Assembly: GCA_017849575.1 (NCBI GenBank)
Contig: JAFIGV010000031.1
Coordinates: 1 to 47,934, forward strand
Direction: 5' to 3'
From: Flavipsychrobacter sp.
GTDB lineage: Bacteria; Bacteroidota; Bacteroidia; Chitinophagales; Chitinophagaceae
DNA: 47,934 nt
The translations under genes were made by a program, and so were the position numbers. Shown one piece after another: positions 1 through 47,934 of the stretch. A model generated the notes under the pieces. It made no database searches and was not told where the DNA came from. It saw only the letters and a list, made by a program, of their open reading frames with translations. Each line of letters opens with the position of its first letter. Positions within the stretch are counted from its first letter, which is position 1.

Positions 1-54
1 GGCTGCTGATGCGAAACCGAGGATGGCTGTTGCTGCGATGATGATCTTTTTCAT
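1..54 (-). CDS. Exported protein, N-terminal fragment (runs off window)
   Basis: Only the first 18 codons are present; the gene reads leftward out of the window. They encode a lysine-led hydrophobic stretch starting MKKII and ending FASAA, the pattern of a Sec signal peptide, so the product is probably exported. Nothing shows what the mature protein is. The start lies behind an A/C-rich leader of about 45 nt and a promoter with paired GTTAAC boxes, the same architecture found before the two micro-proteins near 20.7 and 21.1 kb, so it may belong to their regulon. Confidence 0.6.
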   Translation of the reverse strand, partial: MKKIIIAATAILGFASAA

Positions 55-100
55 GACTGTTTGTTTTGTTTGTGTTTTGTTGTTTTGTTGTTTGATGATG

Positions 101-172
101 CAAAGATGAAACCGTGCACAAGGCTGTGCAAACAAAGCGAGCTCGTTAACGCAGCCTTTACAGGCGGTTAAC
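101..172 (-). promoter_or_regulatory. GTTAAC-box promoter, copy 3
   Basis: On the minus strand, GTTAAC at 172-167 is followed 22 bp later by GTTAAC at 150-145. A -33 TTTG lies at 132-129, and a -7 CATCTTTG at 108-101 after a 20-bp spacer. The proximal GTTAAC begins exactly 46 bp before the TTTG of the -7 box, as in the two copies at 20.6 and 21.05 kb. It drives the truncated exported gene. The long spacer and the CA in place of TA at the -7 suggest a weak core promoter needing an activator (inference). Confidence 0.65.
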
Positions 173-255
173 AAACGCACAACAAAGCATGAGGGGAAAA
201 CAGCAGCAGCTTAGTGCTAACTATGACACGAGAAAAGAGGCCGAACAACACCGAT

Positions 256-2292
256 CTATTTCAGCGCTTCCTTTTCCTTTTGCAACTGAAGCATCTGATC
301 TCTCAGGCGGGCGGCTTCCATAAAGTCGAGGTCTTTGGCAGCCTTCTCCATTGCCTTCCGGGTTTGGGCAATGAGCTTATCTAACTGTGAAGCCGATCTG
401 TAGCCTACTTCTTCTTCGGCCGCAAGCATCGCTGTATCGTCGCTGATGGCATACTTGCTGTTTTGATCATAGCCCTTTATATCAAGCACCGAAGTCTGCT
501 TCAATATCTGCTCTCTTGATTTGAAAACCGTTTGCGGAATAATGCCATGTTCTGCATTATACTTCAACTGCTTTTCCCTCCGGCGATTAGTTTCATCGAT
601 GGTGCGCTGCATGCTTTCTGTGATGCTATCCGCATAAAAAATCACCACGCCTTCTACGTTTCTTGCCGCGCGGCCCGCCATTTGGGTAAGCGAGCGCTCG
701 TCGCGGAGAAAGCCTTCTTTATCTGCATCTAAAATGGCCATCAGAGAGACTTCAGGCAAATCCAGTCCCTCCCGCAGCAGGTTGACGCCAACCAGCACAT
801 CAATGTTGCCCAGCCGCAGATCACGGAGTATTTCTACTCGCTCCAGGGTATCTACTTCGGAATGTATGTATTTAGAGCGAATGTTGATGCGCTTGAGGTA
901 TTTATCCAGTTCTTCTGCCATGCGCTTGGTCAGTGTTGTGACCAATACACGATGCCCGCGTTGTACACGTTTATCAATCTCATCCAGCAAATCATCGATC
1001 TGGTTGATACTGGGTCTTATTTCAATAGGCGGATCAAGCAGACCTGTGGGTCGCACCACCTGCTCCACCACCACACCTTCACTTTGATCCAGTTCATATT
1101 TACCCGGTGTTGCACTTACGAATATCACCTGGTTGAGTAAGGTCTCGAATTCCTGAAAATTGAGCGGGCGATTATCCAGCGCCGAGGGCAGCCGGAACCC
1201 AAAGTCAACCAGATTGAGTTTGCGGCTACGGTCGCCACCATACATTCCACTGATCTGAGGTACGGTAACATGGCTTTCGTCAATGATCATCAGAAAATCT
1301 TTGGGGAAATAGTCAATCAGGCAGAAGGGCCGGGTGCCCGGTCGTCTGCGGTCCAGAAAACGGGAATAGTTTTCTATGCCATTGCAATAACCCAGTTCCT
1401 GTATCATTTCCAGATCGTAGGTAACGCGCTCTTTGATCCGTTGTGCTTCGAGCGGTTTGTTAATCCCTTTGAAGTAGGTCTCCTGCGCAAACAACTCGTC
1501 CTGAATTTCATGAATGATCTGAGCCATCTGATCGCGGGGTGCCAGATAGAGATTTGCCGGAAATATGGCCGCATTTTGCATCGTGCCGATACGCTTTCCG
1601 GTATCAGTCTCGAAACTTTCAATCTCCTCGATCTCGTCACCGAAAAAACTGATCCTGTAACCATAATCCACATAAGGTAGGTTCACATCTACCGTGTCTC
1701 CCTGCACACGAAAAGTACCTCTGGAAAACTCGCCCTGGCTACGGTTGTACAAAGAATTCACCAGAGCATGGAGGAACGAATTTCTCGGCACCTGATCGCC
1801 GATGCTGAAACGGATAATGCTATTGGCATATTCTGTGGGATTACCGATACCATAAATGCAGGATACAGAGGCGACGACGATAATATCCCTTCGGCCACTG
1901 AGCAGGCTGGAAGTGGCACGCAGTCTTAACTTTTCCAGTTCTTCATTGATGGAAAGATCCTTCTCGATATAAGTGTCTGAGGTAGGAATGTATGCCTCAG
2001 GCTGGTAGTAATCATAGTAGGAAACAAAGTACTCTACAGCGTTGTCGGGAAAAAACTGGCGAAACTCACCATAAAGCTGGGCCACCAGTGTCTTGTTGTG
2101 CGTCAGTACCAGCGTGGGCTTCTGCACTTGCTGAATGACATTGGCCATCGTAAACGTCTTGCCCGAGCCGGTAACACCCAGCAGCGTCTGAAATTTCTCT
2201 TCACTATAAATGCCATTAACGAGCTCCTCGATAGCTCTGGGCTGGTCTCCTGCTGGCGGATATGGCCGGTTGATTTTAAACATCTGTTGCAA
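256..2292 (-). CDS. uvrB: Excinuclease ABC subunit B
   Basis: UvrB is the damage-verifying helicase-like subunit of nucleotide excision repair; it is loaded by UvrA and recruits UvrC. The 678-residue length is normal. Visible are the Walker A motif GVTGSGKT (39-46), the tyrosine-rich beta-hairpin YYDYYQPEAY (92-101) that inserts between DNA strands, the Walker B/DESH box (338-341), the RPTGLLDPP segment near 417, helicase motifs V-VI (NLLREGLDLPEV, QMAGRAARN) and the C-terminal UVR domain (about 637-678) that contacts UvrC. The start MQQMFKINRPY fits the family; a GAATTTTG element ends six bases before the ATG and may be its -7 box. No uvrA or uvrC lies nearby. Confidence 0.98.
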   Translation of the reverse strand: MQQMFKINRPYPPAGDQPRAIEELVNGIYSEEKFQTLLGVTGSGKTFTMANVIQQVQKPTLVLTHNKTLVAQLYGEFRQFFPDNAVEYFVSYYDYYQPEAYIPTSDTYIEKDLSINEELEKLRLRATSSLLSGRRDIIVVASVSCIYGIGNPTEYANSIIRFSIGDQVPRNSFLHALVNSLYNRSQGEFSRGTFRVQGDTVDVNLPYVDYGYRISFFGDEIEEIESFETDTGKRIGTMQNAAIFPANLYLAPRDQMAQIIHEIQDELFAQETYFKGINKPLEAQRIKERVTYDLEMIQELGYCNGIENYSRFLDRRRPGTRPFCLIDYFPKDFLMIIDESHVTVPQISGMYGGDRSRKLNLVDFGFRLPSALDNRPLNFQEFETLLNQVIFVSATPGKYELDQSEGVVVEQVVRPTGLLDPPIEIRPSINQIDDLLDEIDKRVQRGHRVLVTTLTKRMAEELDKYLKRINIRSKYIHSEVDTLERVEILRDLRLGNIDVLVGVNLLREGLDLPEVSLMAILDADKEGFLRDERSLTQMAGRAARNVEGVVIFYADSITESMQRTIDETNRRREKQLKYNAEHGIIPQTVFKSREQILKQTSVLDIKGYDQNSKYAISDDTAMLAAEEEVGYRSASQLDKLIAQTRKAMEKAAKDLDFMEAARLRDQMLQLQKEKEALK

Positions 2293-2346
2293 AATTCAGG
2301 AAAACCGGATAAAAAGCCGGCCAGCATGCTGCAAAAACAGGCTGAG

Positions 2347-3384
2347 CTATTCTGACTGTGCAAAACGTTTGTCGCTGATAAACTCATCGTCGTTGAGCGT
2401 ATTCAAAAACTCCAGCAGGTCCGAACGTTCGGCGGCGCTCAGCGTAATACCATTTTGAAGCAAGGGATCGAGCGTAGCCGAGGACACGATACCGGAAGTG
2501 TAATGATCTAATACCTGATTAAGAGTGTTGAACCGTCCATCGTGCATATAAGGCGCTGTATAGCGCAGATTGCGCAGCGACGGCACTTTGAACTTGTGCA
2601 TATCCTCAGCCAGTAGCGTTATTCTTGCGCGACCGGAATCATTGAGCGCTGTAACCGGCAAACCATTGTTACGATAGCTGTAATCCGAAAACAAAGGATC
2701 GGTATGGCATCCCGAGCATTTGCTGCGATATACCGACAAGCCCCGCAATTCCGCATCGCTCATCGATCCGCCCGGCGCGCCGGTGATGTATTTATCATAA
2801 CGCGAATGGTCAGACACAAGCATGCCCATAAACTGAGCCAGCGCTTTCAGCATCCTTTGCGAATTGATCGTTTCGTCTCCGAATACTTCCTGAAACCGAT
2901 TTTTGTACTCCGGATCCTGTGCCAGCTTGGCCACCACATTGTTCAGATTTTCGTCCATCTCCACCGGATTCTGTATCGGATTGATCGGTTGAACTTCGAT
3001 ATGATTGGAACCGCCGTCCCAAAAAAATCCATGATGCCAGTTGAGATTGAATAAAGCAGGCGAATTGCGATTGCCCAGCTTGTTGTCCACACCATGACTA
3101 AAATTATGTCCGAGCTGCGCAAATGCCGAGAACTGCTGATGGCAACTTCCGCAGGACACCGAGTTATCGCGGCTGAGTCGAGGGTCGTAGAAAATCTTCT
3201 TTCCCAACTCAAAGCCCGCCTGCGACAATGAATTACCTTCAAATTTATACGCTGGCTCCGGCCATCCCCCGGGTGTGTGGAATGTTATGGACGTCTGAGG
3301 ATCAAGATCTGCATCGGGCTGACAACCTGCGGTCACCACGAGGATAAAAAGGCACAATAAGGCGCTGCTACGAAATTTATTCAT
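2347..3384 (-). CDS. Di-haem cytochrome c peroxidase / MauG-MbnH family lipoprotein
   Basis: A 345-residue protein with a lipoprotein signal (cysteine 21 after VVTAG) and two c-type haem sites, CGSCH (78-82) and CSGCH (223-227), plus the family PYMHDGRF segment near 280. This is the bacterial di-haem peroxidase/MauG fold, acting outside the cytoplasmic membrane. Its ATG overlaps the TAA of the upstream MbnP-like gene by one base, so the two are translationally coupled. In the characterised MbnH-MbnP pair the di-haem enzyme oxidises a tryptophan of MbnP to kynurenine; an equivalent role here is inference from gene pairing. A conventional hydrogen-peroxide-reducing peroxidase is the alternative. 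Confidence 0.88.
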   Translation of the reverse strand: MNKFRSSALLCLFILVVTAGCQPDADLDPQTSITFHTPGGWPEPAYKFEGNSLSQAGFELGKKIFYDPRLSRDNSVSCGSCHQQFSAFAQLGHNFSHGVDNKLGNRNSPALFNLNWHHGFFWDGGSNHIEVQPINPIQNPVEMDENLNNVVAKLAQDPEYKNRFQEVFGDETINSQRMLKALAQFMGMLVSDHSRYDKYITGAPGGSMSDAELRGLSVYRSKCSGCHTDPLFSDYSYRNNGLPVTALNDSGRARITLLAEDMHKFKVPSLRNLRYTAPYMHDGRFNTLNQVLDHYTSGIVSSATLDPLLQNGITLSAAERSDLLEFLNTLNDDEFISDKRFAQSE

Positions 3385-4151
3385 TAGTCAATATGGTCTA
3401 TTCTAAACATGTCTGCATAATTGCTGGAGATCATTACCGCATCCGCTCCCAGCGACGCAATAACGGGATAGGTTGCAATATTGATGGTCTGCGGGGTTTT
3501 AAACCATTCCAGTGCGTCTGCAATGATGTGCAGGTTTTTTGTAGCGTCTTTCCCTATAACAATAGGTTGTGGAAAATTGAGCGTAACCTTTTGCAATACA
3601 GAGTTTTCACCTCGAAAACCGGCAATGTGATAAGCAACATTCCCTCCTGCCGATTGTGGTGACTCGCCTTCAAGTTTGGCCATGATGTAGCCGTTATTCC
3701 AGTCCCAGAACATGCCATTGGCCGGGTCAAGCGCACCGGTCTGAGCACCACTGGTGTTGCGTCTTTCATCTACACCGATGAGGAACTGTAGTTTGGCATA
3801 GGTGCCGGGCGGCAACCCTTCGAGTAGAAAGGTCTTAGAGTCGCTCTTTTCTTCATTTACCAGATAATAGCTTTCGGGCACTGCATAGCTCGCCGTGTCG
3901 CTGAATAAAACAATATTGCTTACGTAGTACTCAAAAATGTTAATCTTCAACGAATCGCCGTTCTCGGTAAGGTACCAGTCGTTGTGCAATACCAGAGGTT
4001 CATCACCCGCCTTGTTCTGAAAACTAAGCCGAAGCTTTCCGGGTGTATTCTGACTTGTATCAACCGGCACGATGGGTGCAACTACGGGGTCAGCTTTCTT
4101 TCTGCAGGCTACCAGCGAAAGGAATAAAATCAAAACGGAAAAACGCATCAT
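3384..4151 (-). CDS. MbnP-like copper-binding lipoprotein
   Basis: A 255-residue lipoprotein (lipobox cysteine 16, LSLVAC). The segments DSLKINIFEYYVSNIVLF and GMFWDWNNGYIMAKLEG match the MbnP-like domain as I recall it; the latter keeps a tryptophan pair of the kind modified in MbnP. MbnP of methanotrophs is a periplasmic copper-binding protein whose tryptophan is turned into kynurenine by its di-haem partner MbnH. The partner-type gene follows directly with a TAATG overlap. No methanobactin precursor or TonB receptor is nearby, so this is the stand-alone version of the pair. Family call fairly sure; copper binding not shown by the sequence. Confidence 0.75.
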   Translation of the reverse strand: MMRFSVLILFLSLVACRKKADPVVAPIVPVDTSQNTPGKLRLSFQNKAGDEPLVLHNDWYLTENGDSLKINIFEYYVSNIVLFSDTASYAVPESYYLVNEEKSDSKTFLLEGLPPGTYAKLQFLIGVDERRNTSGAQTGALDPANGMFWDWNNGYIMAKLEGESPQSAGGNVAYHIAGFRGENSVLQKVTLNFPQPIVIGKDATKNLHIIADALEWFKTPQTINIATYPVIASLGADAVMISSNYADMFRIDHID

Positions 4152-4209
4152 GCTGCTCTGGTGTTTTTGCGAATTTAAAAAAACTAAAGGTATTGATCAT
4201 CAATCGCTT

Positions 4210-4527
4210 TTACCATTTCAGGTCTTCATCATCGCTGGCAGGGGGTGGATTCACTTTTCGCGATTGAATTTTCTGCAACTGACGGTTGTAGATAGCCTCG
4301 GCAAGTTGCCGCACAAAGTCCGAAGCATCAAGGGCGGAGGGCTGTAACAGTCGCTCGGGAATATCGAGCCGGTACATTAACTGAAAAAAATCATCGGGGC
4401 GACCTTGTAACAAACGGGTAATAGCAGCTTCGAGCCGGTCAATGATCTCAGCTTTTGTGAGGCCTTGCTGTAGGGTGACCCCAAAGATTCCCTGCAGCGA
4501 CTTGCCCAATGCTTCATTTTCATTCAT
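4210..4527 (-). CDS. Conserved hypothetical protein, 105 aa
   Basis: I do not recognise a named family. The protein is soluble, helix-rich and acidic at the end (last residues DDEDLKW), with no signal or membrane segment. A body of about 85 residues (GKSLQGIFG to LAEAIYNRQL) is followed by a basic, proline-bearing tail. It lies downstream of glyS on the same strand. Its ATG follows directly after the nine-T tract of an apparent glyS terminator, which leaves no room for a normal leader; a later start cannot be excluded but no in-frame ATG follows soon. The smooth reading frame and codon use support a real gene. Confidence 0.6.
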   Translation of the reverse strand: MNENEALGKSLQGIFGVTLQQGLTKAEIIDRLEAAITRLLQGRPDDFFQLMYRLDIPERLLQPSALDASDFVRQLAEAIYNRQLQKIQSRKVNPPPASDDEDLKW

Positions 4528-4553
4528 AAAAAAAAACCGGAGTGTTGCTCCGG
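4528..4553 (-). terminator. Intrinsic terminator after glyS (or leader hairpin of the next gene)
   Basis: Reading the minus strand, CCGGAG-CAACA-CTCCGG forms a six-pair hairpin followed by nine T. It sits just after the glyS stop and its T-tract ends at the base before the ATG of the 105-aa gene, so it could end glyS transcription or act as an attenuator for the next gene. Confidence 0.75.
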
Positions 4554-4583
4554 CAATTTAAAAAACTTCTGATTCAGACGAGA

Positions 4584-6044
4584 TCAAAATACATAGACAC
4601 TGTTCAGCACTTTTTCTTTCACCGCGGCCAGCGGAATACGCTCCTGAAGCATCGTGTCCCGGTACCGTATCGTCACGGTCTGGTCTTCCTTGGTTTGGTG
4701 GTCTATGGTTACGCAGAAGGGCGTACCGATGGCATCCATCCGGCGGTATCGCTTACCGATGGTATCCTTTTCTTCATAAAAACATTTCACATGCGGCTTG
4801 CAGCTTTCCATCAGTTCGCGGGCAATCTCTGGCAGACCGTCTTTCTTCACCAGCGGCAATACGGCCAGTTTCACAGGGGCGAGAAAGGGAGGAAATTTGA
4901 GAACCACTCTGCTGTCTTTTTTCTCCGCGGTGCTGAGGTCTTCTTCTCTGTAGGCCTCGCTGAGCACCATCATTACCGTGCGGTCGAGGCCAATGGAAGT
5001 TTCTACAACGTAGGGGATATAGTTACCGATCGGCTTCCCTGTTTCGGGGTTAAGATCGTTATCAAAATACTGAAGCTTTTTACCACTATACTCCTGATGG
5101 TTGCGCAAATCGAAATCGGTGCGGCTGTGAATGCCTTCCACTTCTTTGAACCCAATAGGGAAATCGTACTCGATGTCGCAGGCGGCATCGGCATAGTGCG
5201 CCAGTTTCACATGGTCGTGAAAACGGTAGCGCTCTTCGGGGATACCCAGCGACCTGTGCCAGTTCATTCGGGTAGTCTTCCAGTATTCGTACCACTCCTT
5301 TTGGGTGCCCGGTTTGATAAAAAACTGCATTTCCATTTGTTCAAACTCGCGCATGCGGAAGATGAACTGCCGTGCTACAATTTCATTTCGAAACGCCTTT
5401 CCTACCTGAGCAATACCAAAGGGTATTTTCATCCTTCCGGTCTTTTGTACATTGAGGAAGTTCACAAATATACCCTGTGCAGTTTCGGGCCTCAGATAAA
5501 TTGTATTGTCTGTGGCATCGTCTCCGGCCACTGCACCAAATTCCGTACTGAACATGAGATTAAACTGACGCACGTCTGTCCAGTTGCAGGTTCCGCTAAT
5601 GCTGCACTTAATATTGTTCCGGACAATCAGGCTCTTTAGACCGTCAAAGTCATCCTGAGCCAGAAGGCTTTCCATGGTTTGTAGCAGTTCCGAAGCTGCG
5701 GCAACCTCAAGCGTTTCGGCATAGGCTTCGATAAGGTGATCTACCCGGTAGCGTTTTTTGCTATCCTTATTATCAATCATGGGATCGCTGAAATTATCCA
5801 CGTGACCACTGGCCTTCCATACAGTAGGATGCATAAAAATGGCGGCGTCAATACCCACAATGTTTTCATGCATCTGGGTCATGCTTTTCCACCAGTAGTC
5901 CTTTATGTTCTTTTTTAACTCCGCACCATACTGGCCGTAGTCATACACGGCACTCAAACCATCATAGATTTCACTGCTTTGAAAGATAAAACCGTACTCT
6001 TTGCAGTGAGAAATAATATTTTGCAGCGTATTTTCATTTGCCAT
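4584..6044 (-). CDS. glyS: Glycine--tRNA ligase (alpha2, class II)
   Basis: Charges tRNA-Gly with glycine. The 486-residue single chain is the eukaryote/archaea-like homodimeric type, not the alpha2beta2 bacterial type. Class II motif 2 is clear: FRNE (218-221), then the arginine-rich FRMREFEQMEMQ segment. Upstream, YLRPETAQGIF (about 183-193) carries the substrate-binding arginine and glutamate. Motif 3 is GLDRTVMMVL. The anticodon-binding domain spans roughly 385-486 (from FLAPVKLAVLPL). The start is supported by a TATCTTTG box seven bases upstream. The enzyme is slightly short but complete. Confidence 0.97.
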   Translation of the reverse strand: MANENTLQNIISHCKEYGFIFQSSEIYDGLSAVYDYGQYGAELKKNIKDYWWKSMTQMHENIVGIDAAIFMHPTVWKASGHVDNFSDPMIDNKDSKKRYRVDHLIEAYAETLEVAAASELLQTMESLLAQDDFDGLKSLIVRNNIKCSISGTCNWTDVRQFNLMFSTEFGAVAGDDATDNTIYLRPETAQGIFVNFLNVQKTGRMKIPFGIAQVGKAFRNEIVARQFIFRMREFEQMEMQFFIKPGTQKEWYEYWKTTRMNWHRSLGIPEERYRFHDHVKLAHYADAACDIEYDFPIGFKEVEGIHSRTDFDLRNHQEYSGKKLQYFDNDLNPETGKPIGNYIPYVVETSIGLDRTVMMVLSEAYREEDLSTAEKKDSRVVLKFPPFLAPVKLAVLPLVKKDGLPEIARELMESCKPHVKCFYEEKDTIGKRYRRMDAIGTPFCVTIDHQTKEDQTVTIRYRDTMLQERIPLAAVKEKVLNSVYVF

Positions 6045-6051
6045 AACGGCG

Positions 6052-6059
6052 CAAAGATA
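6052..6059 (-). promoter_or_regulatory. -7 box of glyS (TATCTTTG)
   Basis: A perfect TAnnTTTG on the minus strand, ending seven bases before the glyS ATG. With a start site usually 4-7 bases past this box, the mRNA would have almost no leader. No convincing -33 TTTG is at the expected distance. Confidence 0.5.
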
Positions 6060-6125
6060 GTCCTATGGCTCACCAAAACCATTCTTTATCAAATGGCTCG
6101 TTCATTTATCGTCAAAAAGCTTTCT

Positions 6126-6545
6126 ATGAGGACACTAATATGGGTTTTTCTCTTCGCAGCACGCACGGCCGTAGCACAGAATAGCGACGAGCAACTGATC
6201 CGAAGCATGCTTGCCCGTCAGGTAACCGAGTGGAACAAGGGGAACGTGGCCGGCTTCATGGTCGGGTATTGGGAAAGTGACAGCCTGGTTTTTATTGGTA
6301 AGAATGGCCCGACTTACGGCTATCGGCCAACCCTGGAGCGCTACCGGAAATCTTATCCTGATGGAGAAGCCATGGGCAGGCTGACCTCGACGCTGGTCAG
6401 TTTGAAGCGGCTATCTGACGATTATTTTTTTGCTGTCGGAAAATGGCAACTCGAGCGGAAAGCCGGCAATCTCAGCGGTAGCTATACCCTGCTGCTCCGA
6501 AAAACGGACGGCCAATGGGTAATCGTATGCGACCATAGTTCTTAA
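6126..6545 (+). CDS. Secreted NTF2-like (DUF4440/SnoaL-type) protein
   Basis: A 139-residue protein with a short signal peptide (MRTLIWVF, cleavage after VAQ) and a body resembling the DUF4440/SnoaL NTF2-like fold: a helix with VTEWNKGNVAGFMVGYW, then strands ending LLLRKTDGQWVIVCDHSS. Family members are small beta-barrel proteins, often without known activity. The frame is open further upstream; the ATG at 6093 adds 11 residues including a KK pair and is a reasonable alternative, while the earliest start at 5979 would overlap glyS heavily and is unlikely. It ends four bases into the convergent leucine-rich-repeat gene. Confidence 0.75.
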   Translation: MRTLIWVFLFAARTAVAQNSDEQLIRSMLARQVTEWNKGNVAGFMVGYWESDSLVFIGKNGPTYGYRPTLERYRKSYPDGEAMGRLTSTLVSLKRLSDDYFFAVGKWQLERKAGNLSGSYTLLLRKTDGQWVIVCDHSS

Positions 6546-7399
6546 AACAGCAAAGAAGGCCTGTAGTTAATGGTGCCTGCTTCTATTACAACAATATGCT
6601 GACGGAACTTATTGCGCGGATTGGAATAGAAAAGCAGGGTCCGGGAATCAACATACACATAATCGAGCTTTTGGATGTCGCTCAGCGAATTGGGCAATTG
6701 CATAGCCCCACAAAAAGAAACATCAAGCTCTTGCAGTTGCTGACACTGACCAATAGATTCAGGAATAAACTTAATTCTGTTCCGGTTGATGAAAAAGAAT
6801 TTCAATTTGCTGAGCTTTCCTATATCGTTGGGCAGACGTTCGAGATAATTATCTGAAAGGTCGAGATACTCAATGTCTCTCATTTTCGACAGGCCCTCCG
6901 GCACAGACGCCAGATAGTTGCTCGTGGCAGTCATCTTTTTCAGATGTCGCAGCAGGCCCATAGTCTCGGGCAGTTCAGTGAGCTGATTATTTTTAAAGCC
7001 CAGCTCTTCAAGAAAGGTAAGATGTCCGATAGAGTCGGGCAGGGCCTGCAATTTGTTGTAGCTCACCGACAAGTATTTCAAATGCCTGAGACGGCCAACG
7101 GCCTCGGGAAGCTCTGTAAGTTTGTTCTTAAGAAGATTGAGCGAAACCAGTTTTTTACAACGAAAGAGCGAAGGGGGAAGTGCTGTAATGTTATTGTTGC
7201 TGAAATTAGCTTCTTCGAGATTGGGGAACTGATCGAAGATATCCGGCAGGCTGTCTAAACCCCGGTAGGTAATCTTCAGCGAACGCACTTTTGTCTTTTC
7301 ATACAGTGCTTCTTCGAAGTTTGTATAGGTATGTTCGGACCGCGAGGGTGTGGCCCAAACTAACAGCCCTACCAAACAAATAATTAACCGGGAAAGCAT
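6542..7399 (-). CDS. Secreted leucine-rich-repeat protein
   Basis: A 285-residue protein with a signal peptide (MLSRLIICLVGLLVW, likely cleavage near SRS) followed by about eight repeats of roughly 23 residues on the pattern LxxLxLxxNxLxxLPxxI (for example LKYLSVSYNKLQALPDSI). This is a solenoid typical of protein binding, probably outside the cytoplasmic membrane. The partner is unknown. I chose the ATG before the signal peptide; an in-frame ATG nine codons earlier exists but gives a poorer signal sequence. The C-terminus has no T9SS sorting tail. Confidence 0.85.
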   Translation of the reverse strand: MLSRLIICLVGLLVWATPSRSEHTYTNFEEALYEKTKVRSLKITYRGLDSLPDIFDQFPNLEEANFSNNNITALPPSLFRCKKLVSLNLLKNKLTELPEAVGRLRHLKYLSVSYNKLQALPDSIGHLTFLEELGFKNNQLTELPETMGLLRHLKKMTATSNYLASVPEGLSKMRDIEYLDLSDNYLERLPNDIGKLSKLKFFFINRNRIKFIPESIGQCQQLQELDVSFCGAMQLPNSLSDIQKLDYVYVDSRTLLFYSNPRNKFRQHIVVIEAGTINYRPSLLF

Positions 7400-7467
7400 A
7401 TTGTAATTTACGAAAATACACTGCAACCTGCGGTGAAATTTGTAATGGCATTGACATATTTACACAC

Positions 7468-7495
7468 AAAAAAAATCCCCCGAAAAACGAGGGAT
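7468..7495 (-). terminator. Intrinsic terminator of the T9SS cargo gene
   Basis: Minus strand ATCCCTCG-TTTTT-CGGGGGAT (one T-G pair) followed by a run of eight T, placed 24 bases after the stop codon of the upstream T9SS cargo gene. Confidence 0.8.
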
Positions 7496-7518
7496 CAAAA
7501 TTTCAAACAAGAAAAAAA

Positions 7519-8226
7519 CTATTGGTGGGTAAACTTTCGTGTCGCTACGATCTGGCCCTGAGCATTGATCAGTCGAACGAAGTAAATACCTGACGGAATA
7601 TCGTTGATGTCCAGCTTAGCACTGTTGCCCGTCACTTTGAAGACTTTTACGGCCTTTCCGATCAGGTTGTACACGGCTATGTTTCTGATATTTTGTGCTG
7701 CGTCGAACAAAACGTTTACACTGTTTACAGCGGGGTTAGGATAGAGCGTTACACCATCATCAACCTTGCTCACCGTTGTAATGCCGGTAGCCCACTTGGT
7801 AGCGATGAACACTATATTGCGAGCGTAGTTGGCTTCTGTATCGATAGCATAGACCTTTATCCAGGCCTGTGACCCTACAGCGGCATTGTCGCCATTAAAA
7901 ATTGCATGAAAATCGCCGTATTGCGTGTTGGTATAACCGGAAGACAACTGATAGCTTCCATTCAATAAGCCCGGAGTCACATTGTAGCAGGTATTGTTGT
8001 CACAAAAGCCTGTCAGCGACCAGTTTGCGGGAAAGTTTCTATCTGCGATCTTCCATTTCAGGTAGATGGTACCACTCACGCTTTTTACCAGATTTTCTAC
8101 AGAAATATCACCTGGCGTAGTGTATTGCGCGGACACGGTATCACCATGCTGAGTCGTCCAGGATTGGGCAAAAGCCGGAAGGGCGAGGGTAATAGCCGCT
8201 ATAAATGAGAGTATATATTTCTTCAT
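7519..8226 (-). CDS. T9SS type A sorting-domain protein
   Basis: A 235-residue exported protein: Sec signal peptide (MKKYILSFIAA, cleavage after AFAQ), a beta-rich central domain of about 130 residues that I cannot assign, and a C-terminal type IX sorting domain of about 75 residues beginning at VTLYPNPAVNSV and ending RKFTHQ. Such tails direct passage through the outer membrane by the Por system and often surface anchoring. The longer frame reaching 8442 would put 72 residues before an obvious signal peptide, so the start at MKKY is preferred. Two cysteines close together (FCDNNTC) may form a disulfide. Confidence 0.88.
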   Translation of the reverse strand: MKKYILSFIAAITLALPAFAQSWTTQHGDTVSAQYTTPGDISVENLVKSVSGTIYLKWKIADRNFPANWSLTGFCDNNTCYNVTPGLLNGSYQLSSGYTNTQYGDFHAIFNGDNAAVGSQAWIKVYAIDTEANYARNIVFIATKWATGITTVSKVDDGVTLYPNPAVNSVNVLFDAAQNIRNIAVYNLIGKAVKVFKVTGNSAKLDINDIPSGIYFVRLINAQGQIVATRKFTHQ

Positions 8227-8246
8227 ATTCACAACTTTGTAATGAT

Positions 8247-8278
8247 GCAAGATAATTCCTTTATTAAATCCTACCAAA
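8247..8278 (-). promoter_or_regulatory. Promoter of the T9SS cargo gene
   Basis: Minus strand TTTG (8278-8275), a 20-bp spacer, then TATCTTGC (8254-8247), one base off the TAnnTTTG consensus. The leader to the ATG is about 15-20 nt. Confidence 0.45.
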
Positions 8279-8377
8279 ACTATTATTTTTTTCGCTTTGT
8301 TAAAAAAACGAGGCGCCGCCCGGGCCGCTTTAATTTTCGTAACATTGCTCTGATCCAAAAACAAGAAATGTGCCATC

Positions 8378-10063
8378 ATGAGCAAGTTTAGTTTTAAAGG
8401 CCGGACCAGGGGAATAATAGCTGCCGTGATGCTTGCGGGCACGCTGGGTCTGTTTATTCAGGCTAAAAACACAGATTCGTACTTTGAGATTTCCAAAAAC
8501 CTGGACATTTTCGCTACCCTGTTCAAGCAATTAAATTCATACTATGTAGACCCGATCGAACCAGGAAAGCTTGTAAAGACTGGTATCGATGCGATGCTTG
8601 AAAATCTGGATCCTTATACGAATTACATAACGGAGTCGGACATAGAAGATTTTGAGTTTCAGACCACTGGTAAATATGGCGGTATTGGCGCTACCATGCG
8701 TCGCAAAGGAGAAGATATCTACATTGGCGATGTGTATGAAAACAGTCCGGCTCAGAAAGCAGGTCTGCATCCGGGTGACCTGATCATTTCTATTGACAAC
8801 CATCCGGTGTCGGGCAAGACCATAGACGATATCAGCTTACTCCTAAAGGGAGCCCCCGGCACACAGGTTTCCCTCACCACAAGAGACGCTTTTACTTCGG
8901 AAGAATCGGCCAAAATTGTGACCCGCGGCGAAATAGAAGTTTCTTCGGTGCCCTATGCCGGACTAATGGGACCCCAAAAGAATATTGCGTACGTAAAACT
9001 TACGCAGTTTACCATGGGTTGCAGCCGGCTGCTGCGCTCCGCTTTAGACAGCCTGAAAAAAGTGAACCCAGCCATAGACGGTGTGGTGCTGGATCTTCGT
9101 AATAATCCCGGCGGATTGCTCGATGAGGCCGTAAACACTTGTAATCTCTTTATAGACAAAGGACAGTTGGTGGTCAGCACCAAAGGAAAGGTGGCAGAAA
9201 AAAACCACGAATACAAAACTCAGGGCACCGCATGGGACGACAAGATCGCCCTTGCAGTGATCGTCAATCACTCTTCTGCCTCTGCCTCAGAAATTGTAGC
9301 CGGCACCATGCAAGACCTCGACCGCGGTCTGGTGATCGGCGAACGCTCGTATGGAAAAGGTCTGGTACAGGAGACGGTTCCACTGGGGTATAATGCCCGG
9401 CTGAAACTGACTATTGCCAAATACTACACCCCGAGCGGCCGTTGTATTCAGGCCATTGACTATACCCATAGAAATGCAGATGGCAGCGTGGGCAAAATCC
9501 CCGATTCGCTTAAACAAAACTACAGCACACGTTCGGGTCGCAAGGTGCAAAGCGGCGGTGGCGTAGAGGCAGATGTGCGGGTAGAAGACGAAGAACTGAG
9601 CCGGCTCTCCATTGCGCTCTACACTAAAAACTACCTGTTTGATTATGCCACTCAGTACGCCCGTCAGCATCCCTCCATTCCTCCTGCAGGAAGCTTTTCT
9701 CTGAGCGATGCCGAATTCTCAGCGTTTGCAAAATGGCTGGAAAGCAAAGACTATTCCTATAAGTCTGAGACAGAAATTGTGCTGGATTCGCTCAAAACTG
9801 CGGCCACAAGAGAGCATTATTTTGATGGCATGAAGAGCGAGTTTGAAACCCTGAAAAACAAGGTAGCGCACGACAAAGCTCAGGATCTTTCCAAGCACAA
9901 GGAGGAAGTAAAAAAGTTGCTCGAAAACGAAATCGTATCGCGTTACTACTATCTGCGCGGGCGTATCGAACACAGCCTTAAAGACGACAAAGACCTGAAA
10001 GCTGCAACCGACCTTCTTGCACAACCGGCAAAGTATCGCGCTCTGCTACAGCCGGCCCAATAG
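8378..10063 (+). CDS. C-terminal processing peptidase (S41, CtpA/Prc)
   Basis: A 561-residue serine protease of family S41A acting in the cell envelope, where family members trim C-termini or degrade tagged proteins. It has an N-terminal membrane anchor or signal (about 10-28), a tail-specific N-domain, a PDZ domain (about 95-175, with GGIGATM and HPGDLII) and the catalytic domain. By alignment with E. coli Tsp, S302 in SSASASE is the nucleophile, K327 in SYGKGLVQ the general base, and D313 is also kept. The C-terminal third (about 430-561) is charged and helical. It stands divergent from the T9SS cargo gene. Confidence 0.95.
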   Translation: MSKFSFKGRTRGIIAAVMLAGTLGLFIQAKNTDSYFEISKNLDIFATLFKQLNSYYVDPIEPGKLVKTGIDAMLENLDPYTNYITESDIEDFEFQTTGKYGGIGATMRRKGEDIYIGDVYENSPAQKAGLHPGDLIISIDNHPVSGKTIDDISLLLKGAPGTQVSLTTRDAFTSEESAKIVTRGEIEVSSVPYAGLMGPQKNIAYVKLTQFTMGCSRLLRSALDSLKKVNPAIDGVVLDLRNNPGGLLDEAVNTCNLFIDKGQLVVSTKGKVAEKNHEYKTQGTAWDDKIALAVIVNHSSASASEIVAGTMQDLDRGLVIGERSYGKGLVQETVPLGYNARLKLTIAKYYTPSGRCIQAIDYTHRNADGSVGKIPDSLKQNYSTRSGRKVQSGGGVEADVRVEDEELSRLSIALYTKNYLFDYATQYARQHPSIPPAGSFSLSDAEFSAFAKWLESKDYSYKSETEIVLDSLKTAATREHYFDGMKSEFETLKNKVAHDKAQDLSKHKEEVKKLLENEIVSRYYYLRGRIEHSLKDDKDLKAATDLLAQPAKYRALLQPAQ

Positions 10064-10066
10064 GGG

Positions 10067-11563
10067 TCATGCTATCCAGGCTTGCAACTGATCTGCTATA
10101 CGCCGGTCATTACTAAGGCGCGGCACTTTATTCTGTCCGCCCAGTTTGCCCTCTGCTTTCATATACTCCTGAAAGGCGTGCTTTTTCATGGGTCTTATCT
10201 TCAGCTTTTGTAAAATGCCGCCGGTGATCAGATCATTGTAGTAAATGTTTTTTCTCCGTAGGCCCTCATCCACCCTTTGCTCAAAAGCATCGAGGTCGTC
10301 CGGAGCAGTAGCAAACTCCACAAACCATTCGTGGTACGGCAGTCCTTCCGAAACCTGGATTCGTGGAGCTACAGTAAACTCGCTAACCTGCACCTGACAC
10401 GCTCTTGCAGCCTCCATCAATGCCTGATCCACCTCCTCCACAATTACATGTTCTCCGAAGGCGGAGATAAAATGCTTGATGCGTCCGCTCACGACTATCC
10501 TATACGGGTCGGTGCTGACAAAACGCACCGTATCGCCAATGTTATAACCCCAGAGCCCGGCATTGCTATTGATGATCAAAGCATAGTTTTCACCGGTCTT
10601 CACTTCTGCGAGCGAAAGTCGGGTGGGATGCTCGTGAAATATTTCTGCGGCCGGAATGAACTCGTAGAAAATGCCAGAGTTGGTATTGAGCAGCAACCCT
10701 TCTTTATCGAGCGTATCCTGAAAGGCAAAAAATCCTTCTGAAGCCGGGAAGGTCTCGATGGTATCTACGGATCCGCCAAGGCTGTCGAAAAGCCGCGCAC
10801 GATAAGGTTCAAAGTTTACGCCGCCATGCACGATCAACTGCAGGTTAGGAAATATCTTTTTGATTTTCTCACCACCGCTTCGCTCCATGAGCCAGTCGAA
10901 ATACATCTGCATCCAGGGAGGAATGCCACTGATCAGAGACATATCCTGACCCAGCGTTTCTGTAACGATCTGTTCCAGCTTTACCTCCCAATCCTCTATA
11001 CAATTGGTTTCGAACGATGGGAGCTGATTGCTGCGCAGATAGCGGGGTACGAAATGGTTGACTATGCCGCTGAGCCGCCCTGTGGGGATACCGCCTATGC
11101 GTTCCAGCACGGGCGAACCGGATAAAAAGATCATTTTTCGGTCGGCAAAGGCAGTATTGCCACTCTCTACCATGTAGCACAGCAGCGCATTACGTGCGGT
11201 ATTGATATGGTTGTGAATGGAATCGCCCGAGATAGGAATATATTTCACACCGCTGGTCGTACCCGAGGTTTTGGCAAAATATATCGGCTTGCCTTTCCAG
11301 AGCACGTTTTGATGCCCTTCTTTTATCTGGTCGATGTAGGGTTTGAAGGCTTCATAATCCCGCACGGGCACCGCTTTACTAAACTCTGAATAGGTTTTTA
11401 CCTCTTGCAGTCGATGGTCTGCTCCAAAAATTGTTTTTGTGCCGGTCTTCAGTAACTGTTGAAAGATCGCATGCTGGTCTGCAACCGCCGTTGCCATTCC
11501 CCTTCTAATCTGCTTGTGTATGATGGAGGCATAAGGCCGGGCCAGTATTGATTTGATCTTCAT
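10067..11563 (-). CDS. GH3 family acyl-adenylate-forming protein
   Basis: A 498-residue homologue of the plant GH3 auxin/jasmonate amido-synthetases, members of the ANL adenylating superfamily. The ATP-binding loop TSGTTSG (99-105) is intact, as are the EGFFAFQ and NIGDTVRFV regions of the second half. Plant enzymes activate an acyl acid with ATP and pass it to an amino acid; the substrate of the bacterial proteins is, to my knowledge, not established. No signal or membrane segment, so cytosolic. It is convergent with the protease gene (three-base gap) and has its own -7 box. Confidence 0.88.
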   Translation of the reverse strand: MKIKSILARPYASIIHKQIRRGMATAVADQHAIFQQLLKTGTKTIFGADHRLQEVKTYSEFSKAVPVRDYEAFKPYIDQIKEGHQNVLWKGKPIYFAKTSGTTSGVKYIPISGDSIHNHINTARNALLCYMVESGNTAFADRKMIFLSGSPVLERIGGIPTGRLSGIVNHFVPRYLRSNQLPSFETNCIEDWEVKLEQIVTETLGQDMSLISGIPPWMQMYFDWLMERSGGEKIKKIFPNLQLIVHGGVNFEPYRARLFDSLGGSVDTIETFPASEGFFAFQDTLDKEGLLLNTNSGIFYEFIPAAEIFHEHPTRLSLAEVKTGENYALIINSNAGLWGYNIGDTVRFVSTDPYRIVVSGRIKHFISAFGEHVIVEEVDQALMEAARACQVQVSEFTVAPRIQVSEGLPYHEWFVEFATAPDDLDAFEQRVDEGLRRKNIYYNDLITGGILQKLKIRPMKKHAFQEYMKAEGKLGGQNKVPRLSNDRRIADQLQAWIA

Positions 11564-11580
11564 TATCTACCGTACTGCGG

Positions 11581-11588
11581 CAAATGTA
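11581..11588 (-). promoter_or_regulatory. -7 box of the GH3 gene (TACATTTG)
   Basis: Perfect TAnnTTTG on the minus strand, 17 bases before the ATG. No good -33 TTTG 19-20 bases upstream. Confidence 0.5.
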
Positions 11589-11691
11589 CAATTAAGCCTT
11601 CAACAGCCCGGCGCTATTAACAGAGTGGGGAAGGAAGGTGGTCTGTGCGTATGGGGTTCAAAGATTAGCAAACAATAAATGCTTTCGGCTT

Positions 11692-11722
11692 TTTGGAAAA
11701 TATCGGAATAGCTTTATTTTTG
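11692..11722 (+). promoter_or_regulatory. Promoter of tRNA-Phe
   Basis: TTTG (11692-11695), a 19-bp spacer and TATTTTTG (11715-11722): an exact match to the Bacteroidota housekeeping promoter, 17 bases before the mature tRNA 5' end. Confidence 0.8.
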
Positions 11723-11739
11723 CCATCCCAAAGACGAAT

Positions 11740-11812
11740 GGTGCGGTAGCTCAGTCGGTAGAGCAAAGGACTGAAAATCCTTGTGTCGGCGGTTCGATCC
11801 CGCCCCACACCA
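11740..11812 (+). tRNA. tRNA-Phe (GAA)
   Basis: A 73-nt cloverleaf: acceptor GGTGCGG/CCACACC, D-stem GCTC/GAGC, anticodon stem AAGGA/TCCTT with loop CTGAAAA (anticodon GAA), T-stem GGCGG/CCGCC with loop TTCGATC, discriminator A. CCA is not encoded. The fifth acceptor pair is a C-A mismatch; all other stems pair fully. Confidence 0.95.
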
Positions 11813-11823
11813 CAAGCCAGACA

Positions 11824-11857
11824 AGCCTTTCAGGTCATAAACCTCGAAAGGCTTTTT
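11824..11857 (+). terminator. Intrinsic terminator of tRNA-Phe
   Basis: AGCCTTTC AGGT, a five-base loop, ACCT and GAAAGGCT form a near-continuous 12-pair stem followed by five T, 11 bases after the tRNA. Confidence 0.85.
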
Positions 11858-11890
11858 CGTGGACGTATGCTCCGCACAACTTTCGCGTCC

Positions 11891-14800
11891 TCACGTCACC
11901 TCATACTCTTCTCTTAGTTGCTCTACAACAGAGTTCAGTATCTGCTTCAGGTGTTGCAGCTTGCCTTCAAGTACCGGAGCGTTTATGGCCAGGGTGCCCG
12001 TTCTTGTCATTTGCTCCATCTCGGCCATGTCTTCCCGGAGCACTTCTATCCCCATGTTCAGCACAGATGGCTTAAGCCGGTGGACTACAGCATAGATGCG
12101 TGCATAGTCTCCTTCTTCCGCGGCAGCGTCCAACTCGTGTAGCGCCCGCGGTACCTCGGTGATAAACAGACCGATCATTTTCTCTACAAAGGCATGGTTG
12201 CCACGACTGATGGCGCGGAGCTTGCTCAGGTCGTAGTGCACGGCAGAACCGGGAGTATCCTGCTCCGTCGGGTGCACGGTTTGCTCTATTGTCGCCCCAA
12301 GCCAGCGTGTCACCGTGGCGAGTAGCGCTTCTTCTTCAAAAGGCTTGCTGACAAAATCATTCATGCCAGCATTCAGGCAGCGCCCGGCCTCACCTTTCAG
12401 TGCATTAGCTGTAAGCGCAATAATGGGCAGTTCTTCATCCAGATGCTCACGGATATAAGCCGTAGCCTCCAGTCCGTTCATTACAGGCATTTGCACATCC
12501 ATAAGTACAAGATCGTAGTGTCCCGCCCTGATTTTATCCACGGCCTCACGACCGTCTTGTGCTTCGGCGACTGTGGCACCATAATTTCCCAAAAAAGTGC
12601 TGGCGATCAGCCTGTTCATCGTGTTGTCCTCTACCAGCAATATCTGCTTGCCACTCAGCACACGGGTATCGGTTTTGGTGGTGTTAGTGACCGGCAGATC
12701 GCGCTCGTCGCCAATAAAAATATCCAGCAGTACAGAAACGGTGGTGCCCTCGCCTTTCCGGCTGGTCACTTCTATGGTGCCTCCCATCAGTTCCACCAGT
12801 TGCTTGCAAATGCTCATACCCAGCCCTGTGCCACCGAATTTGCGCACCACAGAAGCATCTTCCTGGGTAAATTTTTCAAAGAGTTGCTCCAGAAAAGCCT
12901 CGGTCATACCCACGCCGGTGTCCGTAACGTCTATGCGTATTTTCTGGGTTTTACGGTCTGTTGCAAGACAAACACATCGTAATCGAATACTTCCGGCTTC
13001 TGTAAATTTTATGGCATTGCTCAGCAGGTTGAGCAAGATCTGATTGATCCGGTAAGGATCGCCGATGAGCACAGGAGACAGGGCATCATCTATTTCCCAG
13101 TCCATCAGCAAAGCCTTCTCTTCAGCCTTATGCCGGAGCACAGCAAACACCTGATGAATGACCTGCGGAAAACGAAATCCGATCTGTTCGAGACTCACCT
13201 TTCCGGCCTCAATTTTAGAGAAGTCCAGTACGTCGTTGATGATCACCAAAAGGTTTTCTGCGGCATGGAGCATGGCATCGGTATAGAAAATCTCCTGACT
13301 GGTTTGCACGGTCTTTTTCAGCAGCCTGATCATACCGATGATGGCATTCATGGGCGTGCGAATTTCGTGGCTCATATTAGCGAGGAACATTTCTTTGGCA
13401 TGTGCCGAATACTCAGCTTCTGCTTTAGCCTTCCGCAGTTCTAACTCCAGATGTTTTTGCTGGGTAATGTCGAGATGAATACCAATAGTACCGCTAAGTT
13501 CTCCATCATGATTAAGCACGGGGGCCCCGCTGATAAGCCACCAGCGCACGTCTCCGCGTTTGTTCTTGATGGCGATCTCATAAGCATCGGATATATTATG
13601 CCTGCGCAGCGCGTCTTTTTCCTGCATGAGGGTCATATTTTCACCCTTCAGAAAAAGCTCCTGTGCGGTGCGCTGAAGCAGTTCGGGCGCTTCATATCCG
13701 CTCATCTCGCAAAAGGAATGGTTGGCATAAACAATACGGTCTTCATTATCCACTTCGAGCAGCCCAAGGTTCATGTTCTCAATAATGCTGCGGTATTTCT
13801 CTTCACTCTTTCTCAAAGCGTTTTCAGCATTGATGCGCTGCGTGATGTCTTGTGCAAAACCAATGACATAGGCCGTATCCGCCTCCTGCACCAGATAGTT
13901 TTGGTACAGCAGATAAATCTTCTTCCCTTCAGCAGAAACGGCAATCATGACCCCTTCGGCATGGCCCTCGGTGGCAATGCGTTGAAGGTATTCTTCTTTA
14001 AAGGAAGCTGCCCGCGATGCCGGCAGTACCGAATGGATATATTGGCCTGTAAGTTGTTGCTGGCTAAACCCAAGTGCCTTTACCGTGGCCGGATTTACGG
14101 TGAGTAAGCGCCCATCCAGATCATGGGTGCAGATCAGCGCCTGGCTGTTGTCAAAAATTGCTTTGTATCGCGCCTCGCTGAGTCGTATCTGTTCTTCGAT
14201 CTCCTTCATCTCTGTAATCTCCACACCGTAGCCGATCATAATATCCAGCTTTCCCTCCTTTCCAAAAACCGGATACATTTTTCGGAGATGATGATGAACA
14301 TTTCCCTCTCGGTCCACCATTTTTTCTTCCCAGGTCTTTTGTCTTCCGTCCTTCACTACTTCGGTGAAGAGTTTGTGTCTTGCAGCGGCCACCTCCAGCG
14401 GAAGATTCCGGAGCCGGCAATAGTCTTCATCTGTCTTTCCGATTATCCAATTGCGTATGCCCGAATTTTTTACGGCTACAGGATTGACAAAAAGATAACG
14501 GTGCGCTCTGTCGAATACGGCAATGTCTGCCGGTATCTCATTGAGTATTTGTTCGTAAAACTCGCGCTGGTCTTCCAGTTTGCGCTCCATCATCTGGGTG
14601 TCGGTCACGTCGGTGTAGTGCCAAAGATGGCCCTTGTAACATCCGTCAATGAAGATGGGAACATAGTCGCGGCTGAAATAGCGACCGTCTTTAAGCGCAA
14701 GCACCGACCGGAGTTCTTTTTTTCTTCTTTGTAGCAACCGGTGCACTCCCTCAAGAAATTCACCGGGGCTTTCAAACATATCCTTGCTTTGCTCCAATGC

Positions 14801-15391
14801 ATGTTCGCAGTTCATACCCGTAAGCTGTCCAGGTGCAACCGGTATCGAAAAAAGATCGCAAAACTGTTGGTTGGCTACCACTATTCTACGCTGCTCATCT
14901 TCAAAAAGTAACCCACCCTGTACATTTTGGATAACCTGCAGTAATCTTTCGGCATTTTCGCGTATGAGCTGCGCTGCCTGTTGCAGATCTTCATCTTTAC
15001 GTTTGAGCGCTGTCCGGAGCCGGCCTATTTCATTCGCCTGTTCTTCCCTTCCTTCGCCTGAAAATTCCGGCCCTGCACTCCGGCTAAGAAAATAGCTATG
15101 GCCTGCATCAAGGCCCGGAACCAGTAAACCGGACAGCTTCCATTCTGGCTGTGCACGCAAGGCTATGCTGATGTGTTGGCCGGTGAGATCGGCAAGCCGG
15201 GTGCTGAACACCGGTGCCGTAGAACTTACCAGATGAAAGTGTTCGCTGAACTGTTCGTGGAGCAATCCGGGCATGAGCGCGTTCAGGGCCGGCCCGACAG
15301 AAGTAATGCGCATGCTGCTATCAAGACCGAGATACCCGGGGAAAAGCACCGCAAGCTGATCGGCTCCGAGCGATAAAAGCGTAAGTGGCAC
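11891..15391 (-). CDS. Hybrid histidine kinase with multiple PAS, receiver and HPt domains
   Basis: A 1166-residue sensor. The first ~110 residues (LAVLFPGYLGLDSSMRI, ALMPGLL, HFHL) resemble the PAS-like domain associated with haem-NO sensors. A coiled coil and about four PAS/PAC modules follow (about 160-655; three PAC ends are clear, such as YTDVTDTQMMERK). The kinase core has the H-box MSHEIRTPM (H675), N-box NLLSNAIKF and glycine boxes DTGVGM and GGTGLGM. A receiver follows with phospho-acceptor D965 (LVLMDVQMP), then a C-terminal HPt with H1104 (VVHRLKPS). All phosphorelay residues are present, so phosphate can leave via the HPt to a separate receiver, most simply the NtrC-type protein encoded 13 bases upstream. 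No transmembrane helix is evident, so sensing is probably cytosolic. Confidence 0.95.
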   Translation of the reverse strand: MPLTLLSLGADQLAVLFPGYLGLDSSMRITSVGPALNALMPGLLHEQFSEHFHLVSSTAPVFSTRLADLTGQHISIALRAQPEWKLSGLLVPGLDAGHSYFLSRSAGPEFSGEGREEQANEIGRLRTALKRKDEDLQQAAQLIRENAERLLQVIQNVQGGLLFEDEQRRIVVANQQFCDLFSIPVAPGQLTGMNCEHALEQSKDMFESPGEFLEGVHRLLQRRKKELRSVLALKDGRYFSRDYVPIFIDGCYKGHLWHYTDVTDTQMMERKLEDQREFYEQILNEIPADIAVFDRAHRYLFVNPVAVKNSGIRNWIIGKTDEDYCRLRNLPLEVAAARHKLFTEVVKDGRQKTWEEKMVDREGNVHHHLRKMYPVFGKEGKLDIMIGYGVEITEMKEIEEQIRLSEARYKAIFDNSQALICTHDLDGRLLTVNPATVKALGFSQQQLTGQYIHSVLPASRAASFKEEYLQRIATEGHAEGVMIAVSAEGKKIYLLYQNYLVQEADTAYVIGFAQDITQRINAENALRKSEEKYRSIIENMNLGLLEVDNEDRIVYANHSFCEMSGYEAPELLQRTAQELFLKGENMTLMQEKDALRRHNISDAYEIAIKNKRGDVRWWLISGAPVLNHDGELSGTIGIHLDITQQKHLELELRKAKAEAEYSAHAKEMFLANMSHEIRTPMNAIIGMIRLLKKTVQTSQEIFYTDAMLHAAENLLVIINDVLDFSKIEAGKVSLEQIGFRFPQVIHQVFAVLRHKAEEKALLMDWEIDDALSPVLIGDPYRINQILLNLLSNAIKFTEAGSIRLRCVCLATDRKTQKIRIDVTDTGVGMTEAFLEQLFEKFTQEDASVVRKFGGTGLGMSICKQLVELMGGTIEVTSRKGEGTTVSVLLDIFIGDERDLPVTNTTKTDTRVLSGKQILLVEDNTMNRLIASTFLGNYGATVAEAQDGREAVDKIRAGHYDLVLMDVQMPVMNGLEATAYIREHLDEELPIIALTANALKGEAGRCLNAGMNDFVSKPFEEEALLATVTRWLGATIEQTVHPTEQDTPGSAVHYDLSKLRAISRGNHAFVEKMIGLFITEVPRALHELDAAAEEGDYARIYAVVHRLKPSVLNMGIEVLREDMAEMEQMTRTGTLAINAPVLEGKLQHLKQILNSVVEQLREEYEVT

Positions 15392-15404
15392 GTGGCGATT
15401 TTTT

Positions 15405-16760
15405 TTAAGTGTCCGGCAAAAGTTGTTTATCCTGGATCATTTTGTAGATGGTAGATTTTCCGATATCCAGTTTTTCGGCCACCTTCAAAACGTTGCCATC
15501 ATATTTTCTAAGAAAGTGGCTGATGATCTCGCGATTATATGCTTTGAGCGTTTTTTCGGACCCGGACAGCATATGGTGTGCCGCCAGGGCATGAAAAGTA
15601 AGGTCTTCGGCCTGTATCTCCGATCCATCGCACATTACGGCGGCCAGTTCCATCACGGCTTTCAATTCCCGAACATTTCCGGGAAAAGCGTACTGCATGA
15701 GCTTATCCTTTGCACCGCTACTGAGTTGTAGCTCCGGCATCTTATTCGTGCGGGTGAAGGATACGAGAAAATGTTTGGCCAGCAGCAGTATGTCGTTGCC
15801 TCGTTCCCGAAGGGGCGGCAGCTCTATGGGCAGCCCTACGATGCGGTAATATAAGTCTTCGCGGAAGTTGCCCTTTTTCACTTCTTCTGCAAGATTTTTA
15901 TGAGTAGCCACAATGAGCCGGACATCAAGCGTCACTTTTTCACTTCCTCCAAGGCGCACCAGTTCGCGCTCTTGTATCACCCGCAGCAACTTTGTCTGCA
16001 GACTAATGTCGAGCTCTGCAATCTCATCGAGAAACAAGGTACCCTTCTGCGCTTCTTCAAACTTGCCGGTCTTTCTGCCCACGGCACCGGTAAAGGCGCC
16101 TTTCTCATGACCAAAAAGTTCGCTTTCCAGCAAGTCTTTGGGAATCGCTGCCATATTGATCGCAACAAAGGGCTTTTTCTTTCTTTCACTGTTATAATGT
16201 ATCGCCCGGGCGGCCACTTCCTTACCGGTGCCCGTTTCCCCCGTTATGGACACGTTGATATTGCTCCGTACGGCTTTCTCCAGCAGCGAAAAAATACGTC
16301 GTATGACCGGGCTGTTGCCTATTATGAGGTTTGAAAAATCATAGCGCTGACCAAGCTCTTCGCGCAACTGAGCCACCTCTTGCTTTAGGGCCTGGTTTTC
16401 GCGAATGCGGATAATGGCATTCCATAAAAGGTCTTTCGTATTGTCGTCCTTTATCAGATAGTCTGCAGCGCCAAGCTTCAGTAAACCCACCGCAGTCGAA
16501 ACATCCTCCTGTCCACTGATCATGATTACGGGCAATGAAGCATCGAAGGCCTTTATTTTCTGCAACAGATCTTTTCCGGTGGCATCGGGCAGCGAGTAGT
16601 CGAGTGTGATCAGGTCGGGCTTTTGCCCCAGGGCAGCCAGACAATCTTTTGCATTGCTGAATCGGGTGATCTCAAAATCAGGATTGAGGGATAGGTGGTA
16701 CTGCAAGATCTCCCCATACCAGGGATCGTCTTCAACGATAAAGATGCGGTATTGCGCCAT
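15405..16760 (-). CDS. Sigma-54-dependent response regulator (NtrC family)
   Basis: A 451-residue enhancer-binding protein in the order receiver (1-120; D54 phospho-acceptor, K104), linker helix, AAA+ domain (about 145-385) and Fis-type helix-turn-helix (about 420-451, KVAEKLDIGKSTIYKMI). Walker A GETGTGKE (174-181), the sigma-54 contact loop GAFTGA (221-226) and Walker B TLFLDEI (241-247) are intact, so it should open sigma-54 promoters by ATP hydrolysis. It is first in a two-gene operon with the hybrid kinase. A strong sigma-54 promoter and a palindromic candidate binding site lie in the divergent intergenic region, making the receiver-glycosyltransferase operon its likely target. Confidence 0.96.
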   Translation of the reverse strand: MAQYRIFIVEDDPWYGEILQYHLSLNPDFEITRFSNAKDCLAALGQKPDLITLDYSLPDATGKDLLQKIKAFDASLPVIMISGQEDVSTAVGLLKLGAADYLIKDDNTKDLLWNAIIRIRENQALKQEVAQLREELGQRYDFSNLIIGNSPVIRRIFSLLEKAVRSNINVSITGETGTGKEVAARAIHYNSERKKKPFVAINMAAIPKDLLESELFGHEKGAFTGAVGRKTGKFEEAQKGTLFLDEIAELDISLQTKLLRVIQERELVRLGGSEKVTLDVRLIVATHKNLAEEVKKGNFREDLYYRIVGLPIELPPLRERGNDILLLAKHFLVSFTRTNKMPELQLSSGAKDKLMQYAFPGNVRELKAVMELAAVMCDGSEIQAEDLTFHALAAHHMLSGSEKTLKAYNREIISHFLRKYDGNVLKVAEKLDIGKSTIYKMIQDKQLLPDT

Positions 16761-16846
16761 ATACGGTGCGGGTTTTGCGCGAATGTATTGTGCGCCAGCC
16801 CAATAAGCGAGAACGCGGCACCCAATGACGAATGATTAACAATTCC

Positions 16847-16881
16847 GGATTTTGGAAAATCCTTCCACCAGCGGGAAAATC
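16847..16881 (+). promoter_or_regulatory. Candidate enhancer (UAS) for the NtrC-type regulator
   Basis: A 7-bp inverted repeat GGATTTT-GG-AAAATCC (16847-16862), with the half-site GGAAAATC repeated exactly 20 bp downstream (16874-16881). It lies about 75-110 bp upstream of the start site predicted from the sigma-54 promoter, the usual enhancer distance. Assignment to the adjacent regulator is inference. Confidence 0.5.
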
Positions 16882-16931
16882 AGCGAGTGCCAAAACACAC
16901 TACTAATCTGTTTATCAAACACTTATCATTC

Positions 16932-16947
16932 TGGCACAAACCTCGCT
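16932..16947 (+). promoter_or_regulatory. Sigma-54 (-24/-12) promoter
   Basis: TGGCACAAACCTCGCT matches TGGCACGNNNNTTGCW with invariant GG and GC at the required spacing; the main deviations are A for G at position 7 and TC for TT before the GC. The predicted start site is about 12 bases past the GC, giving a leader of roughly 13 nt to the receiver gene. Confidence 0.75.
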
Positions 16948-16970
16948 AACAAGGAAAACAAAGCATAAAG

Positions 16971-17378
16971 ATGGACCTGCTTAGAAATCTGAAAGTATTT
17001 GTAGTAGATGACAACCCGATGTGCCGGGAGCTCTACAAGCAATATCTCAACAATATGGGATGTACCGATATCCGTTTGTTTGGAAGCGGAATGGCCTGTC
17101 TCAATCATCTGATGCAGGTGCCCGACGTTGTGCTGCTTGACCATCACATGGAACCTATGAGTGGCATGGAAACCCTGAACTGCATCAAAAGCATCAATCC
17201 GGATGTCTATGTGGTTTTCTTTTCCGGACAGCGCGATCTGCAACAAAACATGGATGCGTTGAGAAATGGAGCATTCGACTATATCGTAAAAGGAGATAAT
17301 GAGGAGAACGACTTGCAGGAGGTAATGAAAAAGATAACGGAAGTGATGCGGATGATCAGTACAAAAGCACCACTCTAA
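16971..17378 (+). CDS. Stand-alone receiver-domain response regulator
   Basis: A 135-residue protein that is nearly all receiver domain: acidic pair DD (14-15), phospho-acceptor D57 in LLDHHM, the serine in FFSGQ and K104 in YIVKGDNE. There is no output domain, so it probably acts by protein contact or as a phosphate shuttle or sink. Its SGQ...GAFDYIVKGDN region resembles the receiver of the divergent NtrC-type protein, suggesting common origin or a shared kinase. It is first in the plus-strand operon behind the sigma-54 promoter, 64 bases before a glycosyltransferase. Confidence 0.9.
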   Translation: MDLLRNLKVFVVDDNPMCRELYKQYLNNMGCTDIRLFGSGMACLNHLMQVPDVVLLDHHMEPMSGMETLNCIKSINPDVYVVFFSGQRDLQQNMDALRNGAFDYIVKGDNEENDLQEVMKKITEVMRMISTKAPL

Positions 17379-17442
17379 AATAAAAACAGCCAACCCACCA
17401 CCAGAGCACTGCACCAATAGAAATGAAAAAAACAGTAAAAAA

Positions 17443-18726
17443 ATGGAACTCGTGCATTTAATCCAGGGGAAAGCGAGCCCGGTGAAAATGAACCGAACAA
17501 ACCTTCTGGTTCATGAGCTGGCACAACAGCAGGTAAACGCTGGTATGAACGTAACCGTGTGGGGTATTACCGACGATACGGTACATGGATACCCGCAACG
17601 CAATTTTAAAAGCGTTCTCTTTGACAGAAAAAAACTAAGCTCATTTTCGGGCAGCGATTTAGCCAAAGCCATAAGGCAGGCAAAAGGAAAAGACGTGATC
17701 TTTCACTTGCATGGCGCATTTTTAGACACGTTTCATGAGGCGGCCAAGCTCATGAGGGCGTGCAAGCTGCCCTACATCGTTACTCCGCACGGCGGCTACC
17801 AAAAGGCGCAGCCACCGGCTATCTGGCAATTGCGGCGCAGAAGGCTGATGCGCCGGGAGGCAACCCTGTTAGCCGGGGCGGCAGCCGTGCACGTGGAAGG
17901 CATCAGCGAACTGGAGGGCGTACATACCGTATGCCGCACCTGCCATGCTTCGATCATACCTTTTGGATACTCGGGCGAAGTAAAGAGCAATCCAACAACG
18001 ACTTCAGAATATGAGGGTCAGTTTATAGTGGGCTATGATGGAAGAGCCGATATGCACGGACGCGGCCTGGATGCTCTGTTAGAAGGCTTTGAACTTTTCT
18101 CGAAATATGTACCCGATGCACGTCTGTGGATTTTCGGCGACACCGCACATCTGCAGGCCGTAAGGGAAATTGTAGCGCAACTCGGCATGGGCAGCAAGGT
18201 ATCGTACCCCGGCGCGAAGTACGGGCCCGAACGGGAAATGCTTCATCGGCAGGTGCAGGTATTCGTCTATCCCTCCCGAAACAACGGCACACCTTCTACC
18301 CTGCTGGAAACCTGCGCCCTTGGCATACCCTGCGTGGTGACGGAAGCCACCAATGTGGGTTCTTATGTAAAAGCCTATCATGCCGGCATTGTCCTGAGCG
18401 AAACCTCTGCAGTTGAGGTTGCTACCGGACTGCAAAAAATCGCCTACGCCTATCGCCATGACCAGCAGCGAATGGAACTGCGGAAAAACGCAGCGCGCAT
18501 GGTTCATACTGCCTTCGACTGGAAGAAAATCGTGAGCGAGTACAATGATATGTATGACGAGGCACTTACCGGCAACTGGTCTCCGGCAGGCCAGGCTCAG
18601 TCCACGCTGTGGAACAGACTTCCACAACAGGGGAAGCCGCGCGCTACAGAAAAAATGAAATCCTTAACCGGAAGGGGTTTCAGCGAAAATTATGTATTGG
18701 CACACATCATGGAATACGCCTCGTAA
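17443..18726 (+). CDS. Glycosyltransferase, GT-B fold (family 4-like)
   Basis: A 427-residue GT-B enzyme. The N-terminal half has the acceptor-side pattern HELAQQQVNAGMNVTVW and the segment LPYIVTPHGGY; the C-terminal half has FIVGYDGRADMHGRGLD, the nucleotide-sugar region VFVYPSRNNGTPSTLLE and GIPCVVTEATNVGSYV. Such enzymes move a sugar from a nucleotide donor to a growing glycan in the cytosol; donor and acceptor cannot be read from sequence. The last ~45 residues (after GNWSPAG) are a basic extension. The TAA overlaps the next ATG (TAATG), so the following gene is coupled. Position behind a sigma-54 promoter suggests regulated exopolysaccharide or surface glycan synthesis. Confidence 0.9.
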   Translation: MELVHLIQGKASPVKMNRTNLLVHELAQQQVNAGMNVTVWGITDDTVHGYPQRNFKSVLFDRKKLSSFSGSDLAKAIRQAKGKDVIFHLHGAFLDTFHEAAKLMRACKLPYIVTPHGGYQKAQPPAIWQLRRRRLMRREATLLAGAAAVHVEGISELEGVHTVCRTCHASIIPFGYSGEVKSNPTTTSEYEGQFIVGYDGRADMHGRGLDALLEGFELFSKYVPDARLWIFGDTAHLQAVREIVAQLGMGSKVSYPGAKYGPEREMLHRQVQVFVYPSRNNGTPSTLLETCALGIPCVVTEATNVGSYVKAYHAGIVLSETSAVEVATGLQKIAYAYRHDQQRMELRKNAARMVHTAFDWKKIVSEYNDMYDEALTGNWSPAGQAQSTLWNRLPQQGKPRATEKMKSLTGRGFSENYVLAHIMEYAS

Positions 18727-19325
18727 TGAAAAAGAAACTTACATCACAAAACATCAATCTGCTGAATAGCGGGCTTTCTAATCTAACCATTCATATAGCG
18801 CAGGAGCCAACTTCGGAGTGCACCTATCCGGTTCATTGCCTGGCGATGCACCAGCAAAGCGGCACGTTGCAATGGCTGTTTCCCGCCGTGGCTAAAAAAC
18901 CGGAGTTTTTGCGGTTTTACACAAGAAAGGGGCTTTCTGAAAAAATACACGCTACCTGCTTGCGGCTGCTGTTCTTCTTCCGTCTTGCAGCATGGGCTTG
19001 CGATACAAGGACGACAATCTACGTCAATGCCACGACTAAGGCTTATCTCAAGGCAATAGATGACTGGACCATCTCCATAAAAACCGGTTACCCGGAAGGC
19101 GACAAACTCATTTTATGGCTCAGAAACGACAACGATAATTTGTTCATCAAATTTCCCGTAGCTCCCGTTACAAGCGGATTCAGCCTTGAACTGAAACAAT
19201 ATCACCGGCTGGTATCCGGCAGAAAACCGCAGCCTTCATGGAAAGGAGCTTTATCTGCAATCACCGGCAAGTGGAAGAGCAAGATGCAAGGTATCTATTG
19301 CTCACCTCATTTTCAGTTTTCCTAA
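18726..19325 (+). CDS. Unknown protein in glycosyltransferase operon, 199 aa
   Basis: I do not recognise this protein. The start at 18726 is chosen because its ATG overlaps the glycosyltransferase stop; the frame is open further upstream but inside that gene. It is basic, without a signal peptide, with a hydrophobic patch LLFFFRLAAWAC (about 79-90). The middle and end (WTISIKTGYPEGDKLILWL, NLFIKFPVAP) faintly recall the N-lobe of aminoglycoside-phosphotransferase-like kinases, but the catalytic lobe is absent, so it could be a truncated remnant or an unrelated small protein. A 42-base gap separates it from the next gene. Confidence 0.6.
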   Translation: MKKKLTSQNINLLNSGLSNLTIHIAQEPTSECTYPVHCLAMHQQSGTLQWLFPAVAKKPEFLRFYTRKGLSEKIHATCLRLLFFFRLAAWACDTRTTIYVNATTKAYLKAIDDWTISIKTGYPEGDKLILWLRNDNDNLFIKFPVAPVTSGFSLELKQYHRLVSGRKPQPSWKGALSAITGKWKSKMQGIYCSPHFQFS

Positions 19326-19367
19326 TCCGGTTGGCTCACTGGCAAATCGAAGACTTAAATCAGCAGT

Positions 19368-20540
19368 ATGAAAAAAATGCGGATAGCCGTGATAGGCTGT
19401 GGAAAAAGGAAGGGCAACGAAGAAGCCCTGGAAAGACTGCACGAAAAATTTGCTGCACAGCATTCGCATTGCTTCCACTTCAGCCTATATGGAATGCAGG
19501 CCATCGCAGGCAAAAAGGCGAGGGTCTTTAAAGGTGCCCGGATACACTACACTCCCTTTCCTCCCAATTATCCGTTTTTGAATGGCATTGCGGGTTTCTT
19601 CAACCTGATCCATGCCGTCGCTACTGCCGATCTGCTTTGTTTTACCGATACCCACTGGGGCTGGACTTTTCCCTTCCTGCGGACCTGCATGATGAAGCGA
19701 ATGGTGATGATTGTGCCGTCGGACGAAACATCCGGTGTAATAAGCCCATGGAGAGCGGCATGTAATCACCTGGCCCTCGCAAATGCCCATGCCATAGTAG
19801 CGCGCACCAAAGCGACACTGGAACATCCTGCGCTAACGACAAAAACAAACCTGCAGTTGATAGACTACTGTGCCAAACCTCTGTGCACAGGCCATGCCTC
19901 GCTTCAGGACTCAGAGCTTTCTGAACCGTATTGCTATTGTCCTGCTGAGGATGCCCTGGAAGAGGATATCGAAAGTTTGTTACGCAGTTTTGCAGCTATG
20001 CCCACGCGCCGACTGTTGGTAACCTGCGATTGGAACCGATCGCCCGGGAGGCAACTACTTGTAAAGCAATATAGCCGTGTGCCGAACATTAGACTGATAC
20101 CTACCCAAACGCGAGGTCTTGACGCCGGGCTGTGCAAGGGAGCCTGGTTAACCCTGCATCTCGATCATAGCATGGGCGAAGGATTGATACGTACCGCCAT
20201 GCAGATAGGAATGCCCATATTGGCCGCCGACACCCGCAGGTATCGGGAAATCACGGAAAATAAAGCTGTGTATTTTAAGACCCCGGAAGCCTTAGAAGAA
20301 GCATTAGGCCTTTGCCATGAACAAAAGCTAGAACAAAGTTCTCAGGACTTGAAAGCGGTTTTCCACCGGCGTTTTGAACATAAGACCGTGATCCGCAGAT
20401 TCTATCAACTCTTTGACACGCAAATGCTCGAAATGAGCCGCCAGCAAAACATCCGTCACAAAAAAACTAAGCTATCTGCTTTTCGTGATTCCCTGGAGCT
20501 GCTCCGTAAAAAGCACTTTCTGAAACTCCATACGAACTGA
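19368..20540 (+). CDS. Glycosyltransferase-like protein (GT-B), divergent
   Basis: A 390-residue protein. The start MKKMRIAVIGCGKRKGN begins with a Rossmann-like strand; LYGMQAIAGKKARVFKGARIHYTPFP resembles the N-terminal half of DUF1972-type (rhamnosyl-like) transferases. The C-terminal half has TQTRGLDAGLCKGAWLTLHL and GEGLIRTAMQIGMPILAA, the place where GT-B enzymes bind the nucleotide sugar and change loci. Several cysteines (FTDTHW region, CYCPAED) are unusual. The basic tail after residue 350 may be membrane-associated. Last gene of the sigma-54-driven operon; specificity unknown. Confidence 0.72.
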   Translation: MKKMRIAVIGCGKRKGNEEALERLHEKFAAQHSHCFHFSLYGMQAIAGKKARVFKGARIHYTPFPPNYPFLNGIAGFFNLIHAVATADLLCFTDTHWGWTFPFLRTCMMKRMVMIVPSDETSGVISPWRAACNHLALANAHAIVARTKATLEHPALTTKTNLQLIDYCAKPLCTGHASLQDSELSEPYCYCPAEDALEEDIESLLRSFAAMPTRRLLVTCDWNRSPGRQLLVKQYSRVPNIRLIPTQTRGLDAGLCKGAWLTLHLDHSMGEGLIRTAMQIGMPILAADTRRYREITENKAVYFKTPEALEEALGLCHEQKLEQSSQDLKAVFHRRFEHKTVIRRFYQLFDTQMLEMSRQQNIRHKKTKLSAFRDSLELLRKKHFLKLHTN

Positions 20541-20557
20541 AATTTGTTGTAAATCCT

Positions 20558-20590
20558 GAGGCATGTAAAACTTTTTGATCCTAATGCCTC
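20558..20590. repeat. Inverted repeat next to the first GTTAAC box
   Basis: GAGGCAT (20558-20564) and ATGCCTC (20584-20590) are perfect inverted arms around 19 bases containing a T-run; the right arm ends at the base before the first GTTAAC. It may form a weak transcript end for the glycosyltransferase operon or be part of the regulatory region. Confidence 0.35.
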
Positions 20591-20684
20591 GTTAACCGGT
20601 TTTAAAATGATCGTTAACCGGATACAAAGCCAACGTTAACCCTTCTGTTATTTTTCCTGTAGCTTCTGGCTCGCTGCACCTTTG
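20591..20684 (+). promoter_or_regulatory. GTTAAC-box promoter, copy 1 (three boxes)
   Basis: GTTAACC occurs at 20591, 20613 and 20635, a strict 22-bp period. A -33-like TTTC lies at 20653-20656 and the -7 CACCTTTG at 20677-20684 with a 20-bp spacer. The last box begins 46 bp before the TTTG of the -7, identical to copies 2 and 3. The leader to the micro-protein ATG is about 35 nt and A/C-rich. Confidence 0.7.
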
Positions 20685-20725
20685 TGTTGTCAATCAGTAA
20701 CGCAAAAGACTAAAAACAAACAATA

Positions 20726-20857
20726 ATGAAAACGCAAGCCTTACATATCGCCGCCTTCAAAAGCCACTACGCGTTTAGCATGAAATCAGATGTGGCACTC
20801 AAGGTGATTCTCTTCGTAGCCATACTCTGCTGCATCAACATTATCGGTCTGATGTAA
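20726..20857 (+). CDS. Membrane micro-protein, 43 aa (paralogue 1)
   Basis: Not a known family. The 43 residues consist of a polar N-terminal part with two histidines and one C-terminal hydrophobic helix (from VALKVILFVAIL), so it is probably a single-pass membrane protein. Over the last 25 residues, 13 are identical to the 40-aa protein encoded 300 bases downstream, including S-x-VALKV, AIL and CIN. Conservation of both the protein and the specialised promoter between the two copies is good evidence that this short frame is translated. It follows the glycosyltransferase operon but has its own promoter. Confidence 0.75.
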   Translation: MKTQALHIAAFKSHYAFSMKSDVALKVILFVAILCCINIIGLM

Positions 20858-21046
20858 AAGATATCCTCGCCGCTTATTACCGGGCGGTATCGAAGGAGCA
20901 GACTGCAACCCAGGGTATTCGGTTTTGCCGGTCAGTTTCCTCTTCAGCCCTCTGCTGCATGACCGGATCTTCGGCATACCATTTCAGCCTTTGCTTCGCC
21001 AAAAAACACCGCTGCACCATCTTCATTTCTGTTCTGTAAACTGTTC
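20858..21046. other. Intergenic stretch between the two micro-protein genes
   Basis: No gene or clear hairpin is seen here. An 86-codon plus-strand frame that opens near 20925 has no homology I can recognise and runs across the second promoter, so I treat it as chance. Confidence 0.5.
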
Positions 21047-21118
21047 GTTAACTGGTTTTAAAAGGGTCGTTAAGCCATTGCATTTCTTTGCCAGAAGCAA
21101 CGCATCACAACATCTTTG
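21047..21118 (+). promoter_or_regulatory. GTTAAC-box promoter, copy 2 (two boxes)
   Basis: GTTAAC at 21047 and GTTAAG at 21069 are 22 bp apart. -33 TTTG at 21087-21090, 20-bp spacer, -7 CATCTTTG at 21111-21118. The distance from the proximal box to the -7 TTTG is 46 bp, as in the other two copies. The sequence between the boxes (GGTTTTAAAA) is also shared with copy 1. Confidence 0.7.
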
Positions 21119-21153
21119 TGTCCTTCAAACAAAAAGAAAAAAAAGCAACGACC

Positions 21154-21276
21154 ATGACCGCGCTCTCTTTATCCCACAAACCTGACTTATCGCTCACCCT
21201 CAGTTCTGAGGTTGCCCTCAAGGTGTTGCTTTATGCAGCCATATTGACCTGCATCAACCTGTTAGCCTTTCTGTAG
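21154..21276 (+). CDS. Membrane micro-protein, 40 aa (paralogue 2)
   Basis: A 40-residue paralogue of the protein at 20726. A short polar, serine-rich N-terminal part is followed by one hydrophobic helix, SEVALKVLLYAAILTCINLL, in line with the SDVALKVILFVAILCCINII of copy 1. The start is set by the promoter and the A-rich leader; an in-frame upstream ATG at 21088 would lie within the promoter. Function unknown; the membrane helix with a conserved lysine at its start and a conserved Cys-Ile-Asn suggests a specific helix partner (inference). Confidence 0.75.
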   Translation: MTALSLSHKPDLSLTLSSEVALKVLLYAAILTCINLLAFL

Positions 21277-21291
21277 TTGGCGACATCCAGC

Positions 21292-22323
21292 TTACCCATT
21301 CTTGAGTAGTCCCTCACAAATATTCTTTGCAATAGCAGGGCCTTCGTAAATAAAACCGGTGTAAACCTGCACCAGTGTCGCGCCGGCTTCTATTTTCTCC
21401 CAGGCGTCTGCTGCCGTGAAAATACCTCCTGCTGCTATGATGGGTATACTTCCGCCGCTACGTTCATGAAGATAACGGATCACTTCGGTAGCGCGATTTT
21501 TCAAAGGTGCACCGCTCAGTCCGCCGGCACCTAAAGCCTCCACCTCGCCCGCGGGTGTGGTCAGCCCCGTTCTATCGATGGTTGTGTTTGTAGCAACGAG
21601 TCCGGCTATGCCAGTACTGCGCACAATTTCAACGATATCGTCAAGTTGTTCGTTCGTAAGGTCTGGTGCAATTTTGAGCAATATCGGCCTGGGAACCGGC
21701 ATGCCCTTGTTTATCTCCTGAAGACTGCCGAGTATCCTGGTCAACGGTTCCTTATCCTGCAGGGCGCGCAAACCGGGCGTATTCGGACTGCTCACGTTCA
21801 CTACAAAATAGTCCACCACTTCATACAACGCCCTAAAGCAGGCAATGTAGTCCGAAAGCGCATCTTCATTTGGGGTGTCTTTATTCTTTCCAATGTTACC
21901 ACCAATGACCAGTCGCTCTTTCCGTGCTTTGAGGCGTGCGGCGGCTGCCGGCGCGCCGTCGTTATTGAAGCCCATTCTGTTAATCAGAGCTTTGTCTGCC
22001 GGCAGGCGAAATAAACGCGGCCGTGGATTGCCGGGTTGAGGCCGGGGCGTTACTGTGCCGATTTCAACAAAACCAAAACCCAGGCATGCAAGCACATCTG
22101 TAAACCGTGCATCTTTATCAAAGCCAGCAGCAAGGCCTACCGGGTTAGGGAACCGGATACCGAACACTTCGCGCTCAAGACGTTCATCACGCCGTGTAAA
22201 AGTGGACTTCATTAGCCGGCGAAGGGGCAGCAGCGAATAAGCATTTTTCATACGGTTCATCACCATATAATGCACTTGTTCGGGGTCGATGCTAAAAAGC
22301 ATCTTTCGAATGAGCTGGTACAT
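21292..22323 (-). CDS. pyrD: Dihydroorotate dehydrogenase (quinone), class 2
   Basis: Oxidises dihydroorotate to orotate in pyrimidine synthesis, passing electrons through FMN to membrane quinone. The 343-residue length and the N-terminal amphipathic extension (residues 1-40, [19 protein letters not shown]) mark the membrane-associated class 2 enzyme. The FMN/substrate segments [12 protein letters not shown] (about 60-71), NRMGFNNDG (115-123), [11 protein letters not shown] (176-186) with the catalytic serine, and the C-terminal phosphate loop around IPIIAAGGI are all present. It is preceded by a good promoter almost touching the ATG. Confidence 0.97.
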
Positions 22324-22330
22324 GTGTAGC

Positions 22331-22362
22331 CAAAGATACTGCCCCTCCTGCTGCTATTACAA
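22331..22362 (-). promoter_or_regulatory. Promoter of pyrD
   Basis: Minus strand TTGT (22362-22359), 20-bp spacer, TATCTTTG (22338-22331), only seven bases before the pyrD ATG; the transcript should be leaderless or nearly so. Confidence 0.55.
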
Positions 22363-22421
22363 CAGATTTTAACAAAAGGGTTTTCCCTGCTTATACGGCA
22401 AGTCTTAATTTTAAACACGCT

Positions 22422-23138
22422 ATGCTCAACGCCAGATTCCTGCTGTTCCTCATTTTACTTTTGCCGGGGTATGCGTGGGCAATGCGTATTTCGGGCAATG
22501 TAACCGATGCATCCGATCTGAATGGTCTTCCCAACGTGAGCATTATCAATATTCATAATAATGCTACTGCACTGACTACCGAAGACGGCAACTTTCATAT
22601 TGAAGTAGAGCGGGGCCAGCTTCTCGAATTTCGGAAGATGGGCTATAAAACGCTGCGTATCCGTATCCCTGCAGGCGACATCCCTGCTTTCTTCAAGGTG
22701 TTGATGCAGCAAGGGCCTGTGGAACTACCGGAATTTGCCTTGAGCGGCCAAACCCGCAATTGGAAAAAAGACAGCCTGCGCAATTACCAGCTCTACCGCG
22801 AAGCACTGGAGCTGCCACGACTTACAGGCCTTGATGTGATCAACCATCCGTTCAGTGCACTTAGTAAAAAGAACCGAATGGCCTGGGCTTTTCAGAAAGA
22901 ATATAATTACTGGGAGCAGCAGAAATATGTGGATTATACCTTCAACGAAAGTCTGGTAACACAGCTTACAGGTTTGCAGGGCGATAGCTTGAATCGCTAC
23001 ATGCGTCAGTACCGCCCGTCATACGAACAATTGCGCAGCATGAATGAATACACCTTTTATTCTTTCGTCAAGCAAACGGTAACCTCTTTCAGGGTAGGAA
23101 GGCAATACCGGCCAAGCATTCGCCGCTCGGCCAATTAG
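22422..23138 (+). CDS. Exported carboxypeptidase-regulatory-like domain protein
   Basis: A 238-residue protein with a signal peptide (MLNARFLLFLILLLP, cleavage near YAWA). A beta-sandwich of the CarboxypepD_reg-like type follows at about 22-95: ISGNVTDASDLNGLPNVSI, then AEDG-like TTEDGNFHIEVERGQ and the FRKMGYKTLRI strand. This domain is common at the start of TonB-dependent outer-membrane proteins, but no barrel follows here. The rest is helical and rich in Tyr and Arg (about 105-238), ending in RRSAN. Probably periplasmic; role unknown. Confidence 0.8.
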   Translation: MLNARFLLFLILLLPGYAWAMRISGNVTDASDLNGLPNVSIINIHNNATALTTEDGNFHIEVERGQLLEFRKMGYKTLRIRIPAGDIPAFFKVLMQQGPVELPEFALSGQTRNWKKDSLRNYQLYREALELPRLTGLDVINHPFSALSKKNRMAWAFQKEYNYWEQQKYVDYTFNESLVTQLTGLQGDSLNRYMRQYRPSYEQLRSMNEYTFYSFVKQTVTSFRVGRQYRPSIRRSAN

Positions 23139-23148
23139 CAAAAACCGC

Positions 23149-23394
23149 TTATTGAAAAAAGGCATACTGCCCGCGCATGGTCTCATAAAAATCTTCGGCA
23201 GTGCAACAGCTTGCGTGATGATTGGCAAGGCCATACAAATTTCCGTTGATGTTGAAAAAGGCCACTGCTTTGTCGGGCGTAGCGATATAGTGTTTCTGGT
23301 CCTTTAGCTGATAGTCGTCAATGATCAGGTTTATTCCATCCAGTTCAAACCTCCACGAACTATCATCATTTCTCACAATATTAAACTGGTACAT
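23149..23394 (-). CDS. Hypothetical protein, 81 aa
   Basis: I do not recognise a family. The product (MYQFNIVRNDD...) is a soluble acidic protein with a probable beta-strand-rich body and a Cys-Cys pair (HHASCCTAEDF). I prefer the ATG at 23394; an in-frame ATG eight codons earlier would add MPCKCLCE. It is convergent with the preceding gene, 10 bases away. Coding status rests on frame length and plausible composition only. Confidence 0.5.
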   Translation of the reverse strand: MYQFNIVRNDDSSWRFELDGINLIIDDYQLKDQKHYIATPDKAVAFFNINGNLYGLANHHASCCTAEDFYETMRGQYAFFQ

Positions 23395-23657
23395 CTCACA
23401 CAAACATTTACAAGGCATTACGCAAAAACCGCGCTAATAGACCCCAACTGACCCAAATTTTTTGAAACTCTTACCTATTCGTTACAAAGGCACGCTCCGG
23501 ACGCCGACATTTAAAGCCAAAATGCGGGAGCACACCGGCATTAAAACCCTTCGCAGCCTCGATTCACGGTGTAGCGGCAGATGGGCGGTGGCAAATGTGG
23601 AAAATTTTTCCCGCCCTGGCTCGCAAACAAGCACCTAAACAAGCATTCAGGGAAAAC

Positions 23658-24071
23658 TCAGTTGGAAGACTTGTCGAAATTGAACATCCAATTGATGCCG
23701 AATTTATCGGTACACATGGCAAACACCGCATTCCAAAAGGTTTCCTGAATGGCCATGGTGACCGTTCCGCCGGTGGAAAGCGCATCAAAAGCCCGCACCA
23801 GATCGCCTTCTGTCTTAAAGTCCATTGCCAGCGAAAAATTGTCGCCAAAACGCACATGACGAGCCTCCATCACATCAGAGAACATGACGGTAAGCCCTTG
23901 CAGATCCATGATGCCGTGCATGATCTTGTCCTTGTACGATGCACTTGTGGATTGTGGCGTATCTCCGTAGCGTTGCATTTGAGTAATGTTACCGCCGAGG
24001 TGCTCAGCATAATAGTTTATGGCTTCCTCACAATTGCCGTTAAACATCAGATAGACTGTATTCCTGCCCAT
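23658..24071 (-). CDS. VOC-fold (PhnB/glyoxalase-like) protein
   Basis: A 137-residue member of the vicinal-oxygen-chelate superfamily, PhnB-like (3-demethylubiquinone-methyltransferase-type) subgroup. Characteristic are YLMFNGNCEEAINYYAEHLGG (first 27 residues, broken here as two motifs YLMFNG and EEAINYY), the MHGIMDLQGLTVMFSDV strand pair and the C-terminal WNAVFAMCTDKFGINWMFN. Function of this subgroup is mostly unknown; many bind no metal. Single gene, no operon. Confidence 0.85.
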   Translation of the reverse strand: MGRNTVYLMFNGNCEEAINYYAEHLGGNITQMQRYGDTPQSTSASYKDKIMHGIMDLQGLTVMFSDVMEARHVRFGDNFSLAMDFKTEGDLVRAFDALSTGGTVTMAIQETFWNAVFAMCTDKFGINWMFNFDKSSN

Positions 24072-24222
24072 GTGCTTTTTTTATTTTCTGCCACCGAAAC
24101 TGTGCCGCGGCATCCTGTGGTCGGCAGTGCTGCAACCCTAAGCCATCTACTCACGGTGATGGCTGGAAAACATACCTTTTACTACCTCGTTTAATCAGTT
24201 ATCAACCAATCCCCTCAAATCG

Positions 24223-24230
24223 TACCTTTG
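24223..24230 (+). promoter_or_regulatory. -7 box of panD (TACCTTTG)
   Basis: Perfect TAnnTTTG seven bases before the panD ATG. The -33 region is weak. Confidence 0.5.
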
Positions 24231-24237
24231 CGCCGCT

Positions 24238-24582
24238 ATGCAGATCGAAGTAATGAAATCGAAAATACACCGGGTAAAAGTGACGGAGGCCAACCTTCAC
24301 TACATCGGCAGTATTACGATAGACGAAAACCTGATGGATGCAGCAAACCTGATAGAAAACGAAAAGGTACAGGTACTGAACATAGACAATGGCGAGCGGC
24401 TGGAAACCTATGTGATCCGTGGTACCCGCGGCTCTAAAATGATTTGCCTCAACGGGCCTGCCGCACGCAGAGTGTCTGTGGGCGATACGGTGATCGTTAT
24501 CTCTTACGCCTCGATGGATTTTGAGCAGGCCAGGAGTTTTAAACCTTCAATCATTTTCCCGAAGGAAGACAATAGCCTCTAA
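24238..24582 (+). CDS. panD: Aspartate 1-decarboxylase precursor
   Basis: Makes beta-alanine from aspartate for pantothenate and coenzyme A. The 114-residue proenzyme cleaves itself between Gly24 and Ser25 (HYIGSITID), turning the serine into the pyruvoyl cofactor; numbering matches the E. coli enzyme exactly, which supports the chosen start. K9, the catalytic Tyr in [11 protein letters not shown] and the conserved NGPAARR loop (about 72-78) are present. It heads a run of plus-strand genes with the YbhN-like protein 18 bases downstream. Confidence 0.96.
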
Positions 24583-24586
24583 TCTT

Positions 24587-24594
24587 TATCTTTA
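24587..24594 (+). promoter_or_regulatory. Possible -7 box of the YbhN-like gene (TATCTTTA)
   Basis: One base from TAnnTTTG and six bases before the ATG, the same arrangement as at panD and glyS. It overlaps the short panD-YbhN gap, so it may be an internal promoter. Confidence 0.35.
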
Positions 24595-24600
24595 CGGCAT

Positions 24601-25605
24601 ATGAAGAAAGCTGTTCTCACAGGCTTGCAATATGTCGTTTTTTTTGGTCTGGGTGCGCTTCTTATCTGGTGGCAATACAACCAACTTACCCCTGCCGACC
24701 GAAATGATATCGTTGGTTCGTTCGAAAAAGTAAAAGACAGAATATGGCTGATTATACCCGTGTTGGTGATTGGCTTTCTATCTCATTTCTTCCGTGCGCT
24801 TCGCTGGAAATTATTGCTGGCTCCGTTAAAACTGAGACCGACTCATACGAACATCACTCTTGCCGTGCTCATAGGATACCTTGTGAACCTGCTGGTGCCC
24901 CGCATGGGCGAAGTGGCGCGATGCACCGTGCTGGCCAAGTACGAACACGAACCTGTGGACAAGATCGTAGGTACTATCGTAGCCGAACGGTCTTTTGATA
25001 TGGTATGCCTGATACTCGTCACCATCCTTGCCTTTGTATTGCAGATAGATGTTGCCAGAGAATATGTGGGAGAGCAGCTTGGAAAATTTTCGCCCGGCGC
25101 GGGAGCAATAGCACTAACCGTTGGCGGACTCGTGCTTTTTGTCGTGCTGCTGATTGTGATCTTCCGCAAAACCCGAAAAACCAAATTTGGTCATTTTCTG
25201 AGCAACATCGGTTACGGCATCCTCTCTATCAAATTCATGCACCGCAAGGGCTTGTTTTTGTTCTATACCTTTCTTATCTGGTTTTGTTATTTGTCATTGG
25301 TCTATATCGGGTTTCTGGCCGTTGATGCTACGGCGCACCTGGGTTGGCTTCCGGCCTTGTCGGTATTGGTATTTGGCAGCCTCGGCATGATTGTTACACC
25401 CGGAGGAATCGGCGCCTATCCGCCGGCTGTGCAATTGGTACTGGTTCGTCTCTATAGCATAAAAAGCTCTTATGCCTTGGCGTTTGGATGGGTGAGCTGG
25501 ATGGCGCAGACGGCTATCATACTCGTGCTCGGATTATTATCGCTTCTTTTACTACCCATATACAATGTAAAACCGCATGGACAAAACACAGTGGATCACA
25601 AATAA
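24601..25605 (+). CDS. YbhN/LPG-synthase-type flippase-domain membrane protein
   Basis: A 334-residue integral membrane protein of the UPF0104 family with about seven to eight helices, beginning with LQYVVFFGLGALLIWW and including the family segment LVNLLVPRMGEVARC (about 94-108) and TPGGIGAYPPAVQ (about 265-277). It corresponds to the membrane half of the lysylphosphatidylglycerol synthase fold, without the catalytic aminoacyl-transferase domain. Proposed roles include lipid or glycolipid flipping; not proven. Its last 29 bases overlap rfaE2. Confidence 0.88.
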   Translation: MKKAVLTGLQYVVFFGLGALLIWWQYNQLTPADRNDIVGSFEKVKDRIWLIIPVLVIGFLSHFFRALRWKLLLAPLKLRPTHTNITLAVLIGYLVNLLVPRMGEVARCTVLAKYEHEPVDKIVGTIVAERSFDMVCLILVTILAFVLQIDVAREYVGEQLGKFSPGAGAIALTVGGLVLFVVLLIVIFRKTRKTKFGHFLSNIGYGILSIKFMHRKGLFLFYTFLIWFCYLSLVYIGFLAVDATAHLGWLPALSVLVFGSLGMIVTPGGIGAYPPAVQLVLVRLYSIKSSYALAFGWVSWMAQTAIILVLGLLSLLLLPIYNVKPHGQNTVDHK

Positions 25606-26068
25606 GATCGCAGACCGGGCCGTACTCACCCATCGGGTAAACGGATGGCGCGCGTTAGGCAAAAAAATAGTATTCACCAATGGAGTATTCGACATTCTGC
25701 ATCATGGTCATCTTGACTATCTGGCAAAGGCGGCCAGCCACGGCAATATTCTGGTAGTAGGTGTGAACAGCGATGCCTCAGTAAAAAGACTGAAAGGAGA
25801 CGAGCGACCACTCAATCATGAGCAGGACCGCGCCTTTCAATTGGCCTCGCTGATGTTTGTAGATGCCGTATGCATTTTTGAAGAAGATACACCTATGGAG
25901 CTCATCACCAACGTGCAGCCGGATATATTAGCTAAAGGCGGCGACTACACCCCCGAAACTATAGTGGGCGCTGACCTTGTAACCCGCAGAGGCGGCAGAG
26001 TGGAAGTAATACCCTTCGTGGACGGATATTCCACCACTTCACTCATTGAGCGGATTAAGAAATTGTAA
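25577..26068 (+). CDS. rfaE2: D-glycero-beta-D-manno-heptose 1-phosphate adenylyltransferase
   Basis: A 163-residue stand-alone version of the C-terminal domain of HldE/RfaE. It transfers AMP to heptose-1-phosphate to give ADP-heptose for lipopolysaccharide core or surface glycans. The nucleotidyltransferase signature FTNGVFDILHHGH (33-45) with HHGH at 42-45 is intact, as are GVNSDASVKRLKGDERP and the C-terminal GYSTTSLIERI. No heptokinase domain is fused; rfaE1 must lie elsewhere. It overlaps the preceding gene by 29 bases, so the two are likely cotranscribed. Confidence 0.94.
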   Translation: MDKTQWITNKIADRAVLTHRVNGWRALGKKIVFTNGVFDILHHGHLDYLAKAASHGNILVVGVNSDASVKRLKGDERPLNHEQDRAFQLASLMFVDAVCIFEEDTPMELITNVQPDILAKGGDYTPETIVGADLVTRRGGRVEVIPFVDGYSTTSLIERIKKL

Positions 26069-26117
26069 AGTTTTGTGCCACAGTTTTTTGAGACTATTAC
26101 ACCTGGCACCCCGCCGC

Positions 26118-26125
26118 TATTTTTG
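26118..26125 (+). promoter_or_regulatory. -7 box of ppk1 (TATTTTTG)
   Basis: Matches TAnnTTTG, 23 bases before the GTG start of ppk1. No TTTG at the expected -33 distance. Confidence 0.4.
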
Positions 26126-26148
26126 TAGGCGGCCAAAAACATGATAAA

Positions 26149-28224
26149 GTGAAGTCAAATAAACAGACTATAGTGCGCGATCTTAGCTGGCTGGCCTTCA
26201 ACGCCCGGGTGCTGCAGGAAGCTAAAGATCCGTCCAATCATACGTACGACAGACTTCGTTTTCTGGGTATTTTCTCCAACAATCAGGATGAGTTTTTCCG
26301 GGTAAGGGTAGCGACCTTGAACAAAATGGTGCGCCTCGGGAAAACCGCAAGGGTGCACCTGGAAGACAACCCCGATAAAATTCTGCAACAAATTCAGCAA
26401 ACCGTCATTGCGCAGCAAAATGAATTTGACCGTATCTATGCCGAGATCATCAGAGAACTGCAGAAAAAGCATATCTACATCAAAAATGAACGGCAACTCA
26501 CCAAAACGCAGCGGGCCTTTATCTCAAATTATTTCGACGAAAAAGTAAGGACGCAGATCATACCGCTGATGATCGAAAGCATACCCCAGGCGCCTTTGCT
26601 ACGGGATAAATCCATCTACCTGGCCTGTGTGCTCGGAAACACGAACAATCCCATGCTTCAGCGCTATGCCCTTATCGAAATTCCGAGCAAAGTGCTCCCA
26701 CGCTTTATCATCCTGCCCTCCGACGACGAAACAAAAAATATCATTCTGCTGGAAGATATCATCCGCTTCAACCTGCCCCATCTCTTTGCGCCCTTTGGTT
26801 TCAACCGCTTTTTGGGCTATATCATTAAGGTGACCCGTGATGCAGAACTGGAGCTGGACAACGATGTAAACACTAACCTGATTGGAGAACTTGAAAAAAG
26901 CCTGAAGAACAGAAAAAAAGGGCGAGCCACACGTTTTGTATTCGACAGAAACATTGATGCGGGGCTACTCGACTACCTTATAAAACGCCTCGGCATGACC
27001 AAGAAGGACAATGTGATACCAGGCGGCCGTATCCATAACTTCAAAGACTTCATGAACTTTCCGGCGGCGGTTTTCGCCGACCTGCAACCGCGCTCCAGAC
27101 CCTTCGTGCATCCGCTGCTCAAACAGCCCGTTCGCATTATGGAGGTTATGGACCGGCGCGATGTGATGCTCAACTTCCCTTATCATTCCTTCGACTCTGT
27201 CATTGACCTGCTGCGGGAAGCCGCCATTGACCCTTTTGTTCAAAGCATCAAGATCACATGCTATCGCCTTGCTAAAGATTCGAAGGTGATCAATGCGCTC
27301 ATCAATGCCGTGCGCAACGGAAAACAGGTAACGGCGATGCTGGAACTCCGTGCCCGTTTTGATGAAGAGGCAAATCTTATCTGGAAAGAAAGGCTGGAAG
27401 AAGAAGGTGTAAAAGTATTGCTGGGCATGCCGGACATGAAGGTGCATGCAAAGCTGTGTGTCATCAAAAAGCGCGAATTCAACAAAACAAAACAATACGG
27501 TTTTGTCTCCACCGGAAACTTCAATGAAAATACTGCGGAGTACTACGGAGACCACTGCCTGCTTACCACCAACCGCAACATACTTGCAGATATCAATCGC
27601 ATTTTTGCCTTCCTGGAGACGCCCACACCCAAAATGGAAAGCCTGCGGGCGGTAAAGACGCTGCCAGTGGCACCTTACAATATGCGCCGCTTCTTTATGA
27701 ACGAGATTAGTAAGGAGATCAGGGCCGCCCGAAAGAAAAACCCGGCTTCCATACTCATCAAGCTCAACAGCCTGGTTGACGAAACCCTGATCCTGAAGCT
27801 CTACGATGCTGCCAGGGCGGGCGTAGATGTGAAGCTGGTGATACGTGGCATCTGCTGTGCCTATACCGAAATGAAGTCGTTGCGCCGACATCTTAGCGCC
27901 ATCAGCATCATCGACGAGTATCTGGAGCATGCAAGAGTGTTCGTTTTCGATAATGGAAAAAAACCCAATGTCTATATTTCCTCGGGCGACTGGATGGTAC
28001 GCAATCTTGATCACCGCATAGAAGCGGCCTGCCCTATTTACGACAAAGAGATACAGCAGGAACTGATTGACATCCTGAACATACAACTGGCAGAAAACGT
28101 GAAAGGCCGTATCTTGGATAATGAACAGAACAACCACTACGTGCACAAAACAGACGGCGTAGAGGAAGTGCGTTCTCAGATAAAAATCTATCAATACCTG
28201 AAAAATAAAAGTTATCGAGTTTGA
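26149..28224 (+). CDS. ppk1: Polyphosphate kinase 1
   Basis: Reversibly polymerises the gamma-phosphate of ATP into polyphosphate. The 691-residue protein has the four expected domains: N (about 1-105, SWLAFNARVLQEA), head, C1 and C2. H433 in VHAKLCVI corresponds to the autophosphorylated histidine of the E. coli enzyme (H435); H622 in NLDHRIEAACPI is the second conserved one. The arginine-rich RARFDEEANLIW is also present. The start is GTG. The stop overlaps the TTG start of the exopolyphosphatase gene by four bases (TTGA), coupling synthesis and breakdown. Confidence 0.97.
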   Translation: MKSNKQTIVRDLSWLAFNARVLQEAKDPSNHTYDRLRFLGIFSNNQDEFFRVRVATLNKMVRLGKTARVHLEDNPDKILQQIQQTVIAQQNEFDRIYAEIIRELQKKHIYIKNERQLTKTQRAFISNYFDEKVRTQIIPLMIESIPQAPLLRDKSIYLACVLGNTNNPMLQRYALIEIPSKVLPRFIILPSDDETKNIILLEDIIRFNLPHLFAPFGFNRFLGYIIKVTRDAELELDNDVNTNLIGELEKSLKNRKKGRATRFVFDRNIDAGLLDYLIKRLGMTKKDNVIPGGRIHNFKDFMNFPAAVFADLQPRSRPFVHPLLKQPVRIMEVMDRRDVMLNFPYHSFDSVIDLLREAAIDPFVQSIKITCYRLAKDSKVINALINAVRNGKQVTAMLELRARFDEEANLIWKERLEEEGVKVLLGMPDMKVHAKLCVIKKREFNKTKQYGFVSTGNFNENTAEYYGDHCLLTTNRNILADINRIFAFLETPTPKMESLRAVKTLPVAPYNMRRFFMNEISKEIRAARKKNPASILIKLNSLVDETLILKLYDAARAGVDVKLVIRGICCAYTEMKSLRRHLSAISIIDEYLEHARVFVFDNGKKPNVYISSGDWMVRNLDHRIEAACPIYDKEIQQELIDILNIQLAENVKGRILDNEQNNHYVHKTDGVEEVRSQIKIYQYLKNKSYRV

Positions 28225-29105
28225 TACTTGCAGCCATCGATATAGGATCCAATGCGGCACGACTGCTTATTTCCGAGGCGTCGATCTATAAGGAAGGAGC
28301 CGTGGACTTTACCAAACAAAATCTGGTACGGGTGCCGCTACGGCTTGGTATTGACGTATTTGACAAAGGCTTCATCAGCCCCGAACGCAAACAGAAACTT
28401 ATAGAAACCATGAAGGCTTACAAGCTGCTCATGGATATCTATAAAGTAGAAGCGATGAAAGCCTGTGCCACCTCGGCCATGCGTGATGCCGCCAATGGCA
28501 AAGAAATAATCGAGGAGGTAGAGAAAGAAACGGGCATCCGGATCAATATCATCAGCGGACAGGAAGAAGCGAATATCATTTACGAAACACATATTGCCGA
28601 AAACCTCGCTTTCAATAAGTCTTATCTATATATAGATGTCGGCGGGGGCAGTACAGAACTGACGCTATTTTCAAAAAACAAAATCGTCTTTAAAGAATCC
28701 TTTAACATTGGCACCATCAGGCTGCTGCACGATAAAGTGCCCGACGAAGCCTGGGAGCAGATGAAATTGTTCGTGAAGCAAAACATAAAAGACTATGCAC
28801 CCGTAGAGGCCATTGGTAGCGGAGGTAACATCAACAAGATATTTTCCATTTCCAAACGCAAAGAAGGCAAACCGCTGCCGCTTGATTTGCTGCGTGATTA
28901 TTATAAAGAAATGAGTTACGCTACGATGGAGGAGCGGAAACATCTTTATGGTTTTCGAGACGACCGTGCCGATGTGATTGTGCCTGCCCTGCAAATATTT
29001 ATATCCCTGATGCGCTGGGCCAATGCCGACGAAATCTATGTACCCAAAATAGGTCTGGCAGATGGTATCGTTAAAATGCTTTATCGCGAACGGATCGACG
29101 CATAA
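28221..29105 (+). CDS. ppx: Exopolyphosphatase / GppA family phosphatase
   Basis: A 294-residue actin-fold (ASKHA) enzyme of the Ppx/GppA family that removes terminal phosphates from polyphosphate or converts pppGpp to ppGpp. The phosphate-binding motifs are AAIDIGSNAARLLI at the start and IDVGGGSTEL near 140; the conserved glutamate of SGQEEAN is present, as is GSGGNINKI. It is the short form with only the first two domains and no HD domain. The TTG start overlaps the ppk1 stop. Exopolyphosphatase is favoured over GppA by the pairing. Confidence 0.92.
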   Translation: MILAAIDIGSNAARLLISEASIYKEGAVDFTKQNLVRVPLRLGIDVFDKGFISPERKQKLIETMKAYKLLMDIYKVEAMKACATSAMRDAANGKEIIEEVEKETGIRINIISGQEEANIIYETHIAENLAFNKSYLYIDVGGGSTELTLFSKNKIVFKESFNIGTIRLLHDKVPDEAWEQMKLFVKQNIKDYAPVEAIGSGGNINKIFSISKRKEGKPLPLDLLRDYYKEMSYATMEERKHLYGFRDDRADVIVPALQIFISLMRWANADEIYVPKIGLADGIVKMLYRERIDA

Positions 29106-29132
29106 AAAAAGGGCGGCTTGTGGCCTACCCTT
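29104..29132 (-). terminator. Intrinsic terminator of the second T9SS cargo gene
   Basis: Minus strand AAGGG(TA)GGC-CACAA-GCC(G)CCCTT followed by seven T, 26 bases past the stop of the minus-strand cargo gene; the same hairpin, without a T-tract, lies just after ppx on the other strand. Confidence 0.75.
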
Positions 29133-29157
29133 CAAAAAAGTATATCTGCAGAACTTA

Positions 29158-30108
29158 TTAATGCAGTACTTCAAGCTTTTTTTGCTGCACGGTGTTTCCT
29201 GCTTTGTCGAGCACCAGATAGGTATAAATGCCGTTTGCTAAGGTGGAAATATCTGCCGTGGTGCTGCCTGTAAAATTCTTTTGAGCCACCAGGCGACCGT
29301 CAATCGTATAGACCTTCCAGGTGTAGGCTTGGGCAGCCTGCCCATTCAGCAAGACCGTGTTTTGTGCCGGGTTGGGATACACGGCCACAGGGTCTTGTGC
29401 CGCAACATCGTTGATGCCAACCGTTGCCATATTGATGTCATCTACAAACAAAGTGCTCCCGGCCGTACCGCTGCTGGTAGAACCACTTACGAAGAGAATA
29501 AGCATTTTGGTGGGTGTCACGGAACCGTTTATATAATTCACGGGCACACTGATGGATGCATAATTAGTCATGTTGGCGGTAATCCGGAGGCTACCGCTGC
29601 CAATCACAGAGTCGGTATTTTGCGTACTGGCATCGTTGAGAATGGCCTGCACCTGTATAGAAGCCGTATCGTTGCCGGCGGGCTGATATTTCACCCACGC
29701 ATTAAGCCAGCCCATTCTTTGGTTGACCGGCGTACCCCCGATATATCCTATTGAGGAAGCAGGATCGTTAAAGTCCAGGTTATTAATATCAATAGTAGGA
29801 TTGGCATTGGCCAGCACTCCGGGAAGTACACCCAGCGTACCCATGCTTTTGCTAACAAGACGTGCAGCCGCAGCGCCGGAGTGAACATCATTCGTCTCAA
29901 ACAACAGTGAGTCGGGCGTAAAAAAGGGGAATTGGGAATAGGTGTAAAAAACTACGGAGTCTATACCAAACCAGCCGTTGGGAGCATGCAGGCTGCTGGC
30001 GCTGCCCGAAGAATACACCCGCCATGAATCGAGGCCGCCCTGAATGTTTTGGGCAGATGCGATGGTGGCTGAGCAGGACAATAAAGCAATTGTAAAGAGT
30101 TTTTTCAT
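29158..30108 (-). CDS. T9SS type A sorting-domain protein
   Basis: A 316-residue exported protein: signal peptide (MKKLFTIALLSCS, cleavage after ASAQ), a central beta-sandwich region with WRVYSSGSASSLHAPNGW, RLVSKSMG and LFVDDINMA, the layout of carbohydrate-binding-module-like jelly rolls in Bacteroidota, and a C-terminal sorting domain starting VAVYPNPAQNTV and ending KKLEVLH. It should be exported by the type IX system. No catalytic motif is seen. Single gene with its own terminator, convergent with ppx. Confidence 0.88.
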   Translation of the reverse strand: MKKLFTIALLSCSATIASAQNIQGGLDSWRVYSSGSASSLHAPNGWFGIDSVVFYTYSQFPFFTPDSLLFETNDVHSGAAAARLVSKSMGTLGVLPGVLANANPTIDINNLDFNDPASSIGYIGGTPVNQRMGWLNAWVKYQPAGNDTASIQVQAILNDASTQNTDSVIGSGSLRITANMTNYASISVPVNYINGSVTPTKMLILFVSGSTSSGTAGSTLFVDDINMATVGINDVAAQDPVAVYPNPAQNTVLLNGQAAQAYTWKVYTIDGRLVAQKNFTGSTTADISTLANGIYTYLVLDKAGNTVQQKKLEVLH

Positions 30109-30486
30109 ACAGGATCGTAATTATTCAGCTAAAATAAAGGTTTCCCCTGCAACATGGAGCGGCTTTCCGGGATATTTCCTGAGACCGGGTCAACGATCTT
30201 AAACCTGCGTCCGTAGGAAAAGAGAGAATTCTGCTTTACTGCTGCTACCCTATAGCACAGAGAAAATGACTGTCCGCAGCCAATCTTCGATATTTTGGCA
30301 CCTGCTGCCGAATAGTAAAGTGAAATTTTTTCACGCGGTGGTGAAATTTTGACTGCCTAATTTTCTGCATTATGCAGGTATTTGATGGGTTTCTGTAAAA
30401 ATGACCGACCTTCGGCGCCCGGCACAAAAACTGATACCGGGAAGATCGAAAATCATCTTTCAAAAATCTAAAAATAAGAATAGACT
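30109..30486. other. Long intergenic region upstream of groES
   Basis: 378 bases with no plausible gene (a 72-codon minus frame looks random). It holds, toward groES, a GTGAAATTTT direct repeat, the inverted repeat GTGAAATTTTTTCAC and the palindrome CTGCATTATGCAG, described separately. No CIRCE element and no good TTTG/TAnnTTTG pair is visible. Confidence 0.6.
30320..30377. promoter_or_regulatory. Palindrome cluster upstream of groESL
   Basis: GTGAAA-TTT-TTTCAC (30320-30334), a second GTGAAATTTT starting 21 bp after the first (30341-30350), and the 13-bp perfect palindrome CTGCAT-T-ATGCAG (30365-30377). They lie 110-167 bp upstream of groES and are candidate operators for heat-shock control; no regulator can be named. 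Confidence 0.45.
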
Positions 30487-30768
30487 ATGGCAAACAACGT
30501 AAGCATTACTCCGCTCCATGACAGGGTAATTGTAAAACCCGCTGCTGCTGAGGAAAAGACTGCCGGCGGCATCATTATCCCCGACACAGCCAAAGAAAAA
30601 CCACAACGCGGCACCGTAGTAGCGGCAGGCCCCGGCAAGAAAGATGAACCCGTAACGGTGAAGGCCGGTGATACCGTTCTCTATGGCAAGTATGCAGGCA
30701 CCGAGATCAGCCTCGAAGGTCAGGACTACCTCATAATGCGCGAAAGCGATATCCTGGCAATCGTATAA
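30487..30768 (+). CDS. groES: Co-chaperonin GroES
   Basis: A 93-residue lid protein of the GroEL chamber. The start [14 protein letters not shown], the mobile loop [17 protein letters not shown] (about 19-35) that docks on GroEL, the [11 protein letters not shown] strand and the C-terminal [13 protein letters not shown] are typical. It sits 101 bases upstream of groEL on the same strand, surely one operon. Confidence 0.98.
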
Positions 30769-30776
30769 GCAATTGA

Positions 30777-32504
<1,728 letters not shown>

Positions 32505-32551
32505 TAAAAATAGTGTAGAGATAAAAGACAGGATTTAGTTCGAAAGCTTAC

Positions 32552-32587
32552 AAATGGCCGCACCCTGAGTGCGGCCATTTCTTTTTT
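32552..32587 (+). terminator. Intrinsic terminator of groESL
   Basis: A perfect 12-pair stem AAATGGCCGCAC/GTGCGGCCATTT with loop CCTGA, followed by C and six T. Confidence 0.95.
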
Positions 32588-32615
32588 GCAGAAACTCCCG
32601 TTGCGTAAAACGGTC

Positions 32616-32646
32616 TTTGTCATTACAACTAATTGATACATATTTG
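32616..32646 (+). promoter_or_regulatory. Promoter of the NDRPGG-repeat lipoprotein
   Basis: TTTG (32616-32619), 19-bp spacer, CATATTTG (32639-32646), one base off the TAnnTTTG consensus; leader about 12-15 nt. Confidence 0.5.
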
Positions 32647-32664
32647 CATCGAAAATTCAGATCA

Positions 32665-33117
32665 ATGAAAAAGCAGTTTTTAATGTTTGCTGCAGGAGCC
32701 GCAGTATTATTTTTTGCTTCCTGCCAGGAGAATACAACAGATAACGGTCTCAACCAGGCCCAGATAGACTCTGCTGTAAATGCTCGGGTAGAAGAAATCC
32801 GTACAGAAATGCTGATGCAAAACGATTCCATCATCAACGCCGAAGCTCAGCGGAGGGCAGACTCTATGATGGCAGTAGCTGCAGGCAAACCCGTGCCGCC
32901 AGCACCGAAAAAAGTGGTGGTAAAACCAACGACAAAACCCCAACCTGCAACGGCTACGGTGAAAGAAGAACCTGCAAAAAGCACAACACCTACTGGTGTT
33001 AACGATCGCCCGGGCGGAACAGGTAACACTGCACCCAAAAATGTAAATGACAGGCCCGGAGGCAACTCATCTGCTGCTCCCAAGAACGTTAATGACAGGC
33101 CCGGGGGCAATAGATAG
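32665..33117 (+). CDS. Lipoprotein with C-terminal NDRPGG repeats
   Basis: A 150-residue lipoprotein: signal MKKQFLMFAAGAAVLF, lipobox cysteine in FASC (20). A charged helix with a heptad-like pattern follows (about 33-72, IDSAVNARVEEIRTEML, NAEAQRRADSMM), then a Pro/Lys/Thr-rich linker (80-110), then three copies of a unit of about 13 residues built on VNDRPGGN. The layout (membrane anchor, coiled helix, basic proline-rich spacer, repeats) suggests a surface or peptidoglycan-contacting tether; this is inference. I do not know a named family. Confidence 0.75.
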   Translation: MKKQFLMFAAGAAVLFFASCQENTTDNGLNQAQIDSAVNARVEEIRTEMLMQNDSIINAEAQRRADSMMAVAAGKPVPPAPKKVVVKPTTKPQPATATVKEEPAKSTTPTGVNDRPGGTGNTAPKNVNDRPGGNSSAAPKNVNDRPGGNR

Positions 33118-33159
33118 CTGCCGAACACCATTCGTTTATGTAAACTTCCGATCACATAC

Positions 33160-33199
33160 TACTACTTAAGCTGCCCTCATTAAGGCAGCTTAAGTAGTA
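33160..33199. repeat. Perfect 16-bp inverted repeat
   Basis: Arms TACTACTTAAGCTGCC and GGCAGCTTAAGTAGTA around an 8-base loop (CTCATTAA). No T-tract follows on either strand, so it is not a textbook terminator, though it could end transcription of the upstream lipoprotein gene or protect its 3' end. Confidence 0.85.
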
Positions 33200-33326
33200 C
33201 ACGAACTTACCCCGTCCGGTAGAAAAATTTTACAGAAACAAATGCCGTATGCTCTGTGGAGATGCACAAAAGTGTTACTGCAAATAGTGCCGCAGTCTGT
33301 ATAAGAAAATTGTAGCCTGGAAATAA

Positions 33327-33360
33327 AATCAGCCACCTCATGCAAATGAAGCGGCTGATT
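33327..33360 (-). terminator. Intrinsic terminator of the EGF-like lipoprotein gene
   Basis: Minus strand AATCAGCC ... GGCTGATT (8 pairs, 18-base partly paired loop) followed by TTATTT, about 70 bases after the stop codon. Confidence 0.6.
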
Positions 33361-33430
33361 CTTAAGATAAAGGCATTAAATTTCGTGAACGGGCATGCGC
33401 TTAAGCTCACTATATTGTCGGCCTACTTGC

Positions 33431-33910
33431 TTATTGCTTTGTAGCCTTGGAACTGCAATCTAAAGTACTTGCTGAATCCACTGCCCGATAGTTAAAGGTC
33501 ATCACATTACCAGCCTCGTCAATTGAACCTGAAATATTACTTAATGTCACTGCTCCGGTTGTAACTGTACCCGCTTTAGAGAAATTCTTACCATTAACTT
33601 GTACACCAGAAACAACAAAGGTAGGACCATATCCAGCGAGATTTGTGATAATGATCTCGTCTATATTCACTCCCGGCGCAATGGTCATGGTATAACCTGG
33701 TGTATAACATCCATCCTCGCCGATACCAGTTGTGAAGGTGGCGATAGAGCCATTGTTCAAAAAACGATTGCGGGAAACAGTCTTACAATCAGAACCTTCA
33801 TAGCCTGCAGCACATCCGCTATCGTCTTTCTTACAGGAGGTGTAGGTAACAGCAGTAAAGGCTCCAAGGGTTACCATCGTCGTAATCGCGATACTCTTTA
33901 ATAGTTTCAT
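33431..33910 (-). CDS. Small lipoprotein with EGF-like cysteine cluster
   Basis: A lipoprotein of 159 residues (161 from the ATG two codons earlier): signal MKLLKSIAITT, lipobox TSC, then KKDDSGCAAGYEGSDC, an EGF-like fragment frequent just after the lipid anchor in Bacteroidota lipoproteins. The rest is a single beta-rich domain (about 45-159) with two more cysteines (DGCYTPGY, LDCSSK). Surface exposed or periplasmic; function unknown. It has its own terminator. Confidence 0.75.
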   Translation of the reverse strand: MKLLKSIAITTMVTLGAFTAVTYTSCKKDDSGCAAGYEGSDCKTVSRNRFLNNGSIATFTTGIGEDGCYTPGYTMTIAPGVNIDEIIITNLAGYGPTFVVSGVQVNGKNFSKAGTVTTGAVTLSNISGSIDEAGNVMTFNYRAVDSASTLDCSSKATKQ

Positions 33911-34014
33911 AATCATTCAATTTTTTACGTTTCAAAATCGCGTCAAAGATATAGTCATAATTCCTTATTAACCAAGAGGTCCACAAAATATCTTTATCCG
34001 TTACAGCAGTCGGC

Positions 34015-34022
34015 TATCTTTG
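34015..34022 (+). promoter_or_regulatory. -7 box of the TPR gene (TATCTTTG)
   Basis: Perfect TAnnTTTG five bases before the ATG, with a TTTA 18 bases upstream as a possible -33; the mRNA should be leaderless. Confidence 0.5.
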
Positions 34023-34027
34023 TTGCA

Positions 34028-35512
34028 ATGAGCTACAGGACACTCTTTACTTCACTCCTTTTTTCATTCAGCCTTTCTGTTGCCGCGTCTCAATATTCCT
34101 TTGATTATACCTCGCTCTGCCACAATGCCTACCTGCATTATCTTTCGCTCGACCTGGGCGAAGGAAACAATCTGGTACGACAGGAACTGACAGCGCATCC
34201 CTACAACCTGATGGCCACCTTCCTGGCCGATTATGATGATTGTCTGCTCCTGATGATGAACGGCGACCCACGGGACTACGACCAGCGCGAAGAGCATATG
34301 GACAACAGGATAAAGCTGCTTTCAAAAGGCGACCCCTCGTCGCCCTGGTACCGCTGGTGCAAGGCAGGCATCTATTTTCACTGGGCGCTGGTGCATATAC
34401 GCTTCGGTGAAAATTTCCATGCAGCGACCACCTTTAGAAAGTCCTACCTGCTCATGAAGGAGAACAGCCGCCTTTTTCCAAATTTTCCTCAAAACAAAAT
34501 TTTCCTTGGTCTGCAGGAAGCCATTGTGGGCACGGTGCCGGAAAACTATCAATGGATAGCCTCCATCTTTGGCCTGAAAGGTAGCGTCAACAGAGGCATC
34601 GCAACACTCAATTCTTTTATCAACAATACAGAAAGCAGTGAACCCTTCAGAAATGAAGCTATCATTTTCAATTGCTACTTACGCTACTACCTGCTTTCGC
34701 AACACAACGAGGTTTGGCAGTTTGTGAGCAGCAGTTCCTTCCCGGTTCAAAATAACATGTTCAACAGCTTTGTCAAAGCCAATATTGCCATCAATTCCAG
34801 ACACGCCGAAGCAGCCATACAAACGCTGGACCTGGCACAGCGATCAGAAAACTACAAGCGCTTTCCTATTCTCGATTACGAGCTCGGCAGTGCGCACCTG
34901 CTGCGTCTGGACCATGATGCACCGGACTTTTTCAACCGATATCTGGCCCGCTACCGTGGAAATTTTTTCGTAAAAGATACCTATCAGAAGTTGTCGCTGT
35001 TTTACTATCTGCAGGGCAACCTCACAAAAGCAAATTTTTATCGCGAGCAGATAAAAAAGAATGGCTCAAAATATGCCGATGCAGACAAACAGGCGCAAAG
35101 GTTTGCCGAACAGGATGATTATCCGAATGTGCAGGTACTGAAGGCGCGGCTGCTGAGTGATGGCGGATATTACAGAGAGGCGCTTGAGCACCTGAATCAG
35201 GCAGATCCTAAACAACTCAATATTACAGACCAGCTTGAGTATTACTTCCGTATGGGCCGTATATATGATGAACTGAATGAGGACCAAAAAGCTGTAAAGT
35301 ACTATCAAACCACCATCTCATTGGGACGCAGACGTCAGGAGCATTTCGCCGCCCGCTCTGCGCTGCAAATGGGAATGATGTATGAACGGCAGGGCAGAAT
35401 GGCTGAGGCCGTAAGAAGTTATGAAGACTGCCTTTCCATGAAGGGGCATGACTACCAGTCCAACATAGACCAGCAGGCAAAGGCCGGTGTCAACAGGCTT
35501 ACTCAGCGCTAA
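34028..35512 (+). CDS. Exported tetratricopeptide-repeat protein
   Basis: A 494-residue protein with a signal peptide (LLFSFSLSVAAS, cleavage about residue 21). It is almost wholly helical; clear TPR units appear toward the C-terminus (GYYREALEHLNQADP, LEYYFRMGRIYDELNEDQKAVKYYQ, RSALQMGMMYERQGRMAEAVRSYEDCL). The N-terminal half (about 25-250) is a less regular helical array found in Bacteroidota TPR proteins. A scaffold for protein complexes in the periplasm is the likely role; partner unknown. Confidence 0.82.
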   Translation: MSYRTLFTSLLFSFSLSVAASQYSFDYTSLCHNAYLHYLSLDLGEGNNLVRQELTAHPYNLMATFLADYDDCLLLMMNGDPRDYDQREEHMDNRIKLLSKGDPSSPWYRWCKAGIYFHWALVHIRFGENFHAATTFRKSYLLMKENSRLFPNFPQNKIFLGLQEAIVGTVPENYQWIASIFGLKGSVNRGIATLNSFINNTESSEPFRNEAIIFNCYLRYYLLSQHNEVWQFVSSSSFPVQNNMFNSFVKANIAINSRHAEAAIQTLDLAQRSENYKRFPILDYELGSAHLLRLDHDAPDFFNRYLARYRGNFFVKDTYQKLSLFYYLQGNLTKANFYREQIKKNGSKYADADKQAQRFAEQDDYPNVQVLKARLLSDGGYYREALEHLNQADPKQLNITDQLEYYFRMGRIYDELNEDQKAVKYYQTTISLGRRRQEHFAARSALQMGMMYERQGRMAEAVRSYEDCLSMKGHDYQSNIDQQAKAGVNRLTQR

Positions 35513-35781
35513 GCCGTATTCCTAAGTCTTAACATATCCCCACTTTTCGTACATTGCCGTTTTATTGATGTACAAATTCCGGACACTCTGCCACAAACGC
35601 CATGTTGTTTTTCGCAGATAGTCCGGCGTTCTAAAAATGATTTTGTCCGTTATGCAGGCGATATCAACCTTATTCTTATCAACGATCTTCTTCCGGCATC
35701 TATCCTGCGGAACCACGATCTCTGTTTTTCCGGCTTTATTCAGGGGCTCAGCAAGTTTACAACCAACCTCAAATTAACCTT

Positions 35782-36693
35782 ATGAAGAACCTGCTCGCCC
35801 GGCTGCTCGAAATCATCTCTTATAAAGTTGTAGGACGAAAGAATACCCGAAAGTTACTCATTGAGCTTGCGCGGGCTGTAGATCTCGACCTTTTGCTCAC
35901 CGCGCATTATGATAGGGGTATCTCAAACTACTTCGAGATAAGCACCGTTGGAGAAACTGAATTTCTACGAAGGGTTATTGCTCCGCATCTTTCATCGCAG
36001 CAAAAGCAAACGCCCTGCCTGTTTGATGTGGGAGCAAATACCGGTCAATATACGCTGATGCTTCACGATCTATTTCCTTCTGCCGGCATCCATGCCTTCG
36101 AACCCAATCCTGCGGCATATGCTGAACTGCAAAAACGCGCCGGATCGATTGAAGGAGTGCGTTGTATCAATAAAGCTGTGGGACAGACTTCTGGGAAATC
36201 CGCGATCTACACCTACAAACACCAGCCCGAATCGCAGCACGCCAGCATGCTGCCGGAAGTGATGACCGAGCTGCAGCATACCCCCGATGCCCTGCGGTTT
36301 GATGTGGAGGTGCTGGATCTTGATGGCTATTGCCGCGAAAACAATATTGACCGCATACATTTTCTGAAGGTCGATACCGAAGGGTATGAGTTGGATGTTT
36401 TTAAAGGTGCAACCCAGCTACTGGCCAGCGAAAAAATTGATATCATTCAGTTCGAGTTTAATGAAATGAATGTGTATGCCAAAGCATTCCTGCACGACTT
36501 CTATAACCTGATGCCCCGGTACCGATTTTTCAGAATGGATCGCCGCCGGTTGATTGACCTGGGAGATTACAGCGTATTGAATGAAGTATTTCGTTACCAG
36601 AATCTGATCGCTATCCATAAAAACATTTTCGGTAGTGCCACAGCCAATGGCTGGCGGCAATATATTGAGCCGCGGTACGCCGACGTACGTTGA
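35782..36693 (+). CDS. FkbM-family SAM-dependent methyltransferase
   Basis: A 303-residue enzyme. SAM-binding motif I FDVGANTGQY (81-90), the acidic residue in IHAFEPNPAAY (about 101-111), and the FkbM signature IHFLKVDTEGYELDVFKGA (about 193-211) are clear. Family members methylate hydroxyl groups on sugars or secondary metabolites, often in glycan loci. The N-terminal 75 residues are an extra helical part. No glycan gene is adjacent, so the substrate is unknown. Confidence 0.9.
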   Translation: MKNLLARLLEIISYKVVGRKNTRKLLIELARAVDLDLLLTAHYDRGISNYFEISTVGETEFLRRVIAPHLSSQQKQTPCLFDVGANTGQYTLMLHDLFPSAGIHAFEPNPAAYAELQKRAGSIEGVRCINKAVGQTSGKSAIYTYKHQPESQHASMLPEVMTELQHTPDALRFDVEVLDLDGYCRENNIDRIHFLKVDTEGYELDVFKGATQLLASEKIDIIQFEFNEMNVYAKAFLHDFYNLMPRYRFFRMDRRRLIDLGDYSVLNEVFRYQNLIAIHKNIFGSATANGWRQYIEPRYADVR

Positions 36694-36757
36694 TGAATTT
36701 CTACGGGCAAAACGAGGGCAGCGCTGCGATTTGACAATCGTTTGTTAGCTTAGTAGC

Positions 36758-37201
36758 ATGCAACGCATCCTCAACTTCGCTCTGCCACTTCTACTCATCA
36801 TGGTCCTTTCCTGCAACAAAGACAAAGATGAGGATGCTGTAGTCAAAACACCGGAAGGAATGTTTACAGGCACGTATTGCACCTTTTCGTTTTCGCCAAC
36901 CGCGCCGCCACATTTCGATACTATTTTCAATTTTCGTCTTAAAGTCTCTTTTCCCTATCCGGATAGCATACACGTCTCCGGCAGCAGTCCGGACAGTTCC
37001 GTGTGGTTCAGTTTTCCTCCTCTAAGTTTTACGATGCAGACCTCCGACTCGGCCGCATTAAAAGAATATACCGCTGTGGAAACGATGTGCGACATTCAAA
37101 TGCTGCATGCCTACCTCAGCAAGGACTCTGTGGTGTGGGAAAAACAAAGAGTGTGCGGACCCGGCGGCGTAAATCACCTGTTTTATGGAAGGAAAGATTA
37201 G
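36758..37201 (+). CDS. Small lipoprotein, 147 aa
   Basis: Signal MQRILNFALPLLLIMV, lipobox LSC (cysteine 19), then an acidic linker (NKDKDEDA) and a beta-rich domain of about 115 residues with three cysteines. No family recognised; it looks like one of the many single-domain surface or periplasmic lipoproteins of Bacteroidota. Its last four bases overlap the end of the convergent rnc gene. Confidence 0.7.
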   Translation: MQRILNFALPLLLIMVLSCNKDKDEDAVVKTPEGMFTGTYCTFSFSPTAPPHFDTIFNFRLKVSFPYPDSIHVSGSSPDSSVWFSFPPLSFTMQTSDSAALKEYTAVETMCDIQMLHAYLSKDSVVWEKQRVCGPGGVNHLFYGRKD

Positions 37202-37914
37202 GGCAACTTCAATTGTTCGAGTGCTCGCTGCGCAGCCACCTGCCCGGCTTCCTTCTTGTTGTAGCCATTGCCGGTAGCCAGGTTTTTTCCGTTAAGTACC
37301 ACGGCAACAGTAAATATTTTCCGCGATCCCTCGGTTTTCTCGTTCAGGGTTTCGAAGCTCAGCGTATGCCCCGCCTTTTGGGCCCAGCTCAGTAACTGAT
37401 TTTTATAATTGGTGTCTGTGCTTTCAATGTGCCCGAGATCTATGTAGGGCTTAATGACCTGTTGGAGAATAAATACACGGGTTCGGGCAAAACCCTTATC
37501 AAGGTACACAGCTCCGATAAGCGCCTCGAGTGCATTGCCAAAAATGTGGCTGCGACTAAGCCCGCGGTCGTTTTGATTATACTGCACCAGCTTGTTGAGC
37601 CCCATGCGCAGTGCTACATTATTCAGGGTTTCGCGGCGCACAATACGCGAACGAATTTCCGTAAGATAACCTTCAGGCTGTAGGGGGTATTTTTTGAAAA
37701 GATATTCCGCTACGATAGAGCCGAGAATGGCATCGCCTAAAAATTCGAGGCGTTCATTATTGTTCGATAGCTCTTCGATTTTGGAGCGATGCATCAGCGC
37801 GAGTTGATAGTAAGGCAAATGCACCGGACGAAAGCCCAGAATATGTTCCAGTTGCAGCGCTAACTGCTTGTTAGGAGAAAAAAGATGGAGCAGCCGTGAG
37901 GTAAAGCGCCTCAA
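37198..37914 (-). CDS. rnc: Ribonuclease III
   Basis: Cuts double-stranded RNA in rRNA and mRNA maturation. The 238 residues comprise the endonuclease domain (about 20-150) with signature NERLEFLGDAIL (53-64) and the second catalytic acidic cluster in NALEALIGAVYLDKG, followed by a double-stranded-RNA-binding domain (about 168-238, ending GQVAAQRALEQLKL). It is the last gene of acpP-fabF-rnc, two bases after fabF, the arrangement common in Bacteroidota. Confidence 0.97.
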   Translation of the reverse strand: MRRFTSRLLHLFSPNKQLALQLEHILGFRPVHLPYYQLALMHRSKIEELSNNNERLEFLGDAILGSIVAEYLFKKYPLQPEGYLTEIRSRIVRRETLNNVALRMGLNKLVQYNQNDRGLSRSHIFGNALEALIGAVYLDKGFARTRVFILQQVIKPYIDLGHIESTDTNYKNQLLSWAQKAGHTLSFETLNEKTEGSRKIFTVAVVLNGKNLATGNGYNKKEAGQVAAQRALEQLKLP

Positions 37915-37916
37915 AA

Positions 37917-39176
37917 CTATTCTTCGTATTTTTTAAACACAGCAGAAGCGTTGTGTCCGCCAAACCCAAAGGTATTGCTTACCGCGGCACGCACAGGGCG
38001 CTGTTGCGATTTCCAGAAGGTAAGGTTGAGTTTGGGATCTATTTCCGGATCGTCTGTGAAATGGTTAATTGTAGGAGGAATGGTATTGTGCATCACCGCC
38101 TTGATGGTGGCAATGGCTTCAATGGCGCCTGCACCGCCAAGCAAGTGGCCGGTCATGGATTTGGTAGAGCTAATGTTGAGGTTGTACGCATGCTCGCCAA
38201 ACACTTTCTTAATAGCAATCAGCTCAGCAATATCTCCCAGAGGTGTAGAAGTACCATGCACATTGATGTAGTCAATATCTTCCGGCTTCATACCGGCATC
38301 GTCGAGGGCATTTTTCATGACGTTGATTACGCCCAGACCTTCAGGATGCGGAGCGGTAAGATGGTAAGCATCGGCACTCATGCCGCCGCCCACCATTTCA
38401 GCATAGATGGTAGCACCTCTTCGTTTTGCATGTTCCAGCTCTTCGAGTACAATGGCTGCGCCGCCTTCGCCCAGTACAAATCCATCACGATCTTTATCAA
38501 ACGGACGGCTTGCGGTTTTGGGATCGTCATTTCTTTCAGAAAGCGCTTTCATGGCATTAAAGCCACCAATACCCGACTCGGTGACCACAGCTTCCGATCC
38601 GCCGGAGATAATTGCATCAGCCTTACCCAGACGAATATAATTGAAGGCATCAATAAGTGAGTTGGTGCTCGACGCACAGGCGCTTACGGTGGCAAAATTA
38701 GGCCCGCGAAAACCGTACTTCATGGATATATGTCCGGAAGCAATATCGAGAATCAGCTTGGGAATGAAGAAAGGATTGAAACGTGGCGTACCATCGCCGG
38801 CAAAAAAGCCTTTCATTTCTTCAATGAAGGTGATCATGCCGCCAATGCCCGAAGCCCAGATTACCCCAACGCGGTCATGATCAATGCCTTCGTCTGTAAG
38901 CCTGGCATGGCGTACAGCTTCGTCGGCAGCCACTACAGCAATTTGTGAAAACCTATCGAGCTTGCGCGCCTCTTTGCGCTCCATAAAGTTTTCCGGGTTA
39001 AAGCCCTTAAGCTCGCAGGCAAACTTGGTCTTAAACTTGGTAACATCGAAATGTGTAATGAAATCGGCGCCCGAAACACCATTGATCAAGCCTTCCCAAT
39101 ATTCAGGTACTGTATTGCCCAATGGAGTAAGGGCACCGAGACCGGTAACGACAACGCGTTTTAACGGTAAATTCAT
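37917..39176 (-). CDS. fabF: 3-oxoacyl-ACP synthase II
   Basis: Condenses malonyl-ACP with growing acyl-ACP in type II fatty acid synthesis. The 419-residue thiolase-fold enzyme has catalytic C167 (VSACASSTN), H307 (VHGTSTPLGD) and H344 (TGHLLGGAGA), plus the conserved lysine in SSTKSM. The start MNLPLKRVVVTGLGALTPLG is standard. It lies 34 bases after acpP, its substrate carrier, and two bases before rnc. Confidence 0.98.
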   Translation of the reverse strand: MNLPLKRVVVTGLGALTPLGNTVPEYWEGLINGVSGADFITHFDVTKFKTKFACELKGFNPENFMERKEARKLDRFSQIAVVAADEAVRHARLTDEGIDHDRVGVIWASGIGGMITFIEEMKGFFAGDGTPRFNPFFIPKLILDIASGHISMKYGFRGPNFATVSACASSTNSLIDAFNYIRLGKADAIISGGSEAVVTESGIGGFNAMKALSERNDDPKTASRPFDKDRDGFVLGEGGAAIVLEELEHAKRRGATIYAEMVGGGMSADAYHLTAPHPEGLGVINVMKNALDDAGMKPEDIDYINVHGTSTPLGDIAELIAIKKVFGEHAYNLNISSTKSMTGHLLGGAGAIEAIATIKAVMHNTIPPTINHFTDDPEIDPKLNLTFWKSQQRPVRAAVSNTFGFGGHNASAVFKKYEE

Positions 39177-39210
39177 TAACAGATTTTAGTTACTTAAGAG
39201 AGTCGAAAAA

Positions 39211-39447
39211 TTACTTTACGTGTTCTTCAAGGTAAGAGACTGCCTGACCAACAGTAGTAATGGTCTCAGCTTGCTCATCGGGGATAGAGATGTTGAATTC
39301 TTTTTCGAATTCCATGATCAATTCCACGGTATCCAGTGAATCAGCGCCGAGGTCGTTGGTAAAGCTTGCCTCAGGAGTTACTTCCGATTCATCCACACCC
39401 AGTTTGTCCACAATGATTTTCTTAACGCGATTTGCAATTTCAGACAT
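39211..39447 (-). CDS. acpP: Acyl carrier protein
   Basis: A 78-residue four-helix carrier. S37 in [10 protein letters not shown] receives the 4'-phosphopantetheine arm that carries acyl chains for FabF and other enzymes. Highly acidic, as usual. First gene of the acpP-fabF-rnc operon with a strong promoter upstream. Confidence 0.98.
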
Positions 39448-39472
39448 GGCTAATGCTTTTAATTTTATGGTG

Positions 39473-39501
39473 CAAAAATATACTTTTTGGCAAATTGCAA
39501 A
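39473..39501 (-). promoter_or_regulatory. Promoter of acpP-fabF-rnc
   Basis: Minus strand TTTG (39501-39498), 17-bp spacer, TATTTTTG (39480-39473); leader about 20 nt to the acpP ATG. Confidence 0.7.
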
Positions 39502-39565
39502 AGAGAATTAATTTCCTTTGTCTGATGCGCTTTTCCGCAGCGATTTAATTCGTTTGCGAATAGCC

Positions 39566-40237
39566 CTAAAGGGTGTTTCTCCTCTCTTCTACAATCCTTC
39601 CGTCGCGCATGATCAACGTACGATCTGTCATCGCTGCCAGCTCCTCGTTGTGGGTGATCATGATAAACGTTTGTTTTAAGCCGGAGCGCAAAGAAAGGAA
39701 AAGTTCATGAATTGCATGCGCATTGTTGCTGTCAAGGTTTCCGGTAGGTTCGTCTGCCATTACAATTGAGGGTTTGTTGACCAGGGCCCGTGCTATGGCC
39801 ACACGCTGCTGTTCGCCGCCCGATAGCTCAGAAGGCTTGTTGTCTATCCGGTGGGCCAGCCCTACCGTTTCGAGCATCTGCCGGGCCTGCTGTGCCGCCG
39901 CTTTCTGACCTGCGCCGGCAATCCAAAGCGGAATGGATACATTTTCCAGCGCTGAAAATTCGGGCAGCAAATGATGAAACTGAAAGACAAACCCAATATG
40001 CTTATTGCGAAATGCCGCCTGCCTTTTGGGAGCCAGTCTGGATATCTCTGTGCCGTCTATGGTCACCGTACCTGTATCGGGCTTGTCGAGCGCGCCCAGC
40101 AGATGCAACAGCGTGCTTTTACCCGCGCCCGACGGGCCGATGATCGAAATAACTTCGCCGTTGTTTACTGTCAGACTCACGTCGTTTACTACCGTCAGCC
40201 CCGAATAACTCTTTACCAGTCCTGTTGCCTGAAGCAT
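39566..40237 (-). CDS. ABC transporter ATP-binding protein (LolD/MacB type)
   Basis: A 223-residue ATPase: Walker A GPSGAGKS (34-41), Q-loop [10 protein letters not shown], signature [15 protein letters not shown], Walker [13 protein letters not shown], and the H-loop in MITHNEE. The sequence is of the LolD/MacB/FtsE type, which powers lipoprotein release or mechanotransmission rather than import. No permease gene is adjacent, so its partner is elsewhere. The chosen ATG begins [11 protein letters not shown]; the frame is open 19 codons further but that part is not LolD-like. Confidence 0.92.
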
Positions 40238-40298
40238 GGTGTAAATATAACCCCGCGCCGGTTGCTTTCTACCGTATCCGGGTTCCGCCATCATAAAA

Positions 40299-40329
40299 TT
40301 TGTATTTGTGATTTGAAAACTTACATTTG
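40299..40329 (+). promoter_or_regulatory. Promoter of the DUF2795-like gene
   Basis: TTTG (40299-40302), 19-bp spacer, TACATTTG (40322-40329): exact consensus. The leader is about 28 nt and A-rich (AAATAAAAATATCTGAAAT). Confidence 0.8.
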
Positions 40330-40362
40330 CGAAATTAAACTATAAATAAAAATATCTGAAAT

Positions 40363-40584
40363 ATGTTTTGGACCTTAGAACTTGCTTCCCATCTTGAAGA
40401 TGCTCCATGGCCGGCCACCAAGGACGAACTGATTGACTATGCTATCCGTTCGGGCGCGCCGCTTGAGGTGGTAGAGAACCTTCAGGAACTCGACGACGAA
40501 GGAGAAATTTATGAAGGCATTGAGGATATCTGGCCGGATTATCCCACTCAGGAGGACTTCTTTTTCAATGAAGACGAATATTGA
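40363..40584 (+). CDS. DUF2795-like small acidic protein
   Basis: A 73-residue, very acidic protein conserved in Bacteroidota: MFWTLELASHLEDAPWPATKDELIDYAIRSG (here two halves, LASHLEDAPWPATK and DELIDYAIRSG), then VENLQELDDEGEIYEGIEDIWPDYP. DUF2795 domains have no established activity. It has a perfect promoter and a terminator, so it is an independent, probably well expressed gene. It is divergent from the LolD-like gene. Confidence 0.88.
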   Translation: MFWTLELASHLEDAPWPATKDELIDYAIRSGAPLEVVENLQELDDEGEIYEGIEDIWPDYPTQEDFFFNEDEY

Positions 40585-40617
40585 GTGAAACTAAGAACTG
40601 AAAAGAATTAAGTACGG

Positions 40618-40644
40618 GCGCTGATTATTCAGCGCTTTCTTTTT
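40618..40644 (+). terminator. Intrinsic terminator of the DUF2795-like gene
   Basis: GCGCTGA-TTAT-TCAGCGC followed by TTTCTTTTT. The stem overlaps the stop codon of the convergent truB gene. Confidence 0.8.
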
Positions 40645-41329
40645 CTTCGTGCGGAAACCAAAAGGCTCGCCAGGCGCGGGGTTCCAAAGCATCCTCTACA
40701 CTGAAGGCTCCGATCTTTGTTCTTCTCAGCTCCTGCAGATACCCTCCGCAGCCCAGCGCTTCTCCAAAATCGTTGGCCAGGGATCGGATATACGTTCCGG
40801 TGCTGCACGTCACCCGAAAATGTAACTCCGGAAGTTCAATTTTTGTAAGCTCAAATTCAGAAATCGTAATGGTTCTGGCATTCAGCACTACCTCTTCGCC
40901 TTTCCTTGCCAGCTCATAAGCCCGTTTGCCATCTTTTTTAATTGCAGAATGTATGGGCGGCACCTGTTGAATCGTGCCGGTAAACTGCCGGGCAACCTCA
41001 CGTATCATCCCTTCATCAAGTCCTTCGACCGGCCGAAAATTTTCGGGCTCGCTTTCCAGATCGAAAGTAGGCGTGGAGGCGCCCAAACGGATGATACCGG
41101 TATATTCTTTGGGCAATTGCTGATATTCTGAGATCTTTTTAGTGAACTTGCCGGTGCAGCAAATAAGCAAACCGGTGGCCAGCGGATCGAGCGTGCCCGC
41201 ATGACCGATCTTTGCCCGGATCATCTTGCGCACCTTACTGATGGCATAGAAAGAAGTCCATTTATACGGCTTGTCTATGAGCAATACTCCTCCTTCCTTT
41301 AGCGCTTCAATCGTTGGCAGATTTTTCAT
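40625..41329 (-). CDS. truB: tRNA pseudouridine(55) synthase
   Basis: Makes pseudouridine 55 in the T-loop of tRNAs. The 234-residue protein has catalytic D48 in GHAGTLDPLATGLL (42-55) and the conserved DKPYKWTSF (19-27) and STGTYIRSLANDFGE segments. The PUA domain of longer TruB proteins is missing, as in many Bacteroidota. The ATG at MKNLPTIEAL is favoured by a TATCTTTG box six bases upstream; the frame is open 14 codons earlier. Confidence 0.96.
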   Translation of the reverse strand: MKNLPTIEALKEGGVLLIDKPYKWTSFYAISKVRKMIRAKIGHAGTLDPLATGLLICCTGKFTKKISEYQQLPKEYTGIIRLGASTPTFDLESEPENFRPVEGLDEGMIREVARQFTGTIQQVPPIHSAIKKDGKRAYELARKGEEVVLNARTITISEFELTKIELPELHFRVTCSTGTYIRSLANDFGEALGCGGYLQELRRTKIGAFSVEDALEPRAWRAFWFPHEEKESAE

Positions 41330-41335
41330 TGCGCG

Positions 41336-41364
41336 CAAAGATAGCGCCCGAAAAGTAGTTGCAA
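41336..41364 (-). promoter_or_regulatory. Promoter of truB
   Basis: Minus strand TTG (41364-41362), 18-bp spacer, TATCTTTG (41343-41336), six bases before the truB ATG. Confidence 0.5.
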
Positions 41365-41401
41365 CCCTCAACCTTACAACGCCGCTACTCCGCCAACAAC
41401 T

Positions 41402-41409
41402 TACCTTTG
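41402..41409 (+). promoter_or_regulatory. -7 box of the DAHP synthase gene (TACCTTTG)
   Basis: Perfect TAnnTTTG only four bases (CCCC) before the ATG, so the transcript should start at or inside the start codon. It is back to back with the truB promoter within an 84-bp divergent gap. Confidence 0.5.
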
Positions 41410-41413
41410 CCCC

Positions 41414-42493
41414 ATGTCATTTTTCAGATTGGCTGAGGAACCGATGATCATTGCCGGCCCATGCAGTGCAGAAACGCGGGAGCAACTATTAAGTACAGCA
41501 GCAGCGCTGAAACCGGCGAACCTTACGCTGTTCAGAGCCGGAGTTTGGAAACCCAGAACCCGTCCGGGGTCATTTGAAGGAAATGGGGAAGAAGCGCTGA
41601 AATGGCTGCAGGAAGTGAAGAAAGAATATGGCTTTGCCGTCACCACAGAGGTTGCAGAAGTTCACCATATCGAACAGGCGCTCAGGCATGATGTAGATGT
41701 GCTATGGATTGGCGCACGCACTACAGTAAATCCCTTCCATGTACAACAACTGGCTGAAGCCCTCAAAGGCGTTGACGTGCCCGTGATGATAAAGAACCCT
41801 GTCAACCCTGATGTGGACCTGTGGGAGGGCGCTTTGGAAAGATTTGAACGGGCCGGTGTAAAAAAGATTGCCGCGATACATCGAGGGTTTTCCTCCTATC
41901 AGGCTTCCTCACCCTACCGCAATCAGCCCAATTGGGTGATTCCTATAGAACTGAAGCGACGTCGCCCGGACCTGTACATTATCTGCGACCCCAGCCATAT
42001 AGCCGGCAAGCGCGACCTTGTGGCCGAGGTAGCCCAAAAGGCAATGGATATGGGCTTCGACGGGCTGATGATAGAAACCCATCCGGACCCGGAGCAGGCC
42101 TGGAGCGATGCAGCGCAGCAACTTCGGCCTGAAGCCTTGCTGCAATTGCTTTCCCGCCTGATTGTGAGGAAACAGTCGGCAGAAGACCTAAGCAAGAGTA
42201 GCGAACTGGAATACCTGCGCCAGATGATGGACACGGTAGATACCGAGATCGTGGATTTGCTGGCACGACGCATAGAACTCAGTGAGCGCATGGGGCTCGT
42301 CAAAAAAGAATGCAACCTGACCGTGTACAATCCTGACCGCTGGCGGGAAATCGTGGAGACCCGCAGCGCACAGGCACTCAAACTCAGATTATCGCCGGAA
42401 TTTATCCTTGACCTCTATGAAAAAATTCATCACGAAAGTATTCGCCGGCAACTCGATATTCTCGAGGCCGGAGATAATTCGGTAAAAGACTAA
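41414..42493 (+). CDS. Bifunctional DAHP synthase / chorismate mutase
   Basis: A 359-residue fusion. Residues 1 to about 255 are a class I DAHP synthase of the KDO8P-synthase-like type (IAGPCSAET at 13-21, RAGVWKPRTRPGSF at about 41-54, KNPVNPDVDLWEGA, and the metal ligands in CDPSHIAGKR), the first step of aromatic amino acid synthesis. Residues about 268-359 are an AroQ chorismate mutase (LEYLRQMMDTVDTEIVDLL, RRIELSERMGLVKKE, RQLDILEAG), which leads chorismate to prephenate. Such fusions let the mutase domain feed back on the synthase. aroE, another shikimate gene, lies 0.8 kb downstream on the other strand. Confidence 0.94.
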   Translation: MSFFRLAEEPMIIAGPCSAETREQLLSTAAALKPANLTLFRAGVWKPRTRPGSFEGNGEEALKWLQEVKKEYGFAVTTEVAEVHHIEQALRHDVDVLWIGARTTVNPFHVQQLAEALKGVDVPVMIKNPVNPDVDLWEGALERFERAGVKKIAAIHRGFSSYQASSPYRNQPNWVIPIELKRRRPDLYIICDPSHIAGKRDLVAEVAQKAMDMGFDGLMIETHPDPEQAWSDAAQQLRPEALLQLLSRLIVRKQSAEDLSKSSELEYLRQMMDTVDTEIVDLLARRIELSERMGLVKKECNLTVYNPDRWREIVETRSAQALKLRLSPEFILDLYEKIHHESIRRQLDILEAGDNSVKD

Positions 42494-42517
42494 TTTAGGC
42501 TCTTCAATTTTCCTACG

Positions 42518-43309
42518 TTGGCACTGAAACAACATATAGATGAACGGATAAGATTCGATCAGCAGGTGGATAATTCCCGGTCTTATGTGCTTCCATTTGT
42601 GGAGCAAACAAAGGCCCTGAGCTCCGGTGTGAATGTCATGGAAATCGGTTGCGGCGAAGGTGGAGTACTGCTGCCTTTTGCAGAAAAAGGCTGCTATTGC
42701 GTCGGTGTTGATCTAAACCCTCTGCGCATTGATCTGGCCAACGATTTTCTGGCAACAGAAATAGGCAGGGGCCGCATGCAGTTTGTTTATAAAAACGTGT
42801 ATGACAAAGATTTTCTCGAAAAATTCCGGGGCTTCTTTGACCTTATCATACTTAAAGACGCCATCGAACATATTCCCGACCAGGAGCAATTTATTCCCTA
42901 CTTAAAAAATTTCCTTCGCGAAGGGGGTCAGATCTTCTTTGGCTTTCCTCCCTGGTATATGCCTTTCGGCGGTCACCAACAGGTGTGTCGCAATAAGCTG
43001 GCCAGCGTACTACCCTATTACCATATTCTTCCAAAAGCGCTGTACAAGGGAATCCTGAAAATTTTTGGAGAATCGAAGCCGGTAATCGATGAACTGCTTG
43101 AGATCAAAGACACGCAGATCACTATTGAGCGGTTTGAAAAAATTGTAGAGGAAAGCGAACTGCGGGTGCTTAGTAAACAACATTTTCTGATCAACCCGAT
43201 TTACAAATACAAATTCGGACTTCAGCCCCGCAAGCAAATCGGCATCATCAGCGCCCTTCCCTACCTCCGCAATTTTCTCACTACCTGCGTTTACTATACC
43301 GTGGGGTAG
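42518..43309 (+). CDS. Class I SAM-dependent methyltransferase
   Basis: A 263-residue Rossmann methyltransferase: motif I VMEIGCGEGGVLLPFAEKG (about 40-58), acidic VGVDLNPLRI (motif II), IILKDAIEHIPD (motif IV) and a C-terminal part containing PPWYMPFGGHQQ, as in enzymes of glycan or quinone pathways. The start is TTG; the only nearby ATG is out of frame. Substrate unknown. Its 3' end overlaps the convergent aroE gene by 29 bases. Confidence 0.85.
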   Translation: MALKQHIDERIRFDQQVDNSRSYVLPFVEQTKALSSGVNVMEIGCGEGGVLLPFAEKGCYCVGVDLNPLRIDLANDFLATEIGRGRMQFVYKNVYDKDFLEKFRGFFDLIILKDAIEHIPDQEQFIPYLKNFLREGGQIFFGFPPWYMPFGGHQQVCRNKLASVLPYYHILPKALYKGILKIFGESKPVIDELLEIKDTQITIERFEKIVEESELRVLSKQHFLINPIYKYKFGLQPRKQIGIISALPYLRNFLTTCVYYTVG

Positions 43310-44039
43310 TCGGCCGCCATATGTGCCAATTGGCCTCTGCCTGCAGATAAAGCATCTCCAGCCCTCCCCTTGTGCGCGCTCCGGCGGCTCTGCCCCTTTT
43401 TAAGAATTCGGTTTCTTCGGGGTTATACACAAGGTCGTACAGCAGGTGGTGCCGGCTCAGCCAGTGGTAAGGAATAGGAGGAAAGCTTTCTGTGTCGGGC
43501 GCCATACCCAGTGGCGTGCAATTAATAATCAGCAAATGAGTTTCCAGCATTTCGCGGGTCAGTTTGTCATAACCTATTTCACTTCCGGTAGCTTTTCGCG
43601 AAACGGAGAGGTAGTCGATGTCCAGCCGGCCCAACACATATTTCACCGCCGCTGCACTCCCCCCTGTCCCCAGAACAAGTGCGCGCCGATGCTCCGCACC
43701 CAACAGTGGCCTGAGGCTCTGCTCAAAGCCTATAGCATCCGTATTATATCCCTTCATACCCCCCTCATGAAAAGCAATACAGTTTACTGCTCCGATGGCT
43801 GCTGCCGTATCGTGGAGCTCATCCATATAAGGCACAATCGCCCGTTTGTGCGGCAAGGTTACGTTTAGTCCGCATAGTTGTGGCCTTTCAGCAATCAGTG
43901 CCGGAAACTGTGTTACGTCCGGCAGCGAAAACAGCTCATACACCGCATCTATTTCTTCGCGCGCAAATTTGCTGTTGAAGTACTGCGGCGAAAAACTATG
44001 TTGCAGCGGATAGCCGATGATTCCGAAAAGCTGGGTCAT
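43281..44039 (-). CDS. aroE: Shikimate dehydrogenase (NADP+)
   Basis: Reduces 3-dehydroshikimate to shikimate. The 252-residue protein has the substrate site around SFSP (15-18), catalytic K65 (TLPHKRA), D101 (YNTDAIGF) and the NADP loop LGTGGSAAA (123-131). GLEMLYLQAEANWHIW at the C-terminus is typical. The ATG directly follows the seven-T tract of the terminator behind comA, leaving no separate leader. Confidence 0.95.
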   Translation of the reverse strand: MTQLFGIIGYPLQHSFSPQYFNSKFAREEIDAVYELFSLPDVTQFPALIAERPQLCGLNVTLPHKRAIVPYMDELHDTAAAIGAVNCIAFHEGGMKGYNTDAIGFEQSLRPLLGAEHRRALVLGTGGSAAAVKYVLGRLDIDYLSVSRKATGSEIGYDKLTREMLETHLLIINCTPLGMAPDTESFPPIPYHWLSRHHLLYDLVYNPEETEFLKRGRAAGARTRGGLEMLYLQAEANWHIWRPTTPRYSKRR

Positions 44040-44067
44040 AAAAAAAGCGCTGCAAAAAACAGCGCTC
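44040..44067 (-). terminator. Intrinsic terminator after comA, abutting aroE
   Basis: Minus strand AGCGCTG-TTTTTTG-CAGCGCT, seven pairs, followed by seven T that end at the base before the aroE ATG. Confidence 0.75.
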
Positions 44068-44073
44068 GTAAAA

Positions 44074-44862
44074 TTAAAACTCTCCGGTTTTTACCTTGTC
44101 TTTTTTGTTCAGGAACAGATGGAAGGTATCGCCCCTTAGTCCGTAGCGCATGCTCTCCAGCGGTATCACTTCTGCCGGCGCCAGGTTGCCCAGGTTTACA
44201 TTGGCGCCAAGTAGCTCGAGGAAATATACCTGCTGCGCTTTTTGCGGTGCTTCCCAGATTATTTTTTCAGACGGTATCTGCGTGAGTATCTCCTGAACCA
44301 GCCCTTGCCGAACCTCTCCACTATCGCGATAGATACCTACATTTCCGGCTTCGCGCGCCTCGGCAATTACATAAGACGATCCGGCTTCCAGTTCCGCCTT
44401 CATCAGCTCAATCCATTTATAGGGAGGCATAATATTAGTCGCATCTTTCGATCCAACCTCCGACAGCACTGTAGCGTACTGTGTGAGCTTTTCGATATAG
44501 CCACATTTTTCAGCATGAGGAATGGTAATTGACCCATCCGACACTTCGACAAAGCGCAGGCCGTAGTCCTGAATCACTTCCACATAGTCGTCAAACTGCC
44601 CGCGAATCAAAAACGCCTCAAACAGCGTTCCGCCAAAATAAACCGGAATATCGAAGCTGCGGTATATGTCTATTTTCTCACGAAGACTTTGTGTAACGAA
44701 GGCTGTGCCGAAACCCAGCTTTACAATATCAACAAAAGGCGCCGCCACCGATAGAAAATCGCGCACGTCATTGATACCCATTCCTTTGTCCATTACCATC
44801 GTCAGGCCATACTCGCGCGGTTTTTGCGTACGCTGCGGCAGATCATTAAGAGGGAAGTTCAT
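44074..44862 (-). CDS. comA: Phosphosulfolactate synthase
   Basis: A 262-residue TIM-barrel enzyme that joins sulfite to phosphoenolpyruvate to give phosphosulfolactate. The family pattern is clear: PREYGLTMVMDKGMG (about 15-29), DIVKLGFGTAFV, YFGGTLFEAF, and FVEVSDGSITIPH with acidic metal ligands. It is best known from coenzyme M synthesis in methanogens, but also makes sulfolactate in some bacteria and has been linked to sulfonate lipids in Bacteroidota; the fate here is not visible. The ATG at MNFPLNDLPQR is preferred over one 20 codons earlier. Confidence 0.9.
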   Translation of the reverse strand: MNFPLNDLPQRTQKPREYGLTMVMDKGMGINDVRDFLSVAAPFVDIVKLGFGTAFVTQSLREKIDIYRSFDIPVYFGGTLFEAFLIRGQFDDYVEVIQDYGLRFVEVSDGSITIPHAEKCGYIEKLTQYATVLSEVGSKDATNIMPPYKWIELMKAELEAGSSYVIAEAREAGNVGIYRDSGEVRQGLVQEILTQIPSEKIIWEAPQKAQQVYFLELLGANVNLGNLAPAEVIPLESMRYGLRGDTFHLFLNKKDKVKTGEF

Positions 44863-44968
44863 GTTTTTCAGTTCATTAAAAAGCCAGCGCAAATGTACGG
44901 CATTCATGTGGCCTCTGTACAAAATGCGTATTACAGTTTGTATCTTAGCCGCCTATTGTAGCAGCATT

Positions 44969-45259
44969 ATGAAACGCAACATTCCCGTTTTAGGACTTAT
45001 CATCGGCATCATTTTCCCAATGCTGGGCATGTGCGTCATGTACCTCGTCAAGTTTACCGGCACCCCTTTCAGCGATTTTCTCCACACCATGATGGCCAAC
45101 CACAAAGTTGCCGCTATGGTGCTCAGCCTTAGTTTGCTGGCCAACGCCATTCCCTTTATTTACTACACCAACAAGCGCCTCGACCTCACGGCGCGGGGCA
45201 TCCTTATCGCTACCATGCTCTATGCCGTGCTGATCGTGCTGCTCAAATTTGTGTGGTAA
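44969..45259 (+). CDS. Small membrane protein, 96 aa
   Basis: Three hydrophobic helices (VLGLIIGIIFPMLGMCVMYLV as two parts, LIIGIIFPM and GMCVMYLV, about 6-27; MVLSLSLLANAIPFIYY, about 50-66; GILIATMLYAVLIVLLKF, about 77-94) joined by short basic and polar loops (TNKRLD). No family recognised with confidence; resembles unnamed Bacteroidota membrane proteins. The longer upstream frame lies antisense to comA, so the start at MKRNIP is chosen. 118 bases before lpxB. Confidence 0.72.
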   Translation: MKRNIPVLGLIIGIIFPMLGMCVMYLVKFTGTPFSDFLHTMMANHKVAAMVLSLSLLANAIPFIYYTNKRLDLTARGILIATMLYAVLIVLLKFVW

Positions 45260-45377
45260 GTTTTTTTTTTGTCCGGGGGCCATTGCTACTATGTAGCGTT
45301 TGCGGCGTTGGCACCATTCACAGCAGTTACTACTATTAAGCTTAGCTTTCAGTTATAATGATCATTTTTCGTCAGCC

Positions 45378-46478
45378 ATGAAGTACTACATCATAGCCGG
45401 AGAAGCAAGCGGTGACCTGCATGGCAGCAACCTCATTGCAGCACTGCATGAGCAGGACGGCGAGGCAGACATCCGTTGCTGGGGCGGCGACCGTATGGAG
45501 GCTGCCGGCGCCACACTCGTGAAGCATTACCGCGATCTTGCCTTCATGGGCTTTGTAGAAGTCATCAAACATCTCGGCACCATTTTTCGCAACATCCGTT
45601 TCTGTAAAGAAGATATCAGCAGCTTTCAGCCCGATATACTCGTGCTCATTGACTATCCCGGCTTTAACATGCGCATCGCCAAGTGGGCAAAAAAGCAAGG
45701 CATCCGCGTAGTGTATTACATTTCTCCGCAGGCCTGGGCATGGAAAGAGGGAAGGGTAAAAAGCATCAGGCGCGATGTGGACAAGATGCTGGTGATCCTT
45801 CCCTTTGAACAGGATTTTTATCGCCGGTGGAATTATCCGGTGGTGTATGTAGGGCACCCTTTGGTAGAAGTGGTGCGCCACGAACAGCAAAAACCACTGA
45901 AGCCATTGCCTGCAGACAAGCCGGTCATTGCCCTGCTGCCCGGCAGCCGCCGCCAGGAGATAGCCCTAAAGCTACCCGAGATGCTGAAGATGGTAGCTCA
46001 TTTCCCCGACCATCAGTTTGTGGTGGCGCAGGCGCCGTCCATTCCCGATGAAGTGTATCGGGAATTTATCGGCAACAAAAATGTATGGCTGGCAAAGGGT
46101 CAGACCTACGAACTGCTCCGGCAGGCTGAGGCTGCGCTGGTGACCAGTGGTACCGCAACACTGGAAACTGCATTGTTTGGCGTACCACAGGTGGTGTGTT
46201 ATAAAGGCAATGAAATTTCTTACCAGCTTGCCAAACGGCTTATCAAGGTAAAATACATTTCGCTGGTCAACCTTATCATGGACAAGCTGGTGGTGACCGA
46301 GCTGATACAGCACGAACTGAATGAACGGCGGTTACACGAAGAACTGGGGAAATTGCTCTTCGACAAGGCACACCGGCAGCGGCTGATCGAAGACTATGCG
46401 CAACTCTGGCATCTGCTTGGCAATATTCCCGCATCCGCAACTGCAGCGAAGGAGATCATTGCTGCGGCAAAAAAATAA
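45378..46478 (+). CDS. lpxB: Lipid-A-disaccharide synthase
   Basis: A GT19 enzyme that joins UDP-2,3-diacylglucosamine and lipid X to form the lipid A disaccharide at the inner membrane. The 366 residues begin with the signature YYIIAGEASGDLHGSNL (about 3-19) and carry VLIDYPGFNMRIAKWAKK, YYISPQAWAWKEGRVK, VGHPLVE and LLPGSRRQEI, then the donor-side VTSGTATLETALFGVPQVVCY (as SGTATLE and GVPQVVCY). The frame opens 26 codons earlier, but the chosen ATG gives the normal LpxB start. Confidence 0.97.
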   Translation: MKYYIIAGEASGDLHGSNLIAALHEQDGEADIRCWGGDRMEAAGATLVKHYRDLAFMGFVEVIKHLGTIFRNIRFCKEDISSFQPDILVLIDYPGFNMRIAKWAKKQGIRVVYYISPQAWAWKEGRVKSIRRDVDKMLVILPFEQDFYRRWNYPVVYVGHPLVEVVRHEQQKPLKPLPADKPVIALLPGSRRQEIALKLPEMLKMVAHFPDHQFVVAQAPSIPDEVYREFIGNKNVWLAKGQTYELLRQAEAALVTSGTATLETALFGVPQVVCYKGNEISYQLAKRLIKVKYISLVNLIMDKLVVTELIQHELNERRLHEELGKLLFDKAHRQRLIEDYAQLWHLLGNIPASATAAKEIIAAAKK

Positions 46479-46484
46479 GTGGGC

Positions 46485-46643
46485 CTATCCTCTGATGAGG
46501 CGTACGATCATAACGATGATGGCGATCAGAAACAGGAAAATAGAGATCCGGTTCATACCATGCATCATTTTTATATTTACATTCCTCGGCGCATTGGGGT
46601 CGCGCTTCCTGATGTAGAAGTAAGTTAATATCTGTTCCCACAT
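46485..46643 (-). CDS. Small membrane protein, 52 aa (DUF6728-like)
   Basis: A 52-residue frame on the minus strand: MWEQILTYFYIRKRDPNAP, then NVNIKMMHGMNRISIF, then a hydrophobic helix ending VRLIRG. The pattern (Trp-led amphipathic start, K/R-rDPN-P loop, MHGxNRISI, one helix) is that of a small family widespread in Bacteroidota, which I believe is DUF6728. It ends six bases from the lpxB stop, convergent. Function unknown. Confidence 0.72.
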   Translation of the reverse strand: MWEQILTYFYIRKRDPNAPRNVNIKMMHGMNRISIFLFLIAIIVMIVRLIRG

Positions 46644-46676
46644 AGTCATTGGTCTTTGAATAAAGTTACCCAGAAA

Positions 46677-46707
46677 TTTGCTAAATGCAGTTGCCGCGCT
46701 ATATTTG
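46677..46707 (+). promoter_or_regulatory. Promoter of tRNA-Ala
   Basis: TTTG (46677-46680), 19-bp spacer, TATATTTG (46700-46707), 18 bases before the tRNA; exact consensus. Confidence 0.8.
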
Positions 46708-46725
46708 CTACCTCTTTAAAAAAAG

Positions 46726-46799
<74 letters not shown>

Positions 46800-46809
46800 C
46801 AAGCTTTAG

Positions 46810-46830
46810 ATCGCCTTCGGGCGATTTTTT
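46810..46830 (+). terminator. Intrinsic terminator of tRNA-Ala
   Basis: ATCGCC-TTCG-GGCGAT, a stable tetraloop hairpin, followed by a six-T run, 10 bases after the tRNA. Confidence 0.9.
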
Positions 46831-46913
46831 GCTTTATGGGAGGTTGCACACAGAGGGCACGGAGAAGTAGAGAACTATAACAAATGAACATTCCGAAAAC
46901 TGTCTTCCGTTTA
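46831..46913. other. Spacer between tRNA-Ala terminator and CRISPR array
   Basis: 83 bases with no gene. It contains CACACAGAGGGCACGGAGAA (46847-46866), which resembles dispersed CACAGAGG-type repeats seen in many bacterial intergenic regions. By array orientation this is the trailer end, not the leader. Confidence 0.45.
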
Positions 46914-47782
46914 TTTTCAATTCCTGTTGGTGCGATTAAGACACAGCAGACGGTACTGAGCTAACTGATGATCTGTTGTTTCAATTCCTGTTGGTGCGAT
47001 TAAGACAACATTGAACCGCATAATTCAATAGGATTAATCAAGTTTCAATTCCTGTTGGTGCGATTAAGACTAATGAACCTTTCGACGCAGAACTTGAAAT
47101 GATTAAGTTTCAATTCCTGTTGGTGCGATTAAGACAGTTTTTTGGTTTTTGAATAAGACCGGGATTGCTCCGTTTCAATTCCTGTTGGTGCGATTAAGAC
47201 GAAAACTGACCTTTCAGCGCCTCCCATTTACCAAGTTTCAATTCCTGTTGGTGCGATTAAGACTTTCAGTTTGATTGACTTTTTGATTGACTTTTAAACG
47301 TTTCAATTCCTGTTGGTGCGATTAAGACCTGAAGATTACACCCATCCTAAAATCAATTTTTTTGTTTCAATTCCTGTTGGTGCGATTAAGACATGATTGC
47401 CAAAGTTTCGTTACCACGTCGCGCTTTACGGTTTCAATTCCTGTTGGTGCGATTAAGACACAAGTTGCAGGCGGTGGAAGGCGTGAAGATACCCGGTTTC
47501 AATTCCTGTTGGTGCGATTAAGACAAATACATGCCAAAGCAGTTTAAACCCAGCAACGCAGTTTCAATTCCTGTTGGTGCGATTAAGACCGTTCCCGATG
47601 CTACTTTTCATTTACCCGCAAATTCGTTTCAATTCCTGTTGGTGCGATTAAGACGTCGGGATCGATATAGCAACGGAAGGATGCCTCTTGTTTCAATTCC
47701 TGTTGGTGCGATTAAGACGCCTAAAGGCATGCTGAAGGATATTGATGCAACGCGTTTCAATTCCTGTTGGTGCGATTAAGAC
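46914..47782 (-). CRISPR. CRISPR array, 14 repeats and 13 spacers
   Basis: A 29-nt repeat (plus strand begins GTTTCAATTCC, ends GCGATTAAGAC) starts at 46914, 46978, 47042, 47107, 47172, 47235, 47300, 47364, 47431, 47496, 47561, 47626, 47690 and 47754. Spacers are 34-38 nt, all different. Every repeat is identical except the first, which has T for G at its first base. On the minus strand the repeat ends ATTGAAAC, the 8-nt crRNA handle typical of type I-B and type III systems, so transcription is probably leftward: the altered repeat at 46914 is the old trailer end, and leader and cas genes should lie to the right, beyond the window. No cas gene is present here. Confidence 0.97.
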
Positions 47783-47794
47783 AACATCAGTAGT

Positions 47795-47934
47795 TGCGCC
47801 CGCGCTCGGGGGGAGAGTCCACGCGACGCGCACCGAGCAAACCCAGCAGGGGAGCAGCGATCCGGGCACGGTCACCGAGCCGTAGGCGTTCTGGTAGTTC
47901 ACCATCCCCGCCACCAGGGTGCGGCCCACGGCGA
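47795..47934 (-). other. GC-rich segment of foreign composition at window end
   Basis: From about 12 bases past the last repeat, the sequence changes abruptly to about 70% G+C (43 of 60 bases in 47821-47880). On the minus strand one frame stays open to the edge with G or C at about nine of ten third codon positions (AVGRTLVAGMVNYQNAYGS, then VTVPGSLL), the codon use of a high-GC organism. It is neither a CRISPR leader nor a spacer of normal length followed by a repeat. Probably an assembly join, discussed in the findings. Confidence 0.7.

Follow-up and report, generated by a model that had tools for sequence, protein, structure and literature searches.

Within a 47,934-nucleotide stretch of DNA from Flavipsychrobacter sp. 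(here 'the window'; contig C21 of the organism's own genome, G000, which comprises 3.61 Mb in 32 contigs), three promoters carry GTTAA boxes that recur with a period of 22 bp at a set distance from the -7 element. The question that these raise is whether the three are members of a single regulon and, if so, what kind of protein reads the boxes and which genes it serves.

Three promoters in the window

The elements concerned are as follows:

20580..20640, plus strand: operator 1, read from the sequence, with GTTAA boxes at 20591, 20613 and 20635, midway half-sites at 20602 (TTAAA) and 20624 (ACAAA), and an upstream half-site at 20580 (CCTAA)
20653..20684, plus strand: core promoter 1, read from the sequence, TTTC (20653-20656)-N20-CACCTTTG (20677-20684)
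20726..20857, plus strand: micro-protein A1 (family alignment), 43 aa, one hydrophobic stretch (by eye), no Pfam match
21036..21074, plus strand: operator 2, GTAAA at 21036, GTTAA at 21047, TTAAA at 21058 and GTTAA at 21069
21087..21118, plus strand: core promoter 2, read from the sequence, TTTG (21087-21090)-N20-CATCTTTG (21111-21118)
21154..21276, plus strand: micro-protein A2, 40 aa, a tandem paralogue of A1
145..183, minus strand: operator 3, half-sites starting at 183 (GTTGT, degenerate), 172 (GTTAA), 161 (GTAAA) and 150 (GTTAA)
101..132, minus strand: core promoter 3, read from the sequence, TTTG (132-129)-N20-CATCTTTG (108-101)
1..54, minus strand: 5' end of a gene for a secreted pilin-like protein (MKKIIIAATAILGFASAA..), truncated by the window/contig edge

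The original prediction had placed boxes at 20591/20613/20635 and 21047/21069 on the plus strand and at 172/150 on the minus strand, and these positions hold, with a spacing of 22 bp throughout; so too does the distance of 46 bp between the start of the proximal box and the TTTG of the -7 element, which each of the promoters shows (TTTG at 20681 and 21115 on the plus strand and at 104 on the minus strand). The cores were also described correctly, as TTTC/TTTG/TTTG-N20-CAYCTTTG, versus an N19 spacer in both tRNA genes of the window (TTTG-N19-TATTTTTG and TTTG-N19-TATATTTG). A promoter sequence model (R1), of which the window promoters themselves form part, matches operator 1 at 20580-20619 and 20621-20693, operator 2 at 21034-21124 and operator 3 at 91-185. 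The third box of promoter 1 (20591-20640) makes its tandem longer by one 22-bp unit, and comparable three-box arrays are seen in genome G001 (L186) and at C1:43087-43135 of the own genome. The A2 gene converges with a gene at 21292-22323, which we take to resemble dihydroorotate dehydrogenase.

Allowing one mismatch, the window holds eight GTTAA box pairs, against a mean of 3.03 (sd 1.88) in shuffled sequence, with none of 100 shuffles reaching eight; GTTAAC pairs were counted on both strands, in the shuffles likewise.

A positioned operator with 11-bp half-sites

The scan of the full genome that had been proposed, for GTTAA-N17-GTTAA-N41-TTTG with up to one mismatch, returned 21 places (15 of them exact) against seven for the reversed pattern, and is thus far above its control. 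Without the core, the box pair alone occurs exactly at 39 places versus 14 reversed, GTTAAC pairs again counting on both strands. In 14 of the 15 exact places a YAAA sits midway between the boxes, although the search did not require it, and this holds for nine of the ten own-genome sites left after removal of near-copies; one step of 11 bp farther upstream, another half-site keeps its AA in seven of these ten, and this upstream half-site is the weakest of the series (NYWAA in five of ten).

We then define the core-free operator as GTTAA-N7-YAAA-N6-GTTAA, which was sought in eight genomes (seven of the genus, together with G031) and found at 78 sites versus four for the reversed pattern; by genome, G000 to G006 and G031 hold 21, 16, 6, 17, 2, 0, 15 and 1. 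An off-register control, with YAAA shifted by one base and boxes 21 bp apart, gave no place in the own genome and one in 59 genomes. When operator, core and half-site are all demanded, G000 to G006 retain 14, 9, 5, 6, 0, 0 and 4 places, one place is found in one of 52 genomes beyond the genus, and the reversed control is empty in all 59.

The promoter sequence model was built on 39 promoters from G000 to G003 and used to score the best 150 first-look candidates of each genome: at E <= 1e-4 it finds 21, 18, 22, 21, 1, 0 and 21 matches in G000 to G006, the first four counts not being independent because these genomes contributed to the model, and none among the best 150 candidates of each of nine genomes of other genera. 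At E <= 0.5, again for the best 150 candidates each, the counts are 25, 25, 28, 29, 3, 0 and 26 in the genus, and 0 to 9 in the nine other genomes (best 2.8e-4). G006 made no contribution to the model, though it is close to G003. Sites are few in G004 and absent in G005, these assemblies being 88% and 81% complete, respectively. A wider scan of genome contigs, a set from which near relatives may be missing, gave seven places (two in Bacteroidetes MAGs and five in other phyla), none of them before a recognisable regulon gene, and we judge these to be chance.

The position of the operator is locked to the -7 element. Of 74 core-free sites, 39 have TTTG at +46 and 23 have it at +47, while the remaining distances from 10 to 119 (45-47 excluded) hold a mean of 0.42 and a maximum of 10/77, at +18, in the -33 region. 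In a non-redundant set of 49 sites, taken from the 73 that are fully flanked and sharing <78% identity, TTTG is found at +46 in 29 and at +47 in eight (37/49 together), with every other distance from 8 to 55 holding five or fewer, and TTTG or TTTA at +46 in 33 and at +47 in 11 (44/49 together). Two of the five sites with neither tetranucleotide at 46 or 47 are the outer pair of a three-box array.

A sequence logo was drawn from 43 non-redundant sites, with both boxes, YAAA and TTTG/TTTA required. Its columns free of selection show TTGYWAA from 13 to 7 bp upstream of the distal box (A in 40/43 and 37/43 at the two best positions), TTG ahead of YAAA, a run of T with C/G at the expected -33 position, CATC ahead of TTTG and CATCATCAAA after it. 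Shifted against itself by 11 or 22 bp, the motif shows self-similarity (z of 6.1 and 7.0, respectively; reached by none of 1000 column permutations in either case); a shift of 1 likewise scores 0/1000, and shifts of 12, 23 and 33 are weaker. Because the search demanded both boxes and YAAA, the perfect conservation of GTTAA and YAAA in the logo, and much of the 11/22-bp autocorrelation, are built in; independent of that requirement are the unselected columns and the counts from own-genome sites found without YAAA.

Read in this way, the operator is a tandem of half-sites, GTWAA/GTTAA/GYAAA/GTTAA, in 11-bp steps, of which the first is the loosest; the two boxes 22 bp apart are present just as had been proposed, but the arrangement is finer, with a half-site every 11 bp. 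An excerpt of PMC9723704 places the sigma-A box of Flavobacterium at -12 to -5, and, if TTTG is taken as -8 to -5, the half-sites start at about -87, -76, -65 and -54.

We suggest that an activator would bind head-to-tail along GTWAA-N6-GTTAA-N6-GYAAA-N6-GTTAA, from these four positions and on one face of the DNA, presumably as two tandem dimers, and would contact RNA polymerase at promoters of sigma-A type whose -33 box is weak and, with N20, one base too distant. We infer activation, rather than repression, from the position of the operator and from the poor core. A repressor or a nucleoid protein as the bound species seems to us improbable: repression from a site upstream of -50 can be envisaged, but this operator lies wholly upstream of the core at 46/47 bp, a fixed distance that a repressor site need not hold, and the weak -33 element with its N20 spacer and the non-TA -7 element have the look of dependence on an activator.

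The third promoter of the window, some 20 kb from the other two, had been offered as proof of a regulon rather than a local duplication; taken alone it shows no such thing, because its gene is one of six near-identical copies of a single multicopy family. The wider claim of a regulon is nonetheless strongly supported by the same geometry ahead of unrelated genes elsewhere, by the position lock to the -7 element and by conservation at orthologous genes within the genus. A shared promoter spread by gene duplication, or as a mobile promoter cassette, with no regulator behind it, would suit the multicopy pilin-like genes and their six near-identical promoters near contig ends. Yet the promoters of micro-protein, RNA and pilin-like genes are alike only in the half-sites, the -7 element and the start region, and 49 of the 73 fully flanked sites are kept at <78% identity; we give this explanation very little credence.

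The operator, its 11-bp half-sites, their fixed distance to the -7 element, the conservation of these in the genus and the list of genes downstream can all be read directly from the DNA. We hold it to be highly probable that the promoters are members of one activator-dependent regulon, a confidence that does not extend to the class of the regulator.

Genes and small RNAs behind the operator

Among the genes behind these promoters are several for conserved micro-proteins that lack annotation, and others for a multicopy secreted protein that is pilin-like by predicted fold; two families of small RNA are found there as well. Micro-protein A converges on the same neighbouring gene in four genomes, always behind the operator, and its promoter is kept, as had been anticipated for relatives that retain the protein, in G001, G002, G003 and G006, and with TTTA in G004. 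Three weak matches examined in other genera (L061, L064 and L071; E 0.015 to 0.56) have no box pair and are probably not relatives. For five micro-protein families, pN/pS values of 0.08 to 0.21 were obtained from one species pair.

No Pfam family exceeded its cut-off for the pilin-like protein and three A proteins, nor for protein F and the first 110 aa of protein E, which were run together with a glycosyltransferase and two regulators; likewise, no NCBIfam family did so for the pilin-like protein and micro-proteins A, B, C and D (B, C and D were searched in NCBIfam only, E and F in Pfam only). By eye, the translated downstream genes include no DNA-binding regulator, and autoregulation is therefore not seen.

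The pilin-like protein has a predicted structure consisting of a beta-sandwich with a disordered N-terminus, and structure searches with it return pilins alongside Ig-like and carbohydrate-binding folds, in listings where the absence of a family proves nothing. It shares this predicted architecture with subunits of chaperone-usher and related filaments (CfaB, FimA and the TLP-1 entries 9ikj/9ikk); unlike them, it is without a counterpart by sequence in the PDB, where hmmsearch with 22 pilin-like proteins gave no match at E <= 1, and the likeness is one of predicted fold. The six near-identical gene copies in the own genome all lie within ~370 bp of a contig end: at 1-54 of the window (minus strand) and on contigs C12, C16, C17, C18 and C31. 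Pilin-like 5' ends near contig ends are seen likewise in G002, G003 and G006, and it is therefore probable that long repeated copies interrupt the assemblies; the copies may also undergo gene conversion or switching.

Several operators precede no reading frame at all, but rather a short stretch that ends in a terminator-like hairpin. Two RNA families specific to the genus, here 'alpha' and 'beta', are found in this setting, with the following loci in G000:

C1:375021: alpha/beta locus L196
C9:22437: alpha/beta locus L199
C25:178579: alpha/beta locus L208
C14:119308: alpha/beta locus L244

With up to two mismatches, the alpha motif TCTCCATTCTCTCCTTATATAC occurs as eight copies in five of 59 genomes (G000, G001, G002, G003 and G006; none for the reversed control), six of which also contain GGAAAGAAGATCA; seven of the eight stand behind an operator, and for one of the seven, in G002, the -7 element is broken. 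The beta motif GGATCTTCTTTCTGACTAT gives nine matches at the same tolerance versus one for its reversed control, and the match in G031 looks like chance. Four beta copies, of which G000 has two and G003 and G006 have one apiece, are free RNAs behind an operator; four others begin a few bases past the stop codon of one pilin-like gene each, in G000, G001, G003 and G006.

In four genomes, GAAAGAAGATC of alpha is the exact complement, over 11 nt, of GATCTTCTTTC of beta, a match that was seen by eye and then scored: predicted duplexes reach -17.0 to -21.6 kcal/mol, where shuffled alpha averages -7.7 to -9.6, and 0 to 6 of 500 shuffles are as good. Both alpha copies of G002 lack the complementary stretch and, allowing two mismatches, beta was not found there; since G002 is without both, the halves of the pair appear to be present or absent together. 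We suggest from this complementarity that alpha and beta may pair in the cell.

Together with their terminators, alpha and beta fold better than shuffled sequence (z of -3.1 to -5.6 for five sequences). Four of the 26 pairs in the alpha consensus are changed on both sides, all within the terminator, while in the stem proper two pairs are altered on one side only; consensus folding of beta, whose terminators did not align, gave only a 4-pair hairpin and no covariation. An Rfam search of 11 loci gave no match for alpha or beta, its other matches being a group II intron in L144 and two below gathering scores. Rfp18 of Flavobacterium, as described in an excerpt of PMC9723704, is comparable in being a genus-conserved sRNA linked to genes for secreted proteins; unlike the Rfp18 of that excerpt, alpha and beta form a complementary pair, of which one partner also occurs in a 3'UTR, and are without Rfam match. 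Two further operators, L210 (C30:66345, minus strand) and L185 (G001, C185:18853), precede a short stretch without a clear gene and with terminator-like hairpins, in which AATGGAGA or ATAAGGAGAG is a possible pairing partner for alpha's other invariant stretch.

The class of the regulator

Midway between the boxes lies a half-site of almost equal regularity, and for this reason we lean towards a response regulator of the OmpR/PhoB family over one of LytTR type; we put the former at about an even chance, and accord a distinctly smaller one to a regulator that is neither. The Pho box usually overlaps the -35 element; unlike it, the operator here has up to four half-sites and ends near -50. Its tandem direct repeats in a 10-11 bp register, with the midway half-site in nine of ten non-redundant sites, are a trait of the OmpR/PhoB family, and an excerpt of PMC4832192 describes just such sites, with direct repeats in an 11-bp register, for members including PhoB and PhoP; it also reports that three and four repeats were bound by PhoP better than two. 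Literature searches found no published member of the family with half-site GTNAA in the order of this operator.

Candidate genes can be sought amongst proteins with a Trans_reg_C domain, of which there are eight in the own genome and 6, 7, 7, 3, 3 and 7 in G001 to G006 (G004 and G005 being incomplete); in grouping these by best hit, two of 38 loci gave no protein and three matches had no locus. One group, C23a, has members in all five regulon-rich genomes and was not seen in G004 or G005, both incomplete; the contigs that carry its genes show no listed promoter match at E <= 1e-3. A second, C1:57k, is found in the same five and in G004, and was not seen in the incomplete G005; its distance is ~4 kb to gene B in the own genome, ~10 kb to B and C in both G003 and G006, and ~124 kb in G002, while in G001 it lies on a different contig; it may be a general PhoB-like regulator. 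Distribution links both groups to the regulon weakly, the genomes being few and two of them incomplete. The remaining groups do not follow the regulon in their distribution and were set aside: C8, C18 and C1:52k are present in G005 too, and C10, C11 and C23b occur in two or three genomes only.

As an alternative, a LytTR-domain regulator, in keeping with the original prediction, would place one dimer on the two GTTAA boxes 22 bp apart, with GYAAA providing secondary contacts. The 9-bp LytTR consensus is [TA][AC][CA]GTTN[AG][TG], and the repeats of AgrA contain GTTA cores, which we count in favour. When this consensus is set against our logo, GTT and the A after N agree, and the two bases before GTT mostly do not. 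Direct repeats with a period of 20-23 bp, upstream of the -35/-33 element, are typical of LytTR sites and are what is found here. In an excerpt of PMC6193735, two Bacteroides LytTR operons are predicted to carry 11-bp repeats, 11 bp apart and 11 bp before TGTA/TGTG-19-TATCTTTG; by our own arithmetic on that layout, the period is 22 bp, the repeat starts 49 bp before TTTG and its fourth base lies 46 bp before it, so that the 22-bp period and the 46-bp distance are both reproduced. The AgrA repeats, according to an excerpt of PMC4227749, have their centre at about -60, in promoters whose spacers, at 18 and 20, are over-long. The operator here thus shares its period, its distance to the -7 element and its weak core spacing with the LytTR operators (AgrA; Bacteroides LRS-like) of those two excerpts; it differs from them in the conserved midway half-site at 11 bp, which is nearly as regular as the boxes, and in its flanks, and the Bacteroides repeats are themselves predictions. 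There are nine LytTR matches in the own genome, one of them ~3.5 kb from the micro-protein A promoter on contig C32. A LytTR response regulator at L055 (C28:29465) is spread over two overlapping frames, which points to a disrupted gene or to a sequencing error. On geometry LytTR is a candidate, but with half-sites every 11 bp and flanks mostly unmatched we consider the assignment possible and somewhat doubtful, and continue to favour the OmpR/PhoB family.

Whatever its class, the activator would co-express small membrane proteins, secreted pilin-like surface proteins and two regulatory RNAs, and the regulon would presumably make a surface filament. We speculate, tentatively, that this amounts to a filament programme of the genus, in which one activator would drive pilin-like subunits, micro-membrane proteins that would help to build or regulate the filament, and an alpha/beta 'sponge' loop in which alpha would pair with beta through its invariant 11-nt stretch, with beta supplied both as free RNA and within the 3'UTR of one pilin-like mRNA.

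Literature searches found no published description of this motif, and we regard the regulon as new but familiar in kind; to it belong an RNA pair, which was unexpected, and several families of unannotated micro-proteins. To our knowledge, the operators, regulators and micro-proteins of the Bacteroidota are poorly mapped. Here one promoter signature brings together ~20 promoters per genome and, with them, several conserved micro-protein families that matched nothing in the libraries tried and two RNA families unmatched in Rfam; the distance from operator to -7 element provides a testable rule, and the RNA pair is open to a clean compensatory test.
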